The notes under the pieces: model-generated
Seen by the model: the letters and a program-made list of their open reading frames with translations, nothing else
What the model was told of the DNA's origin: nothing
Database searches by the model: none
Position numbers and translations under genes: made by a program
Assembly: GCA_020091685.1 (NCBI GenBank)
Contig: CM034607.1
Location: forward strand, 21,823,253-21,887,252
Direction: 5' to 3'
Source of the DNA: Lutjanus erythropterus
Lineage: Eukaryota > Chordata > Actinopteri > Lutjaniformes > Lutjanidae
DNA length: 64,000 nucleotides
Shown here: positions 1 to 64,000 of the stretch, in pieces
How positions within the stretch are numbered: position 1 is the first letter of the stretch
How the letters are laid out: each line of letters opens with the position of its first letter

Positions 1-124
1 CTCTGTACGCATGTTCCCTAACTGCATGTGTGCTTCAAATCCTCTGTGTGCAGATTTGTGGGCCCTACATCGGCCGTATGTCTGCGTGTTGCTTTCAGAA
101 ATCAATAAGCCATGTGTGAGGTTG

Positions 125-470
125 GTGTCCTGAGAGAGAGAGACGGGAAGGGAAAGAACAAGAGAGGAGAGTGGAGGGGAGAGGAGAGGGGAGCTAAAGT
201 GGAGAGGACAGAGGGAGGGAGGGGTGTGAGGTGGGAGATACAGGAGGGTGTGAAGAGGAAGGCAGCAGAAGGAAGAAGGAGAATATAGGATAAGAGAACG
301 AGAGGGACCCGAGAGAGAAGGAAGGGAGCAAAGGGACGAAATATGGCAATAAAACAAGAGGAGGGAGGCAAAATTAGCATGAGAAGGAGAAGAAAAAGAG
401 GGAGACAGTGGAAGAAAGGGGGTGGGAGACAAAGAAAAGACGGTGATGGGTAAAATGGGAGGTACAAGAT
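125..470. repeat. purine-rich (GA-rich) low-complexity tract
   Basis: About 340 bases in which the + strand is nearly all A and G, made of shuffled GAGAGG, GGAGGA and GAAGGA words rather than one clean unit. The antisense frame across it (102-590) encodes a Leu/Pro/Ser/Phe-rich string, as expected from translating a pyrimidine strand, so no gene is called. Long polypurine strands can form triplex structures; that is general knowledge, not something shown here. Confidence 0.8.
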
Positions 471-539
471 GTAAAACATTCTGGCTGGAGAATTGCATTT
501 CCTGAAAGGCTGAGGTTCTGCCCAGAACCATTTGCTTAT

Positions 540-1450
540 TATTAACCCTTTTTTGAAGAAAGGATTTGTTAAAGGTTCTTTATAAAACAAAGGGTCCCAT
601 TAAGAATAATTTTTGGAAGAAAGAGTTCTTCAAGGATTGTTGTCTGAAATATTCAAATGTTTACCCGTGTTTTAAATGGTATTATTAAATGTAGATGTAT
701 CTGGACAGCCTACATTTCCCATCATGTCTACTCTGCTTCACTAAGTAGTTTAAGTTTGCTATTTTATGTTCCAAAATGCAAAAGTTATTTTTTGGTAGTG
801 TTTGTAATGGGTCTGTTGAGAGCGCAGAACCCTCAAAAGATAAGAAGGTTAAGAAGGATAAGAAGGTTGAAACCTTTGGAATATAAAAGGGTTCTCTGTA
901 CAACACCCTGAGTGGGTTCTAGATGAAACCCTTGGAATATCAAAGGGTTCTTGATAGATTCCCTTGGGTGGGCTCTTGATGAAACCCTTGGAATATAAAA
1001 GGATCTCTTTAGATCCCTCTGGATATGTTCTAGGTGAAACGCTTGGAATATAAAAGTATTCTTGGTAGAATCCCCTCGGTGGGTTTTAGATGAAAACCCT
1101 GGAATATAAAAGGGTTTTTTTTTTTTTAGACCTCCCTGGATGTATTCTAGATGAAAACCTCAGAATATCAAAAAGGCTCTCCTTAGATCCCCCTAGGTGG
1201 GTTCTAGATGAAATCCTTTGAATACAAAAGGGTTCTCAGTAGAGCCCTCTGGGTGCGTTCTTGTTAGCACCTTTAGAAGGTGGAAACAGTTTAGGATAGA
1301 ACGCCTAAGGAGGGATCTAGGTGAAACCATTATTCTAGGTACAACCCTTTATGTAAGGTTCTAGTTAGAACCCTCTGAAAGGGTTCCAGGTGGTATAAAA
1401 AGGTTCTACCAGGAGCCAAAAAGGGTTCTGGTTCTATACATTTCTAGTTA
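540..1450. mobile_element. decayed GGTTCT/AGAACC-rich repeat enclosing the minisatellite
   Basis: Sequence on both sides of the 56-bp array (540-650 and 1266-1450) is dense in GGTTCT, AAGGGTTC and AGAACC words, the signature of a common kind of fish repeat in which short GGTTCT/AGAACC blocks alternate. No convincing terminal inverted repeat or target duplication could be identified, so the boundaries and class are uncertain. No coding potential is visible. The + strand frame at 657-911 is a shadow of the repeat. Confidence 0.45.
869..1265 (+). repeat. 56-bp minisatellite, about seven units
   Basis: Units begin with GAAACCCTTGGAATATAAAA-like sequence at about 869, 925, 981, 1036, 1092, 1153 and 1210, giving a period of 55-57 bp; one unit is lengthened to about 61 bp by a run of T. 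Each unit then reads GGGTTCT, a GTAGA(T/A)CCCTC-like middle and GGGTTCTAGAT. Units differ by scattered substitutions, so the array is old. The GGTTCT/AGAACC words continue on both sides, so the array appears to lie inside a larger decayed repeat. Confidence 0.85.
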
Positions 1451-1454
1451 GCAC

Positions 1455-1620
1455 CTTTATTTCTAAGAGGGGAGGAAGTGAGGAGAAGAGGACAGAGGAG
1501 GGGGACGGGATAAGTGCCTGAGACGAAAAAATAAAATGGAAATGTATGTGTGAAAGAGAGAGGAGAAAGGGACAGGGGGGAGAAAAAATGAGAAGGAATG
1601 AGAGGGTCGAGCTGGAGAGA
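1455..1620. repeat. second purine-rich tract
   Basis: A GA-rich block much like 125-470, on the far side of the minisatellite-bearing repeat. The antisense frames here are Ser/Pro/Leu-rich translations of low-complexity DNA and are not genes. Confidence 0.7.
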
Positions 1621-1639
1621 CCTGCATGAGTAATCCACT

Positions 1640-2865
1640 TTTCTGAATGGTTCTTTGCAGTCGCCCCAAAAAGTAGACACACAGAACAGGCAGCTGTAAT
1701 GTATTCTAGCATGTCCTAGAAACCCAGGAAACGGAGGTTCACATCACTTCTTCTACTGTATATTAAACCTCATCCAGTACAGCAGGTAGAGGCATCTGTG
1801 TCTTGTTCAAAGTAATGCTGGTGAGAACTGAACCTGTCAACTTGTCCTTGTTTATCCCAGCTGGTTCTCTACAGAACGGTATCACTGGTTCAAACGAGGT
1901 TCCATATGTGATTGTTAGATTTTTCAAAAACCTATTTATTTGTGGCCATTACTGCACAATTGTTCTGATCGCAGCAATCAGTTGAGATGACACACCCCGT
2001 CTCTTTGGATCTCGAAGCCAACAGATGATGAGTGCTTAAATAAATCAACTCAATTTCTTCCCCATATACTATCCTTATTGTAATTGCGGATGGCACAAAC
2101 AGAACACGCCAAATCTTTTACCAACTCGTTCGCATTGATTATGTCTCATATTGTGTTTGTCATGTTTGTTCTGAAGCAAGAGCGTGCAGTGCAGCAGTCA
2201 AAGTTTAAAGGGAATTCATTAGTAACCAGCAAGAAAGAGCTGCACTGTCCTTCTGTTTCCATGCAATGACAATTGTATTTTCAGTCAGACGAACAAAACT
2301 TTCTTTTTGAAAAAGCTAACAGAGACATTGGCAGGATGAACTGCAGGGATATTTTAGCACTAACACACACTGTTTTAGTTTGGTTCTTTAATTTCTAACT
2401 AAGACTGATTTTAAAGGGAAAATGCAACACTTTTCATTGGGCTGACCAATCAGTGCTGATGGTAAATGTAGTCAGTTGAAGCAATAAATTACTCAGTGTG
2501 TGCTATATTGACTATAGACAACCAGACAGGGCATTACTGCTCAATCCTGTCACCAATTTTACCCAAGTGGCCACTCATGAAATTGTGCTGTGCAGCAGTG
2601 CCTACATGTACCAGGATCCCTTGCAGGCAAGTTTGTGACCCTCATACCCATGTTGCCATGTTATCACCACCCTAGCCCGGGCCTATGATTTCCGACCAAA
2701 ATTATAAATGACAAAAACAGTCATACAGCAGATGCCCAGAGACAGATACTAGCAATCTAACCTGAATCAGTCTGTAGTTGTTTCTCATATCTTAAGCTTT
2801 TGCTTTTCATTTAACATCATTTAAGGCATTTTATGAGGTTTGGATATGCTGGAAAGAATGAAGCC
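1640..2865. other. unique AT-rich sequence, nothing recognised
   Basis: No open frame longer than about 60 codons with protein-like composition, no splice-bounded block, no inverted repeat ends and no microsatellite of note were seen. Treated as intergenic or intronic. Confidence 0.5.
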
Positions 2866-2869
2866 AGGT

Positions 2870-3560
2870 GATCTTCATCAGGTGGCCTTTGTTGACATGG
2901 TAACAATAATAAAAACGTAGTTAACGTTGTGAAACTGCTGTAGTTTGGTTAGCTTTAGGTACCAAAACTACTTGATTAGTTTTAGGAAAATTTAACTGTT
3001 GGGCAAGAATAAGTACAGTAGTTATGTAAGTTAAGTTACATACATAAGTTACCTTATGTTATGTACATGATGTAAGTTATGTAACTGAATGTATCACTTA
3101 CATAACAAAGATAACATAATGCCAGGATTTGAATATTTTTGGAATGAGACTCGACCATCAACTCATCTTTCACCAGATTTGCTTATAGCATCTTTAAAAT
3201 ATATCAGTGGTGACTTTTGGTTTCACATGCTAGGTTAAAGTCCTGTGTTTGCTTCATCCATCCGTCCACCTCAACCTCTTCACTATGCAAAATTTGTTAG
3301 CCTTTGTACTTCTTCACCTGCCATCTTTTTCTCTGACATTCACACATAAAAATAACCCACCATCTCTGCACATTAAATCAGAACAGACTAATGACATGAA
3401 ATGACAAAAAAAGCAAAGTAGGTGTTGTGATAACACTTGAAATGACTTAAGATTGTATTATTCACCATTTGGTGATATCATGTTGGTGAAGCATGTCATC
3501 ATACAGACAAGTGAGACGTGACAACCTTTCCAGCGGTGCTAACTGCGCACACTTTAAGAC
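2870..3560. mobile_element. interspersed repeat, family R1 copy 1
   Basis: It shares short blocks with 36950-37140 and 53640-54600: a TTAG(G/C)TTTAGG(C/T)A(C)AAAAC(T)ACTTG-like stretch (about 2950 here), a CATCCATCCGTCCACCTCA-like stretch (about 3256) and ATCATACAGAC...GACGTGACAA (about 3500). Similarity is patchy, so the copies are old. Between 3015 and 3115 lies a dense set of inverted and direct GTTATGTAAGTTA / TAACTTACATAAC words. The family was assembled only by comparing copies inside this window. Confidence 0.45.
3010..3115. repeat. imperfect palindromic GTAAGTTA/TAACATAA cluster
   Basis: Repeated GTTATGTAAGTTA, AAGTTACATACATAAGTTACC and ACTTACATAAC words occur in both orientations within about 100 bases, so either strand can fold on itself. 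It lies inside the family R1 repeat and may be its fold-back centre. Confidence 0.55.
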
Positions 3561-3564
3561 AATC

Positions 3565-4080
3565 TTTCCTGGAAGGTATTCATAGTGTTATTTGTAGTGA
3601 CCCAATGACAGAGGAAGCTGTGTGAAGAATGAAAAAAAGAGCATGAGCCTGCCAAGTTTCGAAGTGCTGCGTAACGTGCATGTGAATTGGTTGGTTTCAG
3701 AAAGTTGCAGGAATTTTCACATGCAGCCCTAAATTCTGATATCGGAGAGGAGTGTGGGGAGGAGGGTTTCCAATGCCGCACTGCCATGCGACAAGTATTT
3801 CTGTTGAATCATTCCTTAAAACTAGCCGATCATTCATCAACAATTTGTCAGAAATCAGTCCATTTTCTGAACAAATTGATAATGTTAATTGTCCTCCTCA
3901 CAGCAGAAGATCAGTGAACTACAATCACAACATGCAGCATATCTGTGAGTTTACATGCCTCTTCATGCATATTTTGCTTCAGGTATGATTTCTATCTCTT
4001 GCTCCTTCTCTCTTTATGAAGACATTTAAGTAGTTGCCTCACACAAATTTCACATACTGCTGAGTGCTAAAACACCATTG
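3565..4080. other. unique sequence, nothing recognised
   Basis: Three overlapping frames of 76-78 codons on both strands cover 3554-3988 but share no recognisable motif and run through ordinary AT-rich sequence. No RNA gene or repeat ends were seen. Confidence 0.4.
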
Positions 4081-4520
4081 TCCGCAGCGACAGGATCCAC
4101 AATTCATGGCAAGAATCAGGCATATTTGATACGAAGGGGACTCCCGACAGATGCAGTAGCTATGCTCCGGAACAGCAGGGCAGCAACATCCTCGCAGCAG
4201 GGTGGCAACAAGCCCCTGTCAGATGTGTATTCTGACTATTTGACTTGAGCCCTTCTGGGACTGGCATAAAGCGGTCATGTCTGGAAATGAGCAGGCGGCT
4301 TAGCTGCAACTGTGGAATATAAAGAATCCCATTTTGTAGGAAGTTTTGTGAAGAGCTGCATCCAAGCAAAACAAAAAAGGAACGGATTTATTTATTTTTT
4401 GTCAGCGGAGCACGGCCCCTCAATGGGATATCCGCTAATGAGGTAATTGACTAACGAGATATCCAATCAGGAGCCGCAGTGCCGGAGGGCGGGAAGGCGG
4501 CTCCTGTCGACACAATTGAG
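4081..4520. other. GC-richer island, candidate conserved non-coding element or promoter
   Basis: This block is richer in GC and CpG than its surroundings. Its right part (4425-4475) has two GATATCC palindromes about 30 bp apart, a TAATTGA homeodomain-type core and a CCAATCAG (NF-Y type CCAAT box) at about 4463-4470, followed by a GC-rich stretch (GGAGGGCGGGAAGGCGG). No TATA box and start exon could be tied to it, and no gene-like frame follows. The reading as a regulatory element is inference from composition and motifs only. Confidence 0.3.
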
Positions 4521-4672
4521 TGATTCCCATTTTGCAAACACACACACACACACACATTTATGACCACACACTCAACAACAGAGAGAATATTTGTTCATCA
4601 CCAGCTGTCTGTGTACAAGCAATGTTGCTTGTGGTGTATGTGGAGTGAGACAGATTGCATATGAGTGCGTGA

Positions 4673-4673
<1 letters not shown>

Positions 4674-4732
<59 letters not shown>
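4674..4732 (+). repeat. (GT)n microsatellite, about 59 bp
   Basis: An uninterrupted GT run, with a short (CA)8 tract 120 bp upstream at 4541-4556. The flanking frames that encode poly-Cys/Val or poly-His/Thr are translations of the repeat. Uninterrupted length suggests it is polymorphic. Confidence 0.98.
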
Positions 4733-4733
<1 letters not shown>

Positions 4734-4739
4734 AGAAAT

Positions 4740-5488
4740 GGGGGTTGTACAACAAGCAGCAACAGCATTGACTTTACAACAAGGTGCCAGTGGCTATTGC
4801 AAGCAGAAACACCCACACACCAACACACACTCACACTAGGTTTTGGCCCTGATTAGTTTCACACATGGCAGACAAGATCAGGAGTGTAACCCTCGGTTAT
4901 TGTGAGGATAGATACAGATGCCATATGATTGAAAAGAGGAAGAGGGGAGGAATGGAATTACTGTCACTGTCCTATATGTGCATCTGTCAGCCACTGGTAA
5001 TATGAGCTTTCTCTGACACCCTGATACTTTGTATATTGTGTTCATGTTGAGTTCAAGGCTACCATAATACTTTATGTGCTGAGTAAGTCCCATGACCACT
5101 GTGGTGATGGAAATAAGGTCCCACTTCTCTTCATTCCTGAAAAGTTGCCTTTGGTGATTTTACTCCTGTCAGTTCTCCCAGATGTGATGCGGGAACCTTG
5201 TACGTCAAAGCAAGAAACTTTCCAGAGTACAACTGATGTCTGCTGCTGTATACACACATCTTTTTTGACATTTCTGATTAATAATTTAAGGCTGAGTTTG
5301 GCAAGGATTCCTGCTTTTTCAATACATGACAGACACTAATTTATTAAACACAAAAATACAGACAATAGTAAAACTAGACATATTATGCCATAGTGAGAAC
5401 CTCCTTTGTACTTTAAGGAACGTTCTTGATGCTCAGATACTGTTCTTTACTATGTCTACTCCCACTGACGTTGTGTTCAAGAGACATT
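4740..5488. other. unique sequence, nothing recognised
   Basis: Frames of 61-87 codons occur on both strands around 5072-5339 but overlap one another and carry no family motif. No repeat ends or RNA gene were seen. Confidence 0.4.
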
Positions 5489-6251
5489 TATAGATTTTAG
5501 GTGGGGTTATATGAGGTCCTTATCCATAGTCAGAGTATTACCTACAGTAGACAGTCAATCAATATGCCCCAAGTTTGAAGAAGCAGCAGGAGTACCAGTG
5601 TAGGAAGCTACACAATGTACTGCTGCAGACAGGGTTGGCGGCAAAGGTATTTTACCCACTTGAACTGATTTTTTTTAGGCGCTCCTTTTTTAAGTTTACA
5701 CTAAACCGTGGTATTTTCACGTCTTTACCGTGTCACTCCACAGGCAAGGTCAGTCATTTTTCCTCGCAGAACATGGAAACTACTGGTCTACCACTGCCCT
5801 GATCACTTACTGTCTTTGTGATAACAATTTACTTCAGAGTCTTTAAAGGATAGTTTGGGTCATACAATAACACAATCAAACTAACAGATCGAGGCAGAAG
5901 TAGACCAGCTCTTCCTGTGTGCTGCGAGGTGAAACAACTGATTTAACCTATGAGGTTTGGCTAGTTTGGGGTGGTATTTGGTTTCTATAAAGGCAGGTTC
6001 CTGTCCAAAAAGGCAATCTGATAGCAAGGTAAAATGGTGAAAACATTTCAAATATAGTGTACACTTGCACTGACAGATTTTTTCTTTTTTAAGTTGCTAA
6101 AATACCCTTTCTTGCTGACCCTGATCATTGCTTAACTTCCATGCTCGCACTCCTCTCTGCGTCTCCAAGCGCCATCTACTGTAGGTAATACACTAGGTAT
6201 CAATAAGTACCTCATAAAACCCCACATCAAATATCTGACTTACCCCTTTAA
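5489..6251. mobile_element. palindromic MITE, family P, copy A (near full length)
   Basis: About 763 bp whose right half is an imperfect reverse complement of its left half. The left arm reads GGTGGGGTTATATGAGGTCC, CCTACAGTAGA, then CAGCAGGAGTACCAGTGTAG; the right arm ends CCATCTACTGTAGGTAATAC, AAGTACCTCATAAAACCCCA and CCCCTTTAA. The centre (5841-5860) contains TTTAAAGGATAGTTTGGG, which resembles the element's own end. Other copies in the window end TTAAAGGGATAGTT / AACTATCCCTTTAA. A TTAA at the end is the target site of piggyBac-type elements, so a non-autonomous piggyBac origin is a reasonable but unproven inference. No coding capacity. Confidence 0.8.
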
Positions 6252-6779
6252 GCTGTTTAAGAAAACAATGTTTTGTCAAAAGTGCCACAGAAAAACATGA
6301 ATTTCGGAATATTAAACAGGTCTGTGAGCAATCCTGGTGGTATTATTGCACATTGAAGCGAGATATTGATGTGGCGTCTGGTTTTAAAGGGCTGAAGCAG
6401 ACGTGGCCTCCAGCAACCCGTTCCCATTACCTTCAGATAGTGGTGATTTGGATGCAATCTACTGCACTCCATTGCACCATGTGTGTGTATGTGCGGGTGT
6501 GTGGTCATAGGTGTTTCGTGTGTAATCTCTAATAAAGCATTGATGGACTGTGGTGTGCAGCCATTTTGAGTGAGATGGACTGAATCTAAGTATTGTACTG
6601 CCTGCTCTCACACTCTGTCTCACTACTTTACTCTTTTTTCAGTCTCACATTCAGCATGCGGGAAGGGAGGAATCTTCTAAAACGGTTATTTATCTACATC
6701 TCATTCCCTCTCTTCACCACCTCTTTCCTCTCTACACTATTGGAGCAGGACGCAAACACACCCTCAATCACACGCACTC

Positions 6780-6783
<4 letters not shown>

Positions 6784-6811
<28 letters not shown>
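6784..6811 (+). repeat. (CA)n microsatellite
   Basis: About 14 CA repeats preceded by CA-rich sequence. A (GT)n run lies at 6926-6960 on the same strand, so the two could pair as an inverted repeat about 115 bp apart. Confidence 0.95.
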
Positions 6812-6816
<5 letters not shown>

Positions 6817-6925
6817 GCCGGGGCATTTTTGGGCTGTAAATCCACCACCAACCGAGAAGCTGTCACTAGCCACGACTGATAAATAAGGAGCTCTTGTGAG
6901 CATGTGCATGTGTGAGTATGTAGAC

Positions 6926-6928
6926 TGT

Positions 6929-6960
<32 letters not shown>
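6926..6960 (+). repeat. (GT)n microsatellite
   Basis: GT repeat with one GTGAGT interruption near its start; complementary to the CA run at 6784-6811. Confidence 0.95.
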
Positions 6961-6989
6961 TTGGGGATGAGGGGGGTCGAATTTATGGC

Positions 6990-7870
6990 TTTCAGTTTAA
7001 TGAAGTGAACAATGAGGTCACACTTAGAAAATCATCAAAGGAGAGAGCAAGAGGGGGATGAACAGAGTGGAGTACAAGCATGTCCATCCATTATGCCAAG
7101 TCGAGAAGGAAAAAGTGGAGAGTGTTTATTGTGCTTGTAATTTGGTCATTTTGGGATTTAAAAAAAAAACAAAGTTCAGTGTCTAATTGTTAGCAATCAT
7201 CCAGTCTGTTAATTAATGTGATTAAAAAATAATCGCAATCACAGGCGCTGATTTTTTTGCCTGTGGGTGCCTAAATTAAGTGAATACCACCAAGAAGATG
7301 AGTGTCATACAATCACTTTTATTCCCTTCCTTTAGTTATTACCGGTGCTGGAAGCACCACAGATCCAACACCAAATAGAAATGAAATTACATCAAATTAG
7401 TAAATTAACTGCAATTACTGAAATTTAAAAGGGCTTATTACTCATTGCTCTTGTCTCACCTGAAAATAGCGTACAACTGCAGAGCAAAGAAAACAAAGAC
7501 AGCCCATTCCCCGATCCGTGATCTGATGTCACCTGGTGGCACAAGACAGTTCAGGCAATGTTTGCTTTTATCATAGTGTAATATAAACTGATCATCATGT
7601 AATTATCTACGTACTACTGTAGCAACACTCTGTTTACATGTTTGTCCAGCCTCATCTGTGTCTTCCTCGACTAAACCCTGCTGTTCAAACCATGTGCAAT
7701 AGAAGTGCAGCTTACATATAGGAGCGCTAGTTGTTACTGAGCTCTGGTGGTCGGGAGTATCAATAACTCCTCTCAGTGATCAGAAGGGAATTATTGATTA
7801 ATCAAGACCAATTTCAACCTAAATGGATGTGACAATAGCACACAATAACTCCTTGGTTCATACATTGGTG
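6990..7870. other. unique AT-rich sequence, nothing recognised
   Basis: No gene-like frame, no repeat boundary and no RNA gene were seen. Poly-A (7161-7170) and poly-T runs are ordinary. Confidence 0.4.
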
Positions 7871-8165
7871 CATATCACACATACAAGATGTAACAAGACA
7901 CAACAAGACAAAACAGGCAAGATACTCGACCAGAGAAAAGCTGAGGTTCAGTTGGCTTTGCACAGAAACAGCCTGTGGAAGTATCCTTCAGCTGACTACT
8001 TCTTACTTTTATACTTTGAATGCATTTCAGAGCCTGTAATTCTTCACTTTTATTTGAATAAAGGAGCTGAATCAGTAATTCTTCTTTTACCAGAGTCTTT
8101 TTTTACACAAGTATCTGGACTCCTACTTGAGTACAGACTGTGTGTACTTTTGCCACCACTGTTCT
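7870..8165 (-). mobile_element. hAT-like non-autonomous element fragment, family H1
   Basis: Read on the - strand it starts CAGTGGTGGCAAAAGTAC at 8165 and then follows the element at 20382-21204: a block close to ACAGGCTCTGAAATGCA followed by AAAGTATAAAAGTA (8010-8045 here, 20500-20535 there). At its other end, 7880-7915, it shows AAGATGTAACAAGACACAAC, the complement of the GTCTTGTTAC repeat inside the 20-kb copy. The far terminus is missing, so this is a truncated copy; no target duplication was found. The 120-codon frame across it is not a gene. Confidence 0.7.
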
Positions 8166-8169
8166 TGAA

Positions 8170-9580
8170 TAAATGGAGAGAGTGACAGATGGAGGGAGAC
8201 AAGAAATAAAAACAGAACTTGATAGAATGATTATTGGATTGATTCTGTATTGAAATTCAATTTACACATTGAAATGTGTGACTGTTGCATTAAAATCAGG
8301 TCAGCTTTTCTATGCTAAAAAACACAGTACAATGGGATTTTAAGATAAGATGAGTATCTGCAAGCATACGCACTTATCCTTGAGCAGAGAATGTGTGTAT
8401 TTGTGCTATTTCTGATGATTTGAGATAATGTTTCTGGCCACCTAATGAGTGAAAGTTCACTTTTCACTCTCCTTATAGCTCCCTTTTTGGTCTCTACCAA
8501 ATCCTGAGAAAAATATCTGGCTCTGTAGCTGCTAAAGGCTGCGTTGTGTTTATCAGCTAGTTGATAACTTTGCCACTCTGCCATTTGTTGCTGGGCAGCG
8601 TACAGCAGGGGCTTCATCATTGAAAACAGCTACCTGCTGTGGTTGGAGATGCTACTAGGGAAAACAGAGTGAACTAAGTTGCAGAAGGATAGGATTTCAC
8701 TCTGTAGAGCTGAGGGAAATGGGGCTCTTCAGGTGATAGAAAATACATGTGATAGAAAAATATTAATTGTAACAGCTTTACATAAATTCATGCAGTGCAA
8801 GCATGAACAGAAGAAGAAGTGATCTGTGTGTCACTTAATGATCATTGTTTCAACTTTGCTCTTGTGCTTGTTCGCTCAGTCCCACCAGTCTCATAAGTGA
8901 AATGCTTCCGCTCCTCATTACAGAAACTGTACGTGCACATTACAGACTTGTGATCATAATCCCTGGCCTGATCGCTGCCTTAACAAAAGAACCAAGCATC
9001 TGCGTTGACTCGAAGGTCCAAATACCAAGGATGAATATTTAAGAGGCTACATGTAGACTGAGGAGACTCATTACACGTGCATGACGGCTCATCAGCTGCA
9101 GCTTTCCTTGCTGTAGCGCCCTTGAGTGAGTCATGCAGCGGCTCTATAAATTGCGGCCATTGTAATGGAGGAATCACATCACTGTCCATTCTGCCCCTCC
9201 AACAACTTTTAGCTCAAATCACAGGCCTAACAACATCCACATCAGATCAACAAGCACAGGACAACAAGTTACCTAGCAACAGCCATGGTGCCAGTGAAAA
9301 CTGGAAAGCACCTCATCTACAGCGCTGGTGTGGATAATGTCACAAGGGGTTTGCTAAAAGGGTACAATGTCTTTTCCACAGTGATTTTTGCAACCGTCCT
9401 TGTAACACCTATTAATGAGATTTTTCAAAGAGGTGTTGTGTTTATCATGAATAATTTTTTTTTTTCATAAAATGAGTGTTAAAGCAGTCTGCTCATCAGA
9501 CCATGCAGGTTAGATGTGCTGTAATTTTTTTACGTCAGTCATGGGGTTACACACAATGGGAAATTTATCTCAACTCTTGT
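8170..9580. other. unique sequence, nothing recognised
   Basis: Several frames of 61-101 codons lie on both strands (for example 8315-8620 on -, 9077-9337 on +) without recognisable domains. No repeat ends, RNA gene or microsatellite were seen. Confidence 0.4.
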
Positions 9581-9581
9581 A

Positions 9582-9752
9582 TAAAGGGATAGTTTGGATT
9601 ATTTGAATTAGGGATGTATTATGTACTTATTAATAGTCAATGTGTCACCTACAGTAGATGCTGGTGAAGTACCAGGTTGGAAGCTAAGAAATGGTCTGGT
9701 TGAGCAAGAGGGGCTAATCACCACTTCAAATAATATGAACTATCCATTAAAA
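9582..9752. mobile_element. short internally deleted family P MITE, copy B1
   Basis: About 170 bp bounded by matching inverted ends: ATAAAGGGATAGTTTGGATT on the left, and on the right TTCAAATAATATGAAC followed by TATCCATTAA. The left part keeps the TCACCTACAGTAGATG block and GGAAGCTAAG, after which most of the element is gone. It appears to be a deletion derivative that kept both ends. Confidence 0.7.
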
Positions 9753-9887
9753 GATAAGGAATGACTTACACAAGCCAGAAAAGTCAAATTTATATTTGGA
9801 CTTCAGGTTGAATCGAATTGTTTTTGATGTAGTGTCCAGTGTTTGTCAGTAATGTGTTACCCTAAATGAACCTTTCTGACAGTCAAC

Positions 9888-10200
9888 ATTAGAGAAATCA
9901 GTCATTTTATCTTGCAGAACATGTTAGTTGCAAGTTGAGATCTATTAGTTTGTTGGTGTTATTGTAAGACTTTGGTGGATCCAAACTATCCTTTTAAAGC
10001 AGTAAAGTTACACAATGATGGATAATAGATTGAGGCAGCATTAGACAAGCAATCCACATTTTCTGCAAGGTTAAATGACTGATTTCATGAATGGAGTTTG
10101 CTTGGTCTGGAGAGATGGCTGTTTGACTTATATAATAGCAATTTCACCTAAAAAAAAGGCTGAGAATATGTTCCAAACATGGTCCTGACCAAGACAGTTA
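9888..10200. mobile_element. family P MITE, central portion, copy B2
   Basis: It contains the family's central blocks in order: AATCAGTCATTTTATCTTGC AGAACATG, TTAGTTTGTTGGTGTTATTG, CCAAACTATCCTTTTAAAG (9981-9999), ATTGAGGCAGCATTAGAC and GGTTAAATGACTGATTTCAT. Outer arms are decayed or absent. It may be the rest of the same insertion as B1, separated by later rearrangement. Confidence 0.6.
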
Positions 10201-10239
10201 AAACTGTACAATATAATTATATGTAAACAGGATAAAAAA

Positions 10240-12800
10240 AACACAACTTCATCCCATTTACAAATGACTCAATGGATGACAGGGATACATATCGACAACA
10301 ATAAAAAGATAGAGTATATGCTCAGGGCAACACACTTGTATGGACATTTCATATGTGCTCCACTGATCTCACTGTACAGGGATTACTGTAGACCGCTGCT
10401 CAGCTATGTTGTAGGAATAAAAACAGCAATATGCGGTGACTTACAGCCTCTTTCAATGATGCCACGTGGATGTTACTGTTTGTGCAAAGATCTTGCATTG
10501 CAACTCTGATGATTGCCAGCATAAATGTACCCATGTGTCAGGCAGTGATAAGGAACCTTGTAAAGAACTGAAGCACTGGTGAATCCTACGAAAAGCTGCT
10601 CATGTCGAGAGTTTCTTTGTACTTTCGATAATGGGATATGCTGCTTAGATGTTTCCATTGTGGTATGCATGCATGTGAAATTGATGTTTGAAATGTTATT
10701 GTATAAGTTTTCTATTTATCTTTTTTTTTCTTTTTTTTTACAAAGATCTGTAATTGATGTGATTTATCACCCAGCAAACCAAAAAAGGACCAGCGTGTGG
10801 GATTTAGTGGCATCTAGCAGTGAACTTGCAGATTGCAAACACCTCCTCACACTCTTCCCTTCCAAGCGTGTAGGAGAACCTATAGTGGTCGCAAGAAAAG
10901 CCAAATAGAGCCAATGTTTGGTCTGTCTGTTCTGAGCCACTGTAGAAACATAGTGGACTTAGTGGAAGAGGTCCTGTGTCCTCCGTAGATATAAACGGCA
11001 CGTAATAATGTAGAGATTCTCAAAAGTGCAGAATGACTGTGCCCCTCTGAAATATTCTGTGCAACTCCTAAACATGACATAAAATGTAGGCATTTTATTT
11101 TAATCATCTGCTGTCCATTTCAGCACTTTCACTTTAAACTGTACCCTGCTGAACAAGTGTCTACCGGGTTAAGAGCAACAACTGACGCTACCCTCACAAA
11201 TGTCACAGGAATTACAATCTGTCATCAGTGCTAGCGTGGTTTGCTAAAATTACTGGTTTTGGTGGACGACTTGGCAGTTTAATGTGTAAGTGAGATGGAA
11301 AAGCCACCACAAAAAATGCTGTATGGGGGAAAGGAGGTTTCAGGAAAAATGGATCAACTCTCACTTGGTCGGATTTGGGGGTACAGATAAAGTGATCTGC
11401 CTCATCTGCAAATAGGTGAACTGATGTTCAAGGAGTTTAATGTTAAATGTGAGTTAGAGTCCAACCACAAATCTTAATACAAGTCCATGGTTTTCCTGTG
11501 CAGCCCTGAATCACATGCTGGCTCCCTAAATTGGAACTTAAGCCATCAAAGTTCTAAGGTAACAAAGACACAGTTCTTTTCAGGTGGTTATACATGAAGG
11601 GAAACATACTTATATTATATTCTACTTCTGCCATAAACCCCAGGAAATCTTACACAATGTACTTTGACAATGTTTTACAATGTTTCCTCACCAAGGCTAC
11701 AGCACACCCCTACTGCTGCCCTCAGATCAGTTTTTCTCATGATTTTATTCATTGGTGTAAAACCAAGAGAATCTTGAGGTACTTTATACTTTGGCTTCAA
11801 CACACAGTACTTTCTACTCAAAACTGTAAAAAAAACAAAACACTGTTTTGCAGATCTAAACAGTCTTCCATAAAAATCCAAAAAAGAAGATTTAGTGGTG
11901 TCACTGAGCACTGATTTGACAGTCGCTGTCACATATATTTGACATTTTGTTCACGGTGCATTCCATTGGCTGTATTGTTAGAGCACACCATCAAGTGAGG
12001 TACAGTACGCATTGAATTGCTCTCCACAAAGGCCTACTGTATCTGTGTCAGGGACTTATGAGTATTATCTGGAGAGGGAGACAGAATAGATGGAGTGTCA
12101 GAGTGGCTGAGACTGTGATCGACAGGAAAGGAAGAGCGAGGCAAAACAGAGGCAAAGTCAGTGAGACACACAAAGAGGCAGGTGCTCAGCATCCAGTGCT
12201 GTTGTTGGACAGCAATGTTAACCTGCTAATGCTAGAGTACACATAATTGATCTAATTATCTCACAACAGCAGCACACTTCTCACATAGTCTGGTTAAAAT
12301 GAATGACATTTAGAAATACTATCATAATCTAATCAAATCAAAGGCTTTCTATTCATCTGCAAATGAAGGCAACGCGTGTGAGCAAGCTGTCGTGAGTTAG
12401 AAAAAGCAGTAAGTACAGGTGTAATCATGCAAGTTCCATATTTGACATTTATATATTCCAGGAACTTTGCAAAGAAGGGAAACTTGCAACTTTTCCTGAG
12501 GACACTCATGGGAACCAGGTTGAGGAGCCTTAAGGCATTGTGCTACAATGTTCTCAAATACCTGAAATATTCTCAAAGTCAAGATTGTGCATGCTGCAAG
12601 CCACCGCTCAACGCACCTTTCTAAACACCACAAAAACAGGTTCAAGGTTTAAAGCAGCAATTAAACATGGAGAGCAATAAACAGGACATTAGAGGAGAAA
12701 CTGGGCACATAAAAAAAAAAAAACTTAAGCTGATGTTTTGCTTCTTATTTCAAGTCATAGTATTGTGCGAGGGAGATGGGGGTCTAGGGTGACAGGGTGT
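10240..12800. other. 2.5 kb of unique AT-rich sequence, nothing recognised
   Basis: Frames of 62-109 codons occur (10579-10908 +, 11594-11914 +, 12397-12645 -) but show no signal peptide, domain or repeat motif that can be named, and no splice-bounded coding block was found. Probably intergenic or intronic. Confidence 0.4.
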
Positions 12801-12805
12801 ATAAT

Positions 12806-12965
12806 AGGTGACCTAGTGGTTTGAGGTACGATCCAATTACTGAAAGGTCACGGGTTTGATCACAGAAAAAGCCACAGTGTCCATCAACAACCATGTATCA
12901 CGTCAAATTGTCCTTGAGATAGACTCTGAATGCCTGCTGGCTCACTTAGTTCAAGTTCATGAACT
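12806..12965 (+). mobile_element. tRNA-derived SINE, decayed
   Basis: The head is tRNA-like: GGTGACCTAGTGGTTTGAGG (degraded A box) followed about 40 bp later by CACGGGTTTGATCAC (B box, consensus GGTTCGAnnCC). The body then reads AGCCACAGTGTCCATCAA and TCCTTGAGATAGACTCTGAA, matching the CCTTGAGCAAGACACTGAA block common in fish tRNA-SINEs. It is not a functional tRNA gene: arms do not pair and B box bases are changed. The tail is indistinct. Confidence 0.65.
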
Positions 12966-12979
12966 GTAAACACAATAGA

Positions 12980-13890
12980 ATACACTGTATATTAATCAAA
13001 TTCAGATAATTAAAAGAAGGAAATGAAAGTGAGTGTTCACTTTGAAATAGAGTGTATGAAAGCAGTATTTTAAAACGGCAAAATATGATCAGCTCTTTCA
13101 AAACCTTTAGCCTTCATGCCAAAAGACATGACAATCGAACAGAGAAAATGTAAAAGAAAAGGGTCAATGTGTCTTGTATTTTGGAGTAAAACTGAACAGT
13201 TTGCTTTAAACCTTGTGCTTGTTCACTTTTCTATCTCATCTTCTTGTCAGAGAAGCTGTCAGTGTTTAACGCAGGCTAATACATTCATCCAACTTGGCTA
13301 TATGTGCAAGAAATAAGTGTTTGATGTCTCACTTAGAGAGCTTGAAGCCCTACTGATGTTAAGTACACCTTCACATACCTGGTCAGCAGAGCCATAATGT
13401 GCCACTCAGCAACAGCTCCTCTCAGCCCTGTGAAAGCGAACACAGCTTCTCAGTTTCAGTTGGTATCACTTAGTGAAAACGGGGAAATTACATCATAGCA
13501 ACCACACAGTAGCAAACAGAGGCTTTCTCAGACTCCGAAAAAGCAGCATGTAGAGCAAATAATCAGGGTTCGAGATTGCCAGCAACATAAAAAACAAGGA
13601 AGACTGCAACGTCATTACATTTTGTGCCTTTTTATTTAGTCCTTAAACTTGGAGCAATAAATCAGACTCATATCTGCAGAAATACAAAATAAAAGAACAT
13701 TGAACTTTCGCAGTTACAGGTTCTACTAGGATTTTAAAAATAGGGAGAAACTGGTTCAGTTAATGTAAAGCTAACCTTCCCACTTTAATTTAAAATTTAA
13801 AAGCTCACCTCTCTCAAGAGGATGATGATTGATTAGTACATTCACAAATAACCAGTATAATTAGTCGCCTTTTTCATTTTTGCTCTAAAC
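12980..13890. other. unique sequence, nothing recognised
   Basis: One 66-codon frame at 13116-13316 has no recognisable motif. No RNA gene or mobile element end was seen. Confidence 0.4.
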
Positions 13891-13892
13891 TG

Positions 13893-14622
13893 CTAAAGGA
13901 AAAGTTGGGATTATTTGAAGTGGGGTTGTATTAAGTGGTTATCAATAATCAGTGTATTTACAATAGATGGAGGTTGGCAAGTCCCCAGTTTGGAGAAGCC
14001 ACAGGAGTCCCAGTGCAGGAAGCCAGCTTATAGGATCGCCGTCCTAAAAGCCAGATATCACTCTATCTTGCTCAACCAGACTCTTTGTGCAAAAACTCTA
14101 ATATCACCTTACAGAATATGAAAGTTGCTGGTCTACCACTGCCCTGAACGGTTAGTTTGTTTGTCTTTTGTTTCTTGAGTTCTCTTCTGTAAATCAGTAG
14201 CAACCTTTTAAAACATCCAAGTGACACAATAACACGAACAAACTAACAAATTGAAGCAGTGGTAGATCAGAATCCCCTGTGTTCTGATTTGTCAGTGAAG
14301 TCTGGTTGGTTTGTAGAGAGCAATATTTAGATTCTATAACAGCCTTTTCTGAAGAGAAAAGGCTGTCTTATGGCAAAGTAAAGCAGTGAAAATATTCTAA
14401 ATGTGGACTATAATACACTTATATATACAGATTTTTTTTAGTTGGGTCCTTTTTTCTTCTGACCCTATTCACGGCAGTATATCACTTAGATTCCAACACT
14501 GACATTTGTGCTGCTTCTCCAAACTGGGGGCTTGCAGACTGCCATCTATTGTATATAATACACTGACTATGGATAATTACCGCATACAACCACTATTCAA
14601 ATACTCCGAACTATCCCTTTAA
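13893..14622. mobile_element. palindromic MITE, family P, copy C (near full length)
   Basis: About 730 bp from CTAAAGGAAAAGTTGGGATT to CGAACTATCCCTTTAA. Left arm landmarks: GAAGTGGGGTTGTATTAAGT, CCCCAGTTTGGAGAAGCCAC, AGTTGCTGGTCTACCACTGC. Right arm landmarks, inverted: GAAGCAGTGGTAGATCAG, CTGCTTCTCCAAACTGGGGG, GCCATCTATTGTATATAATA. The two halves pair over most of their length. A CTTTTAAAA centre (about 14207) again resembles the terminal sequence. Non-coding. Confidence 0.8.
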
Positions 14623-14629
14623 CTTAATA

Positions 14630-17400
14630 AAAAATGACTATAGAAGGGGGGGATTTGAGGATACAATCAGGCATGATTTGATTTAGGTGGCGTATGTACA
14701 AGGACAGAAAATGGATGTTGCGAAGGAGAGAGACGAGAGGGAGTGAAGGATGAAGCAGAAGGTTGAAGAGAAAAAGATAGATGGATGAGGGGAGTCTCCT
14801 ACTGAAAGGTCAGGTGTTCCTGCTGCAGTTAATGTTTTACCTTTTATCTTCTGAGACAGAGCCAGACAGAGGCACGATGACAGATAACGCATTTTCTGAG
14901 GTATCATTCAATAAAATCGCTTGTACACAGATGTAGAGAGACATCTGTAGAGGATGAAGTCAATTAGACCCCAATGATGCTGGAGCAAAAAATGCCCTCT
15001 AACTCTCCTCTCCTCACCCTCTGGCTTTCGATCTGCTGTTTAAAGCTGAGGGGCTGCGACATCTCTTTCTCATGTTTTGCTCCAGTTTAGTCACTTTTGC
15101 AGAAGAGACTGTCGTGATATTTTGCGTTGGTTTAAGTGGTACATTCGATGTACATTAGGTCAGGAGCAGTGAAGGAGAAGTGTTTTATGGCCTTTCACAG
15201 ACTAGCAGTAATGGAGCATTTGTGGTGTGCACCTGCTACAAGTGAGGAGGTGTTAAAAGCAGCTGACAAACAGCAAGGTGGCAGCTATTTTGGAGCAGGG
15301 AATGTGCACACTGGCTTCAAGTCTAACAGCTCCAGCTTTAAGAGTTGTTATGTCTCATGCTTACTGTTAATTGAAGATAAAAGGGAGCTCTCTTGTTTCT
15401 GTCATGTAGCCAGTGGGCTCCATCTGACTTTCCTCAGGTGTGAAATCCCAGACCTGAAGCTCCAGACCTCCTGCTTTCTCAAACTACTGTACATAGACAT
15501 TTCTTTTATTACATAATGTCTGGTGCCACATTTGTAAAGCTGTTTCACTTCATTCTTCCTGGTGTCTAGTGACTGATACTTGCAGAAAAAAGTATTATAT
15601 TAAACTTAAAGTGATAAAAAAGAAAATGACATGCTACCAACCTCTTTGGAGCGCAGGTGGAAGCAAAGCAGAATAATGAGACAAATTATAGTAAAACGAG
15701 TGCTTTTTGAAACAGACTGAGTAGAAAGCAGACATGTAAGTTATGCTTACAAGGAGAACAATGTACAAAAATGTTGCTCTACAATGCCATGCTTGGTCAA
15801 AAACTCAAGTGTACCTTTCAGTACTACAATGGATACTCTGATAAGAGATAAAGTCTTAGATTCAAGTTTGTACTCACAGAAAACCACAAGAATATGCAGT
15901 CAAATACAAGCATGAGACTTAAAGTGGAAACAGCCAACTCAAGCATTTCCTAGCAGTATTATTGTTGTGGCTCTGTGGCAAAGACGACAATATCTGTTTG
16001 CCTTTGTCTAGCTGTCTTGTGCATTGTTCTCTGCTGGTCTGCCTAGAAAAATGCAAACATTTCAATAAAAAATAATGAAATAATAATAATTACAATTAAA
16101 AATGTCATTTCGAGTCATCAGCCTAATGTTTAAGTCACATCTAAAGTCATGAATACAGAGTCAAACTCAAGTTGAGTCTTTTATCAGCGGTGGTCAAGCA
16201 AGTTTTGTACAGAGTGAAATAACTGAACTGTAATTACCTGTTGACTCTCATGAATTAAAAAAAAAAAATGCATTGCCCCAGGAGTGTGCTGCTTACCTGG
16301 AGACTTTCTAAATGGCTCTGTGGAAGCGTTGGACAGGCCTGCCATGACATGTTGCACGAGTGTACTCTGTGTACCAACCTGAGGAGACGAAGAACAGCGA
16401 CTTTACTTTTGTGAGAATTTTAAAATGTATCCTGCAAGTCTGTAAATAGATCTTTCTCAGGTCAGCGGTACAAAGGAAAATGACATTTCATTATTGCGGT
16501 AAAGTGTCATGTGAGAACTTTGGTCCTTCAAGTCAAGTTAAAACACTGTTCCATAAACACACACTTCTTTTGGGGTTGGGGACAAATATGTCGCTGGGAT
16601 AAATTATTGAATGCCGGAGCCTCATGTCTATTTACGGTAAGTGGGAGGCTAAGTAGGTCTGTACAGGTGGGGTAAAGCATTCAGGAGGGATGTCCACTGA
16701 GGACAGTTCTAGAGTACAAACAGTTGCAACATCAGAGGGACAGCATGGTGCTAGACATACCAGAGAGACTGCAGTTGAATAAGGATAAGGGTCTTGGGGT
16801 GCACCAATATTTCAAGATTAGGATCTAAAAGAACCTGAAGGATTGTCACCATCGCTGGATTCTAATGAAATGGAAGTGGCTGCTTTCCAAGATGTTATAG
16901 AGAGGATAGCTGTAGATTATTAATAATCTGGCAGCAGCATCACTGTGGCACCAGCTGGCTGTTTTAAGCTAGTACCCTCCTGCTAAGCCCTCAGAGAAAA
17001 CCTCTCCAACAGGCACACCTGACTCAACAAAGCAGTCTTATATCTGCCTCTGCATGAGGGAGGGCAGGGGTTGGTGCACCAGAGACATAGACACTGACTT
17101 TAACACTCCAGGCAGCTCTACCGCTCAGGCACTGGCTTGGCAGAACGTGTCTGAGCACTGCTGAGCGAGATCGGTGCTTTAGAGCTGGAACCCCAGCACA
17201 TTTGGATTCAACTTGACAGGGTAAAACAACACAAGGGACCATGACGTTTACTTCCTGGGCCTGACATCTGCTGGCGGCTATATGACTGGAGGATCCAGAC
17301 CTTAAGCTTAGTTGGAGGGAGAGTCTGTTATTCAGAATCTGCCTACTTCTGGTCAAAGTGGTGAATTTATCTACTTATCATCAGTAGTTGCCACACCATA
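14630..17400. other. 2.7 kb without a recognised gene; GC-richer part at 16980-17360
   Basis: A 126-codon frame at 15136-15516 (+) and a 110-codon frame at 17024-17356 (-) are the longest here; neither shows a domain, splice context or family motif. The block 16980-17360 is noticeably GC-richer and may be an unclassified repeat or conserved element. A TTTACGGTAAGT donor-like site at about 16632 has no convincing acceptor partner. Confidence 0.35.
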
Positions 17401-17419
17401 CCACTTAAAGCTATAAAAT

Positions 17420-17775
17420 GTAACCTTTCTGCATTCAGATATCCATAAACGTCCCCTACTTAGCTGCTAATTGTTATAACTTTCGGGAAAACATGGGATA
17501 TGACAGAAAGTGAGGAAGAAAGTCAGTGAACCTAACTAAAATTTTAATCTGTCTTCTGTGAACATGAGACAGTCATTATGTCTATATAGTCATTCTCAAA
17601 GCCTGAATTCTCCTTGAAACGAGACGAAATAAGCCCGTATTTTCATTTTTCCTGGGAAACTTACAGGTAATGGTGATATTAATCTTGTTACAGACATTAT
17701 ATTTTGTGGTTATGGACAAAACAACCGCTTTTGTCCACAGGGATCTACAAAGGTTCCTTGTAGCTTTAAGAATAG
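17420..17775 (-). mobile_element. interspersed repeat, family R2 copy 1
   Basis: Read on the - strand it contains GTGGACAAAAGCGGTTGTTT and ATAACCACAAAATATAATGTC (17680-17745). The same two blocks in the same order occur on the + strand at 57883-57938. Further left on this copy are CTATATAGACATAATGACTG and related words. Copies elsewhere in the genome are expected. Class unknown. Confidence 0.5.
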
Positions 17776-18598
17776 AAAGGACAATTTCCATGATCCCACG
17801 CTCCTTCAGATGTCAAACTTCATCTTTTGTTATTGTTTGAATGTGAGTGAGACTCCTAGCAGAATAACTTACATGTTGTGTGTTTAATTAGTGAAACCAA
17901 GAGATATTTTTGACAGAGGAGCAATTTTACAAGATTTAGGAGCAAGTACTTTCAAAACAAACTTTCATAGGAAGTTCTGGAAGTCTCCCACTGAATAATG
18001 TACAAACTCCAGCACTCCCAAGCAACAAGGAAAATGTCCTTGATTATCAGGAGATTTACATTTCATGCAATAATAAGTGTCTTCTGTGTGTAAGCCCATC
18101 CCAACCAAAGCAGCAGTGTGCAGTTTGTTCCTAGTGTCCCAAATATTTAGGACATACAACAACCCATTATGAAGCCAGTGAGGGAAAAGAAATGCAAAGA
18201 CATTAAGTATGATGATAGATAGTGATAGATATTTTTTAAACCTTTTTTTTTTTTTGCCAGGCACAGAGGGGAATTATTTGTGGAAACGAGAGCAGAGTGC
18301 ACATCACTGCAAGGCACCAGCTGATGAAGCACCCTCTGCAATGCCACCACATAGAAGAAGAACAGTAGGAAATCGGCTGTCAATGGCTGTATAAAACAAA
18401 GCAGTCAAAAAATTAATATTTATTTATTTTTAATTACCACCTCGCAGTTTTATGCCTCCACCAACCAGTCAAGTTGCAGTTTTACATCCATGACTGTCCA
18501 AACTCATATGTGTGTAGATTAGATTGTAGATGTAGGGAAGACTTTGAAGGAATTTCATATGGTACTTATCACTATATTGACCTGTAGCTTTGAAGAAA

Positions 18599-18955
18599 TT
18601 TAAAGGGATAGTTCACACGTTACACCCAGTTCAGATGCTGTGCTCGTGCACAAGAGCGTGGCTCCAAGTTACAGCGAAGATTTAGGCTCAAAACATGGTG
18701 CAAATGACATCTTTCAAGTAAACTTGGTATGTTGGGACTTTAGGAGACTTGAATTACATCAGATGAGCAGTATTGAGGTATTTTATGTTTTTTGTTTTTT
18801 TTTTTGGTAGTTTCATTCCGTTTGAAAACTGGTCACTATTCACTTGCACTGCACTGCAATGCTGCTTTTCTGTGAAACTCTAACAGCGTTTTGTGGACTA
18901 AAAACCTAAACCTGACCTTCAATCAGCATGAAGTTAAGTAGATAATGACTGATAC
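18599..18955 (+). mobile_element. MITE-like repeat starting TTTAAAGGGATAGTT
   Basis: The left end TTTAAAGGGATAGTTCACAC resembles that of the family P MITEs, but the interior (GGAGACTTGAATTACATCAG, CACTATTCACTTGCACTGCA, CTTTTCTGTGAAACTCTAAC) is unrelated. The right end is lost or hidden against the V-SINE that follows, so the boundary is approximate. No coding capacity. Confidence 0.45.
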
Positions 18956-18964
18956 AGAGCTGAA

Positions 18965-19487
18965 CATTGTGATGTCACAGTTAAACTGACCTAGACCTAG
19001 ATATTTGTGTCTAATTTTGTCATAATTAGCGTGTGAATTCTTGAGTTACAGCAAAAAATGTGTTTAGTGAACTCACTGTGACTTTGACCTTTGACCACCA
19101 AAATCTAATCAGTTCATCCTTGAGTCCAAGTGGAAACCTGTGCCAAATCTGAAGAGATTCCCTCCAAGTGTTCCTGACATATTAGTATTTGACCAGATCA
19201 TACCTGAATGCAAGTGGTCATTTGTACCAAGTTTGAATAAACACTCTCAAAGCGTTCTTGTGATATCATATGATCTGATAACATAATGCCTGTGGCCACA
19301 GCTGTCACCGGCATGGAGCCATAAAAAGGTTTTTCAAGGTTCTTCCAAAATTCTGAATCACAGAGATCCTTCAATATACAGTCATGAATGTGCACAAAAA
19401 AATTAGGCTGTTCGGTCCAGCAGTATGCAAGATGATCTCCGGACAAGATGCAGGTCCATTGATCACAAACACACATACACACACCCA

Positions 19488-19540
<53 letters not shown>

Positions 19541-19604
19541 CAAAGCAGATGACTGATGAGTGTATGCGCCGTACGCTCTATCAACTGAGCTACCCAGCCA
19601 CCTG
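18965..19604 (-). mobile_element. V-SINE-like element, copy V1 (longest copy)
   Basis: On the - strand the head (19604-19565) reads GGTGGCTGGGTAGCTCAGTT GATAGAGCG, a tRNA-like A-box region. An expanded (GT)n/(GA)n stretch follows, then GAGAGTGTTTATTCAAACTT and the conserved core that, on +, lies at 19085-19135. That 51-bp core is identical at 46864-46914. The body continues to TGACATCACAATGTTCAGC. The 128-codon frame at 19198-19584 is a translation of this element. Assignment to the V-SINE group is from memory of the core and head. Confidence 0.7.
19487..19537 (+). repeat. (CT)n(CA)n compound microsatellite
   Basis: About ten CT units directly followed by about sixteen CA units, inside the V-SINE-like element. 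Confidence 0.97.
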
Positions 19605-20029
19605 ACCTGCTATTATTATTATTTCACTGAAAAAATCATACATCCATACTAAAGGAAGGTGTCATTTATGAGCTTTTGAAAACCCTCTTTCTGTTCAAGG
19701 CTAGACATCAGATGCGGCCTCCGTCTCGAGTTTTCTCTGGTCGTCATGTCTGATTCACGACAATGACCCCTTTTGGCCCAGTATTCACAAAGAAGCAGAT
19801 GGTTGTGAATGGCTGTACCATCTTTTTCTCAGGATGTTTGCCATTTTAGAGATGTCGTCATGTATTGCTTGCAGTGAATGCAAACTCTTTGCTTTGAAGT
19901 GTCTTGTTAGATGTTCAGAAAGACATGTGAAGCAGCTGCATCAAGGTCCCTGCTGAGTCACTGCTGTCTCTCGTGGACCACACAACACTATTTGGTGGGT
20001 ACCGTGTGGGTACCACTACTGCCCGTAAT

Positions 20030-20204
20030 TTGAGTTCAGTGCTTTTGCATTGTTTCTGTTTCATTCTGTTCTTGTTTTATATGCTTATGATTATTTGTTT
20101 TGTATGTTTCTCGATTTATCTGTACTTATTTCTGTTGTTGTTCTGCTGTAACACCTGACTTTCACCTCTGGGGGATCAGTAAAGGATTATCTCATCTTAT
20201 CTTA
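20030..20204 (+). mobile_element. LINE 3' end with CTGGGGGATCAGTAAAGGAT tail
   Basis: A T-rich stretch ends in CACCTCTGGGGGATCAGTAA AGGATTATCTCATCTTATCTT. Many fish LINE 3' tails have this form (a GGGGATCAATAAAG-like sequence followed by a short tandem repeat). Only the extreme 3' end is present, typical of 5'-truncated insertion. The exact clade cannot be named. Confidence 0.55.
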
Positions 20205-20381
20205 AAATCCTATTGTATTCTGATTTTTAGCATAGAAGAACTGGGTTGATTTTAATGTAACAGCCACACATTTCAGAGTGTAAATTGAAGATCAATATGG
20301 AAGCAATCAAATAGTCATTCTATCCAGCTTTGTTTTTGTTTCCTGTCTCCCTCCATCTTTGTCACTCTGTCTATTCAAGAG

Positions 20382-21204
20382 CAGAGCTGGAATAAGTAGA
20401 CACATTCAGTATTCAAGTGGAAGCACAGATAGCCGTTTTAAAAAACTGGCAAAAGTAGGAGTACAAATTCAACTTATTTACTCCAGCAAAAGTGAAAAAG
20501 TACAGGCTCTGAAATGCACAAAGTATAAAAGTATGGCCCCATGAAGGACATTTCTACTGACTGTTTCTGTGCAAAGCTAACTTCACTTCACTGTTTTTCC
20601 AGCGGAGCCTCCTTCTCTAGTCTGTTTCATCTTGTTACGTCTTTTTCATCTCGATGCGATGTTTCGTCTTGTCAAGTCTTTTGCGTAGTTTTTAGAGTTG
20701 TTACGTCTTTTTCGTCTAGTTAGTTTTTTTGTCTAGATGCGTTTTTATGTTATATTTTGTCGTCTTGCCTCTTATACATTTTTTGTCTTGTGTCTTACAT
20801 TGTTTTTTCATATTTTTGCATCTTTTTCTCCATGTCGCATTTTTTGTTTTTTGTCTTGTTACACCTTTTTCATCTTTTTATGTCTTTTACATCATTTTTT
20901 TTGTCTTGTTACATTTTTTTTATATACACTGATGGATACACAAAGAAACTGTCTTTGTTTGAAATCATTCTTGATTTTGATTTTCATTCAATTCTTGATT
21001 TTGGGAAGGCGGTGCACAATGATGCAAAACTAAACTAACCAATAATTCCACTCTAATGCATTAAAGATAAGAAGCCTGTTTTGGAAATATAAGGAGAAGA
21101 AAGTATGGATATTTGTGTAGTAAAGTAGTAAAGTAAAGCACAGATACCTGAAAAATGTTCTTAAGTAAAGAACAGTTTTTGTACTTAGTTACTTCCCATC
21201 TTTG
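20382..21204 (+). mobile_element. hAT-like non-autonomous element, family H1, with perfect 8-bp TSD
   Basis: The element begins CAGAGCTGGAATAAGTA and ends GTACTTAGTTACTTCCCATCTTTG, imperfect inverted ends. It is flanked on both sides by TTCAAGAG (20374-20381 and 21205-21212), a perfect 8-bp duplication as made by hAT transposases. The left part carries ACAGGCTCTGAAATGCACAA shared with the 8-kb fragment; the right part has TTCTTAAGTAAAG-type words. The middle (20633-20925) is a degenerate tandem repeat. The frames of 60-98 codons through it are Phe/Leu/Cys/Ser-rich shadows of that repeat, not genes. Confidence 0.85.
20633..20925 (+). repeat. degenerate tandem repeat, unit about GTCTTGTTACGTCTTTTTCATC
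   Basis: Roughly 20-24-bp units built from GTCTTGTTAC and (A/G)TCTTTTTCATCT words repeat about 10-13 times with drift towards poly-T. The same words, inverted, appear at 7880-7915 in the truncated copy, so the array belongs to the element family rather than arising after this insertion. Confidence 0.75.
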
Positions 21205-21212
21205 TTCAAGAG

Positions 21213-23090
21213 ATTCCTGTATAAGGAGACTGATTAATGAAGGCCGTAGTCTTTGGTTTATGAGTGCAAATAGAAGGAAAACTAGCTTTCAAGAATAGAA
21301 GTACGCTTCAGGTTGCACTGATGCATGAGTGATGAAGGCTGATGAAGCTCTGGCCTGCACAGAGCTGGTGCAGACAGCAACATTTGTCCAAATCAAAGTG
21401 TTTCTCTTCAAACAGACAGCTGACTGAAAAATATGGCTTATTCACATCCAGTCGAGACAAACCCTGAGGGAGGGAAGAGATCTGTGCAGCAGTGGTCAGA
21501 ACCAGAAACCTCAAGGCTCTTGAATATGTTAGTGGAGTTCAGTGGCAGACATTTCTGAGAGAGAGCAGAGTGTGGCTGAGGTGGAAACAGCTTTACATGA
21601 CTCCTATAAGGGATCTGGTGATCTACAGAGAAGGATTTTTGGCAGTATTCTCCAATTGTTGTGGTGTTTGTAGAAAAACATGAGAAGAATGTGTGTTAGT
21701 CACTGATATGAACAAAATAGACATTTCTGTTTGCCTGAAATGGCCTCTTGGCATTATTAGCATGCCCCAGTCAAATCAAAGGCACACAGCTAGAGGCACT
21801 GCTAACGGCAAGCTTGTGGGCCAAGCAAATTGGAATAAAAACACTAAGATCACAACCTGACAATAAGAAACGGCGTCAATTTTGCTTGGAGTTCCACCTC
21901 TCTGGGTGTGCATGTGATTGAAAATATGTGTATGTGTTAGAGTGTTTAAATGGAAAATCAATTTATTATGTTACTCCCATTTGAAACAGACAATAAATGA
22001 TTCATACATGAATGTCTCTACTGAAGCTAGACATAAAGTCATAGGGTCAGGCTCATGCTTGAAGACGCTGCTACTCAGCTCACTCAGACACACAACTGAA
22101 TTCTATGTTTGTGAGGACCATCGCTGATATAATTACCTATCCCCTAAAAACCCCCAGACTACAAGCCCAACCCTTACCAAATTCTGACCTCTAAAAAACA
22201 ACTCTTAACCCTTTAACGGCTCTCTAGACAAATTAGGACAAGCCAAAATGTCCTCACTGTCTACACACCAGCACTGTCTGAGGTCAGTTTTCTGTCCCAC
22301 CTCATCTTTCTGAGTGACTGACAGGTGATCTGGCTCCACCCCTCTCTCACCACTCATCACACTTACATATCAGACAGTTATTATGTTGATCTGGCCATCT
22401 TTGATTGTCTGTCTGGCCACCTGCCTGTCAGCCATCCATTTCTGTGTTCATTTTTTATGCCGGTAGAGAAATAAAGAAAATCAAAATAAAAGAAAGAAAA
22501 CAGTTGGTAAAAAGGTGAGGTAAAGAAACACCCGATAGAATTAATTAATAAAAAATATTATTTGAAAGAAAAACTAAAGACGCCAAGGACTTCCTGCATG
22601 TTTCTCCCTCTGTTTGACTATTCTGATTTAAAATACATTAAACACAGTACTTAAAAAAGGTAAAATATGCAGGATTTATTGGTTGCTGTTTGTTAATCCT
22701 CCTCCTGGGTCAACGAATGAGAAGGGCAAAGACAGCAGAACTAAGAAGGATACAGCAGTGAATCAAAAATATTGATTATAATAAATTAATTTTCTAATTG
22801 TTATACAACGGTTTTGTTCTAAAGCAAAAATAAACACAGCCACAGCTCCACCCAACGCTGGATTTTATGTGAATGCAGCCAAAGCAAACCTTTATTCTGT
22901 CACAGTGTCTTCAGTCTGCTCTGTGTGCTCTATGTGTGTATTAAACTTGATTTTCTTAAAAAAAACATATATATACACACAACAGTGACTTGTGGAGCCG
23001 TTTTTGTGTGACAGTTTTACTGAAAACAACAAACCAGAAGTGACACAGATCCAAGGCAAATGGGCCGAATTAGATCATAATTGAAATTAA
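21213..23090. other. 1.9 kb of unique sequence, nothing recognised
   Basis: No gene-like frame, repeat boundary or RNA gene was found. The last part (22940-23090), AT-rich with a TATATATA run at about 22970, lies directly upstream of the P2X7-like exon and could hold its promoter, but no start site can be fixed. Confidence 0.35.
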
Positions 23091-23145
23091 GAAATATGGA
23101 TTCCATTGCTAGTTTTGACTCTGAAGAGGCTGAAAATGTAAATGT

Positions 23146-23811
23146 ATGTCTTATGAATATGATGGATCACAAGCTTATGATTATGAGCCTCCTAGGCATC
23201 AAAGAGACCAGGAACAGAAAAGGTTTAGGAGAAATGATGGTTGCAGGAGATCAATTGTGTCGTGGTGTGAGAAGAATCAGTGGAGAACCGGGCAGGTGTG
23301 CTGGTGAGTGAATGGCGTTAGCTAACAGCAACAACATTGTAAAGTTTGCTATCAGGCCATAGTATATTATATTAGTTAATATTGGTCATCTAATACTGAC
23401 AGGATTATTGATACTTTCCCATACTAGAAACTAATACATGAGTATCAGCTTTTATCAGTCTCATCTCGCATTGCCTTGCCTACCATAAATCCACACACAG
23501 CACCGCAGTGGCAAGAAAGAGAGGGTGAGGGAGAGAGTGACAGAGGGACGGAGACTGAGAGAGAAAGGGATGGAGAGAGGGAGAGGGATGAAGACTGAAA
23601 GAGTAAGATAGAGGGAGAGGGGAGAGAGGGAGACATGAACGACAGTTCCCTGATAAATTTTTTGTTTGTTAGGTGCTGGTGTGGTCAGTGCCAGCCCACG
23701 GCCTCAGCTGTGGAGAGTGTGTGCTGCAGAGAGGTGGATGCTTTCTGGGCCAGAACTGATGCTGATGCTGATGGAGGTGATGAAACAGCGTGTATCAAGG
23801 GAAAAAGCTAA
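23146..23811 (+). CDS. P2X7-like intracellular (ballast) domain gene fragment, two exons
   Basis: Exon 1 (23146-23303) reads MSYEYDGSQAYDYEPPRHQ and continues to a Trp-Cys; it ends at a GTGCTG|GTGAGTG donor. Exon 2 (23673-23811) follows a TTTTTTGTTTGTTAG acceptor. Joining them (52 codons + 2 nt) gives WCWCGQCQPTASAVESVCCR, then an Ala-Cys-Ile, then a TAA stop at 23809. The WCxCGxC...ESxCCxE pattern and the Y-x-(F/Y)-EP stretch before it match the cysteine-rich part of the cytoplasmic P2X7 domain, which in P2X7 binds zinc; fish have many stand-alone genes with this domain. The rest of the domain (the AYR...W and IPSC...R..FP parts) is absent, so the gene is truncated or decayed. The start is uncertain: an ATG at 23097 has a better context and opens a protein-like frame (MDSIASFDSEEAE) in another phase, suggesting a frameshift near 23130-23150. 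The THAP frame lies opposite, converging on the stop. Confidence 0.6.
23515..23640. repeat. purine-rich tract inside the putative P2X7-like intron
   Basis: GAGAGGGAGAGGG-type low-complexity sequence within the 369-bp intron between the two P2X7-like exons. The antisense Ser/Pro/Leu-rich frame here is not a gene. Confidence 0.8.
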
Positions 23812-24075
23812 CAGTCTCACACAGCTCAGGCTCTGAAATCCCATCCTGGACTCTAGCAAATTGCCGGGGGCATAATCCTCCCCTTTAAAATGAGCGCTGC
23901 ACACGACCACCGTTTTAGTTACAGAGGCAGCAGTGAAGTCCTGCGTCTTCACCTGCACAAAACGCACCCAGGAGCAAAAGCGAGCATCCGCTCTTTTCCT
24001 GTCAGGAAAACTGCGGACTAGATGTCCTGACAGGCAGGAGTTTGTGCACCCGTAGCATACACAATGATTCAACAT
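23704..24075 (-). CDS. THAP-type zinc finger protein fragment, 123 aa
   Basis: Starting at the Met at 24075 (MLNHCVCYGC), the frame has the C2CH signature of THAP DNA-binding domains: C5-x4-C10, SFP at 22-24, W36, then VVCSAHF with C59-x2-H62-F63, and a following MGF at 78-80. These match the invariant residues of human THAP1 (C5, C10, P26, W36, C54, H57, F58). An upstream Met at 24111 adds 12 residues that do not belong to the fold. The last box of the domain (AVPT in other members) is missing: after R87-L88-L89 the frame runs antisense to the P2X7-like exon, so residues 90-123 are probably not genuine. No coiled coil or DDE transposase follows. It could be the first exon of a THAP gene, or a remnant of a THAP-bearing DNA transposon. 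Confidence 0.65.
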   Translation of the reverse strand: MLNHCVCYGCTNSCLSGHLVRSFPDRKRADARFCSWVRFVQVKTQDFTAASVTKTVVVCSAHFKGEDYAPGNLLESRMGFQSLSCVRLLAFSLDTRCFITSISISISSGPESIHLSAAHTLHS

Positions 24076-24111
24076 GGACACCACAAGCGAAATGCACTGT
24101 AAAACGACCAA

Positions 24112-25380
24112 CTCAATGAAAGACGATCACTCAGACTTAATACCACCAACTTCTGCATGTTGGTCTGAGGCAGACTCCGGCACAGCCACTTCCTCTTCAT
24201 ACGTAAAATCACACAGCATTAGAAAAAATAGCGCTTTTAAGAGCCTTGCTCAAACAGACCACCTTTTCCTCTGAAATTTTATCCTCATGTCCAAAAAATC
24301 TGTCACACTGTGAGAGATGTTAAAAGATGGCCATTATCACGGTCTTGTGACCAAAGATAACCTGGGACAAAATTTGGGTAACCATCTCTCAATGCGACTG
24401 TGGCTTTGACCTACAGTATGTCTACTAACCAACCTATGGAGATGCTGCATGAAATGATGCAATTGCAACAAGAGAGATAATCTTGACTAGCACTAAAGAA
24501 AATTTCCCACTTTTTTCCGAGACACATAAATGCAAGTATTGCAAGGACTCGAGTCCTGCTTAGCGTCATTTTTTGTCTCTCTAGACAGAGAATGATGATG
24601 CGCGCTGACACATGATGCACGTTAATGACATTTTACTGAGTTGCGTCATAGTCTGCAATCCAGTAGGTTTGATTATTATACGGTCTTCATACCTCAAAAT
24701 TACCAAAACTTATTAGATCCAGATCTTGCACAATGTGGCTTGCAATAAACTAGTAAGATTTCTAAAATCTTACAGTCTATTGGGGGCAAAACTTGGCAGG
24801 TTTAATAAGAAAAAAATAATACACAGGACACAGAGATGTAACGTTCAAAAACCAGCAGCAAAAGCTTATTTTTCTCCCACAAGTCAAAATTTAAGAGAAA
24901 CGTATCTCACTGAACTGAGGGGACACACTACCTCACATTCAGAGGCCTTTTAAATCACGATGTTATGATGGTGGAGAGCCCAGTGGCATCGACCATCAGC
25001 CCGACCCGACTGTGTGATTGTGTCTCTGCTGCTCTCACAAACAGCAAGCACAGGAGAGAGGCTATAGACAGCAGTGTAATTGTTGGTCACTACAAGTTCC
25101 CGCCCTCACATTCGCAACCAGATACTTCAGCTTCACACAGCTGTCCAAACGCCGCTGCCCAGAAATGTCCTGAGTACAGCAAAATAATGAGAAAATAAGA
25201 GAGCAGAGTCTCTGCAGATAGAGACATCACCACACACTTCTAGGGGGTCAAAAGTGACGACTGAGAGGGGATTATTCTTCCAGCTGTATGTACTTTATCT
25301 TAAGCAAAACTGTGCATAGTACCCCTTAAATAAGTTTACATATTTGAGGAAAAATAAGGCAAATTAGGACTTTTTATTGT
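24112..25380. other. sequence upstream of the THAP frame, not classified
   Basis: On the - strand just upstream (about 24240-24145) a short acidic frame, FTYEEEVAVPESASDQHAEV, ends in a stop 60-70 bp before the THAP start; it is protein-like but unidentified and may be an upstream exon or part of the same element. A 77-codon + frame at 24965-25198 and a 75-codon frame at 24726-24953 are unrecognised. No transposase motif was seen. Confidence 0.3.
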
Positions 25381-25520
25381 GCTGGCAGCCCTGAGATGAA
25401 CTGGTGACTTGTCCAGGGTATACCCCGCCTCTCGCCCAATGTCAACTGGTATAGGCTCCAATGCCCCTGTGACCCATCAAGGATAAGTAGTTAAGGACAG
25501 TGGATGGATGGATGGATGAA
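25381..25520 (+). mobile_element. LINE 3' end with (GGAT)n tail
   Basis: It reads GATGAACTGGTGACTTGTCC AGGGTATACCCCGCCTCTCGCCCAATG, then GATAGGCTCCA-like sequence, a GTGACCC block, and GATGGATGGATGGATG. This is a very common 3' end of fish non-LTR retrotransposons of the L2/Maui kind. Only the 3' end is present. Confidence 0.75.
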
Positions 25521-27340
25521 ATTATTTGCCGTTTTCACACTCATGGGCGATGACAGCAGCCAAAATCAAATCTTTGCTCCTAGTCAGACAGGTAAAGAGT
25601 ATAAGCCAGTTTCCCCTCACTGTCCTTTCAGAAAGCACTTAACCCTGACTAGTCCAACAAAGCCAAAGCCCATCTAAGCAATGTCATGGATTCATATTTG
25701 TCCTAGATCCCCACTGAGTATTTTGCTTTTTGAGTGTCTGTGACTTTATTTTGAATAATGCAATTCAAAGTCAGTCACACACACACGCGCGCACACACAA
25801 AAAACTCTCTTACAAACTCACATAAGAAATCAATCCATCTCTGAGTGTGCAGGATGTAAGAAATCCTAAAGTTCTTCATTAGCATTTTCTTTAGGCTCCT
25901 GTATTGTTCTGAATAAAACATTGCTTAGTTTCCAGCTGTATTCAAGCTGTGAGTGAGTGTGATGGTTTGACTTAGTGTGTATGTGTGTGTGGTTTCAGGT
26001 GTGTGGGTGGGTGAGTGTGTGTGTGTATCCTTGGGGTACCAACCTATTGGAATTCATTGCTCTAGGCTGCATGTCCTCTACTTGTTCTCACACACAAACA
26101 CACACACATACACAAATACACAAATACACACTCGCCGTGTCTGCTGAACGTGACCCGGCATATCAGCTATTATGTCAAGCCAAGGGACCTGTAAGTGTGT
26201 CCACGCATTGTGTGTGTGTGTGTGTGTGTGTTGCCTTCAGCTCATTTTCTTTTCCTTTGATGACGACTTATCAATTTTAATTTGTCTTGGTGCAACTGGT
26301 GCAGGGAACTGTACATTTAACAAACCTCGCATATTTGCTGACACAATGCAATGCAATACAATGCAAAATATAAATCAAACCATCTGCGTTCCATTTTTTT
26401 TTGCCAGGTTTTCAAGATGTTAAAGGTATATGGTGGTTTTCAATTTCAGTGAATTTCTGACCGCAACAAAATCAATTCAAACATTCTTTTCATGTTCTTG
26501 TACTTCTGAACCTATCAATCTGAGAGCAGGTTTCTTTCATTTTTCTTCCTCACAAGTTGTTTTTTATGGGCATGTTTTATTTCAGACGATACTGATGTTC
26601 AGAATCAATGTGTATTCAATCTAGATTCATGCATTAATATTCAGGTGGCGTATTACAGCACACACAGAGATGAAACTGCATAGTCCAGATGTAAGAGGTG
26701 GAAATTCAATGCCACCCATTTACTTTTTTTTTTTTTTGCAATGCAGCATAAAAAATGTGAAACTAATGACAGAGGCAAGAGCTATAATTTGTTCTTTTGC
26801 TCATACATGTGATGCACAGAGGGGGGCTAAAGAGGCTGGGTGTAACCCACACATATAATATATGTTATAATATATGTTACTGAAAGCTGCACAATTTTCA
26901 TGATTTTTTCACTGATCTTAAAACCTCTTTTTAATACCTCGTCTACAGCAGGAAGCTGGTATACTGCTGCTTTTCCCTTTGTCAGGTTTAGAATACAAAA
27001 CTTTTACGTGTAGCAGAGTAGCAGGGCAGGGTTTGTTGTTGTTTGTAAATGTGTGTCTTTCTTGGTGTGTGAGGGGTAGTTAGGTTACTATAGTCGTGAA
27101 GTGTGTGGATAGGCTCAGGTTGCAGTTGAGTAGTTATTGAAAGGCTGTGTGCTGTGTTTGCTGCCACAGAGAAGAAATGAAAAGTCCCGTTTACGTAACG
27201 TTACAGCAGAATTGGTTCAGACTATGAACAGCTAGTTAAAAGCTATGAGTCAGACTACAGTAAATTAAAACAGGAGGGCAGAGTAACAAATGCAATCAGA
27301 TGATTGATTGTGTAATTGTTCCTTTTCTTTTGTGATTTCT
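25521..27340. other. unique sequence with CA/GT microsatellites
   Basis: It holds CA-rich tracts at about 25778-25800 and 26088-26132, a (GT)n run at 26209-26231, and a poly-T at 26726-26738. Cys/Val-rich or His/Thr-rich frames at 25975-26423 are microsatellite translations. Nothing else was recognised. Confidence 0.5.
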
Positions 27341-27351
27341 TTCTTTTGGTC

Positions 27352-27371
27352 TTTTTTTTTTTTTTTTTTTT
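27352..27371 (+). repeat. poly-T, 20 bp
   Basis: An uninterrupted T run preceded by T-rich sequence; the Lys-rich antisense frame across it is an artefact. Confidence 0.95.
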
Positions 27372-27534
27372 GCCAAGACCACTCATGAATTGCAGCAACA
27401 CTGAAAACTTGAATATGATGATACAGTCATCTGGCATATCACACATTAACTGATACTTGGATATATTGCATATATTCAATATAATTCCCAGCCCTAATCT
27501 TTTGTTTATCCTTTGTGCAATGTTGTTCTCAATA

Positions 27535-27915
27535 TTATTACACTGCTTTGTTAAATACTCGATCGTGATTGGTCAATTAAAGCATTCTAAGGTCTGCTAT
27601 GATGAACACACTGTTGCTATGGAAGCAGTTTTGATCATAGGCTCTGGAGGAGCTATAAAATAATTTTATATAAATATTTAGTGTCAAATTATTTCTATTT
27701 TTTCTAGTAAGTAAATGTGTGATAGGTGGGATAATGTGCAGCGATTTTATGGATTTCAAAAACATTTTAATCCTCCACCAGAGTGCATAATTAGAATTAG
27801 CCCAAAGCAAAGGTCTGTTCTTCATAGCAGTAGTCTGCTATACAGAAATATCAGACTTCAAAATTCTGTACTTGACCAATCAGAATTGTGTATTCAATAT
27901 TTTTGAGTATTAAAG
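27535..27915. mobile_element. MITE with TGATTGGTCAA inverted ends
   Basis: The left end reads TTAAATACTCGATCGTGATT GGTCAATTA (27550-27578); the right end reads TACTTGACCAATCAGAATTG TGTATTC (27869-27895), its inverted partner with a few mismatches. The interior contains GGAAGCAGTTTTGATCATAG and matching inverted words. AT-rich flanks hide the target duplication. It resembles a widespread fish foldback-like MITE; the superfamily is not assigned. Confidence 0.6.
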
Positions 27916-27919
27916 CCAT

Positions 27920-28400
27920 ATATTAATTCACAAATCTGTCTGTCATTGTGTGTTATGGTTCTTATGTACAATATAAAGCAAAGTAGATCACTACACATTA
28001 TTTCAAAGCAGCTAGACATCCAATGACTCAAGTCATTCACTTCATTGAACTCTTAGGAAAAAACAACAAAAACAAACTAACAAACGAGAAATATGTTCTG
28101 CAAAAAAACCCAACAAGTTACAGCAAGAAGGACATGTATTAACTCACATTTTGATAATAAATGATATAATAAATAATAAACGTTGTCTGAACACATTTCG
28201 CCATGTTCAGTATCAACATTGAGCGACTTGGCAGAGGCATTCAATACAACTCTTTCTTTGTTATGCTGATAAAAAAATGGCAGCATTATGTTTCTTACAA
28301 CACATTATGTTTGCTGTGAGAAATTAGCACTAGTCATAGGCCTAAAAAATGCAATTTCTAAGAGTCTGTGTTTACATACTACAGAGGCACAGTGTTGAGT
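27920..28400. other. unique AT-rich sequence, nothing recognised
   Basis: One 69-codon antisense frame without motif. No repeat ends or RNA gene seen. Confidence 0.4.
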
Positions 28401-28407
28401 GCAGTCA

Positions 28408-28488
<81 letters not shown>
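28408..28488 (+). repeat. (CT)n microsatellite, 81 bp with one break
   Basis: About 40 CT units interrupted once by CTCCTC at about 28434, followed by CTACTGCTGCTGCTG. A polypyrimidine mirror repeat of this length is a classical triplex (H-DNA) former. It is followed at about 28519 by TTGTTCTAG, which could act as a splice acceptor, but no clear exon follows. Confidence 0.98.
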
Positions 28489-28492
<4 letters not shown>

Positions 28493-28699
28493 ACTGCTGC
28501 TGCTGTCTGACTTGTTCTAGAAAGCGAATGTTCAAATAACCATCAAACTGAATACTTAAGTATAACACAGGTTAGTGGACGAACCCTTCCACTGGAATAA
28601 ATGGATCCCTTCCAAACGTGTTTGCTGGAGACTGAACCTCACCACAGTCGGCAGCACCTTCCACGCTCTCGCTTTCTTTCTCTCTCACCGTCTCGCATC

Positions 28700-29240
28700 C
28701 TTCCCACAATTTAATAATTCATAAAACGCTGAAGGTTGTGAGCTGTCCACCCTGCTGTACAAAACAGTACTATATATAGCATGCCGAAGATGCAACAATC
28801 AATACATGAATATGTACACATCACAAAACAAAACATAAGCAAATAAGATTTTAATGATGCAATGATCGAACATGTTGCAAATTCAACCTATTCAAAGGGA
28901 GTGTGATTAGATTTTGATTTCATATACAGAATTTAAAGCTCTGTTCTGTCTCCTGCCTTGCTTTCTTTTTACCAACTCATGCTGTAATCTAAAGCTAAAA
29001 TTGAATTAAATGCAGATGCACAGACAAAACATGAATTTAGGTTATCTGCTGTGTGAAAAACAAACACTGCAAATAATGACTACTTACAAAGCATGAACTG
29101 AAATAGCTGAATGAATAATTAAAAGCGGGAATGTATAAATCATTTAGCTGATATACGTTCATTAGCTATACCAAACAAATGCGGCCTTTCTAATTATTTT
29201 ATGTTGCTCATGAATACTGAAGTGGTTTTACGTTGGAATC
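28700..29240. other. AT-rich, candidate conserved non-coding element
   Basis: The part 29100-29220 is rich in homeodomain-type cores (TAATTA at about 29115, CTAATTATTT at about 29189) and in words such as AAATGCGGCC and CATGAATA, with no coding frame. Such texture is typical of developmental enhancers in fish gene deserts. This is a compositional judgement only. Confidence 0.25.
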
Positions 29241-31790
29241 TCAACAATGTGAGACAGAGAGATCTGACAGAGGGAACAGGAAATATTTCTCTTTCTTACT
29301 TCTAGAACTTTTTTCCACTGACGTGATCTTATCTCGATCTCTACCTCCATACTTCACACTCATCACTATATATCCATCTATCCATTCATCTTTCAAATGC
29401 GCGCTCGCTCTTACTTCTAACTGCCAGTGATCCAATATTTATCTGTCCCTCCATTCATCTATTCCTTCTTTCATGAAATGATTTTTATTTACTCTGCTGC
29501 TGAGATGAAGAGTGCCATTTAGCTAAATTAGATCTAAGATAAAATAAATCCATTGTATAGCTATTGATTTAACACAAATTGTCTCAATTTTCCATCCATA
29601 CTTCACTGATTCCTTTACTGATGTTATTCTCTTATGGCATAAGAGAGAAATCAAGTGCCTCTCTAATATATTATTAATAGTATTTCTCAGATAAACACAT
29701 CCACTTTTCATAGCATAACCTCAAGCAAACCACTAAACAAAAATGTCAAGGTAATTCCTAAAACATGGATGCATCATTTATTCATGTAACAACAATCTTT
29801 TTTTTTTCTTTTTCATGCTAAAGAATAAAGCCTCTAACACAAATCCTTTTTAGATGCTCGCTCATGACTACTGCTGCTTCATTCAGTGCAGTCCGTTCTC
29901 CCCTCACAATGCCTCTTATTTGCCCACACATTGGACACACGTTACATTATGCATTCGGTTCTTTACCTCAGCTCACTTCCATTTCTGTCCTTAGATGAGC
30001 TCATTGTCCACTGCTACAAGCTAGAAGCCTTGAAAATATAAGTAACAAAAAATGTTAATTAAGATGCATAAGGTGAGTCATGTTTAAAAACTCAGGTTTG
30101 ATCTTTTTTTTACATTAGCATGCACAAAATATTCTGTTTCCCCCCTTACTCTAGAAAGGATAATATTCCTACTAAGCTGGTTATATGGCTGATGAAAATT
30201 AATATTCTGCTAATATTCCCACAGATATCTAAAATGAATATTCAAAAACCTGTTGATATACAAGTCTTTCATAATATTTAAAAGCAGACACATAATCGGT
30301 AGACTAATTGATAATGAACTCACACAGACTGGTGAGTCTGTCCTCTCTCCCTACATGCCTCGACCTTCCCTTCATTTGGAGCAAGGACCAGAGCGAATAG
30401 GACGCTCTACCTTTTTCAAATTTTTAACATCGAGCGTGTGTTGATAACACAAACTATCTGGGAAAGAGGTACTTGCAAAAACTAAATTAACCATTACTCT
30501 CAGCAGCAGTGTTTCAGAAGAGAACCCGGTGTTTTCAGCTGGGAAAAAAAAAAAAACGCTGCGGTTGACACACGGCCTTAGTCAGCGGGTGAGGTGATTA
30601 TTAAATACTGTCTCAACCAGTCACATCACTGTCTCAAAGTTCTGAAATAGCTGTGCCAATCACAGTTAATGAGGATAATGGCAAATGGAAGGCTTTACCT
30701 CAGGAAATGTCGACATCACGACAGAAACACACACCACCACGAATCTGCACCCAAAGACAGATGGACTGTGATTTTCCATCAGGTGGTTATAACAACAACT
30801 GAACCACTTCGAACCACTATTTCAGCAATAATTCTAATATACCTCACCTTGTGCATTGTCAAATAGTTAAGTAACTAATAACATTGCACTGCAATGCGCT
30901 TGAGGGATGAAACATGAGCTACTTTTGCTACGAGCCCTGGTAATCAGAGGTCTGTACCGCTGCAGGTGGGCGTTTCAGGTGAGCCCTGGGCTCTGGTGCA
31001 GCACTTCTCAGAGGTCGACTGTTGCTGAGAAGGAACAAGCAGCACATATTCACTTAAGACTGCTTAAAACTTTTCCTAGTTGTGTTTAAGCACAAGCTGC
31101 TCATCAGCGAACACCTACTATTTGTCATTACTGTTGCTGGCCGGCAATGTAGATACTAGTGCACCCCCACTAATTTTGGATGCACCCTCAATCATTTTGT
31201 TCTGGAACCTGGCCCGAATGTCAAGGCTCTGCATATCATCAATGTTTCAGAAGCAGGGCGTCTGTTCTTCAGAAGCCACATTAATAATATAGTTCAGAAT
31301 TATTTTGTCCAATTTCTGCATGTGTTAAAAGTGTTATATACTGCAGCTCATTTAGGTCAAGTGTACTTTGTGACAACTTTTGTTGCAACTAAAGTCTGTC
31401 ATCATCTCATCGTTGTCAACGTTTTCACAGTTTATGTGGCCAATCAGAAAGCAAGCTGTTGAGTGCAACATATTATGGGCTTTGATCAAATTTCGTACTC
31501 GTTCAGTTGAGAAAATAGGTTTTAGAGAAAAAAAATCACCTCTAAATCACAGAGTTGCTGATTCTCACTTATATTTTCACTGGACATCTGTGTTCGGTGA
31601 AATATGGTAGACAATTTGCTAATTGCAGACATGGCAGATGGGACTACAAGAGGTCTACATGTAATGCTAGTCCTGTATGAATAGCTTTTAATGAATACGA
31701 AAATAGATGTATCATTCAGAAATAAATACCATCTTGTTGTAAACTTGTTCCGAATGTTAAAACTAAAACAAACTCTAAAAGCACACAGAT
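29240..31790. other. 2.5 kb unique AT-rich sequence, nothing recognised
   Basis: Frames of 60-76 codons occur throughout on both strands without recognisable motifs. Poly-T (29789-29797) and poly-A (30541-30555) runs are present. No repeat boundaries were found. Confidence 0.35.
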
Positions 31791-31829
31791 TTTTTTTTTT
31801 TTTTTTACTGAGGTTGCTCTTGGGCTCAC

Positions 31830-31882
31830 CAAGGACATCCAGGTCATCCATGAGTTTCACTTGCTTCTTATCTTCTCTCTCT
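31830..31882 (-). other. candidate 53-nt coding exon
   Basis: On the - strand a GTGCCTAACAG acceptor-like site is followed by a 53-nt open block translating as REDKKQVKLMDDLDVL and a CCTTG|GTGAGC donor. The peptide is charged and not low-complexity, unlike most frames here. The phase leaves one extra nucleotide. No family is recognised. The pyrimidine tract is modest, and the region next to it has competing splice-like signals on the other strand, so this may be chance. Confidence 0.25.
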
Positions 31883-32169
31883 CTGTTAGGCACACAAGGT
31901 GAGTCGACAAATATTAATGTTTGATATGAAGCACGCGTATTATGATTCCTATGAAAGAGAGGTGATTTAAATTGAAATTTCAGGATTTTATCTGACTCAA
32001 TGTTGACATCCTTGGAGTAAGCTTCTCCCAGCTGAGAGCAATTTCATTGGAGACTGTGTACACTTATCTTAAAGTTTTTGTGCAAACCTGATTAACACTG
32101 GAAAAAAAGTTAAGAACAAACTTTAAAGGTAAGAGTAAGTGAAAGTGAGCTGCAGCTGGGCAGAAAAAT

Positions 32170-32660
32170 GGATTAGACCAGCAAACAGGCTCGTCTTCTT
32201 AAGGAGGCTCTTGTGTACAATAACACTGTTATGTATGTTCTATCAGACTGCTGCAGCCAGTGTCCTTTTTGTGCTGTTGTCTGCTGCAGAGCTGGCAACG
32301 TCAACTCAGGGGACGCATGGAGTCTGAGAGAGGCTATGTAGCTCTGACATTGGACCGAGCCTGTGCTTACTGGCAGCGTTGGAGGAAAAGGATGTTAGCA
32401 AAACTCTCTGTTATAATAGGCAATGACCTCCACCCCTCGCCATGACGTGCTGTCAATCCAGAAGAGGACCTTCAGTCATTGGCTGATTTCACAAAGCTGT
32501 GCCAAAGAGCCCATCAGGTGCCAGGTTTGCCAGCCACCGACTAACCCTACAATACCTTCTCCCACAGTGAAATCAGCAGCAGCATTGGCTGTTGCCAGCT
32601 GGGAGGGTGTTCAGGAACATTTTGTATGCGTAGCCCAACCCACACCCTCCACTCTGAGGC
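32170..32660 (+). pseudogene. decayed LINE reverse transcriptase C-terminus
   Basis: Two blocks in different frames recall the C-terminal end of fish L2/CR1-type ORF2 proteins: WQRWRKRMLAKLS then a NDLHP (32371-32430), and RTFSHWLISQSCA (32463-32505), where members typically have a block like STFSHRLISLSCATERFRRS. Stop codons and a frame change break it. No 3' tail is obvious. Identification rests on motif memory and is tentative. Confidence 0.5.
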
Positions 32661-32689
32661 CTGACTGCATCAGCTGAGCACCGTTATGA

Positions 32690-33400
32690 ACTTTAAAATA
32701 TTCATGATCTGTGTTTTTATGATGCCATTGACGGTGTAAGAGCAGCGATGCTGTCAGTGACGCAGGTACGAGCTGAGCACCGGAATCATTTTCTCACCAC
32801 TTACTGAGTTTAAGGTAGCGCTCACATTTCCACAAATGTACAGTGATTTTAAAATGGAAGCATAAACTGAAAATAGCAGCTTAATTTATGCATCCATATA
32901 CTGGGTTCAAATTGTTTTCATGTGGTATGAATCAGTCTAACATAATGTGATGGGATGAACTTGAACTTGGACAAGGTGAGAACCTTTCCATGTTTTGCAA
33001 AACATTTCCAGAATAAGGTGTTAAATTATCTAGATGAGAGTCTTTGTGAAAGCTCCTAAAGTGAAAATGTGAGTGTTCAGGTTTATGAGCCAAAGGCTTT
33101 CAGACAAACATCTTTTTGTCTTTGTTTGACATGTCCTCTGTCTTCTGCTGATGTAACGCACCATTACATCTTCATCCTTGTCTCGTGTTCAATCCTAAAC
33201 TTATTCCTCTTCTAAAGCCAGTCAATCCTCTATTTATTACTGTATATAAGAACACTGAGGATACCGCATAAGACGTGTCTTCTACCCTTTAAAAGCCTCC
33301 TTTTAGTTACCGTTTAAGAGGAAGACACAGAGGGTTATAACAACTGTTGGCTCTCAGTTTACAGCTAAGAGATTCAGACACACACATACATACACACACA
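32690..33400. other. unique sequence, nothing recognised
   Basis: No gene-like frame or repeat end was seen. A short CA-rich tract lies at 33378-33402. Confidence 0.4.
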
Positions 33401-33439
33401 CACTACTTTTTTCAAGTTGAGCCGCCGGTTGTTGGGAGA

Positions 33440-33645
33440 CAGGAGACAAAGGCTGCTGAGCGAGAGGAAAAGAGGTGAGAGCGAGATGAGAAGGAAGCTC
33501 GAGAAGAAAGAATGAGTGAAAGGAGAAATGGGATGGGAAAAGAGAGGCAAGAAGTGAGACAGACAAAGAGGAAAACAAATTGAAAATGGAAATGGATGGT
33601 GAAAAGAAGGAAGGGAGAGGAAATGAAGAGATAAAGAGATTATAT
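33440..33645. repeat. purine-rich tract
   Basis: GAGAAGGAAG-type sequence; the 74-106-codon antisense frames rich in Ser/Leu/Pro/Phe are translations of it. Confidence 0.75.
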
Positions 33646-34029
33646 TTTTAGTCTGGTCAGGGATTTTTTTTTTTTCAAACACATGGTCCTCCATTGTCTG
33701 CTTCTAATTTACTCCAATCACCACACTCAGTATTGTTCTTTGGATTGTATTTGTATTTGTATCATGCATTTGTGTGTCTCTGAAGGCCTGTCATATTATA
33801 TTTTGGGGATTGACAAGTTTGAAGTTAACTCTGTCACTACTCTTAATTTTTAACCATGCCATTTTTTCTCTTGTCTCTCTAAACTCCAAATATCTTTTAA
33901 TGAAATCTTAGAAAACAGACATTCTTATTGGACTTTTTTTTTTTTTTTTTACTGGACTTTTGACAAGCTTCCATCACCGAAAAATCTCCATCAGTGATTC
34001 AGAGAAGATCCAACCTATGTTCTCTGCCC

Positions 34030-34620
34030 AACTCCTGCGACTCCCAAACACATCCTGACAGGTTGTAAGACCAGCCTCACACAAGACACAATGAGGTCCC
34101 CAAGAGCCTGACATCAGCTCTGACCAATTCTTTGCCTCCAACAACAACCAATCCCCTGATGGAACCAACATTTGTTTAAGGCTAAAAAAGGCCACAACAT
34201 CCTTCTACCAAGCCAGAGACAGGAAATCTATGCATTGGTTGTGACTGGTTCTCTTCACTGACTGGCTGGAATACCCAAGTCAGTCCGATTGAAGGGGGAA
34301 GCAGAGGATTCGTGGCTTCTTCTACCATCAGATTGCTGAAGGAACCAGGAATCTATGGACAGGAAATGATAGCAGACCATCAGATCCTTCTCAGAGGCAG
34401 CTGAAAGAAGCAGCCAGTGGATATGATGGAGGCAGAAAGATCCTTGCTGGTCTCCAAGAACATTAGCATAACATCAAGAGAGCAGAAAAAACTGAGTGAA
34501 GGGGGTGGTTCTGTGATGCCAGAATCCACTGTTAAGCTCTCTGGAGATGTGGTGGGCTAATCAACAAAATATTGAAGATGGAGGGGGCTCACTTGAGAAC
34601 CTCTTTCTCTGCCACTCCCA
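34030..34620 (+). pseudogene. decayed non-LTR retrotransposon ORF, C-terminal region
   Basis: At 34049-34084 the sequence reads HILTGCKTSLTQ, the conserved start of the Cys/His region near the end of a fish retroelement protein family (members have HILSGCK.SL.QGRY.WRHNQVL). The expected GRYTWRH part is deleted. Downstream, 34297-34360 reads GSRGFVASSTIRLLKEPGIY, matching the later VGCRGF...STI.LL part, followed by a frameshifted remnant of the Ala-rich helix. Several stops are present. The element is old and inactive. Confidence 0.6.
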
Positions 34621-34984
34621 ACAACAAGAGAAATCCCATGGGATCACAGGGATTGTTAAACACCACTTCCTATATATGTATATATATTTTTATTATTCTA
34701 ATATTCAACCCAATTAATCAATTGAATATCATTTTTAATCATATTATCCTGAACCAGAAGATTTCAGGACTCAGAAAAGAAAATATGTTTTTGTGTTTCT
34801 ATCCCTGCCAGACAGGAGCCTGGAAGGGATCGTGCAGTCGCTTTCATGTGTGCATCTATGTGTGCATGAATAATCAACAGACCAGGATCTTGTCTGAAGC
34901 CAATATCAGATACTACTGAGCCGATCAGCAAATTCTTCGGTGCATGTCTACATTTGTATGCTGAAGGACCTCTGCGATTCAGAG

Positions 34985-35098
34985 TTCATGTAGGAAAGGG
35001 CCACAGGCAGGAGTTGAACCCACGGCCATTGCAGAGGACTCAAAGCCTTGGTATTTATATGTGGGGAGAACACTACCAACTGAACTACCAAGATACTA
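34985..35098 (-). mobile_element. tRNA-derived SINE head
   Basis: On the - strand it begins GTATCTTGGTAGTTCAGTTG GTAG (A box TAGTTCAGTTGG), then GTTCTCCCCACAT, and about 50 bp later CCGTGGGTTCAACTCCTGCC TGTGGCCCTTTCC (B box GGTTCAACTCC). It is the same family as the copy at 51719, with an insertion-altered middle. It abuts the V-SINE-like copy V3. Confidence 0.7.
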
Positions 35099-35149
35099 TG
35101 TTTTCATAAGGTTACGGTCGGTGTCACCTCATGTCTGTCCTGTTCTCAT

Positions 35150-35480
35150 AAAGGCACTATGTCAGGAACACTTGGAGAGATGTTCTTCAAACTTACAACC
35201 CACTTGAACCCAAGGATGAATTTTGAACTAGTCAAAAGTCAGGGTCATGGTGACCTCACTAAATACATTTTTGTTAATTAATTTGTTATTAGTACAAAAT
35301 TCCAAACAAATATTTAATAGCATAAAATGATGAGGTGATGACATTTTATATCCAAAAGGTCAATGTACTGTGTATTCCTCTGTCAAATAAGTGAAGACAG
35401 CATGTTTCTCAGTGGAAATGACTCACTGGAATCATACATGTATACTGAACTTCCATTTTGCTAAAAAATACACTTAATAC
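35150..35480 (+). mobile_element. V-SINE-like element, copy V3, diverged
   Basis: It reads GTCAGGAACACTTGGAGAGA, CCACTTGAACCCAAGGATGA and GTCAGGGTCATGGTGACCTC in the order of copies V1 and V2 (which are inverted relative to it), then AAAATGATGAGGTGATGACA TTT, shared with V4 at 54861. The copy is old. Confidence 0.6.
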
Positions 35481-35484
35481 CTTT

Positions 35485-36940
35485 TATTAAATTCCTCCAA
35501 GGTTACAGGTCAATATAGTGTTAAGTTCCATAATAAATTGCTTCACTACTTACATTACATTTTGGCTGAACTTTGCAAATCTCTGCTGGTTGCATCTGGC
35601 AGTTGTGGTGGAAGTAGATACTTCACCATCTGTTGACTTGAGGGAATCTGCACTCTACTGAGCGCACTCTTCTAGTTAGTGCTGATACTTGTCAGCCTGC
35701 GAATATGAAACAACATGGAATCTACAACAACATGCTGTATTCAATCTTGTATTCCTCAGTGATAACAACACTGGCCTTGGTCTTCATTAGATGCGGACTT
35801 TTCTGAAAAATTGTGTTTGTGACAGAAAATAAGTCTGTAAAGAAACTGTTTTTCTACAGCAACCTGAGGTCTTCATTATTATCTGGCAGGAGAAACTGTG
35901 CAATATGTCACCTCATATGAGTGTAACATTAAATGAAAAGAAATCTGAGCAATAGTTGGAGTCCAGTTGAAAGCGCTGCGAAGGCTCCCCTGAAGGCAAG
36001 GTTGCACCCCCGAGGCTGATACATTGTCTAATCTCGTGATGAAAGTATTGACCTGTCTGTGATCAGATAATGGGTACTGGAGTCTGACCAAATCCCAGTG
36101 AAAACAGGGTCCATAACAGTTATTGTACATGAAATACACCGGAGCCAGAGAACACACAGTGAGCCTACTGTCCAAAAAGACACCCACATGAAAGTGTTTT
36201 AGCCCCTGCCTGCTCATTCCTCATGGGGCACTGCTCTGTAAATCCCTGCAGCAGAAAAGGAAAGACAAAACTAACCCATGGTATCGAGCAAGGGGAGACA
36301 GACTGCAGCATGTAAAGCTGCTACACAATCGGGAATTTTCAGAGGCTTTGCGCAGTTCCACACTGGCTAGAACTGGTATGAACAATACAAAGCTAATGTT
36401 CCCTGATGGCAAAAAGTTGAGGAAAGCAGAAAACTCTCAATTTCAATGAAAAGTGGCTGAGGAAGGAGTCTTAAGTTTTAAAGCAGTTTTAAAGGGCAGC
36501 TTTTTCAGGTGATTCATGCAGCACCTTATCAGTATGCTGACGGAAATATCTCTCCGATTTATTTTTGGATGCAGTACATTTAAAGTGCACTCAAGTCCAC
36601 TAGTTTTGATCATATTTAGGAAATGATATCTCCATGAAACACAGAGCTGAACTGAAGAAGCTTCTTGCTATGAATACCCTGTTGATGACCATCCCTGTAT
36701 ATGTCAGTCTCTTATCCAGGTTTCTGATTATCTGCATCTGCCAAGCATTTTGTTGATATCCCTGTTACTCTTTGTCCTTTCTGCTCTGAACAAACTCACT
36801 TTGGTTTCTGGTGGCCTGGACACTGCATTTACTATGCTCTGCTAGATCTGTAGTAGAGCAATTGACAACATTGAGTTTACCCCCTGTGTTACTGCTGCCA
36901 CATTCACTTCAGCATGCGCATCCTCACTGCATTGTGTATT
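35485..36940. other. unique sequence, nothing recognised
   Basis: A 112-codon antisense frame (35879-36217) and a 63-codon frame after it (36221-36412) are the most protein-like by length but have no motif that can be named and no splice context. No repeat ends were seen. Confidence 0.35.
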
Positions 36941-36949
36941 ATCAGTTTT

Positions 36950-37140
36950 GAGGACTGGTTAGGTTCAGGCACAAAAACAACTTGTTTAGGTTAAAGGAAA
37001 CCTTAATGACTACAAAGTCCAATTTTTGTTGACTGATCCATCCACCCAAACCCCCTTCCTATACAAACTTTGTTATTCTTTAAAATGTCACATTTTATTT
37101 CCTTCTTTGCTCCCACCATATTTTCTACAGCCACTAGGGC
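36950..37140. mobile_element. interspersed repeat, family R1 copy 2 (partial)
   Basis: It contains GGTTAGGTTCAGGCACAAAA ACAACTTG and GATCCATCCACCCAAACCCC, as in the copies near 2.9-3.3 kb and 53.7-54.6 kb, separated by a shorter interval. Confidence 0.4.
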
Positions 37141-37739
37141 TTTCTCACTTGGACATAAACAGATGTGGCTCTAACTGAGAGACTTATAAGCTTTTAGACA
37201 TGGCTGGAACCTTTGGTTGGATGATGGTGAGCCAGAGGTGAGGACTTTGATTCGAGTTAGGCTTGAGCCACAAACTTGATGATTTTGATCAACTGATTAA
37301 TTCCCAGTAAGTCGCAATTAATACCCCAGATCAACTTTGGTTGAACCAATCTGTTGCAATCAAGTTGCAGGAGAAAACCATGAAGAACTACAGTAATGTT
37401 ACTGAGCTCTGGTTGTAATTAATGATTTCACAGAAAACTATGCAGCGGTAAAAAAAAAATGCAGTATGCAAAACATGTGGGTTGAAAATTACAGACAGAA
37501 AACACAATATTTGAAGCTGCACAAAGAATGATGATTTGAGGCTCTGGTGTTAAAATGGCATTACTCTTGGTGAAGAGGACATTATGACTTGTTTAGAAGT
37601 CAAAACTCAAAGTTTAGGACTTGCCACTTGACTTGGGACTTGTCTATCTTTACTTTGGACTTGAGTGCAGTTACAACAATGACTGCAACAATGACTTGGT
37701 CTCTCCTCTGGCTGGTGCAGGCTCCAAATATCCTTAGAG

Positions 37740-38164
37740 CAGTGGTTTTTCACACTTATTCTGCCCACGGGACACCAAAAGCAAACTAAAAAAAAATCAA
37801 CAAATTGCCTATAACCAACCAAACCAACAGAGGCAAAGAGTACTAGCCATTGAGGCAGAATTCCCAGAGTGCAGGTGGAAAAAAAAAAAAATCAATCAGA
37901 GCCTTTGATGTGTTTCACACTTAAAAACTTACCACCTTCCAACTACTAAACAAATGTGTAGTTTGCTTTAATGGAAGCATTTTTCCGGGGTGTAGACTTT
38001 GCCTCTGTATTGAGAAAAGAGTGCATATACAGTACTGATCAAGTCAATTAAAATTTATTCCAAACATTTTGGATCATTGTTTGTTACAATAACAATCCCA
38101 CAGCCCACCTGGATCTGCTTCACAGCACACCAGTGTGCTTTGGCGCATCGTTTGGGAAACACTG
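37740..38164. mobile_element. hAT-like non-autonomous element, family H2
   Basis: The 425-bp element begins CAGTGGTTTTTCACACTTAT and ends CGTTTGGGAAACACTG, inverted partners in their outer bases. The 8-bp flanks are CCTTAGAG (37732-37739) and CCTTATAG (38165-38172), 7 of 8 identical, which fits a hAT target duplication. The interior CCACGGGACACC and GCACACCAGTGTGC blocks are typical of Charlie-like MITEs. No coding capacity. Confidence 0.75.
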
Positions 38165-38179
38165 CCTTATAGCATGTAT

Positions 38180-39050
38180 GCACACTGTCTTCTGTCCACT
38201 AGTTAGCAGACAGTTATATCTTAACATCAACTGATTAATCTTTTTAACCATCTAACTATGTTGCATCCTGTTTCTGGCCCTGAGTAGAATGATGTCTAAG
38301 CCATATTAGTTAATTATGCCCTGTGAAGTCGTTCTTGACAGTGTTGGAGTTATATATAAACACTGCAGCTTCTTGCCAAGTCTTCAATATGCTGCTTGGT
38401 CTGTGTAGGGCACACTGAAGAGCAGAGTGCTGAATGCCAGATATTTCTTTATTACCATTTGTTGTCATAAAACATTTCAAACTTCGCAACTCAAGTGTCC
38501 CCTGCCTGGGTTGTGTCTCACATGAAGGAAATCTTTTGGCTTTCATCTGCTTTTCTTTCTTAATCTCCATCTTTCTTGCTGTCTCTGTCTTTCTGTGTTT
38601 ATGTCCTTCCTCATTAAAGTCACTCACTTAACTAAGTTATGGATCAGTGCCATCTGCTCTCCTTGCAGCGAGATCGAGAGAAACAGAGACAGGCCGAGAT
38701 AAAGTGACAGGCGCACAAAGAAAAAGGTCGAAGAAAAAGAGGCAGACATACAAGAGAAAGACAGGCAAAACAAGGTAGAAAGAAAGAGGGGACAAAACGG
38801 TAGCAGGTGGAATAGATATTAAAGGAGCACAGTGACTATAAATTCATTTTCCCTATGGCAACTGTCTGTCTATATTGGAAGGACACATCACTGTCCAGAT
38901 GCCACTTGATGTTAAACTAAGTGTATTTGAGTGGGAGTTTAGAATAGAATGGAATAAATTACATTCTGCAATATAGCATATTAAATATGTATTACAGGAG
39001 GACCAGGCAGAGTTTATGTAAATTAAACCATTTTATAAGTAAAATCAGGT
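38180..39050. other. unique sequence with a purine-rich part
   Basis: The part 38660-38800 is GA-rich. A 105-codon antisense frame (38310-38627) has no recognisable motif. No repeat ends seen. Confidence 0.4.
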
Positions 39051-39054
39051 AGAT

Positions 39055-39800
39055 TAACTGGACACAGTGTAGCATCCCACCCCTTTTATTGAGCTGTAGA
39101 TTTCATAATTTTTATCTAGTTCTGACCACATTTCACTGTGGTAGAATAACGTTTCAGATAAGCAATAAGCACATATGTTACTTTTCCGTTTTAGCAGCAT
39201 GTGTGTATAGTAACTGTTTGGTTTATAGTACATCCAGTTCACTCACAATCCTCCTCTTTCTTTGCAGTATGCAGCCATAATTTAATAAAGCGCAGAGTCG
39301 AGGAATATACTGTCTGTTCTCAACACAACATCAATTCACATTATGAAATGTTACCTCTGAAAAGGTAAATCAATTTTATCTGCTCAGCGTGATCATATGA
39401 ATTATAGCAAGAAACTGCAATAATCTTAAGTATTTCACTCCAAAATAAAGAATAATCACTTGTAATTTCTAAATTTCCATCTCTATCATCAGAGAGTGGC
39501 AGCGAGTATATATATAACAGCTCTAAAAAAAAACCCATGTGTACCAATTTGGCTGGAACACACATAAATCCAAAACACATAAAAGATAATTTTGGAAACA
39601 CATAAAAAAAAGAGGAAAGGTTAAAACTATTTTAAATATGCTTTTCCTTTATGGCAGCGAGGTCTGGGCCCCTTATTAAAGTTAATAAAAACTCTACCAG
39701 AACAGCTGTGCAAGCACATTTTGTATGCCATCTGAAGCTGCTCTCACCTGGCATGTAGAGCAAAGCTTGGCAGGTTAGTGAGGAACACCTGGTCCATCCT
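39055..39800. other. AT-rich, candidate conserved non-coding elements
   Basis: Two parts stand out by even, non-repetitive composition: 39340-39480 and 39640-39770 (with TTATTAAAGTTAATAAAAAC and CAGCTGTG). A CCTCCTCTTTCTTTGCAG acceptor-like tract ends at about 39267, followed by AATAAAG, but no exon can be delimited. Conservation is untested. Confidence 0.22.
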
Positions 39801-39829
39801 TATTACTTTTCCAAAATCAATTTAATGAA

Positions 39830-41300
39830 AACCATTAAATTGATTTAATTTGATGTGGGGTTTTGCTCACAGTGTTGGGAATGTTTTTGCAGAATAGGTT
39901 CAGTCCTGTTATGTCGGTAAAGCAGTGGGTGAGGGGCGGTGAGAGGTGTGTGCCGAACGCTGTGCAGGAGCTGAGCTGCAGGTCGGGGTGATTGATGGCC
40001 AAGGCACTCCGTATTTTATCTGAGAATGGTTCGCTGTTTTGTTTCTGTACAATACGCAAGTCAGAGTAAAAACAGTACATTTTGAAAACAAGGCCGAAGT
40101 ATAAGGCTATGACATACAAATGTCAATTACAACAATGTAAAAGTAATAGTTTTCTTATGTCTGGCCCATAGATGTGTCTTAAGCCTGCATGACCAACAGG
40201 GGCACCACTTCTTACAAAAGCAGTTTGATTGTATGTACTCTTAGGGCAAAAAAACCCTACTTTTCACTTGATTTATTACCTCAGTAAACAGTTTCCTAGT
40301 GAGTTTATGGTCTTAATCACTAGTTTGAAGTCTTCTTCAATACAGCATGATGTAAAATGGATGATAAAGCAGGGCTTAAGGGCGGGGCTACCTTGTGATT
40401 GATGTATCATTCTTAGCCAGTCCATCAAGGGCTCATGAAACTCTGACCAAACTGTCAAACTAGATATTGTTACCAAATACGAATCAAGATTCTGTTACTA
40501 CAAAATGTCTTATTTCTTGTCTAAAATGTTTTTGTGTCCAGTTTCCAGCGGAACCTCCAAAAATGCAGATCAAACTCTAAAACTGGGCAGCGTTGATCTG
40601 TTACTTCATTGCCTGTTTCTCGCCTCAGAAACATGCTGTAGCTGCCATTGTTTCCTGCTGAACAGACGAGCCAAAACCACAGTATGTCCACCATCAGCTC
40701 CGGGCTCTAGTCGGTACGTGCATCCTCTGGTTGCAAAAAACCAAGATGGCAATCCCCATGATGCCAAACTCATTTCAAAATGGTAGTTCACAAACCAGTA
40801 GGTGACATTCATTCACACTTGGTTTGGCAAACAAGATAAGAACTGTCACATCACTGGTCAAACAGTATAGGCAGATATTCTCTTGTACTGCAAGACATAA
40901 GTTAAACAATCAGACTTTATAATCGTTTAATTCAGTTCAATTCAGTTTGTGAGAGGAGGTGTTTCTATGAGCATTACCAAGCCTAATTATGCACTCTAGG
41001 GGGCAGCAGACTGTGAGTGAATAAGAATGAATAAATTAATTCAAATGCAAGTAAATTAAGGCCATGTATGCTTGACAAGTTTGTAAAACATGTCGTCCAA
41101 ATACGTCTGGAGGGACAAACATTTAGCTGTTTTGAATGGCCACACCACACGTGATGAATCATATGATAATGGGGCACTGTTTTGGACAGTCTCTCCCTGA
41201 AGGCATCAGTGGTGTTGCACTGATTTGCACACACAAAAAGCTGTGTGGAGACTGAAATAAAGACTTGAGAGAGAAGTTCAAATCCGGCCAACTTTCTCAC
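39830..41300. other. unique sequence; GC-richer block at 39890-40030
   Basis: A 94-codon antisense frame (39835-40119) and frames of 66-105 codons around 40276-41300 carry no identified domain. The GC-richer block could be an exon or conserved element; nothing decides between these. Confidence 0.3.
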
Positions 41301-41308
41301 ATCCGCAC

Positions 41309-41806
41309 ATTTTATTCAGAATATTTTCATCACTTTACCTCGCAGTCAGACAGTCTTTTCTGACAGGAAACCACCATCATATAAGCCAAGCATCACTCCC
41401 TCCAAAGCAACCAGACTCCTTTGGAAAAACAGTGATTTTACCTTGCAGAACAAGGGAGTTGCTGGTCCACTGAAATAATCCGGACTAATCTTTTAAAACA
41501 TCAAAGTCAGGCAAACTAACTGTCGAGACAGTGATAGATGAGCAACTCTTGTGCTCTGCGAGGTAAAATTAATGTTTTTTGTGAGACGCGTCTGGTGGCT
41601 TTGGAGAAAGTAGTATTTGGTGGTTTCCAATCAGAAAAGGCTGTCTGATGGTAAAGTAAAGCCCTGAAAATATGTTCTTTTATACAGGCCTTTTTTAGGT
41701 GGCTAAAACTGTGAACGTGTCAAGAATCATTAACTGTAGGAAATACACTCACTAAGGATAAGTACCTAATATGACCCTACTTCAAAAATCAGAGTTATCC
41801 CTGCAA
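41309..41806. mobile_element. palindromic MITE, family P, copy D (left arm truncated)
   Basis: It starts inside the left arm at ATTCAGAATATTTTCATCAC, continues AGTGATTTTACCTTGCAGAA CAAGGGAGTTGCTGG, centre CTTTTAAAACATC (41490), then the full right arm to CAGAGTTATCCCT. About 200 bp of the left arm are missing compared with copies A and C. Confidence 0.75.
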
Positions 41807-42180
41807 AGATTTGGGGGAAGGAGGTTTTAGGTGCTGTTCAACCATCTGACAAGCACTTTGGTTGAATATAGCTAAAATTTACTCTGCACGCTAAATAAGA
41901 AAGCAGCACATACAGGAATTGCTCTTGGCTAAAATACAGAGCGTGGCAAGAAGTTAACTTGTTGAAGGTAGAGTGGCATGTCTTCCAGGCAGATATGGCA
42001 AACATGTGTGGTGCATTTAGTCAAGTGCCAGGCAGCAAAATTGCTTTTTAGGGCCAACTCCGCCTGTCTGGTAAAACAGTGTCTGCAGGGTAGTTAGCAA
42101 CTAGTTTGCAACATTCAGATCTGTGCCCAGTTTAGACCACTGTGCTGGGATTTGTTGTACTGTCTATGAGTTTGCATGAT

Positions 42181-42213
<33 letters not shown>

Positions 42214-42235
42214 AAAAGTGTGTGTGAGAGAGGGG
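42181..42235 (+). repeat. (TG)n(AG)n compound microsatellite
   Basis: Eight TG units, about eight AG units, then GTGTGTGAGAGAG. A CA-rich tract lies at 42310-42372. The 170-codon antisense frame over 42115-42627 is composed of these repeats and of the purine-rich sequence that follows, and is not a gene. Confidence 0.9.
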
Positions 42236-42849
42236 AGACGAGGGGTCGGCTGGATGCCAGCGTCCTCGTTTGACACAGTGAGACACTGACAGGTCTCAAG
42301 GTCTGCCAACATACACACACACTCGCAAGCACGCACACACACACCCACGAACACACAGAAACCCAACCACACAAGGTCTGCCAACTCACATCTGTAAAAC
42401 TTTTCATGGCCAGAGGCTGTTATTGGGGGTGCGGGAGATGGGGAGGGAGATAGTGAGGGATGAGAGGAGGGAGGAGACAGGATCAAGTGCATGAGAGACA
42501 GACAGCCAGACATGTGCACACACAGGAGGAGCGCTAATAAGCCTTTAAGGGTAAAACTAAAAAGCTGAGGGGATTTTGGAAGGATGGATGAATGGATGGA
42601 TTGAGAAGGAGAGGGAGGGGAGGACATTTTCTAAAGATTTCTGAGAACAGAGGCAAGATGCCCAATAAAAAAAACTGACCCAGTAAAGCTTGTTTCTAAA
42701 AGCTGCAGATTTTTTTTTATTATTAAACCAGCTGTAGAAATTATTTCAGTCATTTTAGAAACAGTTTGGAGCAGAAAATATCATTTTCAAGCTCATGACA
42801 TTTGAGAATTAATTAGCTGGTACCAACAGTTAGCTTCTGTGGAGACATT

Positions 42850-43078
42850 TTATCCCACTCTGCTCGTTCACCTCCTGTGCTGCTGTTTCACTCCCTCCTC
42901 CCATCTGCTCCTCTTCTTTATTGTGTTTCCTCCACTATCCCGCTTCTCAAATCAATCCTTCATCTTCGCTTCACTTCTGCCTTTCCACATTTTTGCCGCA
43001 CATTTTCTCCATGTTCCATTGAATTTCTTCTCTTTGCTTTCTCCCCCATTCTCCTGGTTTATTTGCCTTCGGTGTCAG
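42850..43078 (+). other. long pyrimidine-rich tract ending in CAG
   Basis: Over 200 bases of C/T-rich sequence end at GCCTTCGGTGTCAG (43078), immediately followed by a 15-nt block and a GTAAGT. The frames of 69-88 codons through it (Leu/Phe/Ser-rich) are translations of the tract. Confidence 0.5.
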
Positions 43079-43093
43079 CTCTCTAAAGTAGAT
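43079..43093 (+). other. candidate 15-nt microexon
   Basis: CTCTCTAAAGTAGAT lies between a CAG acceptor with a long pyrimidine tract and a GTAAGTACATG donor. Fifteen nucleotides would add five residues (LSKVD if in phase 0) without changing frame, as neuronal microexons do. A TGC lies about 12 nt upstream of the acceptor, as in the UGC motif of SRRM4-dependent microexons. No flanking exon was found, so this rests on local signals only. Confidence 0.2.
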
Positions 43094-43494
43094 GTAAGTA
43101 CATGATGACAACACTTTTATAGTCAACACAGCTTAAAATCACTGAGATTTTCTTTAAAAAAAAAAAGGAATAGTCATCTTCTACTTTTAACAGGATGTGC
43201 AGGTTGTTCATCTTGGGAGAAAAAAAAAATCTACAAATTGTTAGCCTCACCTGTTTACAAATTGCAAAGAGCTGATGTTCTTTTTTTTCCCACAATAACC
43301 AAGTTAACTATTTTCAGTGAACGCTGGTATTTTCTTTGCTTTTTTCAATTTGTGAACCTCAACTGCTAAAACGCGGAACACAAACAGGGAGCTGTGTTTT
43401 TAATACTCAATTTAAGGGTCAGTAAGATGAAATGGAAAACATAGGATTTGCACCAGCTCCACTCATCAGCTAATCAGTATGTGTGAAACTAATA

Positions 43495-44090
43495 GGTCCC
43501 TCCAGGAAGATGCGATTTTGCATTTGCAACATTTAATGCAAGTCCAACCAATCCCTGTGAATTTTGCACAACCTTGCAATTTTGTACAATCCCTGCAGCT
43601 TTTATCCAAATCTGACTAAACATATTAGCATTGTAGATTTCTGGAACTCTACGATTCTAAGCTGACTGATGTCCATCAATCACAGCAGTCTCACATGCAA
43701 ACATCCTACATGTATGTCTCAATATATAGACTCAATATGTGATTATTTAGTATTACTTTTATGTTTTATAATTTTGAGCTTGCAGTTTGAGATCCAAATT
43801 ATTTTTGCTTCTTTGTGGATCACTTCCAAGTGCACTTTACACACACAGACAAGTGCACTTTTTATTTTATTTAAAACCTGAGCCTTTTTGTTAAGGTCAC
43901 TTATAACACTCAGAACAAAGTGCAGTTTTATTCTCAACAGAGCAATTTGTTTTTCACTTGCTCCTGTAGTTTCATTGGAGGACACACTTAAAAATACCGC
44001 AACATGCGTCACAAATTTCCAGAAAAGCTGCTGTGAAATCAGATATTTTAGGCCCCAAAAATCCCCTCAAAAGCCCACGAAATCCTATGA
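43495..44090. mobile_element. decayed DNA-transposon-like repeat
   Basis: The left end GGTCCCTCCAGGAAGATGCG ATTTTGC and internal blocks (CCTGCAGCTTTTATCCAAAT, GTTAAGGTCACTTATAACAC TCAG, TAGGCCCCAAAAATCCCCTC) match what I recall of a common fish repeat that ends in TCCTGGAGGGAC; here the right end is degraded (CCACGAAATCCTATGAATG). No clear target duplication. The 89-codon antisense frame inside is not a recognised transposase. Confidence 0.4.
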
Positions 44091-44094
44091 ATGA

Positions 44095-44755
44095 ATATAA
44101 ATTTGTTTATCATTTCATGTTAATTTTTAAATGCTGTATGTTTGCTATTAATGACAAATGTAATGTTTAATGTGTGTTTTTACATGGGCTGATTTCTCAC
44201 AACTATGATATTTAACTTAAATGTGTTGATTTGTTTGGACTGTCAGGTTTAATATGTATTCTTCTTTTAGATGTATGCATTAAATGTACGTATGTTTTTA
44301 AATGTGGACCCCAGGAAGACTGGCTTTGCTTTAGGACACAGCTAATGGGGATAGAACAAATCAACAAATAAACAAATACACAAGATGTGGCAATGACACA
44401 TATTCACAGGCAGCCATTAGTCTAAGCTAACTATTTTTTTCTGTATAAATGTCACCCATTGTTTATTATTTTATTCTTGTTTAAAACTTACTCAGGTGGC
44501 AAAGATGAATAAATATCAATAAATATCAATAAACATTAAAACACACACACATTCTGGCTCACACACTCTTCAGAGTAATAATATCACAGGATAAACTACA
44601 ATACAGAAATACAGAACACACTGTTAAACCTTAGAGTTAAACTTCGACTTTATGTACGCATCAGTCAACAAATAAACAGTGTCAATCAATAAACAAACAA
44701 CACAGAAGCAACCCTCAGTAACAACATAAGTAGACCACAAAATACACTCAATGAG
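44095..44755. other. AT-rich sequence, possibly the 3' UTR of the LINE to its right
   Basis: Rich in AATAAA and CAATAAATATCAATAAA-type words. As the LINE remnant at 44760-45235 points left, this may be its 3' end, but no diagnostic tail was seen. Confidence 0.3.
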
Positions 44756-44759
44756 GCCC

Positions 44760-45235
44760 ATTATTTAAGGGGCATGTGGCAGCTGGGATCAGGCTTTGCC
44801 AAAAGCAAGCCCCTCTGCACCTCAGAGCTCTGTACCTCTGCCCAGAGGGCAGAAGGGTCAGATGGTGGTTGAGTTGGTGTGTGATGTCCTGTGCTACAGT
44901 GGCTGAGCATCACGTGTTAATGGCCTTATTGTCGAGTTCTGTAACGTTGGGTATGGGGAGACTGATAATCCTGGCAGCTGTATTGGCTATGTGTGGTTAT
45001 GCGAGACAAAATGTTAAGGAAGCAGGTGGAACAGTCCAGTAGGATGGGCTGAATAATGCTCTGGGTCAACAGTAACAGGAGGTCCTTTAAACATATGAAT
45101 GGCTGAAAGTCTTTTTTTTAATATGATGGAGTTTATTGTCCAGTGTGACTCCAAGGAATCTGAAACTGTCCACAATTTCCACTGTTTGGTTGATGATGAG
45201 ACTGAGCTGCTGAGGTGAAGGGGGACTTATTATTA
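44760..45235 (-). pseudogene. LINE reverse transcriptase C-terminus, CR1/L2/Rex1-type, decayed
   Basis: On the - strand, 45185-45129 reads VEIVDSFRFLGVTLDNKL, a conserved block after the RT fingers/palm of fish LINEs. Further on come GLPIPNVTEL and then LLPSGQRYRALRCRG (about 44860-44815), matching the HxLLPSGRRYRxxRC signature, followed by a FIPAA-like SLIPAAT. A frame change and stops separate the blocks. The 88-codon + frame at 44776-45042 is its shadow. Confidence 0.8.
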
Positions 45236-45239
45236 TTAC

Positions 45240-46820
45240 TTATTATTATTTAACCTATTATTTCCCTTGGTGAAATGTGTGTGGAAAGCGGCTCTTCACT
45301 TATGGGGATGGCTCATTTAATAACTCCACTAATGCATCTCATTTGAATATTGCAGACATCTTGTCTTTGTGTGTTGGATAGTATGAAATGTGGCCAACGT
45401 TGGTGAATATTACTACCATTTCTTGGAAGATGCCTTAGATTTTTCCTCAAGCCAGTATTTCTAATGAGTTTCTATAATCAGGCAGTTCTGTATATGTGTG
45501 TATATGGGGGTTAGTGTATGAATATGTGTGTATCTGTATCTACAAGTGTGTATCTTTCTGTGTGTCTGACTGTATGCATTAATGTGTGTGTGCCTCCGTA
45601 TGTAAAAGCCCGTGGTTCAGCTATCCTGCTTAGAGAGCAGTTCCTAAATGTCAGTCTGGCCCCTGCAGGGCTTAACTTCCTGGTACTGGAGGATTATGGG
45701 AAAAATGTCAGGGAGAATCTGAGGTACTGACGAGAGCAAACGAGTGTGGAATAGAGAGAGAGGAACGAAGAGAGGGAGAGACGGGGAGTGAGATAAAGAG
45801 CGAGGCACAGAGAATGGGTTTTGGGAATAAGGGGATGAATGACAGAAATTAATCATAAGACATACATTTGCAAAGGGCAGAAGACACACACGGACACACA
45901 GATACACACATGCAGGTGGCACGCTGCATAGCCCCTGGTGAAATGGCTCATAGAAGGACCAGTGTGTGTGTAGCTGTCTGTGTGTGTGCGTGTCACAGGG
46001 TTTATTTTGTGACTGACAGTGTGGGCATCTACTTAGCAGACCCTACGGCCAGGTCAGATCAATACAGAACAAGAGAAACAGAAAACGAATCACAGACAGA
46101 AGCTGAAAGAAGGAACTGGTGGAAAAGAGAAAGAGAAATACAGTTAGTAATCAACATGTAGTGAACATGACATCTCCTTTAAAGAGAGTGTATTTAGCTG
46201 GAGGGCGCATTACCGCTTTGCCTTGATTTAGATACTATAAGACCAGAGTTTAACACACACTAAACACTAGATGGCCTGCTTAAGAGGGATGGAAGAGTGT
46301 ATTTGAGGTCAAATCGTCTCCTCACAAAGGGCAAGTCATGCTATCAGGACTGACAGCAGTAGAAGCTGGTTTACACTGGTTTGTGATATGTTATTAATCC
46401 AAAGAAGTTCAAGGGAAGCAGGTCAATTTAGGATTTGCGGAGTGGATGTCTGGTAGGTAGAGAGAGCCACTGAGAACCATGTCAACATCAAAGGTATGAG
46501 CACCAAGAAGCAAACGGTTTATAATGTATTTAAGCTGACCAACCATGGTTTGTATGATGCGGCATGCAAACACAACAAAGTCCTACATAATCAAAACTAG
46601 AAGAATGCAATAAGTAGAGTACAGATCCCCACCAGTTAATCTCAAAAGAATATTTGGATGTAAATCCCTTGTAATCACCAACATGTTGAATAGCATCCAT
46701 AATTTAATTCTAGATTTTTTGTCAGTATTTGTAATGGATCACCATCACTTTTGTTGCAGTTTAACTACATGCAACTAGTTACATGTAGGTAGTTCCTTTC
46801 TAGCACTGCTAGTATCCTAT
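45240..46820. other. unique sequence with GT-rich and GA-rich stretches
   Basis: GT-rich at 45490-45600 and 45960-45990, CA-rich at 45880-45912, GA-rich at 45730-45830 and 46070-46140. Frames of 70-97 codons here are shaped by these. No gene or mobile element end was recognised. Confidence 0.4.
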
Positions 46821-46825
46821 TAGAC

Positions 46826-47038
46826 ATTAGCGTGTAATTGTCACACACTTAATGAGGCCACAGTGACCTTTGACCACCAAAATCTAATCAGTTCATCCTT
46901 GAGTCCAAGTGGAAGTGCGAATTTGCGCCAAGTGTGAAGAACTTCCCTCAAAGTGTTCTTGAAATATCATGTTCAAAAGACTGCAATGACCCAAAAACAT
47001 AATGCCTCTGTCCACAGCTGTTGCAGGTATGGAGGCAT

Positions 47039-47069
<31 letters not shown>

Positions 47070-47170
47070 TAAAATTGTGAACAACAGAGGTCCTTCAAAA
47101 ATTTGGCAGATGAGTCCAACAGTATGTGACAGTGCCCGTCCCATTGATCATACACACACACACAAGCAAA
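46826..47170 (-). mobile_element. V-SINE-like element, copy V2
   Basis: It contains the 51-bp core identical to copy V1 (46864-46914 here). Flanking blocks follow V1 in order: CATTAGCGTGTAATTG on one side, CTCAAAGTGTTCTTGAAATA and AACATAATGCCTCTGTCCAC AGCTGTTGC on the other. A (TTTTTA)n expansion interrupts it at 47041-47070. The tRNA-like head is lost or replaced by CA repeats (47154-47192). Confidence 0.7.
47041..47070 (+). repeat. (TTTTTTA)n short tandem repeat
   Basis: About four imperfect units of T6-7A inside the V-SINE-like copy V2. Confidence 0.8.
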
Positions 47171-47599
47171 CACACAAATGCACACACACACGCAAGCGAT
47201 TACATGATTCCCTCCAGGCTAACATGTGGTGGAGATAAAAAGAGCCAACGGGTACATCTAATAAAAATCAATTAGCGGAAAGGGCAGATACAGGCAACAC
47301 TGTGCACATTGAAATAAAATACAGTGAAGCAAAATTTTGCACAATGCACCTCAGAAAAGACAAAATCTCCAGAAAAACTTACCAGAAAATATCCAGTAGG
47401 TTTAAAACAGCAAGACAGACAATTATAAAATGACAATGTGATAAAGAAACAGATGGAGAAAATGATGCCGAAGTGAGAGTTTCAGCCAACATCCGCAGAA
47501 GCCAAGACAGCGCCTGCATCCACTGCCAGGTAGAAACACTGTGTCAGACAGGACGTCAGCCAGCGCTAACATCTGTGAGCGCTACGACATTGATAGCAT

Positions 47600-47991
47600 C
47601 CTCTGACACACAGCACTGGTTTTCACAAGTGTCTAAGAAATGTGCTTGAGAAGCAGAAAAAACAAATGGATGCACACAGAGTACATGAACAGGTGAGTAG
47701 GCAAAGCTGTCTGCTGTCTGCTGGAGTTTGGATACAGAAAAACATAATTTGGAGGGTGATATATAAACTATGGTTGGGCCGTTGGATGAATATATCCGCT
47801 TTCAGCAACTGGCTGAGCCCATCAGCATTTTTGTCCTTTCATTTTGCTAATTTAATGTTCTGCAGAGTGACAGCCGCTGCTCAGAGACGTGCTCAGATTC
47901 AGCAGAACAATACACACCCACTGAGCTGGAGGACAAGTGAAAGGAAAACAGCCTTTGGAACCAGACTATCTTCCCACTGACACGCAGTCAG
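47600..47991 (+). other. two candidate exons of a spliced transcript
   Basis: The first candidate exon ends CATGAACAG|GTGAGTAG at 47692 (a perfect CAG|GTGAGT donor). A 173-bp intron ends TTGTCCTTTCATTTTGC..TTCTGCAG at 47865, with a GCTAATT branch-like word 25 bp upstream. The second exon, 47866-47991 (126 nt), ends GCAGTCAG|GTAAGG. In phase 0 the first exon (open from 47597, with an ATG at 47666, MDAHRVHEQ) joins to SDSRCSETCSDSAEQYTPTE LEDK and a stop in exon 2, giving a 33-residue frame. Another frame of exon 2 is open to 47980. It could be a 5' UTR, a lncRNA or a small-protein gene. The start of exon 1 is not determined; a CTCTGACACACAG at 47601-47613 is a possible acceptor. Confidence 0.4.
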
Positions 47992-47999
47992 GTAAGGAT

Positions 48000-49280
48000 T
48001 TATTGTGGCCAAACAGGAGTTGATGATTGTTGGAACAGTGGAAAGACTAAACAAGATGGTTTAGGTAAGTTCTAATTCATTTTTCCATCACTATAGAATC
48101 AAGTGTGTTTTACACTGACTTATAAGCATGTCTTAGTCTTAAAAGAGCCTAAAACATGAATTCAGAGGGCATACATTTAAGAATTAGTGCTTTCCTGACG
48201 CTTTGTGATCCTATTTCGTCTATAAATTGGATGTAGCTAACATAATGTACATAATATAGGCAGTGATTGGTTGAAAAACCCTAATATATATTCATCTGTG
48301 AAACATACACCTTTTTATCAAAACATACCTAAGACAACTTAGTTTAATTCTGACCAAACACTGAAAATATATTAAATAGTGAAAGGCTACACAAATATTT
48401 AATTTCCACAGATAATTTTTTTTACATCCCACAACCTTTCACATTCATATATTGTCATACACTTTCATACAAATTTGGTGCCTGACAGGAACTGTCACAG
48501 TTGTTCTGCAACTTTTTAGCACCCTAAAGAAAAATACTCTGCAGCGATGCAGGCATGAGCAAACTTTTTATTGCACTGAAAGATTCCAGCGACTGTATTT
48601 AATAGATCCCTTCAAGGAAAATCAATATCAATACATGAACCAAAGTGGACCAGCCAGTAACTAAATGCATCGTTTCTCCCACTCCACTCCAAAATAGCAA
48701 CATGACTCAGATGGTGAAAATGTTCTTCACAGTTGATGCCAAATTACCAAATTTCTGCTTAAGTACTTAAACTATTTTCACTTCTCAACCTATCCCATGT
48801 GAACTGGCACCTCAGGTTAAATGACCTTTTAGAAATTTTTGTTTCTTGCTCTTAGCTCTGCCTGTACCTTCACTTCTGCTCTCCTACTCATCAAGAACTG
48901 CAGGCTATTTCAGCTTGGAGTTCTAGTCTCTGTCTCTGGGTCGTCTAGGGGCTTGATAGATGAGTATTTTTGTCACTGGCACATGTAAAAAGTTCAGTTT
49001 TCTTGGTCAGTATAGCACACACATGAATTCATTGTTTCAATTGACAATATTTACCATTAACACAGCTTGGACCACCACATGAAAAGTGACAAATTTTCCC
49101 GTTAAATTAGATAAATCAGATGTCCTCTTGGGCAGCTCTACATTCAGCCTCACACTACAATTTTCACAATACTTTCAGAACTTCCATCAATCAAGACACT
49201 TTCAAAAGTTTAAATATTCTGAGCCTACTTGATACCCTCAGACTTATCTTTCATTAGAAGTTAGAATCTAAAAAAAAAAC
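48000..49280. other. unique AT-rich sequence, nothing recognised
   Basis: It lies just after the candidate donor at 47992, so it would be intron. One 70-codon frame (48452-48664) has no motif. No repeats were identified. Confidence 0.35.
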
Positions 49281-49281
49281 T

Positions 49282-49640
49282 CTATCCTATCGTGGACATT
49301 TGTTTTTTCACAATTTTCAACTTCAGACCAAATTAGCACCTCTGACCCTCTGCTGAGTGCTGCGTCTGTGTCAAGCTGACCATGACTGTGGTTCATTTGT
49401 TAGGCAGAACAGAAAAGAGGTCAGACTACAGGAGAACTGGAGAACAAAAGCCCCACGCTATCAGAGATACAGGACAATGAGAAAATCTCTCTTTTGACGG
49501 CACCTGTAATGTGATCAGTGCAGAATCGCAACATGGCCAAGACAATGAAAACTCTGACGCAGGTGGCCTCTTGGTGCACCACACGACGAGATACACTGTT
49601 TGTGTTGCCTACTCACTACAGGAAATGCCATTTTTTTGTA
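49282..49640 (+). repeat. local duplication, unit 1
   Basis: It shares long blocks in the same order with 50382-50735: ACAATTTTCAACTTCAG, CTGCTGAGTGCTGCGTCTGT GTCAAGCTGACCA, AGAACAGAAAAGAGGTCAGACT, CACTGTTTGTGTTGCCTNCTC. The offset is about 1099 bp. Substitutions and small indels show the copies are not recent. Unit 1 runs directly into MITE copy E. Confidence 0.85.
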
Positions 49641-49652
49641 CAACATAACTAA

Positions 49653-50280
49653 CAATTGATGGTGGCTGATACGGCTCTAGTTTGAAGAAGGCCAGAGGAG
49701 AACCGACACAGAAGCTAAGCATTGTACTCCTGTGGACAGGTTCAGCAGTAAAATGTATTTTAGCCACTTGAAAATCAATCAAATCAGTCGCTCTAAAGCC
49801 ACCACACTCCTTTTGGAAAATCAGTAATTTAACCTTGCAGAACCCAAGAGTTGCTGATCTACCACTGCTTCAATCGGTTAGTTTGTTTGTGTTATTGTGC
49901 AACTTCTGTGAATGCAGAGTTATCCTTTAAAACACATAAGTCAGGCAGTAACATGACAAAGGTGTCGGCTGGCTTTGGAGAAAGAAATATTTGGCTTATA
50001 TAACAACAGTGTCTCCTTGGAAAAGACTGTCTGACACCAAGGTAAAGCAGTGAAAATATTCTTAGTATGCTATACATTTAAACTGATATTTTTGTAGGTG
50101 GGCCTTTTAGAGGTGGCTTAAATATGTTTTGCTGCTGATCCTGTCCACAGCAATCAACTGCTTAACTTCTGACATTGTTATTCCTGCAGCTTCTCCAAAC
50201 TGGGGGTGTGTTAAATGCCAACTACTGTATGTAAGTACCTCATTAAACCCTTCGTCAAAAAATCTGAATTATCCCTTTTA
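49653..50280. mobile_element. palindromic MITE, family P, copy E
   Basis: It starts within the left arm at ATTGATGGTGGCTGATACGG, passes AGTTGCTGATCTACCACTGC and GGTTAGTTTGTTTGTGTTAT, a TTATCCTTTAAAAC centre (49920-49933), and the right arm GGAGAAAGAAATATTTGGCT, CAGCTTCTCCAAACTGGGGG to GAATTATCCCTTTTA. The first 70-90 bp of the left arm are missing or decayed. Confidence 0.75.
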
Positions 50281-50381
50281 AAAAAAAAAAAATGTTGTCA
50301 CAAAATAGGCTATCAACTGTGGATTAAATACTGACCATTATTGTTTTGCCGGATATCTTTCAGTGTGTTTCACATTGAAAA

Positions 50382-50735
50382 ACATCCTATTGTAACATTT
50401 TTTTTTTTACAATTTTCAACTTCAGCCAAACTTAACATGATGTCATCTCACCCTTGTCCCTCTGCTGAGTGCTGCGTCTGTGTCAAGCTGACCAAGAACG
50501 CGGTTCATTTGCTAAGCAGAACAGAAAAGAGGTCAGACTGCAGCAGAACCGGAGAACAAAATCCCCACGCCATCAGAGATACGGGAGGATGAGAAAATCT
50601 TTCTTTTGACAGCATGTGATCAGCGCAGAATTGTAACAATGCCAAGATGGTGAAAACTCTCACCCAGGTTTGGCTGACCTCTTGGTGCACTACCAAGACA
50701 CACACTGTTTGTGTTGCCTGCTCAGTACATGACAT
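50382..50735 (+). repeat. local duplication, unit 2
   Basis: The second copy of the block at 49282-49640. It is separated from it by MITE copy E and about 100 bp. The 83-89-codon frames across it have no counterpart conserved in unit 1, which argues against coding. Confidence 0.85.
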
Positions 50736-50739
50736 GGTT

Positions 50740-51077
50740 GATGTCCTAAACAACACTAAACAAAGCTGTCTCACTTATTACCATAATATGACATCAGGGA
50801 TAAAAAAGAAGAGAAAGAAAGATGCTAAGTTGAAATACTCGCTTCTCTGATAACAACGCTACGACCACAGTGTCCTGCTTTGAAATTTCTGCTCCTGGAC
50901 CGAAGAACTAGTTTTCCCATTTTATGTTAATTAGTCCTCAAATTAATGCCGAGGGTTCATCAAATGATTTCATGTCTGTTTGAGTCGTAAGAAAGGCAGT
51001 AGCAGTGAGACGGGCAGTCACTAAACTCCAGCAGAGTCTTTATTTTCAGAGAAGTGGTCTTTTGTTTTCAGGATAAC
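50740..51077. other. unique sequence between duplication unit 2 and MITE F
   Basis: About 340 bp without counterpart after unit 1. Nothing recognised. Confidence 0.4.
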
Positions 51078-51697
51078 GAGTTTAGATACAGCTGGAGTAC
51101 CGCTGTAGGAAGCTAGACAATATACTGTTGTGCACAGGATCAAAATGTATTTTAGCCACCTTAAAAAAATCAGGAAGTTGCTGTTATATTGGCTAAATAT
51201 TGCTCACCCCTAAGCAACCAGGCTGCTTTGGAAAAAAACAAAACAAATGACGTTGGTGTTTTAAAGGTTTAGTTCAGATTCACCAAAGTCGCACAATAAC
51301 AGAAACAAACTAACTGGTAGAGGCAGCAGTACACCAGCAGCTGATGTGTTCTGTGAGGTAAAATTACTGGTTTTGCCAAAACAGTCTGTCTGGTTTGGTG
51401 AGAGTGATATTTGGCTTATAAACAACAGTTTGTCTTTGGAAAAGGCTGTCTGACAGCAAGGTAAAGTGGTGAAAACATTCTAAATATTTTGCTGACGGTG
51501 CCTTTTTTATGCGCCTAAAATATGTTCTGCTACTGCAAACAGTCCACAGCAGTACATTCCTCAGCTTCCTGCGCCAGGACTCCTGCTGCTTCTCCAAACT
51601 GGCGCCGCGTCTAGTACCATCTACTGTAGGTAATACAGTGACTATGAATACGTACCTCATAAATCTCCACTTCAAAAAATCTGAACTATCCCTTTAA
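51078..51697. mobile_element. palindromic MITE, family P, copy F
   Basis: Left arm (truncated) from CGAGTTTAGATACAGCTGGA GTACC; centre GTTTTAAAGGTTTAGTTCAG (51258-51276); right arm CTGTCTGACAGCAAGGTAAA, CTGCTGCTTCTCCAAACTGG, ACCATCTACTGTAGGTAATA, ending CTGAACTATCCCTTTAA. Its right flank resembles that of copy E (TTGT(C/G)ACAAAA...GATTAAATA(C/T)TGA), so E and F may sit in duplicated surroundings. Confidence 0.8.
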
Positions 51698-51718
51698 GGT
51701 TAAAAAAGGGTTGTGACA

Positions 51719-51894
51719 GCGGCCAGGTACTTCAGTTGGGAAAGAATATGCCCCATGTACCTCTGCAGCGACCGTGGGTTTGATTCCTGCCTGTGGCTCT
51801 TTGCCGCGTGTCATCCCTCGACTCTCTGTGTCATCCCCCAATTGTAAACTAAAGACATAAAAGTCTCTCCCAAAAAATATATAAATATATATAG
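51719..51894 (+). mobile_element. tRNA-derived SINE with perfect 15-bp TSD
   Basis: It begins GCGGCCAGGTACTTCAGTTG GG (A box TACTTCAGTTGG, 51728-51739) and has GTGGGTTTGATTCCTGCCTG TGG (B box, 51776-51787), then TTTGCCGCGTGTCATCCC, a CTCTCTGTGTCATCCCC block and an AT-rich tail (AAAAAATATATAAATATAT). It is flanked on both sides by AAAAGGGTTGTGACA (51704-51718 and 51895-51909), the mark of LINE-machinery insertion. The perfect duplication makes this one of the younger insertions in the window. Confidence 0.9.
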
Positions 51895-51909
51895 AAAAGG
51901 GTTGTGACA

Positions 51910-52800
51910 AAAACAGGCAACAACGTAATTAGATTAAATATTGAACACTGGTTTTGCTTGCCAATTTTACTCTTTTGGCAAAATGACATCCATGCAAAAA
52001 GTTTTTATATTTATTTAAAGTGACAGTTACATAAGGATATTTCTTTTGTTCAAAGTAACTGCACTGTAATGCCATTGAACCAAGGTCATCCCTGCGTTGT
52101 AGAGGAAAATACAACCTCTCCAGACCAAGGTAATAGCTTTTGTCATGTCACTTATATTCCCATTTATGAGTTCAATAAAAAGAGAGCAAGGCCAGTTACT
52201 TTTCATATATACCATTCACAACTTTCCTTTGCAGTAATGTTTTGTGCTGACTGTGTGAAAACGACTGGTACAGCACGTACCGTTATGTCAGACAGCTTCA
52301 TTTTGTGTTGCATTTGCTGAGCTGGTTTCACAACACTGTTCCTTTGTTTCAACAGCTGACAGCTTGAAATATATCTCGAAAAATACTGGATAACACAAAG
52401 AATCACAACATACATACCAGAGCATAACTAAATATTGTTATTCAGTGTCGCTGTTACCAATAAATACTGCCCTCGATTGTTTATTTCTCTGTTTCGGGGG
52501 CAGAGACAGCCAGGGAAGAAAGATAGTGGAAATATTGCTAGAGGTCCAGCTGTTTGAGTTGTCCATTTGGAGCTCTCTGCTCTGGGGAGTGACTGGCAGT
52601 GTCTAAGGGTCACAGTCTGCTGTGAAGTAGCACTCCAAGCAGGCTTGTGTCTTTGCCATGAGCTGCTTACATAAAAACCTTTAATAGAGTCTCAAGTGTT
52701 AGCGACGGTTAAGTTATGAGACATGACCCTCACATACAAGATACTAACACACACACAGATGCATATTTAAAAGTCCACCTGCCTCGGGGACTGGAAGAAC
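51910..52800. other. unique sequence, nothing recognised
   Basis: Frames of 61-83 codons on both strands (51929-52613) have no recognisable motif. The start (51910-51960) resembles the right flank of MITE copy E. Confidence 0.35.
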
Positions 52801-53460
52801 TATTAATTCAAAGAGAACGAATCTCTATGAAATCTCAACCTTCAAATATTCCTTTGAAGTGTTTTTTTTTTTATTAAACAGTGTCCATGTGAAATGAATT
52901 GAATGAAACTGCGTCATATCATTATATGCAATTATGGACCGACTAAGCAAGAGCCATGAGCAGAAAATCTGTACGCAATGAAGCCAGGACCATCTAAAGG
53001 TGAGACAGGTATTTTTCATTTGAACACTGACAGAAATAAAGCCTCTTAACTCTAAAATATGCAAAGTTCTTACTACAAGCTGGCCATTTTGTGTTTCCTC
53101 ATTAAGATAATTGTGCATCCATATGGCCCATATATGGCTTAATATCACAAGGGCAAGGCAATTGCTTCGGACGATTAATTTCAATGTAGCGAATCCGTTT
53201 ACATTTCCCAGCAGTAATATATGAAATATATGATTTTATAATTTGTAATTGCATGCCATAATTACCATTCCTTGCAGCAACAGAAATAAGCTCCTTGTCT
53301 GTCTCTCCCTCACATACACACACACACATATAGGAGGATCTGGAGAGCATTAATAAAGTTGTCATTTCCAGTGTGATCTTTTTCAGTTCGGCTCTGTCAT
53401 CTGAAACCTTTTGATTTTGATATAAGACAAATCCAAAGTACTTCCACTCTTCATTTTAAC
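52800..53460. promoter_or_regulatory. candidate conserved non-coding element with a CArG box
   Basis: An AT-rich, non-repetitive block with CCATATATGG at 53128-53137, a perfect match to the SRF/MEF2-type CArG consensus CC(A/T)6GG, CCTTTGAAG (TCF/LEF-like) at about 52851, and CCATAATTACC at about 53257. Frames of 87-119 codons on the - strand show no domain. The role as an enhancer is inference. Confidence 0.28.
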
Positions 53461-53639
53461 TGGCCTTGAAACACTTTTACTGATGAACAGTATATGAGAC
53501 GTAACAAAGTTTTAAACAGCGAACGTTGGTCTTCAGCCTGACATCACATGAAATGTACCTTGAAATGTTCTTGATTCTATGTACTTGTATATCTATATGT
53601 AGATCATTTTAGGTTTAACCACCTATATTGATAATTACA

Positions 53640-54600
53640 TGTCCTCATACCTTAACAGCAGAAAAGGCTGATTGCCAATGACTACATATGACAGGTAGAG
53701 AACACCAGCAGAGACAAGCTTACTGGACCTTAACCATGATAAAAATGTTGCATAAGTCATATGACATCAAACACAAGACTGACATTGTAAAATGCTTCCT
53801 TAGGTTTAGGCACAAAACTACTTGGTCAGGTTGGTCAGGTTTGAGTTAAAATAATAATATTATGCATATCATACAGACGGGACGTGACTAGTGACGGACA
53901 ACGTGACAAAACTTAAGCAACTTAAGACTTAACTGAACTCATTCAGTAAACTTTACACATTGGAAAAGCAACTGTCTTTGGGGAGCATTGGGAACCTGGC
54001 TGCTCAGAGGAATTCTTGGATCAACTCTCCCTAGCTTTTGCCAGTAAGTATTTAAAAAAATGTCTGTTTTGTCTGGAATCTTAAAGTTAATCTTGAGTGT
54101 GGAAACTGGACTCTATACTCACGCACGACTTGTGGCCGAGAATGGCAAACATGATTCATCTGGAGAGAATAAGGTTGTATAATGTATATAGAGGAGGGTG
54201 TTTGATTAGATTTGGGACCCTGTACTGAAACTGTTTTTAAGGAAGGGGCTAATGTGTTGTGTCCACTGTAAAGCTGCTGTGTACTAATTTCTTTAAATCT
54301 CTATATAGACTTTTGGATATCTACTTTGTAAAACTGCTCTGTACATCTGAACTCATTTTTTCTTCCTTTGTTTACTGTTGTTAAATTATTTCTATGATCT
54401 TTTCAATAATGAACATACAGGCCCATTTAAAAAATATTAATAATAACTTAATTTTGACTTTTAGTTTCACACAGGACTAAAACGCTGGTCTCCTGGGTGA
54501 AAGCCCTGTTTGTTTGAGCTATCCATCCACCCCACCTCCTCATTATGCAGACATTCTGGTGCTTTATACTGTTCCTGTCATAATTACTATGGCTGCCTAA
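53640..54600. mobile_element. interspersed repeat, family R1 copy 3
   Basis: It contains CCTTAGGTTTAGGCACAAAA CTACTTGGTCAGG (about 53800), ATCATACAGACGGGACGTGA C (about 53868), and at the right end TTTCACACAGGACTAAAACG CTGGTCTCCTGGGTGAAAG followed by ATCCATCCACCCCACCTCCT (54470-54540). That right end resembles the complement of a tRNA-like B-box region, so the family may be SINE-derived. Boundaries are approximate. Confidence 0.45.
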
Positions 54601-54807
54601 TAATGAATCTAAATGGGTTGTAATAAGCTGCTAGCACAGACGACCTACCGCTGGCTTTTCTGGTGAGGACACGCCGGATGAATACCTGGACTGAACAATT
54701 ACTTCAAAAAGTGCTGAAATTTCTGAACAAAACCTGCCTGTCCATTGGCACTCACATTAGGTTACAGTGTGTTTCCAAATCCAACTTTAATGAAGCTTAG
54801 ATTTAGA

Positions 54808-54955
54808 GAGAATTTCTTCAAATTTGACACCAACTTGGACTCAAGACACACAATGTCTTGGAGGATAAAATGATGAAGCAGTGACATTTAATATCCAGGC
54901 TGAAGTCACTGTTACATCATAATCTTCTGCAAAAACAAATTCCATTTTGCCAAAA
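54808..54955 (+). mobile_element. V-SINE-like element, copy V4 (fragment)
   Basis: It reads TCTTCAAATTTGACACCAAC TTGGACTCAAG and then GATAAAATGATGAAGCAGTG ACATTTAATATCCA, shared with copy V3. The central GGTCAAAGGTCA part is missing. Confidence 0.5.
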
Positions 54956-54959
54956 AGTA

Positions 54960-56820
54960 CAATCCCTCTTCATTACAGTAAGAGTCGGTTCATTAGACAA
55001 CCAGTTTAAAAATTAAATTTATTGTTGGTGGAAACAAAAGTGGCCCTCATCTTGATTAATCCTGATTATTCTTGCGAGTCACATTGCCTCTAACCTCAGT
55101 CAGCTGTCCTTAACTGTGTTATCATTATTTTCTAGGAAACATTTTCTTTGTTTTAAGAGAAGTCCTGCTTTTCTTCTACCTTTCCATGACCACATGGAAA
55201 GGTAGAGGATGAACAAACTCAATCTGAGCCCGTGAATGTTTTTCCTGGTATTGGTTTCTGTATTACTGAGGTGCAATAGGAGCAAAGTGTTTCAGGATTT
55301 CCTTCCTCCACAAACAATTTGTCTCAAATCTGTTGTTTTAAGTCTTAATTTAGTCAATTCTGACCAATTTGTATGGATTATGCTTCAGATGAACCAATAC
55401 TAAGAACCTTAACAGGTAACATAAACTCAGTGTTAAAGCCTGTGGGTTGTAAAAGTGTTCGCTGTGAGTGTGTGTGTGTGTGTGCCCCTCTGTGCTGTAC
55501 ATCTACTGTATGTGTGTTCCATTGTTTCAAAGTGGTGGACCATCCATCACCATTAGGCTGAAGCAGAGAGCCTGACTCACACTCAGGAACAATCTAATTC
55601 CGCTAAAAACACCTCTCTCCACCACTCTCTTCTTCACTTTCCCCCATTGTCGGGTTTCTTCGCTTCACCTTCTCGTTTTCTCCCCTCCTCTCCCTCTCTG
55701 CAGGATTTAGGCAACAGACTTCAGCAGATGAAAACCTCCCAAGCATGTCTGCAGTAATACCTCAGACACACACATGCTGGGCTGCACGCACACACAGAGG
55801 ACACAATCTTGCAGTCAGTATATTGTTCTAACTCAGCTTTTGGCGTATATATGTGTGTGTGTGTGTCTATGTGTAGTTATCATTCTGTAAGCAGAGCCGA
55901 ATGTGAGACGAGAGCCTCTTCAACTTTCTCTGTCTGTCTGGGACCCAAAGAGAGTGAAAGCAACACGCTGCAGCAAGCTGAGGCTTTCCGTTAGACTAGT
56001 GGATTTTGAGCTTAAAATTGGGCTCGAAGAGTTTTGGAATAAGAAACACTCATTAGTTTGTTCTCAGTACAAACATGCACATAACCTTTAACTGTGCGAC
56101 CCAAAAGCGGCAGTGCTTGCAGACTGATAGAAAAGGACAACAAAGAAAGATTTATTTTGCACTCATAAGTGGTATTCATGTCTAGCTGGTAAGTATGAGT
56201 CTCACTATGAGTGGTAAGAGATTATACAAGGAAGTCTTATTATCCAGAGGGCAAATATTTTTTTACAAAAGGGTTATAATGATTTCACTGCATAATCCAG
56301 CCATAGTTTTAACAGGTTGATAACCTACAAGACTGAATAACAATGTCCGTTGCTGGAGTGCAAATAGATACCTGTTAAATGATAAATTGAGCTGGTTACA
56401 AAGAAAAACAAGTCACTTCATAATTTAAAAACAGGGAAGTAATGACAGAAGAAAGAGTGTACAGTAAAAAAAAAAAAAAAAAAGCAAATTAGATTAAGGT
56501 CAGACACACTGAATGTCCAGTAAAAGACAAGTAAAAGTAGATTTGTGACACAAGGTTCAGTGGGTAATACACAAATTCGCTAAGCTCTGGTGCTTACACA
56601 TCCATTATCCCTCCCCCCCTCTCTCTGACTAGCAAAGAGCAGTGTACAAAACAAATTCAGCTAGCAGCCTCTCATTTTCACCGCTGCTCACTGTTGCTTT
56701 CACCGGTTAAAAAGAAAACATGTCTGTTAGTTAAAGTGCTCTCTGTAGCTGGTGTCAGACAGAGAACCTGCTCATTTAACTTTAATTCAAATCCTATCAA
56801 TTGTTTAAAGAGAACTTAAT
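54960..56820. other. unique sequence; GT microsatellite and pyrimidine tract inside
   Basis: A short (GT)n lies at 55468-55483, a pyrimidine-rich tract at 55605-55703 ends CTCTCTGCAG, and GT-rich sequence lies at 55847-55868. A poly-A of 18 lies at 56466-56483. A short inverted pair, CCTTTCCATG and CATGGAAAGG, lies at about 55179-55204. No gene was delimited. Confidence 0.4.
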
Positions 56821-56822
56821 AG

Positions 56823-57850
56823 CAGTGGTGGACAAAGTACTCAACCCCAGTACTTGAGTCAAAGTACTCCTGGTCAAATATTACTCAACTACAAGTGAAA
56901 GCTGCTCAGTCACAATTTTACTTGAGTTAAAGTACTAGAGTACTTGGTTTTAAAAATACTTAAGTATTCAAAAGTACATGTTTCTAAAAATACTTAAGTA
57001 TTCAAAAGTACAAATTACAAAGTACATTTTCTAATACCAATACATGCTGTATTGTTTTCATGATGCATTTACAGAAGCTTGTAACTCTCTGAAACCATCT
57101 AATGATGCACTGACTTGCTTGTAGAACCACTCTGCTACACAAAGCCTATAGAAACACCTATAAAAACTTCAGCATAGAAATGCAATCAGAAACAAAAAGG
57201 ACAGCTGTTGTCATTTTCTGATGTAACTGTATTAAAATCACTGCATAAAAGCAGATTGAAGCCAAGTGTAAGGAGTTCTCCAAGTCTGTTAAATAACTGA
57301 GATTTCTTTCTGTCTTCAGAGGCAGTATATACATGAATGATGCTGTATTTTTCACCCCGATAAAAACAATCCAACTTTAAAATATACCTGGAATAATTAA
57401 TAATTATAATAACAACTTGAGATTTAATTTTGTCTTTCTCCTGCCGTCACCATTACCGCTTTTTGTTTGAATGAAAGAGGCAGACCTTGCTTGTGCTTGT
57501 TAGTGCGCCTGGACGTATTTCTGCTTTTACATCAGTCCCGTTTGAGAGGAGCTACTGTGATTGGTTTCTTTCTGTGAGGAACACAGCATGTGACCAACTG
57601 CATTTTAGGAAAGAAAAAACAGCAACAGCTGACTTCAATGATGTGCTTAGTCAAAAAGTAACAACAACCTTCTTAGAAATTAAGTGGAGTCAAAAGTACA
57701 ATCTTTGTCTTTGAAATGTAGTGGAGTGAAAGTCAGAAGTTTAAAAAAAACCAAAAAAAAACCCCAAATACTCAAGTAAAGTACAGATACTCAAAAAATG
57801 TACTTAAGTACAGTACTCAAGTAAATGTACTTTGTTACTGTCCACCACTG
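56823..57850. mobile_element. hAT-like non-autonomous element, family H3, 1028 bp
   Basis: It begins CAGTGGTGGACAAAGTACTC and ends TACTTTGTTACTGTCCACCACTG, inverted ends with a few bases of offset. The 8-bp flanks are CTTAATAG (56815-56822) and GTTAATAG (57851-57858), 7 of 8 identical. Both subterminal regions are filled with TACTTAAGTA, AGTACTTGAG and AAAGTACT words, probable transposase binding repeats. Inside, frames of up to 75 codons are not transposase-like. Fish genomes carry many copies of this element. Confidence 0.85.
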
Positions 57851-57874
57851 GTTAATAGTTTTGAACCACTGGTT

Positions 57875-57960
57875 TTGGAGGCCCATGTGGACAAAAGCGG
57901 TAGTGTTTCCACACTAATAACCACAAAATATAATGTCAAAAATGAAATAATCTAAATAAA
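57875..57960 (+). mobile_element. interspersed repeat, family R2 copy 2 (fragment)
   Basis: GTGGACAAAAGCGGTAGTGT and ATAACCACAAAATATAATGTC lie in the same order as in the inverted copy at 17680-17745. It lies 25 bp beyond the right target duplication of the family H3 element. Confidence 0.5.
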
Positions 57961-57964
57961 AATT

Positions 57965-60900
57965 GACCCGGTGGCAGGCATTAAGAACAACTGTACAGAA
58001 AAAGTCAAATCTTCTCACCAATGGTGTTGTTAGCTTACGAAGGTCATATATAAGCATCAGCAATAAATCCAGACTGTTACACAACCCGTTAACATTTACC
58101 AAAGCCAAACTTTGTAGTCTACAGCTGTTATTTCAGTATGTCAAGTGCCATGTAATCAATTTTCAGGTCAATATAATTATCAGATTAAAGAATCAGCAAA
58201 TACCCAGTTTTAAAGGTTAGGTGCCTATTCTACCTTAAAAAAAAAAGCCAATAATCAAACTCACTTTGATGCTACACAGACTATTAATAGGGAGAATGGT
58301 ACCTCAGGCATTCCCACTCTGCACCCCATATACCTGTTCTTGCACCATGTAACTTTAGAGGGAAAGTGCGTAATTCTTTAGGACTCTAAGTCACACACCA
58401 ACAACTATGTCACTGGTTTTAAACTGGATCATATTTACTGAAGAAAATAGTTTTAGGTTTTCCCTCTGATGTCCTCCGACTGCTCTGCCTCAACTCTCTG
58501 TGATTTACAGAGTTTCCTGACAGTGAAGTAAACTACTAATAATGTTAGCTGCTTTTAGCTAGTTAGCTCAAAGCTGCTTGTGTTGTTGCACTTGCTGGAT
58601 GTTTGGCTGTGTTAGCAAAATTGTTGACTTTCTAGTTTTTGATCATACGTGATAATAACAAATGCATGTGTACAGCTGTTAATATTTACAACAGTGGTGT
58701 ATTAGCGAATTGCGCTCTGAAACTGTGGGGACACCAAAATTCATAAAATACAAAATCTTACATAATATTTCTTTAAAGGATTCAGGTTGGAGTCTAAGCC
58801 AAAACAAAACAAAACAAAAAAAAAACTTCCTCAGGACATCCCTTGTTGAAAGTTGTTCCACGGTCCCGGGGTCACAATAACAAAAAAACATCCATTCCAT
58901 CCTTCAAGTTAAACCCGGTCTGCAGAATGACCAAGACCCAGGAGTGTTGTAAGGGCCTCACAGACAACGCAAAGCACAGCTTGATAAACAAAGAGCAAGT
59001 CGGTTCTGTGGCTGACAGAGAGCCAGAGCTGGGACACCAGTGGAAGAATGACAAGATCTCTGTTTTTCTGCGGATATGTAGTGAATTTTAGATTATTATT
59101 TTTTTTAGATACAGCTCTGCCAGGTTAGAAAAGACAAAAATATTGGTTTCTCCAAGTCACTGAAAGATATGACTCAACTTCAGCAATAATTTGGAAAAAG
59201 AATATCTGTTTGTAACCTAAATGTCAAAATTTGGTCAAAATGAAAATAAAATCCCATTACGCTGGTTCACCAAAACAATCTCACAATTTCCTGTTATAAA
59301 AGTGCAAGAAGTCATGAGCTAGTCAACACTGGATATCTGCAAGGGAAATATTAAAAGTAAAAAGTTATTCTGGGTGGTTGGTTTCACAGGTAATTAGGGT
59401 ATAACTGTGTAAATCTGCACTGCAGGATATATTGTATGTATAGGTCATGCAGATAGATGCAAATTAGAAGTCTAGCAGCAGATGGAAGATAGAAGGAGCA
59501 TTTGCACAGTAATTTCTGGTCTGTGTAAATGTGTAGCCGACGTGCTTTGCGTCCAGTAATGTCAGTGAGGTTGTGAAGAGAGCTTGTTCCACCACAGATT
59601 AAATTAGGCCCATAATACATGTGGCCACACCCTTCCACAGCCACTCTCAGCCCCAATCACACTGCACTTATCTACATTACCTTGCAAAGACCTATACTAT
59701 CCTGGTCAAGCACTGATTTCCCTGAGTTTCCGTTACTTGTATTGTAGGATTAGCCCTCAAACCTCCAGTTGCGAGCAGAGGCTCTACCCGCAGGCCTTTT
59801 TTGTGATCAGTAAAGATAGTTGATCTGACACAGCGCTCTGAATGTCAAGTCAAGTCGCTTTACCAGTCTTTAGAAAGTATCACTTTTTTATTACCTTTGT
59901 TTTGCAATAAGCTATAATTGATGTGCGTGCATAGACTGAAACTGTCCAGTCTGCAGACATTGTACATTGCATGTGCCACATGGGGTATTTTGTCAGTGCT
60001 CTCTCTTGGGATAAATGCTGGTTACAGTATATGAGGAGTGATTTGACTCCTGTGCAAAGCTGTAGAGGCATGCAAAAATCTTCCCTCAAGACAGAAAACG
60101 TAAGAAGAGGGAGAAGGAGGTGGAGAGGCTTGTTATCTAGAGAAGGAAAAAGGATTGGAGATAGTCATTCATTTTTCAGTTCTCTTCACATATGATTAGT
60201 TCTCCCCAGAAACATATAGGAGACAACCTCAGCTGACAATTACAGATGGAAAAAAAGAGAAAGACAAAAGGTTTCATCTGGCAAGAGCAATAAGACACTG
60301 GAAAACCGGCAATGAAACTATAAGGTTTTTGCAGGGGTTTTTAGATGCCATGCAGGTACGTATTTGCAGCTGGAGTTCACTCAATCACTCATGGGTTTGG
60401 CTTTTTTCGCCCGTTAGCATTACAAAATGTCGGCTTTGAAATGTAGTGTGAATGTGAAGCAGGGCAGTGATGGGGGAAAAAAAAAAGAGTATGCTGCAAC
60501 ATTGTGTGGGTAGGACCCAATTGCAGAGATGACAAAGAGGCTTGGCACAGGTTAAACTCTCTTTATATATGACTCAGCAGGACAACAAATACAAAACAAC
60601 AAACCGCCACTGCCAACAGGGCAGGAGTAAAACCGAACACCAACTGTGGACACACAGCTGCAAGAAAAAAAAAGAAAGAAAAAAAGAAAAGAAGGACCAG
60701 CTAAACAGAAGCTTATTATTACTCCCACTACACAGAGAGAAACAAACTAGATGGACAGGCTTGACTGGCGTTGTCTGGTGGAGTTGAGTCCAAGACTGAG
60801 CAATCTGTGACTAAAAGACACAGTTCTATGGCAAGGAAAAACAGAGAAAGCAACGACAAGCAGATTGACTGAATGATTGTGTTGGCCATGAACTCCCACC

Positions 60901-62200
60901 AGTGGCATTTTTGCCTGCTGGCACCAACAAGGACTAGCACCTCGGACAGTTCCTGCACTGCTGAGAGACCCGTGATCAGCACTCTGGACAGAGACAGGGA
61001 GAGAAGCCAAGAGTTAGGCCTCTTCTGTCCAGTTCTTACACTGTAACTATTCCGCAGTCAAATTTGTTTACCACTGTCAAAGTCACATAAATCAAATTGG
61101 TGGACAGCCAAACAAATTTTAATCTACATGGCAGACACAAGATGACAAACATTTAGGGAGTTTTTTTCAGGTCTCACTTTTTTTAGACCGCTACTGAAGT
61201 GCTATTTAAGATCTATTTAATGTCCATACAGGCAAAAAAAATATTGGTGATGATGTTATGGCTGTTTGTTAGCTACCATGTGTAAATTTCAGAGCAAATT
61301 CACTTTTAATGTAGGTGTATATCCAAATCTGTCAGGAGGTTGCCATCAAGGTTGCAGGAGTTAACACAGAGTGGGTCACGTTTGGTGCACAGTTCATTAG
61401 TAGTTGCCACAACATGATAAAGACAACTGCTTCCCAAAAACATGTTAAAAAAAGTGAGACTGAAAAATGCAACTTCACTAATCCAATCAATTTTTATGAC
61501 CTGTCAAAAATCATACTTAAGAGGGAGGTCCAGAGCTACTCTAGGACTAATTTGAAGCTTAAATTAATCCTTCAAAGAGGCAGGTTCAATATTTGCTTAC
61601 TGCTGTTTGTGAAGGAGCATGGACTGTTTGGAATCTCTAAATCAAGGGTAACCAAACTTATTTCTTGAAAGGGCAAAAACTGAAACTTCAGTTAAGATGC
61701 AAAATGGTGCATTGGTCCACTTACCAATGTCAAGGAGACTCAGAGAGAAGAATTCAAAAGATTGAAAAGCATTAGTTTCAGTTTTTGTTTGCAAAGATCT
61801 ATAAATGCAAGCAGAAAGATGAACATGTTTTCAATAGACTAGCTACTTTCCTGTGCTGAACTCTGCTGCTCTGTGTCTGCAGTGTTTCAAAATTCACAAC
61901 TTCAGGGTGACGTGGTAACACAGCAGACCTACAAAAGCCACAAAAACATTGTGGTGAGAATCATCCCCCTGTACCTTTGCCTAGATCTAAGGTGGGATAC
62001 AGTGTGGGCTTGCCAATGCATTACAAAAGAAAATGCATTGTTTCTGCAAATACACAGTGTTAAAATGTACTAAATGTACATGGCTATTGTAAGTGAAATC
62101 TATCTCTGCCTTGGCTATCTGATACCCTGATAAATGCACTGTTTGTTTTTCTGCCGCTGAAAGTGTTTTTGTGAGGAAACAATCTGAAAGTCATTTCCAC
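57965..62200. other. 4.2 kb without a recognised gene
   Basis: Frames of 60-117 codons (for example 59384-59656 -, 61315-61668 +) carry no identifiable domain. A poly-A tract with AAAGAAAGAAA lies at 60664-60690. ACCAAACTTATTTCTTGAAAG at about 61650 weakly recalls a hAT end. No RNA gene was seen. Confidence 0.35.
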
Positions 62201-62212
62201 CGGAAGACTTTG

Positions 62213-62298
62213 GGGTGTGTGTGTGTGTATGAGAGAAAGAAAGATTGTGTATACAACTGTGTGTGTGTGTGACTGTGTCTGTGTGTGTGTGTGTGTGA
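62213..62298 (+). repeat. GT-rich microsatellite cluster
   Basis: (GT)n runs at 62214-62228, 62259-62270 and 62278-62296, with GAGAGAAAGAAAG between, and another run at 62446-62463. Poly-His/Thr and Cys/Val frames here are translations of the repeat. Confidence 0.9.
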
Positions 62299-62464
62299 TG
62301 GAGAGTAAAGCTCGCTGGAGAAAACCCAGACAAAACACTTCAACCCTGAATTCACTTCTTACTCCTTCTCTCTCTTTTCACCAAGGAGTGCCTAAGAGGC
62401 AGAGATGCTGGATTAGGATGGATGTGAGTGTGTCTCTGTGTGTTAATGTGTGTGTGTGTGTGTA

Positions 62465-64000
62465 GAATTTGTTTCTGAGTACAGGTGCTTAAGCACGTCT
62501 TGGCTTCACAGCGACGAAACCTCTCCTTCCATCTCTCTCTCATAAACACACACAGCAACGCAGAGAAACATGCAAAAAATGACAGCATGCATTATTTCAA
62601 TCTATCACCCTCATTTAGGATATCTTACGCAAACACTGAGAGCATGAGCAACATGAGAGCGCAAACATTCAAAGCTAAACGCAGAACCCCACATAATAAT
62701 GCGAAAGCAGGTGGATTTGGATTTATTTTATTGTATTTTTTGACACTTTTATTGCTAAAATATGGCTTTCTGTGTGCACGAGGGAGGAAGAAAGCACATT
62801 CCAAGGGAAAACAGAGAAGGGGAAAATCAAAAGAGCAGTGGTGAGACTGAAAATAGTCAATAAATGAAGAAAAGAAAAGGAAAGTCAGAAAAACACAGTG
62901 GGGATTGCAGGAGGAATCAGAATAAAAGGATATATGAGGGAGTATGTGAAGACAAAACAGCATAAATCCTAGAAAATGTGGGTGCTGTGGTGGTGTTTGT
63001 TGGCTCTGTCGGGCTTTTTTCACTTCCAGCAGAGAGCCCACTTCTACGTACGACTCTAAAAGATTGGCAGGTAAAAATATAATTGGGTGGTAAAATTCTC
63101 TTGCCATGCACCACGGCCATTTAACCGCAAAGCCTGTTTCATGGCCCGCATATTACCCTAGTGACCTAAACACTCATACACAGCCACAAACACACACATA
63201 CACACATTGTTATCAGGTGCTGTTGTGGCCTGTGTAAGCCATGTGTCTAAATAAAGACACAACAATACGCTTCAGTGTCTGGATTCAGCCAAGCTACGCA
63301 GCGGGAGCGCGCGTGTGTGTATGCACGTCTGTTTTTGAGGAAAGTATGTGTGGTGTATGTCTCTATGGGAGTTTTTCTGACAATGTGTGTACATGTGCGT
63401 GTTTAAGGCTATTGTCTTGCTTCTCCTCTCAGCTGAAGCCAATTAACTTCACTGCTCTGCTGGTGATAACACACACACATACTTGCATGTGCTCACACAC
63501 ACACGGACAAACAAAGACGTGAGCACAGACATACAGACGTTCACCCGTAGATGCACTTATGAGGAGAAGAGGCTGCGTCTTTGAGCACTGTTGTTAAGGT
63601 GAAGAGACAACGTCCAGGGGTTTGACAGAACTTGTAAACACAGTGCAGAAGTGGCAGAACAATCTGTTTGTAGGTTACAGCAGGACAAGGAACTCATGGG
63701 TCGCCATATTTGAACAATTAAGACATTTTTACTTTACTAGAAGACATTCTGTAAGACTGTAAGACCCGCCTGCCTACCACTCCATCCATTGTTCAACTGC
63801 TGTCTAACAAATCAGTAAATAATCTGTCATGCATAAGAAGGCCATAATCCAAAAGCTCTGTTGGAGAGCTTTTAAAGAATCTGAGCAAGTCATTTTTAGC
63901 ACAACTAATATTAATAATAATAAACAAAACATTAGAGCACAACAGATATATAAAACAACCAATATTATCAGCCTGATATTGGCCTATCACAACTATATCA
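62465..64000. other. unique sequence with CA/GT-rich stretches to the window end
   Basis: CA-rich at 63184-63205 and 63471-63503, GT-rich at 63312-63322 and 63345-63400, GA-rich at 62770-62870. The 160-codon antisense frame at 62625-63107 is long but Ser/Phe/Leu-rich over purine-rich sequence and has no domain. A pyrimidine tract ending TTGCTTCTCCTCTCAG at 63432 is followed by a 30-nt in-phase block and GTGATA. Confidence 0.4.

Follow-up and report, generated by a model that had tools for sequence, protein, structure and literature searches.

A probable old, internally deleted Kolobok-type transposon copy with P2X7-like and THAP gene remnants tail to tail in Lutjanus erythropterus

The P2X7-like and THAP sequences that lie tail to tail at this locus very probably belong to one Kolobok-type DNA transposon of the cut-and-paste class, in an old, mutated, and internally deleted copy; its lineage is most likely Kol0. 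The window, the whole 64,000-nucleotide stretch analyzed here, lies on contig C17 of the 937.6-Mb assembly (G000) that served as the search genome. The transposon copy occupies about 22943-24301 by blastn comparison with its relatives, and its terminal repeats are unrecognizable at both ends. When 37 loci were compared with window 22000-26000, the left edge was reached furthest at 22928 (L042) and 22943 (L032 and L038), and the right limit fell at 24297-24301 in 25 of the 37 and between 24066 and 24322 in the other 12; these loci had been picked through their matches, so alignment of all 37 is expected. The aligned pieces are 63-92% identical to the window, a level of divergence that fits an old copy.

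The former ends of the copy can no longer be made out. A search of the window for the terminal repeat, made with the family-A word only and allowing up to 3 mismatches, found none, and no TTAA duplication is visible at the copy. Continuation with relatives to the left of 22943 was at chance in all three tried. To the right of 24301, L010, L019, and L017 gave no more than chance similarity, and the other two of the five relatives were marginal, with 15 (L035) and 30 (L048) of 500 shuffles scoring equally well. The loss of recognizable ends probably makes the window copy immobile now. A 13-bp direct repeat (12/13 identical) is found at 22896-22908, just outside the left limit, and at 24299-24311, across the right limit. 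It was rejected as a target duplication, since its sequence is not TTAA and part of it, 24299-24301, belongs to the family; it is probably due to chance.

The window copy has many relatives in the genome, and the longer ones are TTAA-target transposons with a P2X7-like gene at one end and a THAP gene at the other, running convergently. The segment 23600-24111 has at least 68 DNA matches (40 of 122 candidates scored), and the THAP open reading frame has at least 107 protein matches. Loci were taken from 20 places as 8-kb stretches and from three of 10 near-identical young copies as 5-kb stretches. The flanks of the relatives extend beyond 24301 to a terminal repeat ending in AACCTGCAAGTTACACTTTAA, with the left mirror TTAAAG.GTAACTTGCAGGTT. 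TTAA adjoins 29 of the 34 terminal-repeat ends detected with at most one mismatch in 40 loci, compared to a background of 0.76%; the remaining five ends are those of L014, L019, L028, L035, and L038. Six end pairs are flanked by TTAA at left and right and enclose complete units of 510 bp (L013), 551 bp (L022), 551 bp (L023), 936 bp (L018), 1,271 bp (L016), and 3,866 bp (L061), although L022 and L023 are largely duplicates with 82% of 31-mers in common. L061 is a complete 3,866-bp unit with 24-nt inverted ends and is 99.5% identical to L060, in which KolX, the P2X7-like gene, and the THAP gene are convergent. Ten genome copies match the THAP frame of L060 at 98-100%, and this 3.87-kb family has recently spread. 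In nine of the 10 young copies, a convergent P2RX7_C match is listed on the other strand at a distance of about 1.5 kb, and none is listed for the copy at C6:40267382. The KolX-type exons are open in L060, and the THAP gene is split over two frames in both copies with frames listed (L059 and L060).

The P2X7-like block on the + strand is the damaged 5' part of a KolX gene. Exon 1 (23096-23303) has MDSIASFDSEEAENV and YEYDGSQAYDYEP in different frames, where the L060 counterpart reads as one frame, MDRDHNSDTEETFNVHNYSYDGPQPYNYEP. It is followed by a probable intron (23304-23672, GTGAGT...TAG) with a GA-rich repeat inside it (23515-23626); in L060, the places corresponding to the window splice retain GT for the donor and AG for the acceptor. 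Splicing 23303 to 23673 gives ...GQVCWCWCGQC...ESVCCREVDAFWA, and the KolX reading across this splice up to the joint is GQVCWCWCGQCQPTASAVESVCCREVDAFWA. The start of exon 2 (23673-23750, +, CWCGQC...ESVCCREVDAFW) is truncated by the deletion, and its continuation in L060, where exon 1 lies at 27-226 and exon 2 begins at 515 on the + strand, is ALVDSVTPRLEVQCVTQHPGF. The open exon 23599-23811 matches P2RX7_C of Pfam with an E value of 0.0016 and 18.8 bits, under the cut-off of 23.5, and, compared alone with solved structures at E up to 10, it retrieved thioredoxin-type chains and no P2X7 chain. This weak match gains backing because a later exon of the same gene in L060 (frame 1335-1529) matches P2RX7_C above the cut-off (E 1.8e-9, 38.2 bits); compared with solved structures at E up to 1, that exon retrieved P2X7 chains only. 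Exon 2 of L060 alone gave an E value of 0.034 with P2RX7_C, L060 375-752 gave one unrelated match (E 0.2) among solved structures, and the sole passing join of the full KolX exons in L060 did not use the P2RX7_C frame.

The THAP block on the - strand is a remnant of the second gene, running from a methionine at 24075 down to the joint (23752-24075). The - strand frame 23704-24126 matches the Pfam THAP profile over positions 1-61 of 87 (E 7.7e-6, 27 bits, cut-off 23.9). The initial annotation had THAP similarity ending at R-L-L; the gene sequence in fact continues out of frame, and the core seems to end there owing to a gap of 5 bases, with the AVPTIF-type box now in another frame. The remnant of this box (23784-23807, -) reads LFPLIHAV, corresponding to AGAVPLKHTV in L017. 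The - strand sense of L017 at this place is VRLIAGAVPLKHTVSSPP; the window is 5 bases short there, and another window frame gives LFPLIHAVSSPP. Elsewhere, the box is GAVPSVH in L034, L046, and L055 and AGAVPLKH in L017. The THAP match extends over profile positions 4-87 in L034 (E 3.1e-8, Pfam) and 20-87 in the - strand frame 2959-3372 of L060 (E 1.2e-7). The order first annotated, P2X7-like on the + strand and THAP on the - strand, tail to tail, is real, with THAP above its cut-off and the weaker P2RX7_C match backed by L060.

The two arms meet at a deletion joint at 23746-23751, where TG.GC is common to both sides. In blastn, the left arm (window 23597-23750) matches L059 336-488 and the right arm (window 23749-24300) matches L059 2940-3496, and as the arms align to these separated stretches, about 2.45 kb is missing in the window; in the 3,866-bp relative, this sequence is present between the two genes. 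Left-arm similarity to L059 and L060 stops at 23750, and right-arm similarity starts within 23748-23752 in L034 (23752), L046 (23748), L055 (23749), L059, L060, and L061. The alignment with L017 extends to about 23735 with TG.GC at 23747-23751 on both sides, and the joint is accordingly put at 23746-23751. For segment 23752-23811, the score of 7.0 against the sequence that follows in the KolX exon is no better than chance (the shuffles average 6.99, and 1169 of 2000 do as well), compared to 15-20 with four THAP-side relatives (0, 0, 1, and 1 of 2000 shuffles doing as well). The THAP side of the closer relative L017 gives 42, with 16 the highest value among 1000 shuffles. Under the scoring used for L017, and without shuffles, 23690-23751 reaches 39 with KolX exon 2 of L060 and 11 with L017, and 23752-23811 reaches 11 with KolX exon 2. 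Judged by these alignments, everything to the right of the joint is THAP-gene sequence. The breakpoint at 23796-23809 proposed in the initial annotation was thus not borne out, the comparison with relatives placing the joint about 50 bp away. The supposed end of P2X7 similarity at Ala-Cys-Ile lies past the true joint, and the + open frame reads A-C-I because it crosses that joint into THAP antisense. Likewise, the 34 residues after the THAP core had been taken as the antisense of the P2X7-like exon, which holds for about 23750-23704; over half of them are THAP gene in a shifted frame.

Could an inversion or a nested insertion, breaking at 23796-23809, instead have brought together two unrelated gene or transposon fragments? 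Each block is cut short, the two run on opposite strands, and the exact joint is found in the window copy only, as such an event would leave them. We nevertheless regard this origin as highly improbable, since in relatives the two genes occur in this order within one TTAA-bounded unit, and similarity on the THAP side passes 23796-23809 on to about 23750. The THAP side is continuous across the point in L017, L034, L046, L055, and L059-L061. The suggestion of a transposon fragment therefore stands, and inverted joining gives way to convergent genes in one unit with an internal deletion. As for the same junction elsewhere, query 23690-23812 has two matches in the genome, its own full-length match in the window and the L017 place over 23746-23803 only (90%), and the joint is private to the window copy as far as this search shows. 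A different joint, from window 23696 to about 23905, is common to 12 of 12 copies examined by eye and chosen from the 37 loci for having both arms visible, which points to one founding deletion that later spread.

By the structure of its relatives, the element most likely falls in the Kol0 group of Kolobok. Kolobok transposons are described as inserting at TTAA and having 5'-RR ends. Elements of the Kol0 group encode two proteins, a DDD/E transposase and KolX; KolX is reported to have the P2X7 cytoplasmic ballast fold, and P2X7 and nanor are proposed to derive from it (Kojima and Bao 2022, PMC9587614). The usual motifs of Kolobok transposases are DDE, THAP with an AVPTIF box, and H2CH (PMC6004289). 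Our relatives share with the published Kol0 elements the 4-bp TTAA target duplication, 5'-RR...YY-3' termini (purine-purine, families A and B both starting AG after TTAA), KolX with the P2X7 ballast domain (via L060, the window exon being under the cut-off), and a THAP-domain second gene with the AVPTIF-type box, which is usual but not universal in Kolobok and is out of frame in the window. The window copy differs in being short and in having lost its ends and the middle of both genes. A DDE core, which in Kolobok comes with C/DxxH, was not located: five segments of longer relatives were scanned against Pfam, and only the THAP segment matched. Of the segments that follow THAP in L034 and L046, two from each were scanned and matched no Pfam family. 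One of these post-THAP segments recurs stop-free in four other places at 95-97%, with convergent P2RX7_C matches at 0.65, 0.65, 2.7, and 6.6 kb, although two of the four (on C6 and C153) seem to be duplicates. The intact parent would carry the DDE core, and the putative filing under Kol0 is strong by structure. The initial annotation raised the prospect of an undescribed composite element. This kind of element, KolX with a transposase of the Kol0 Kolobok lineage, is already in print (PMC9587614), and the window copy is a degenerate non-autonomous member of it, an ordinary fossil. Among papers found with two or more of the terms KolX, Kolobok, and P2X7, KolX occurs in PMC9587614 only.

Other mobile elements with TTAA targets or THAP domains fit less well. 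piggyBac, another TTAA superfamily, also makes TTAA duplications, and a few of its families have a KolX-like C-terminal part (PMC9587614), but a piggyBac element with a KolX-like partner is very unlikely here. The ends start with AG, the RR type given for Kolobok, where piggyBac would combine TTAA with termini other than 5'-RR; most of the seven cysteines are reported absent from KolX-like piggyBac proteins (PMC9587614), whereas the cysteine motif is present here; and THAP is a usual Kolobok transposase domain (PMC6004289). ISL2EU, suggested by THAP with a second gene, also has two genes, the transposase among them being able to carry THAP, but its AT target duplications, GG ends, and YqaJ partner (PMC4482050, PMC9179366) differ from the TTAA, AG, and KolX found here. 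This identity was rejected on the TTAA target and AG ends of the relatives, and YqaJ had no match in the 12 relative segments scanned. The T2-type MITEs of Xenopus, presumed non-autonomous Kolobok elements (PMC6004289), are similarly short with TTAA and AG-type ends, but T2 ends are AGGRR (PMC6004289), compared to AGTGTAAC in family A and AGAGCA in family B, and the short units here retain stretches of the KolX and THAP genes.

Stand-alone proteins with the cysteine domain are known from host genomes. ZCD proteins of this kind occur in fish, and a tick protein combines ZCD with an N-terminal domain printed as "TAHP" (Rump and others, PMC7016195). Fish nanor and the tick protein resemble the block here in having the cysteine domain without the P2X channel part; they are described as host genes (PMC7016195), whereas the block here lies in a repeated mobile element. 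A functional host pair with overlapping ends, a nanor-like gene and a THAP gene, would have these fish genes as a precedent, yet the frame change in KolX exon 1, the loss of the remaining KolX exons, the AVP box lying in another frame, and the abundance of diverged copies of this gene pair leave it with hardly any credibility. In such a genome, neighboring P2X7-like and THAP matches are best read as Kolobok debris, not as fragments of receptor or host genes, which aids annotation. The Kolobok reading also agrees with the published KolX origin of the P2X7 ballast domain (PMC9587614) and adds no new test of it.

The window copy very probably arose through loss of the middle of a complete element. 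In the complete kind, two genes run toward each other: the left end carries KolX, a zinc protein bearing the P2X7 ballast domain, and the right end carries the gene of a transposase with THAP. With the middle gone, their 5' ends were left tail to tail. The deletion may have occurred at the short shared sequence during transposition or repair. Deleted copies would produce no transposase but could be moved in trans by the enzyme of other copies while their ends were intact; short forms may thus have spread via the transposase of longer copies and decayed later. An accessory role, in which the recently spread 3.87-kb family keeps KolX-type exons open beside its split THAP gene because KolX, in cis or in trans, aids movement or persistence with an outside transposase, seems unlikely.

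Several further loci were observed in passing. L011, L016 (3195-4465), and L018 (3498-4433) each contain two inverted short-form pieces, with the terminal repeat and adjoining TTAA at both outer ends in L016 and L018, and look like foldback-type derivatives. The top of the 46 P2RX7_C matches in the genome (C9:12777128-12777592, E 4.5e-64, positions 32-192) has a match to positions 1-46 on the same strand about 1.1 kb away (C9:12778721-12778858), and this locus is probably the real P2X7 gene. The other P2RX7_C matches look like KolX copies. Those at C4:39748984, C1:48218491, and C5:1912120 cover positions from 74-191 to 87-191 in stop-free frames of 139-181 aa and are possibly intact KolX genes of other Kolobok families. 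In the window itself, a tandem array of about seven copies of a 55-56-bp unit lies at 868-1261.
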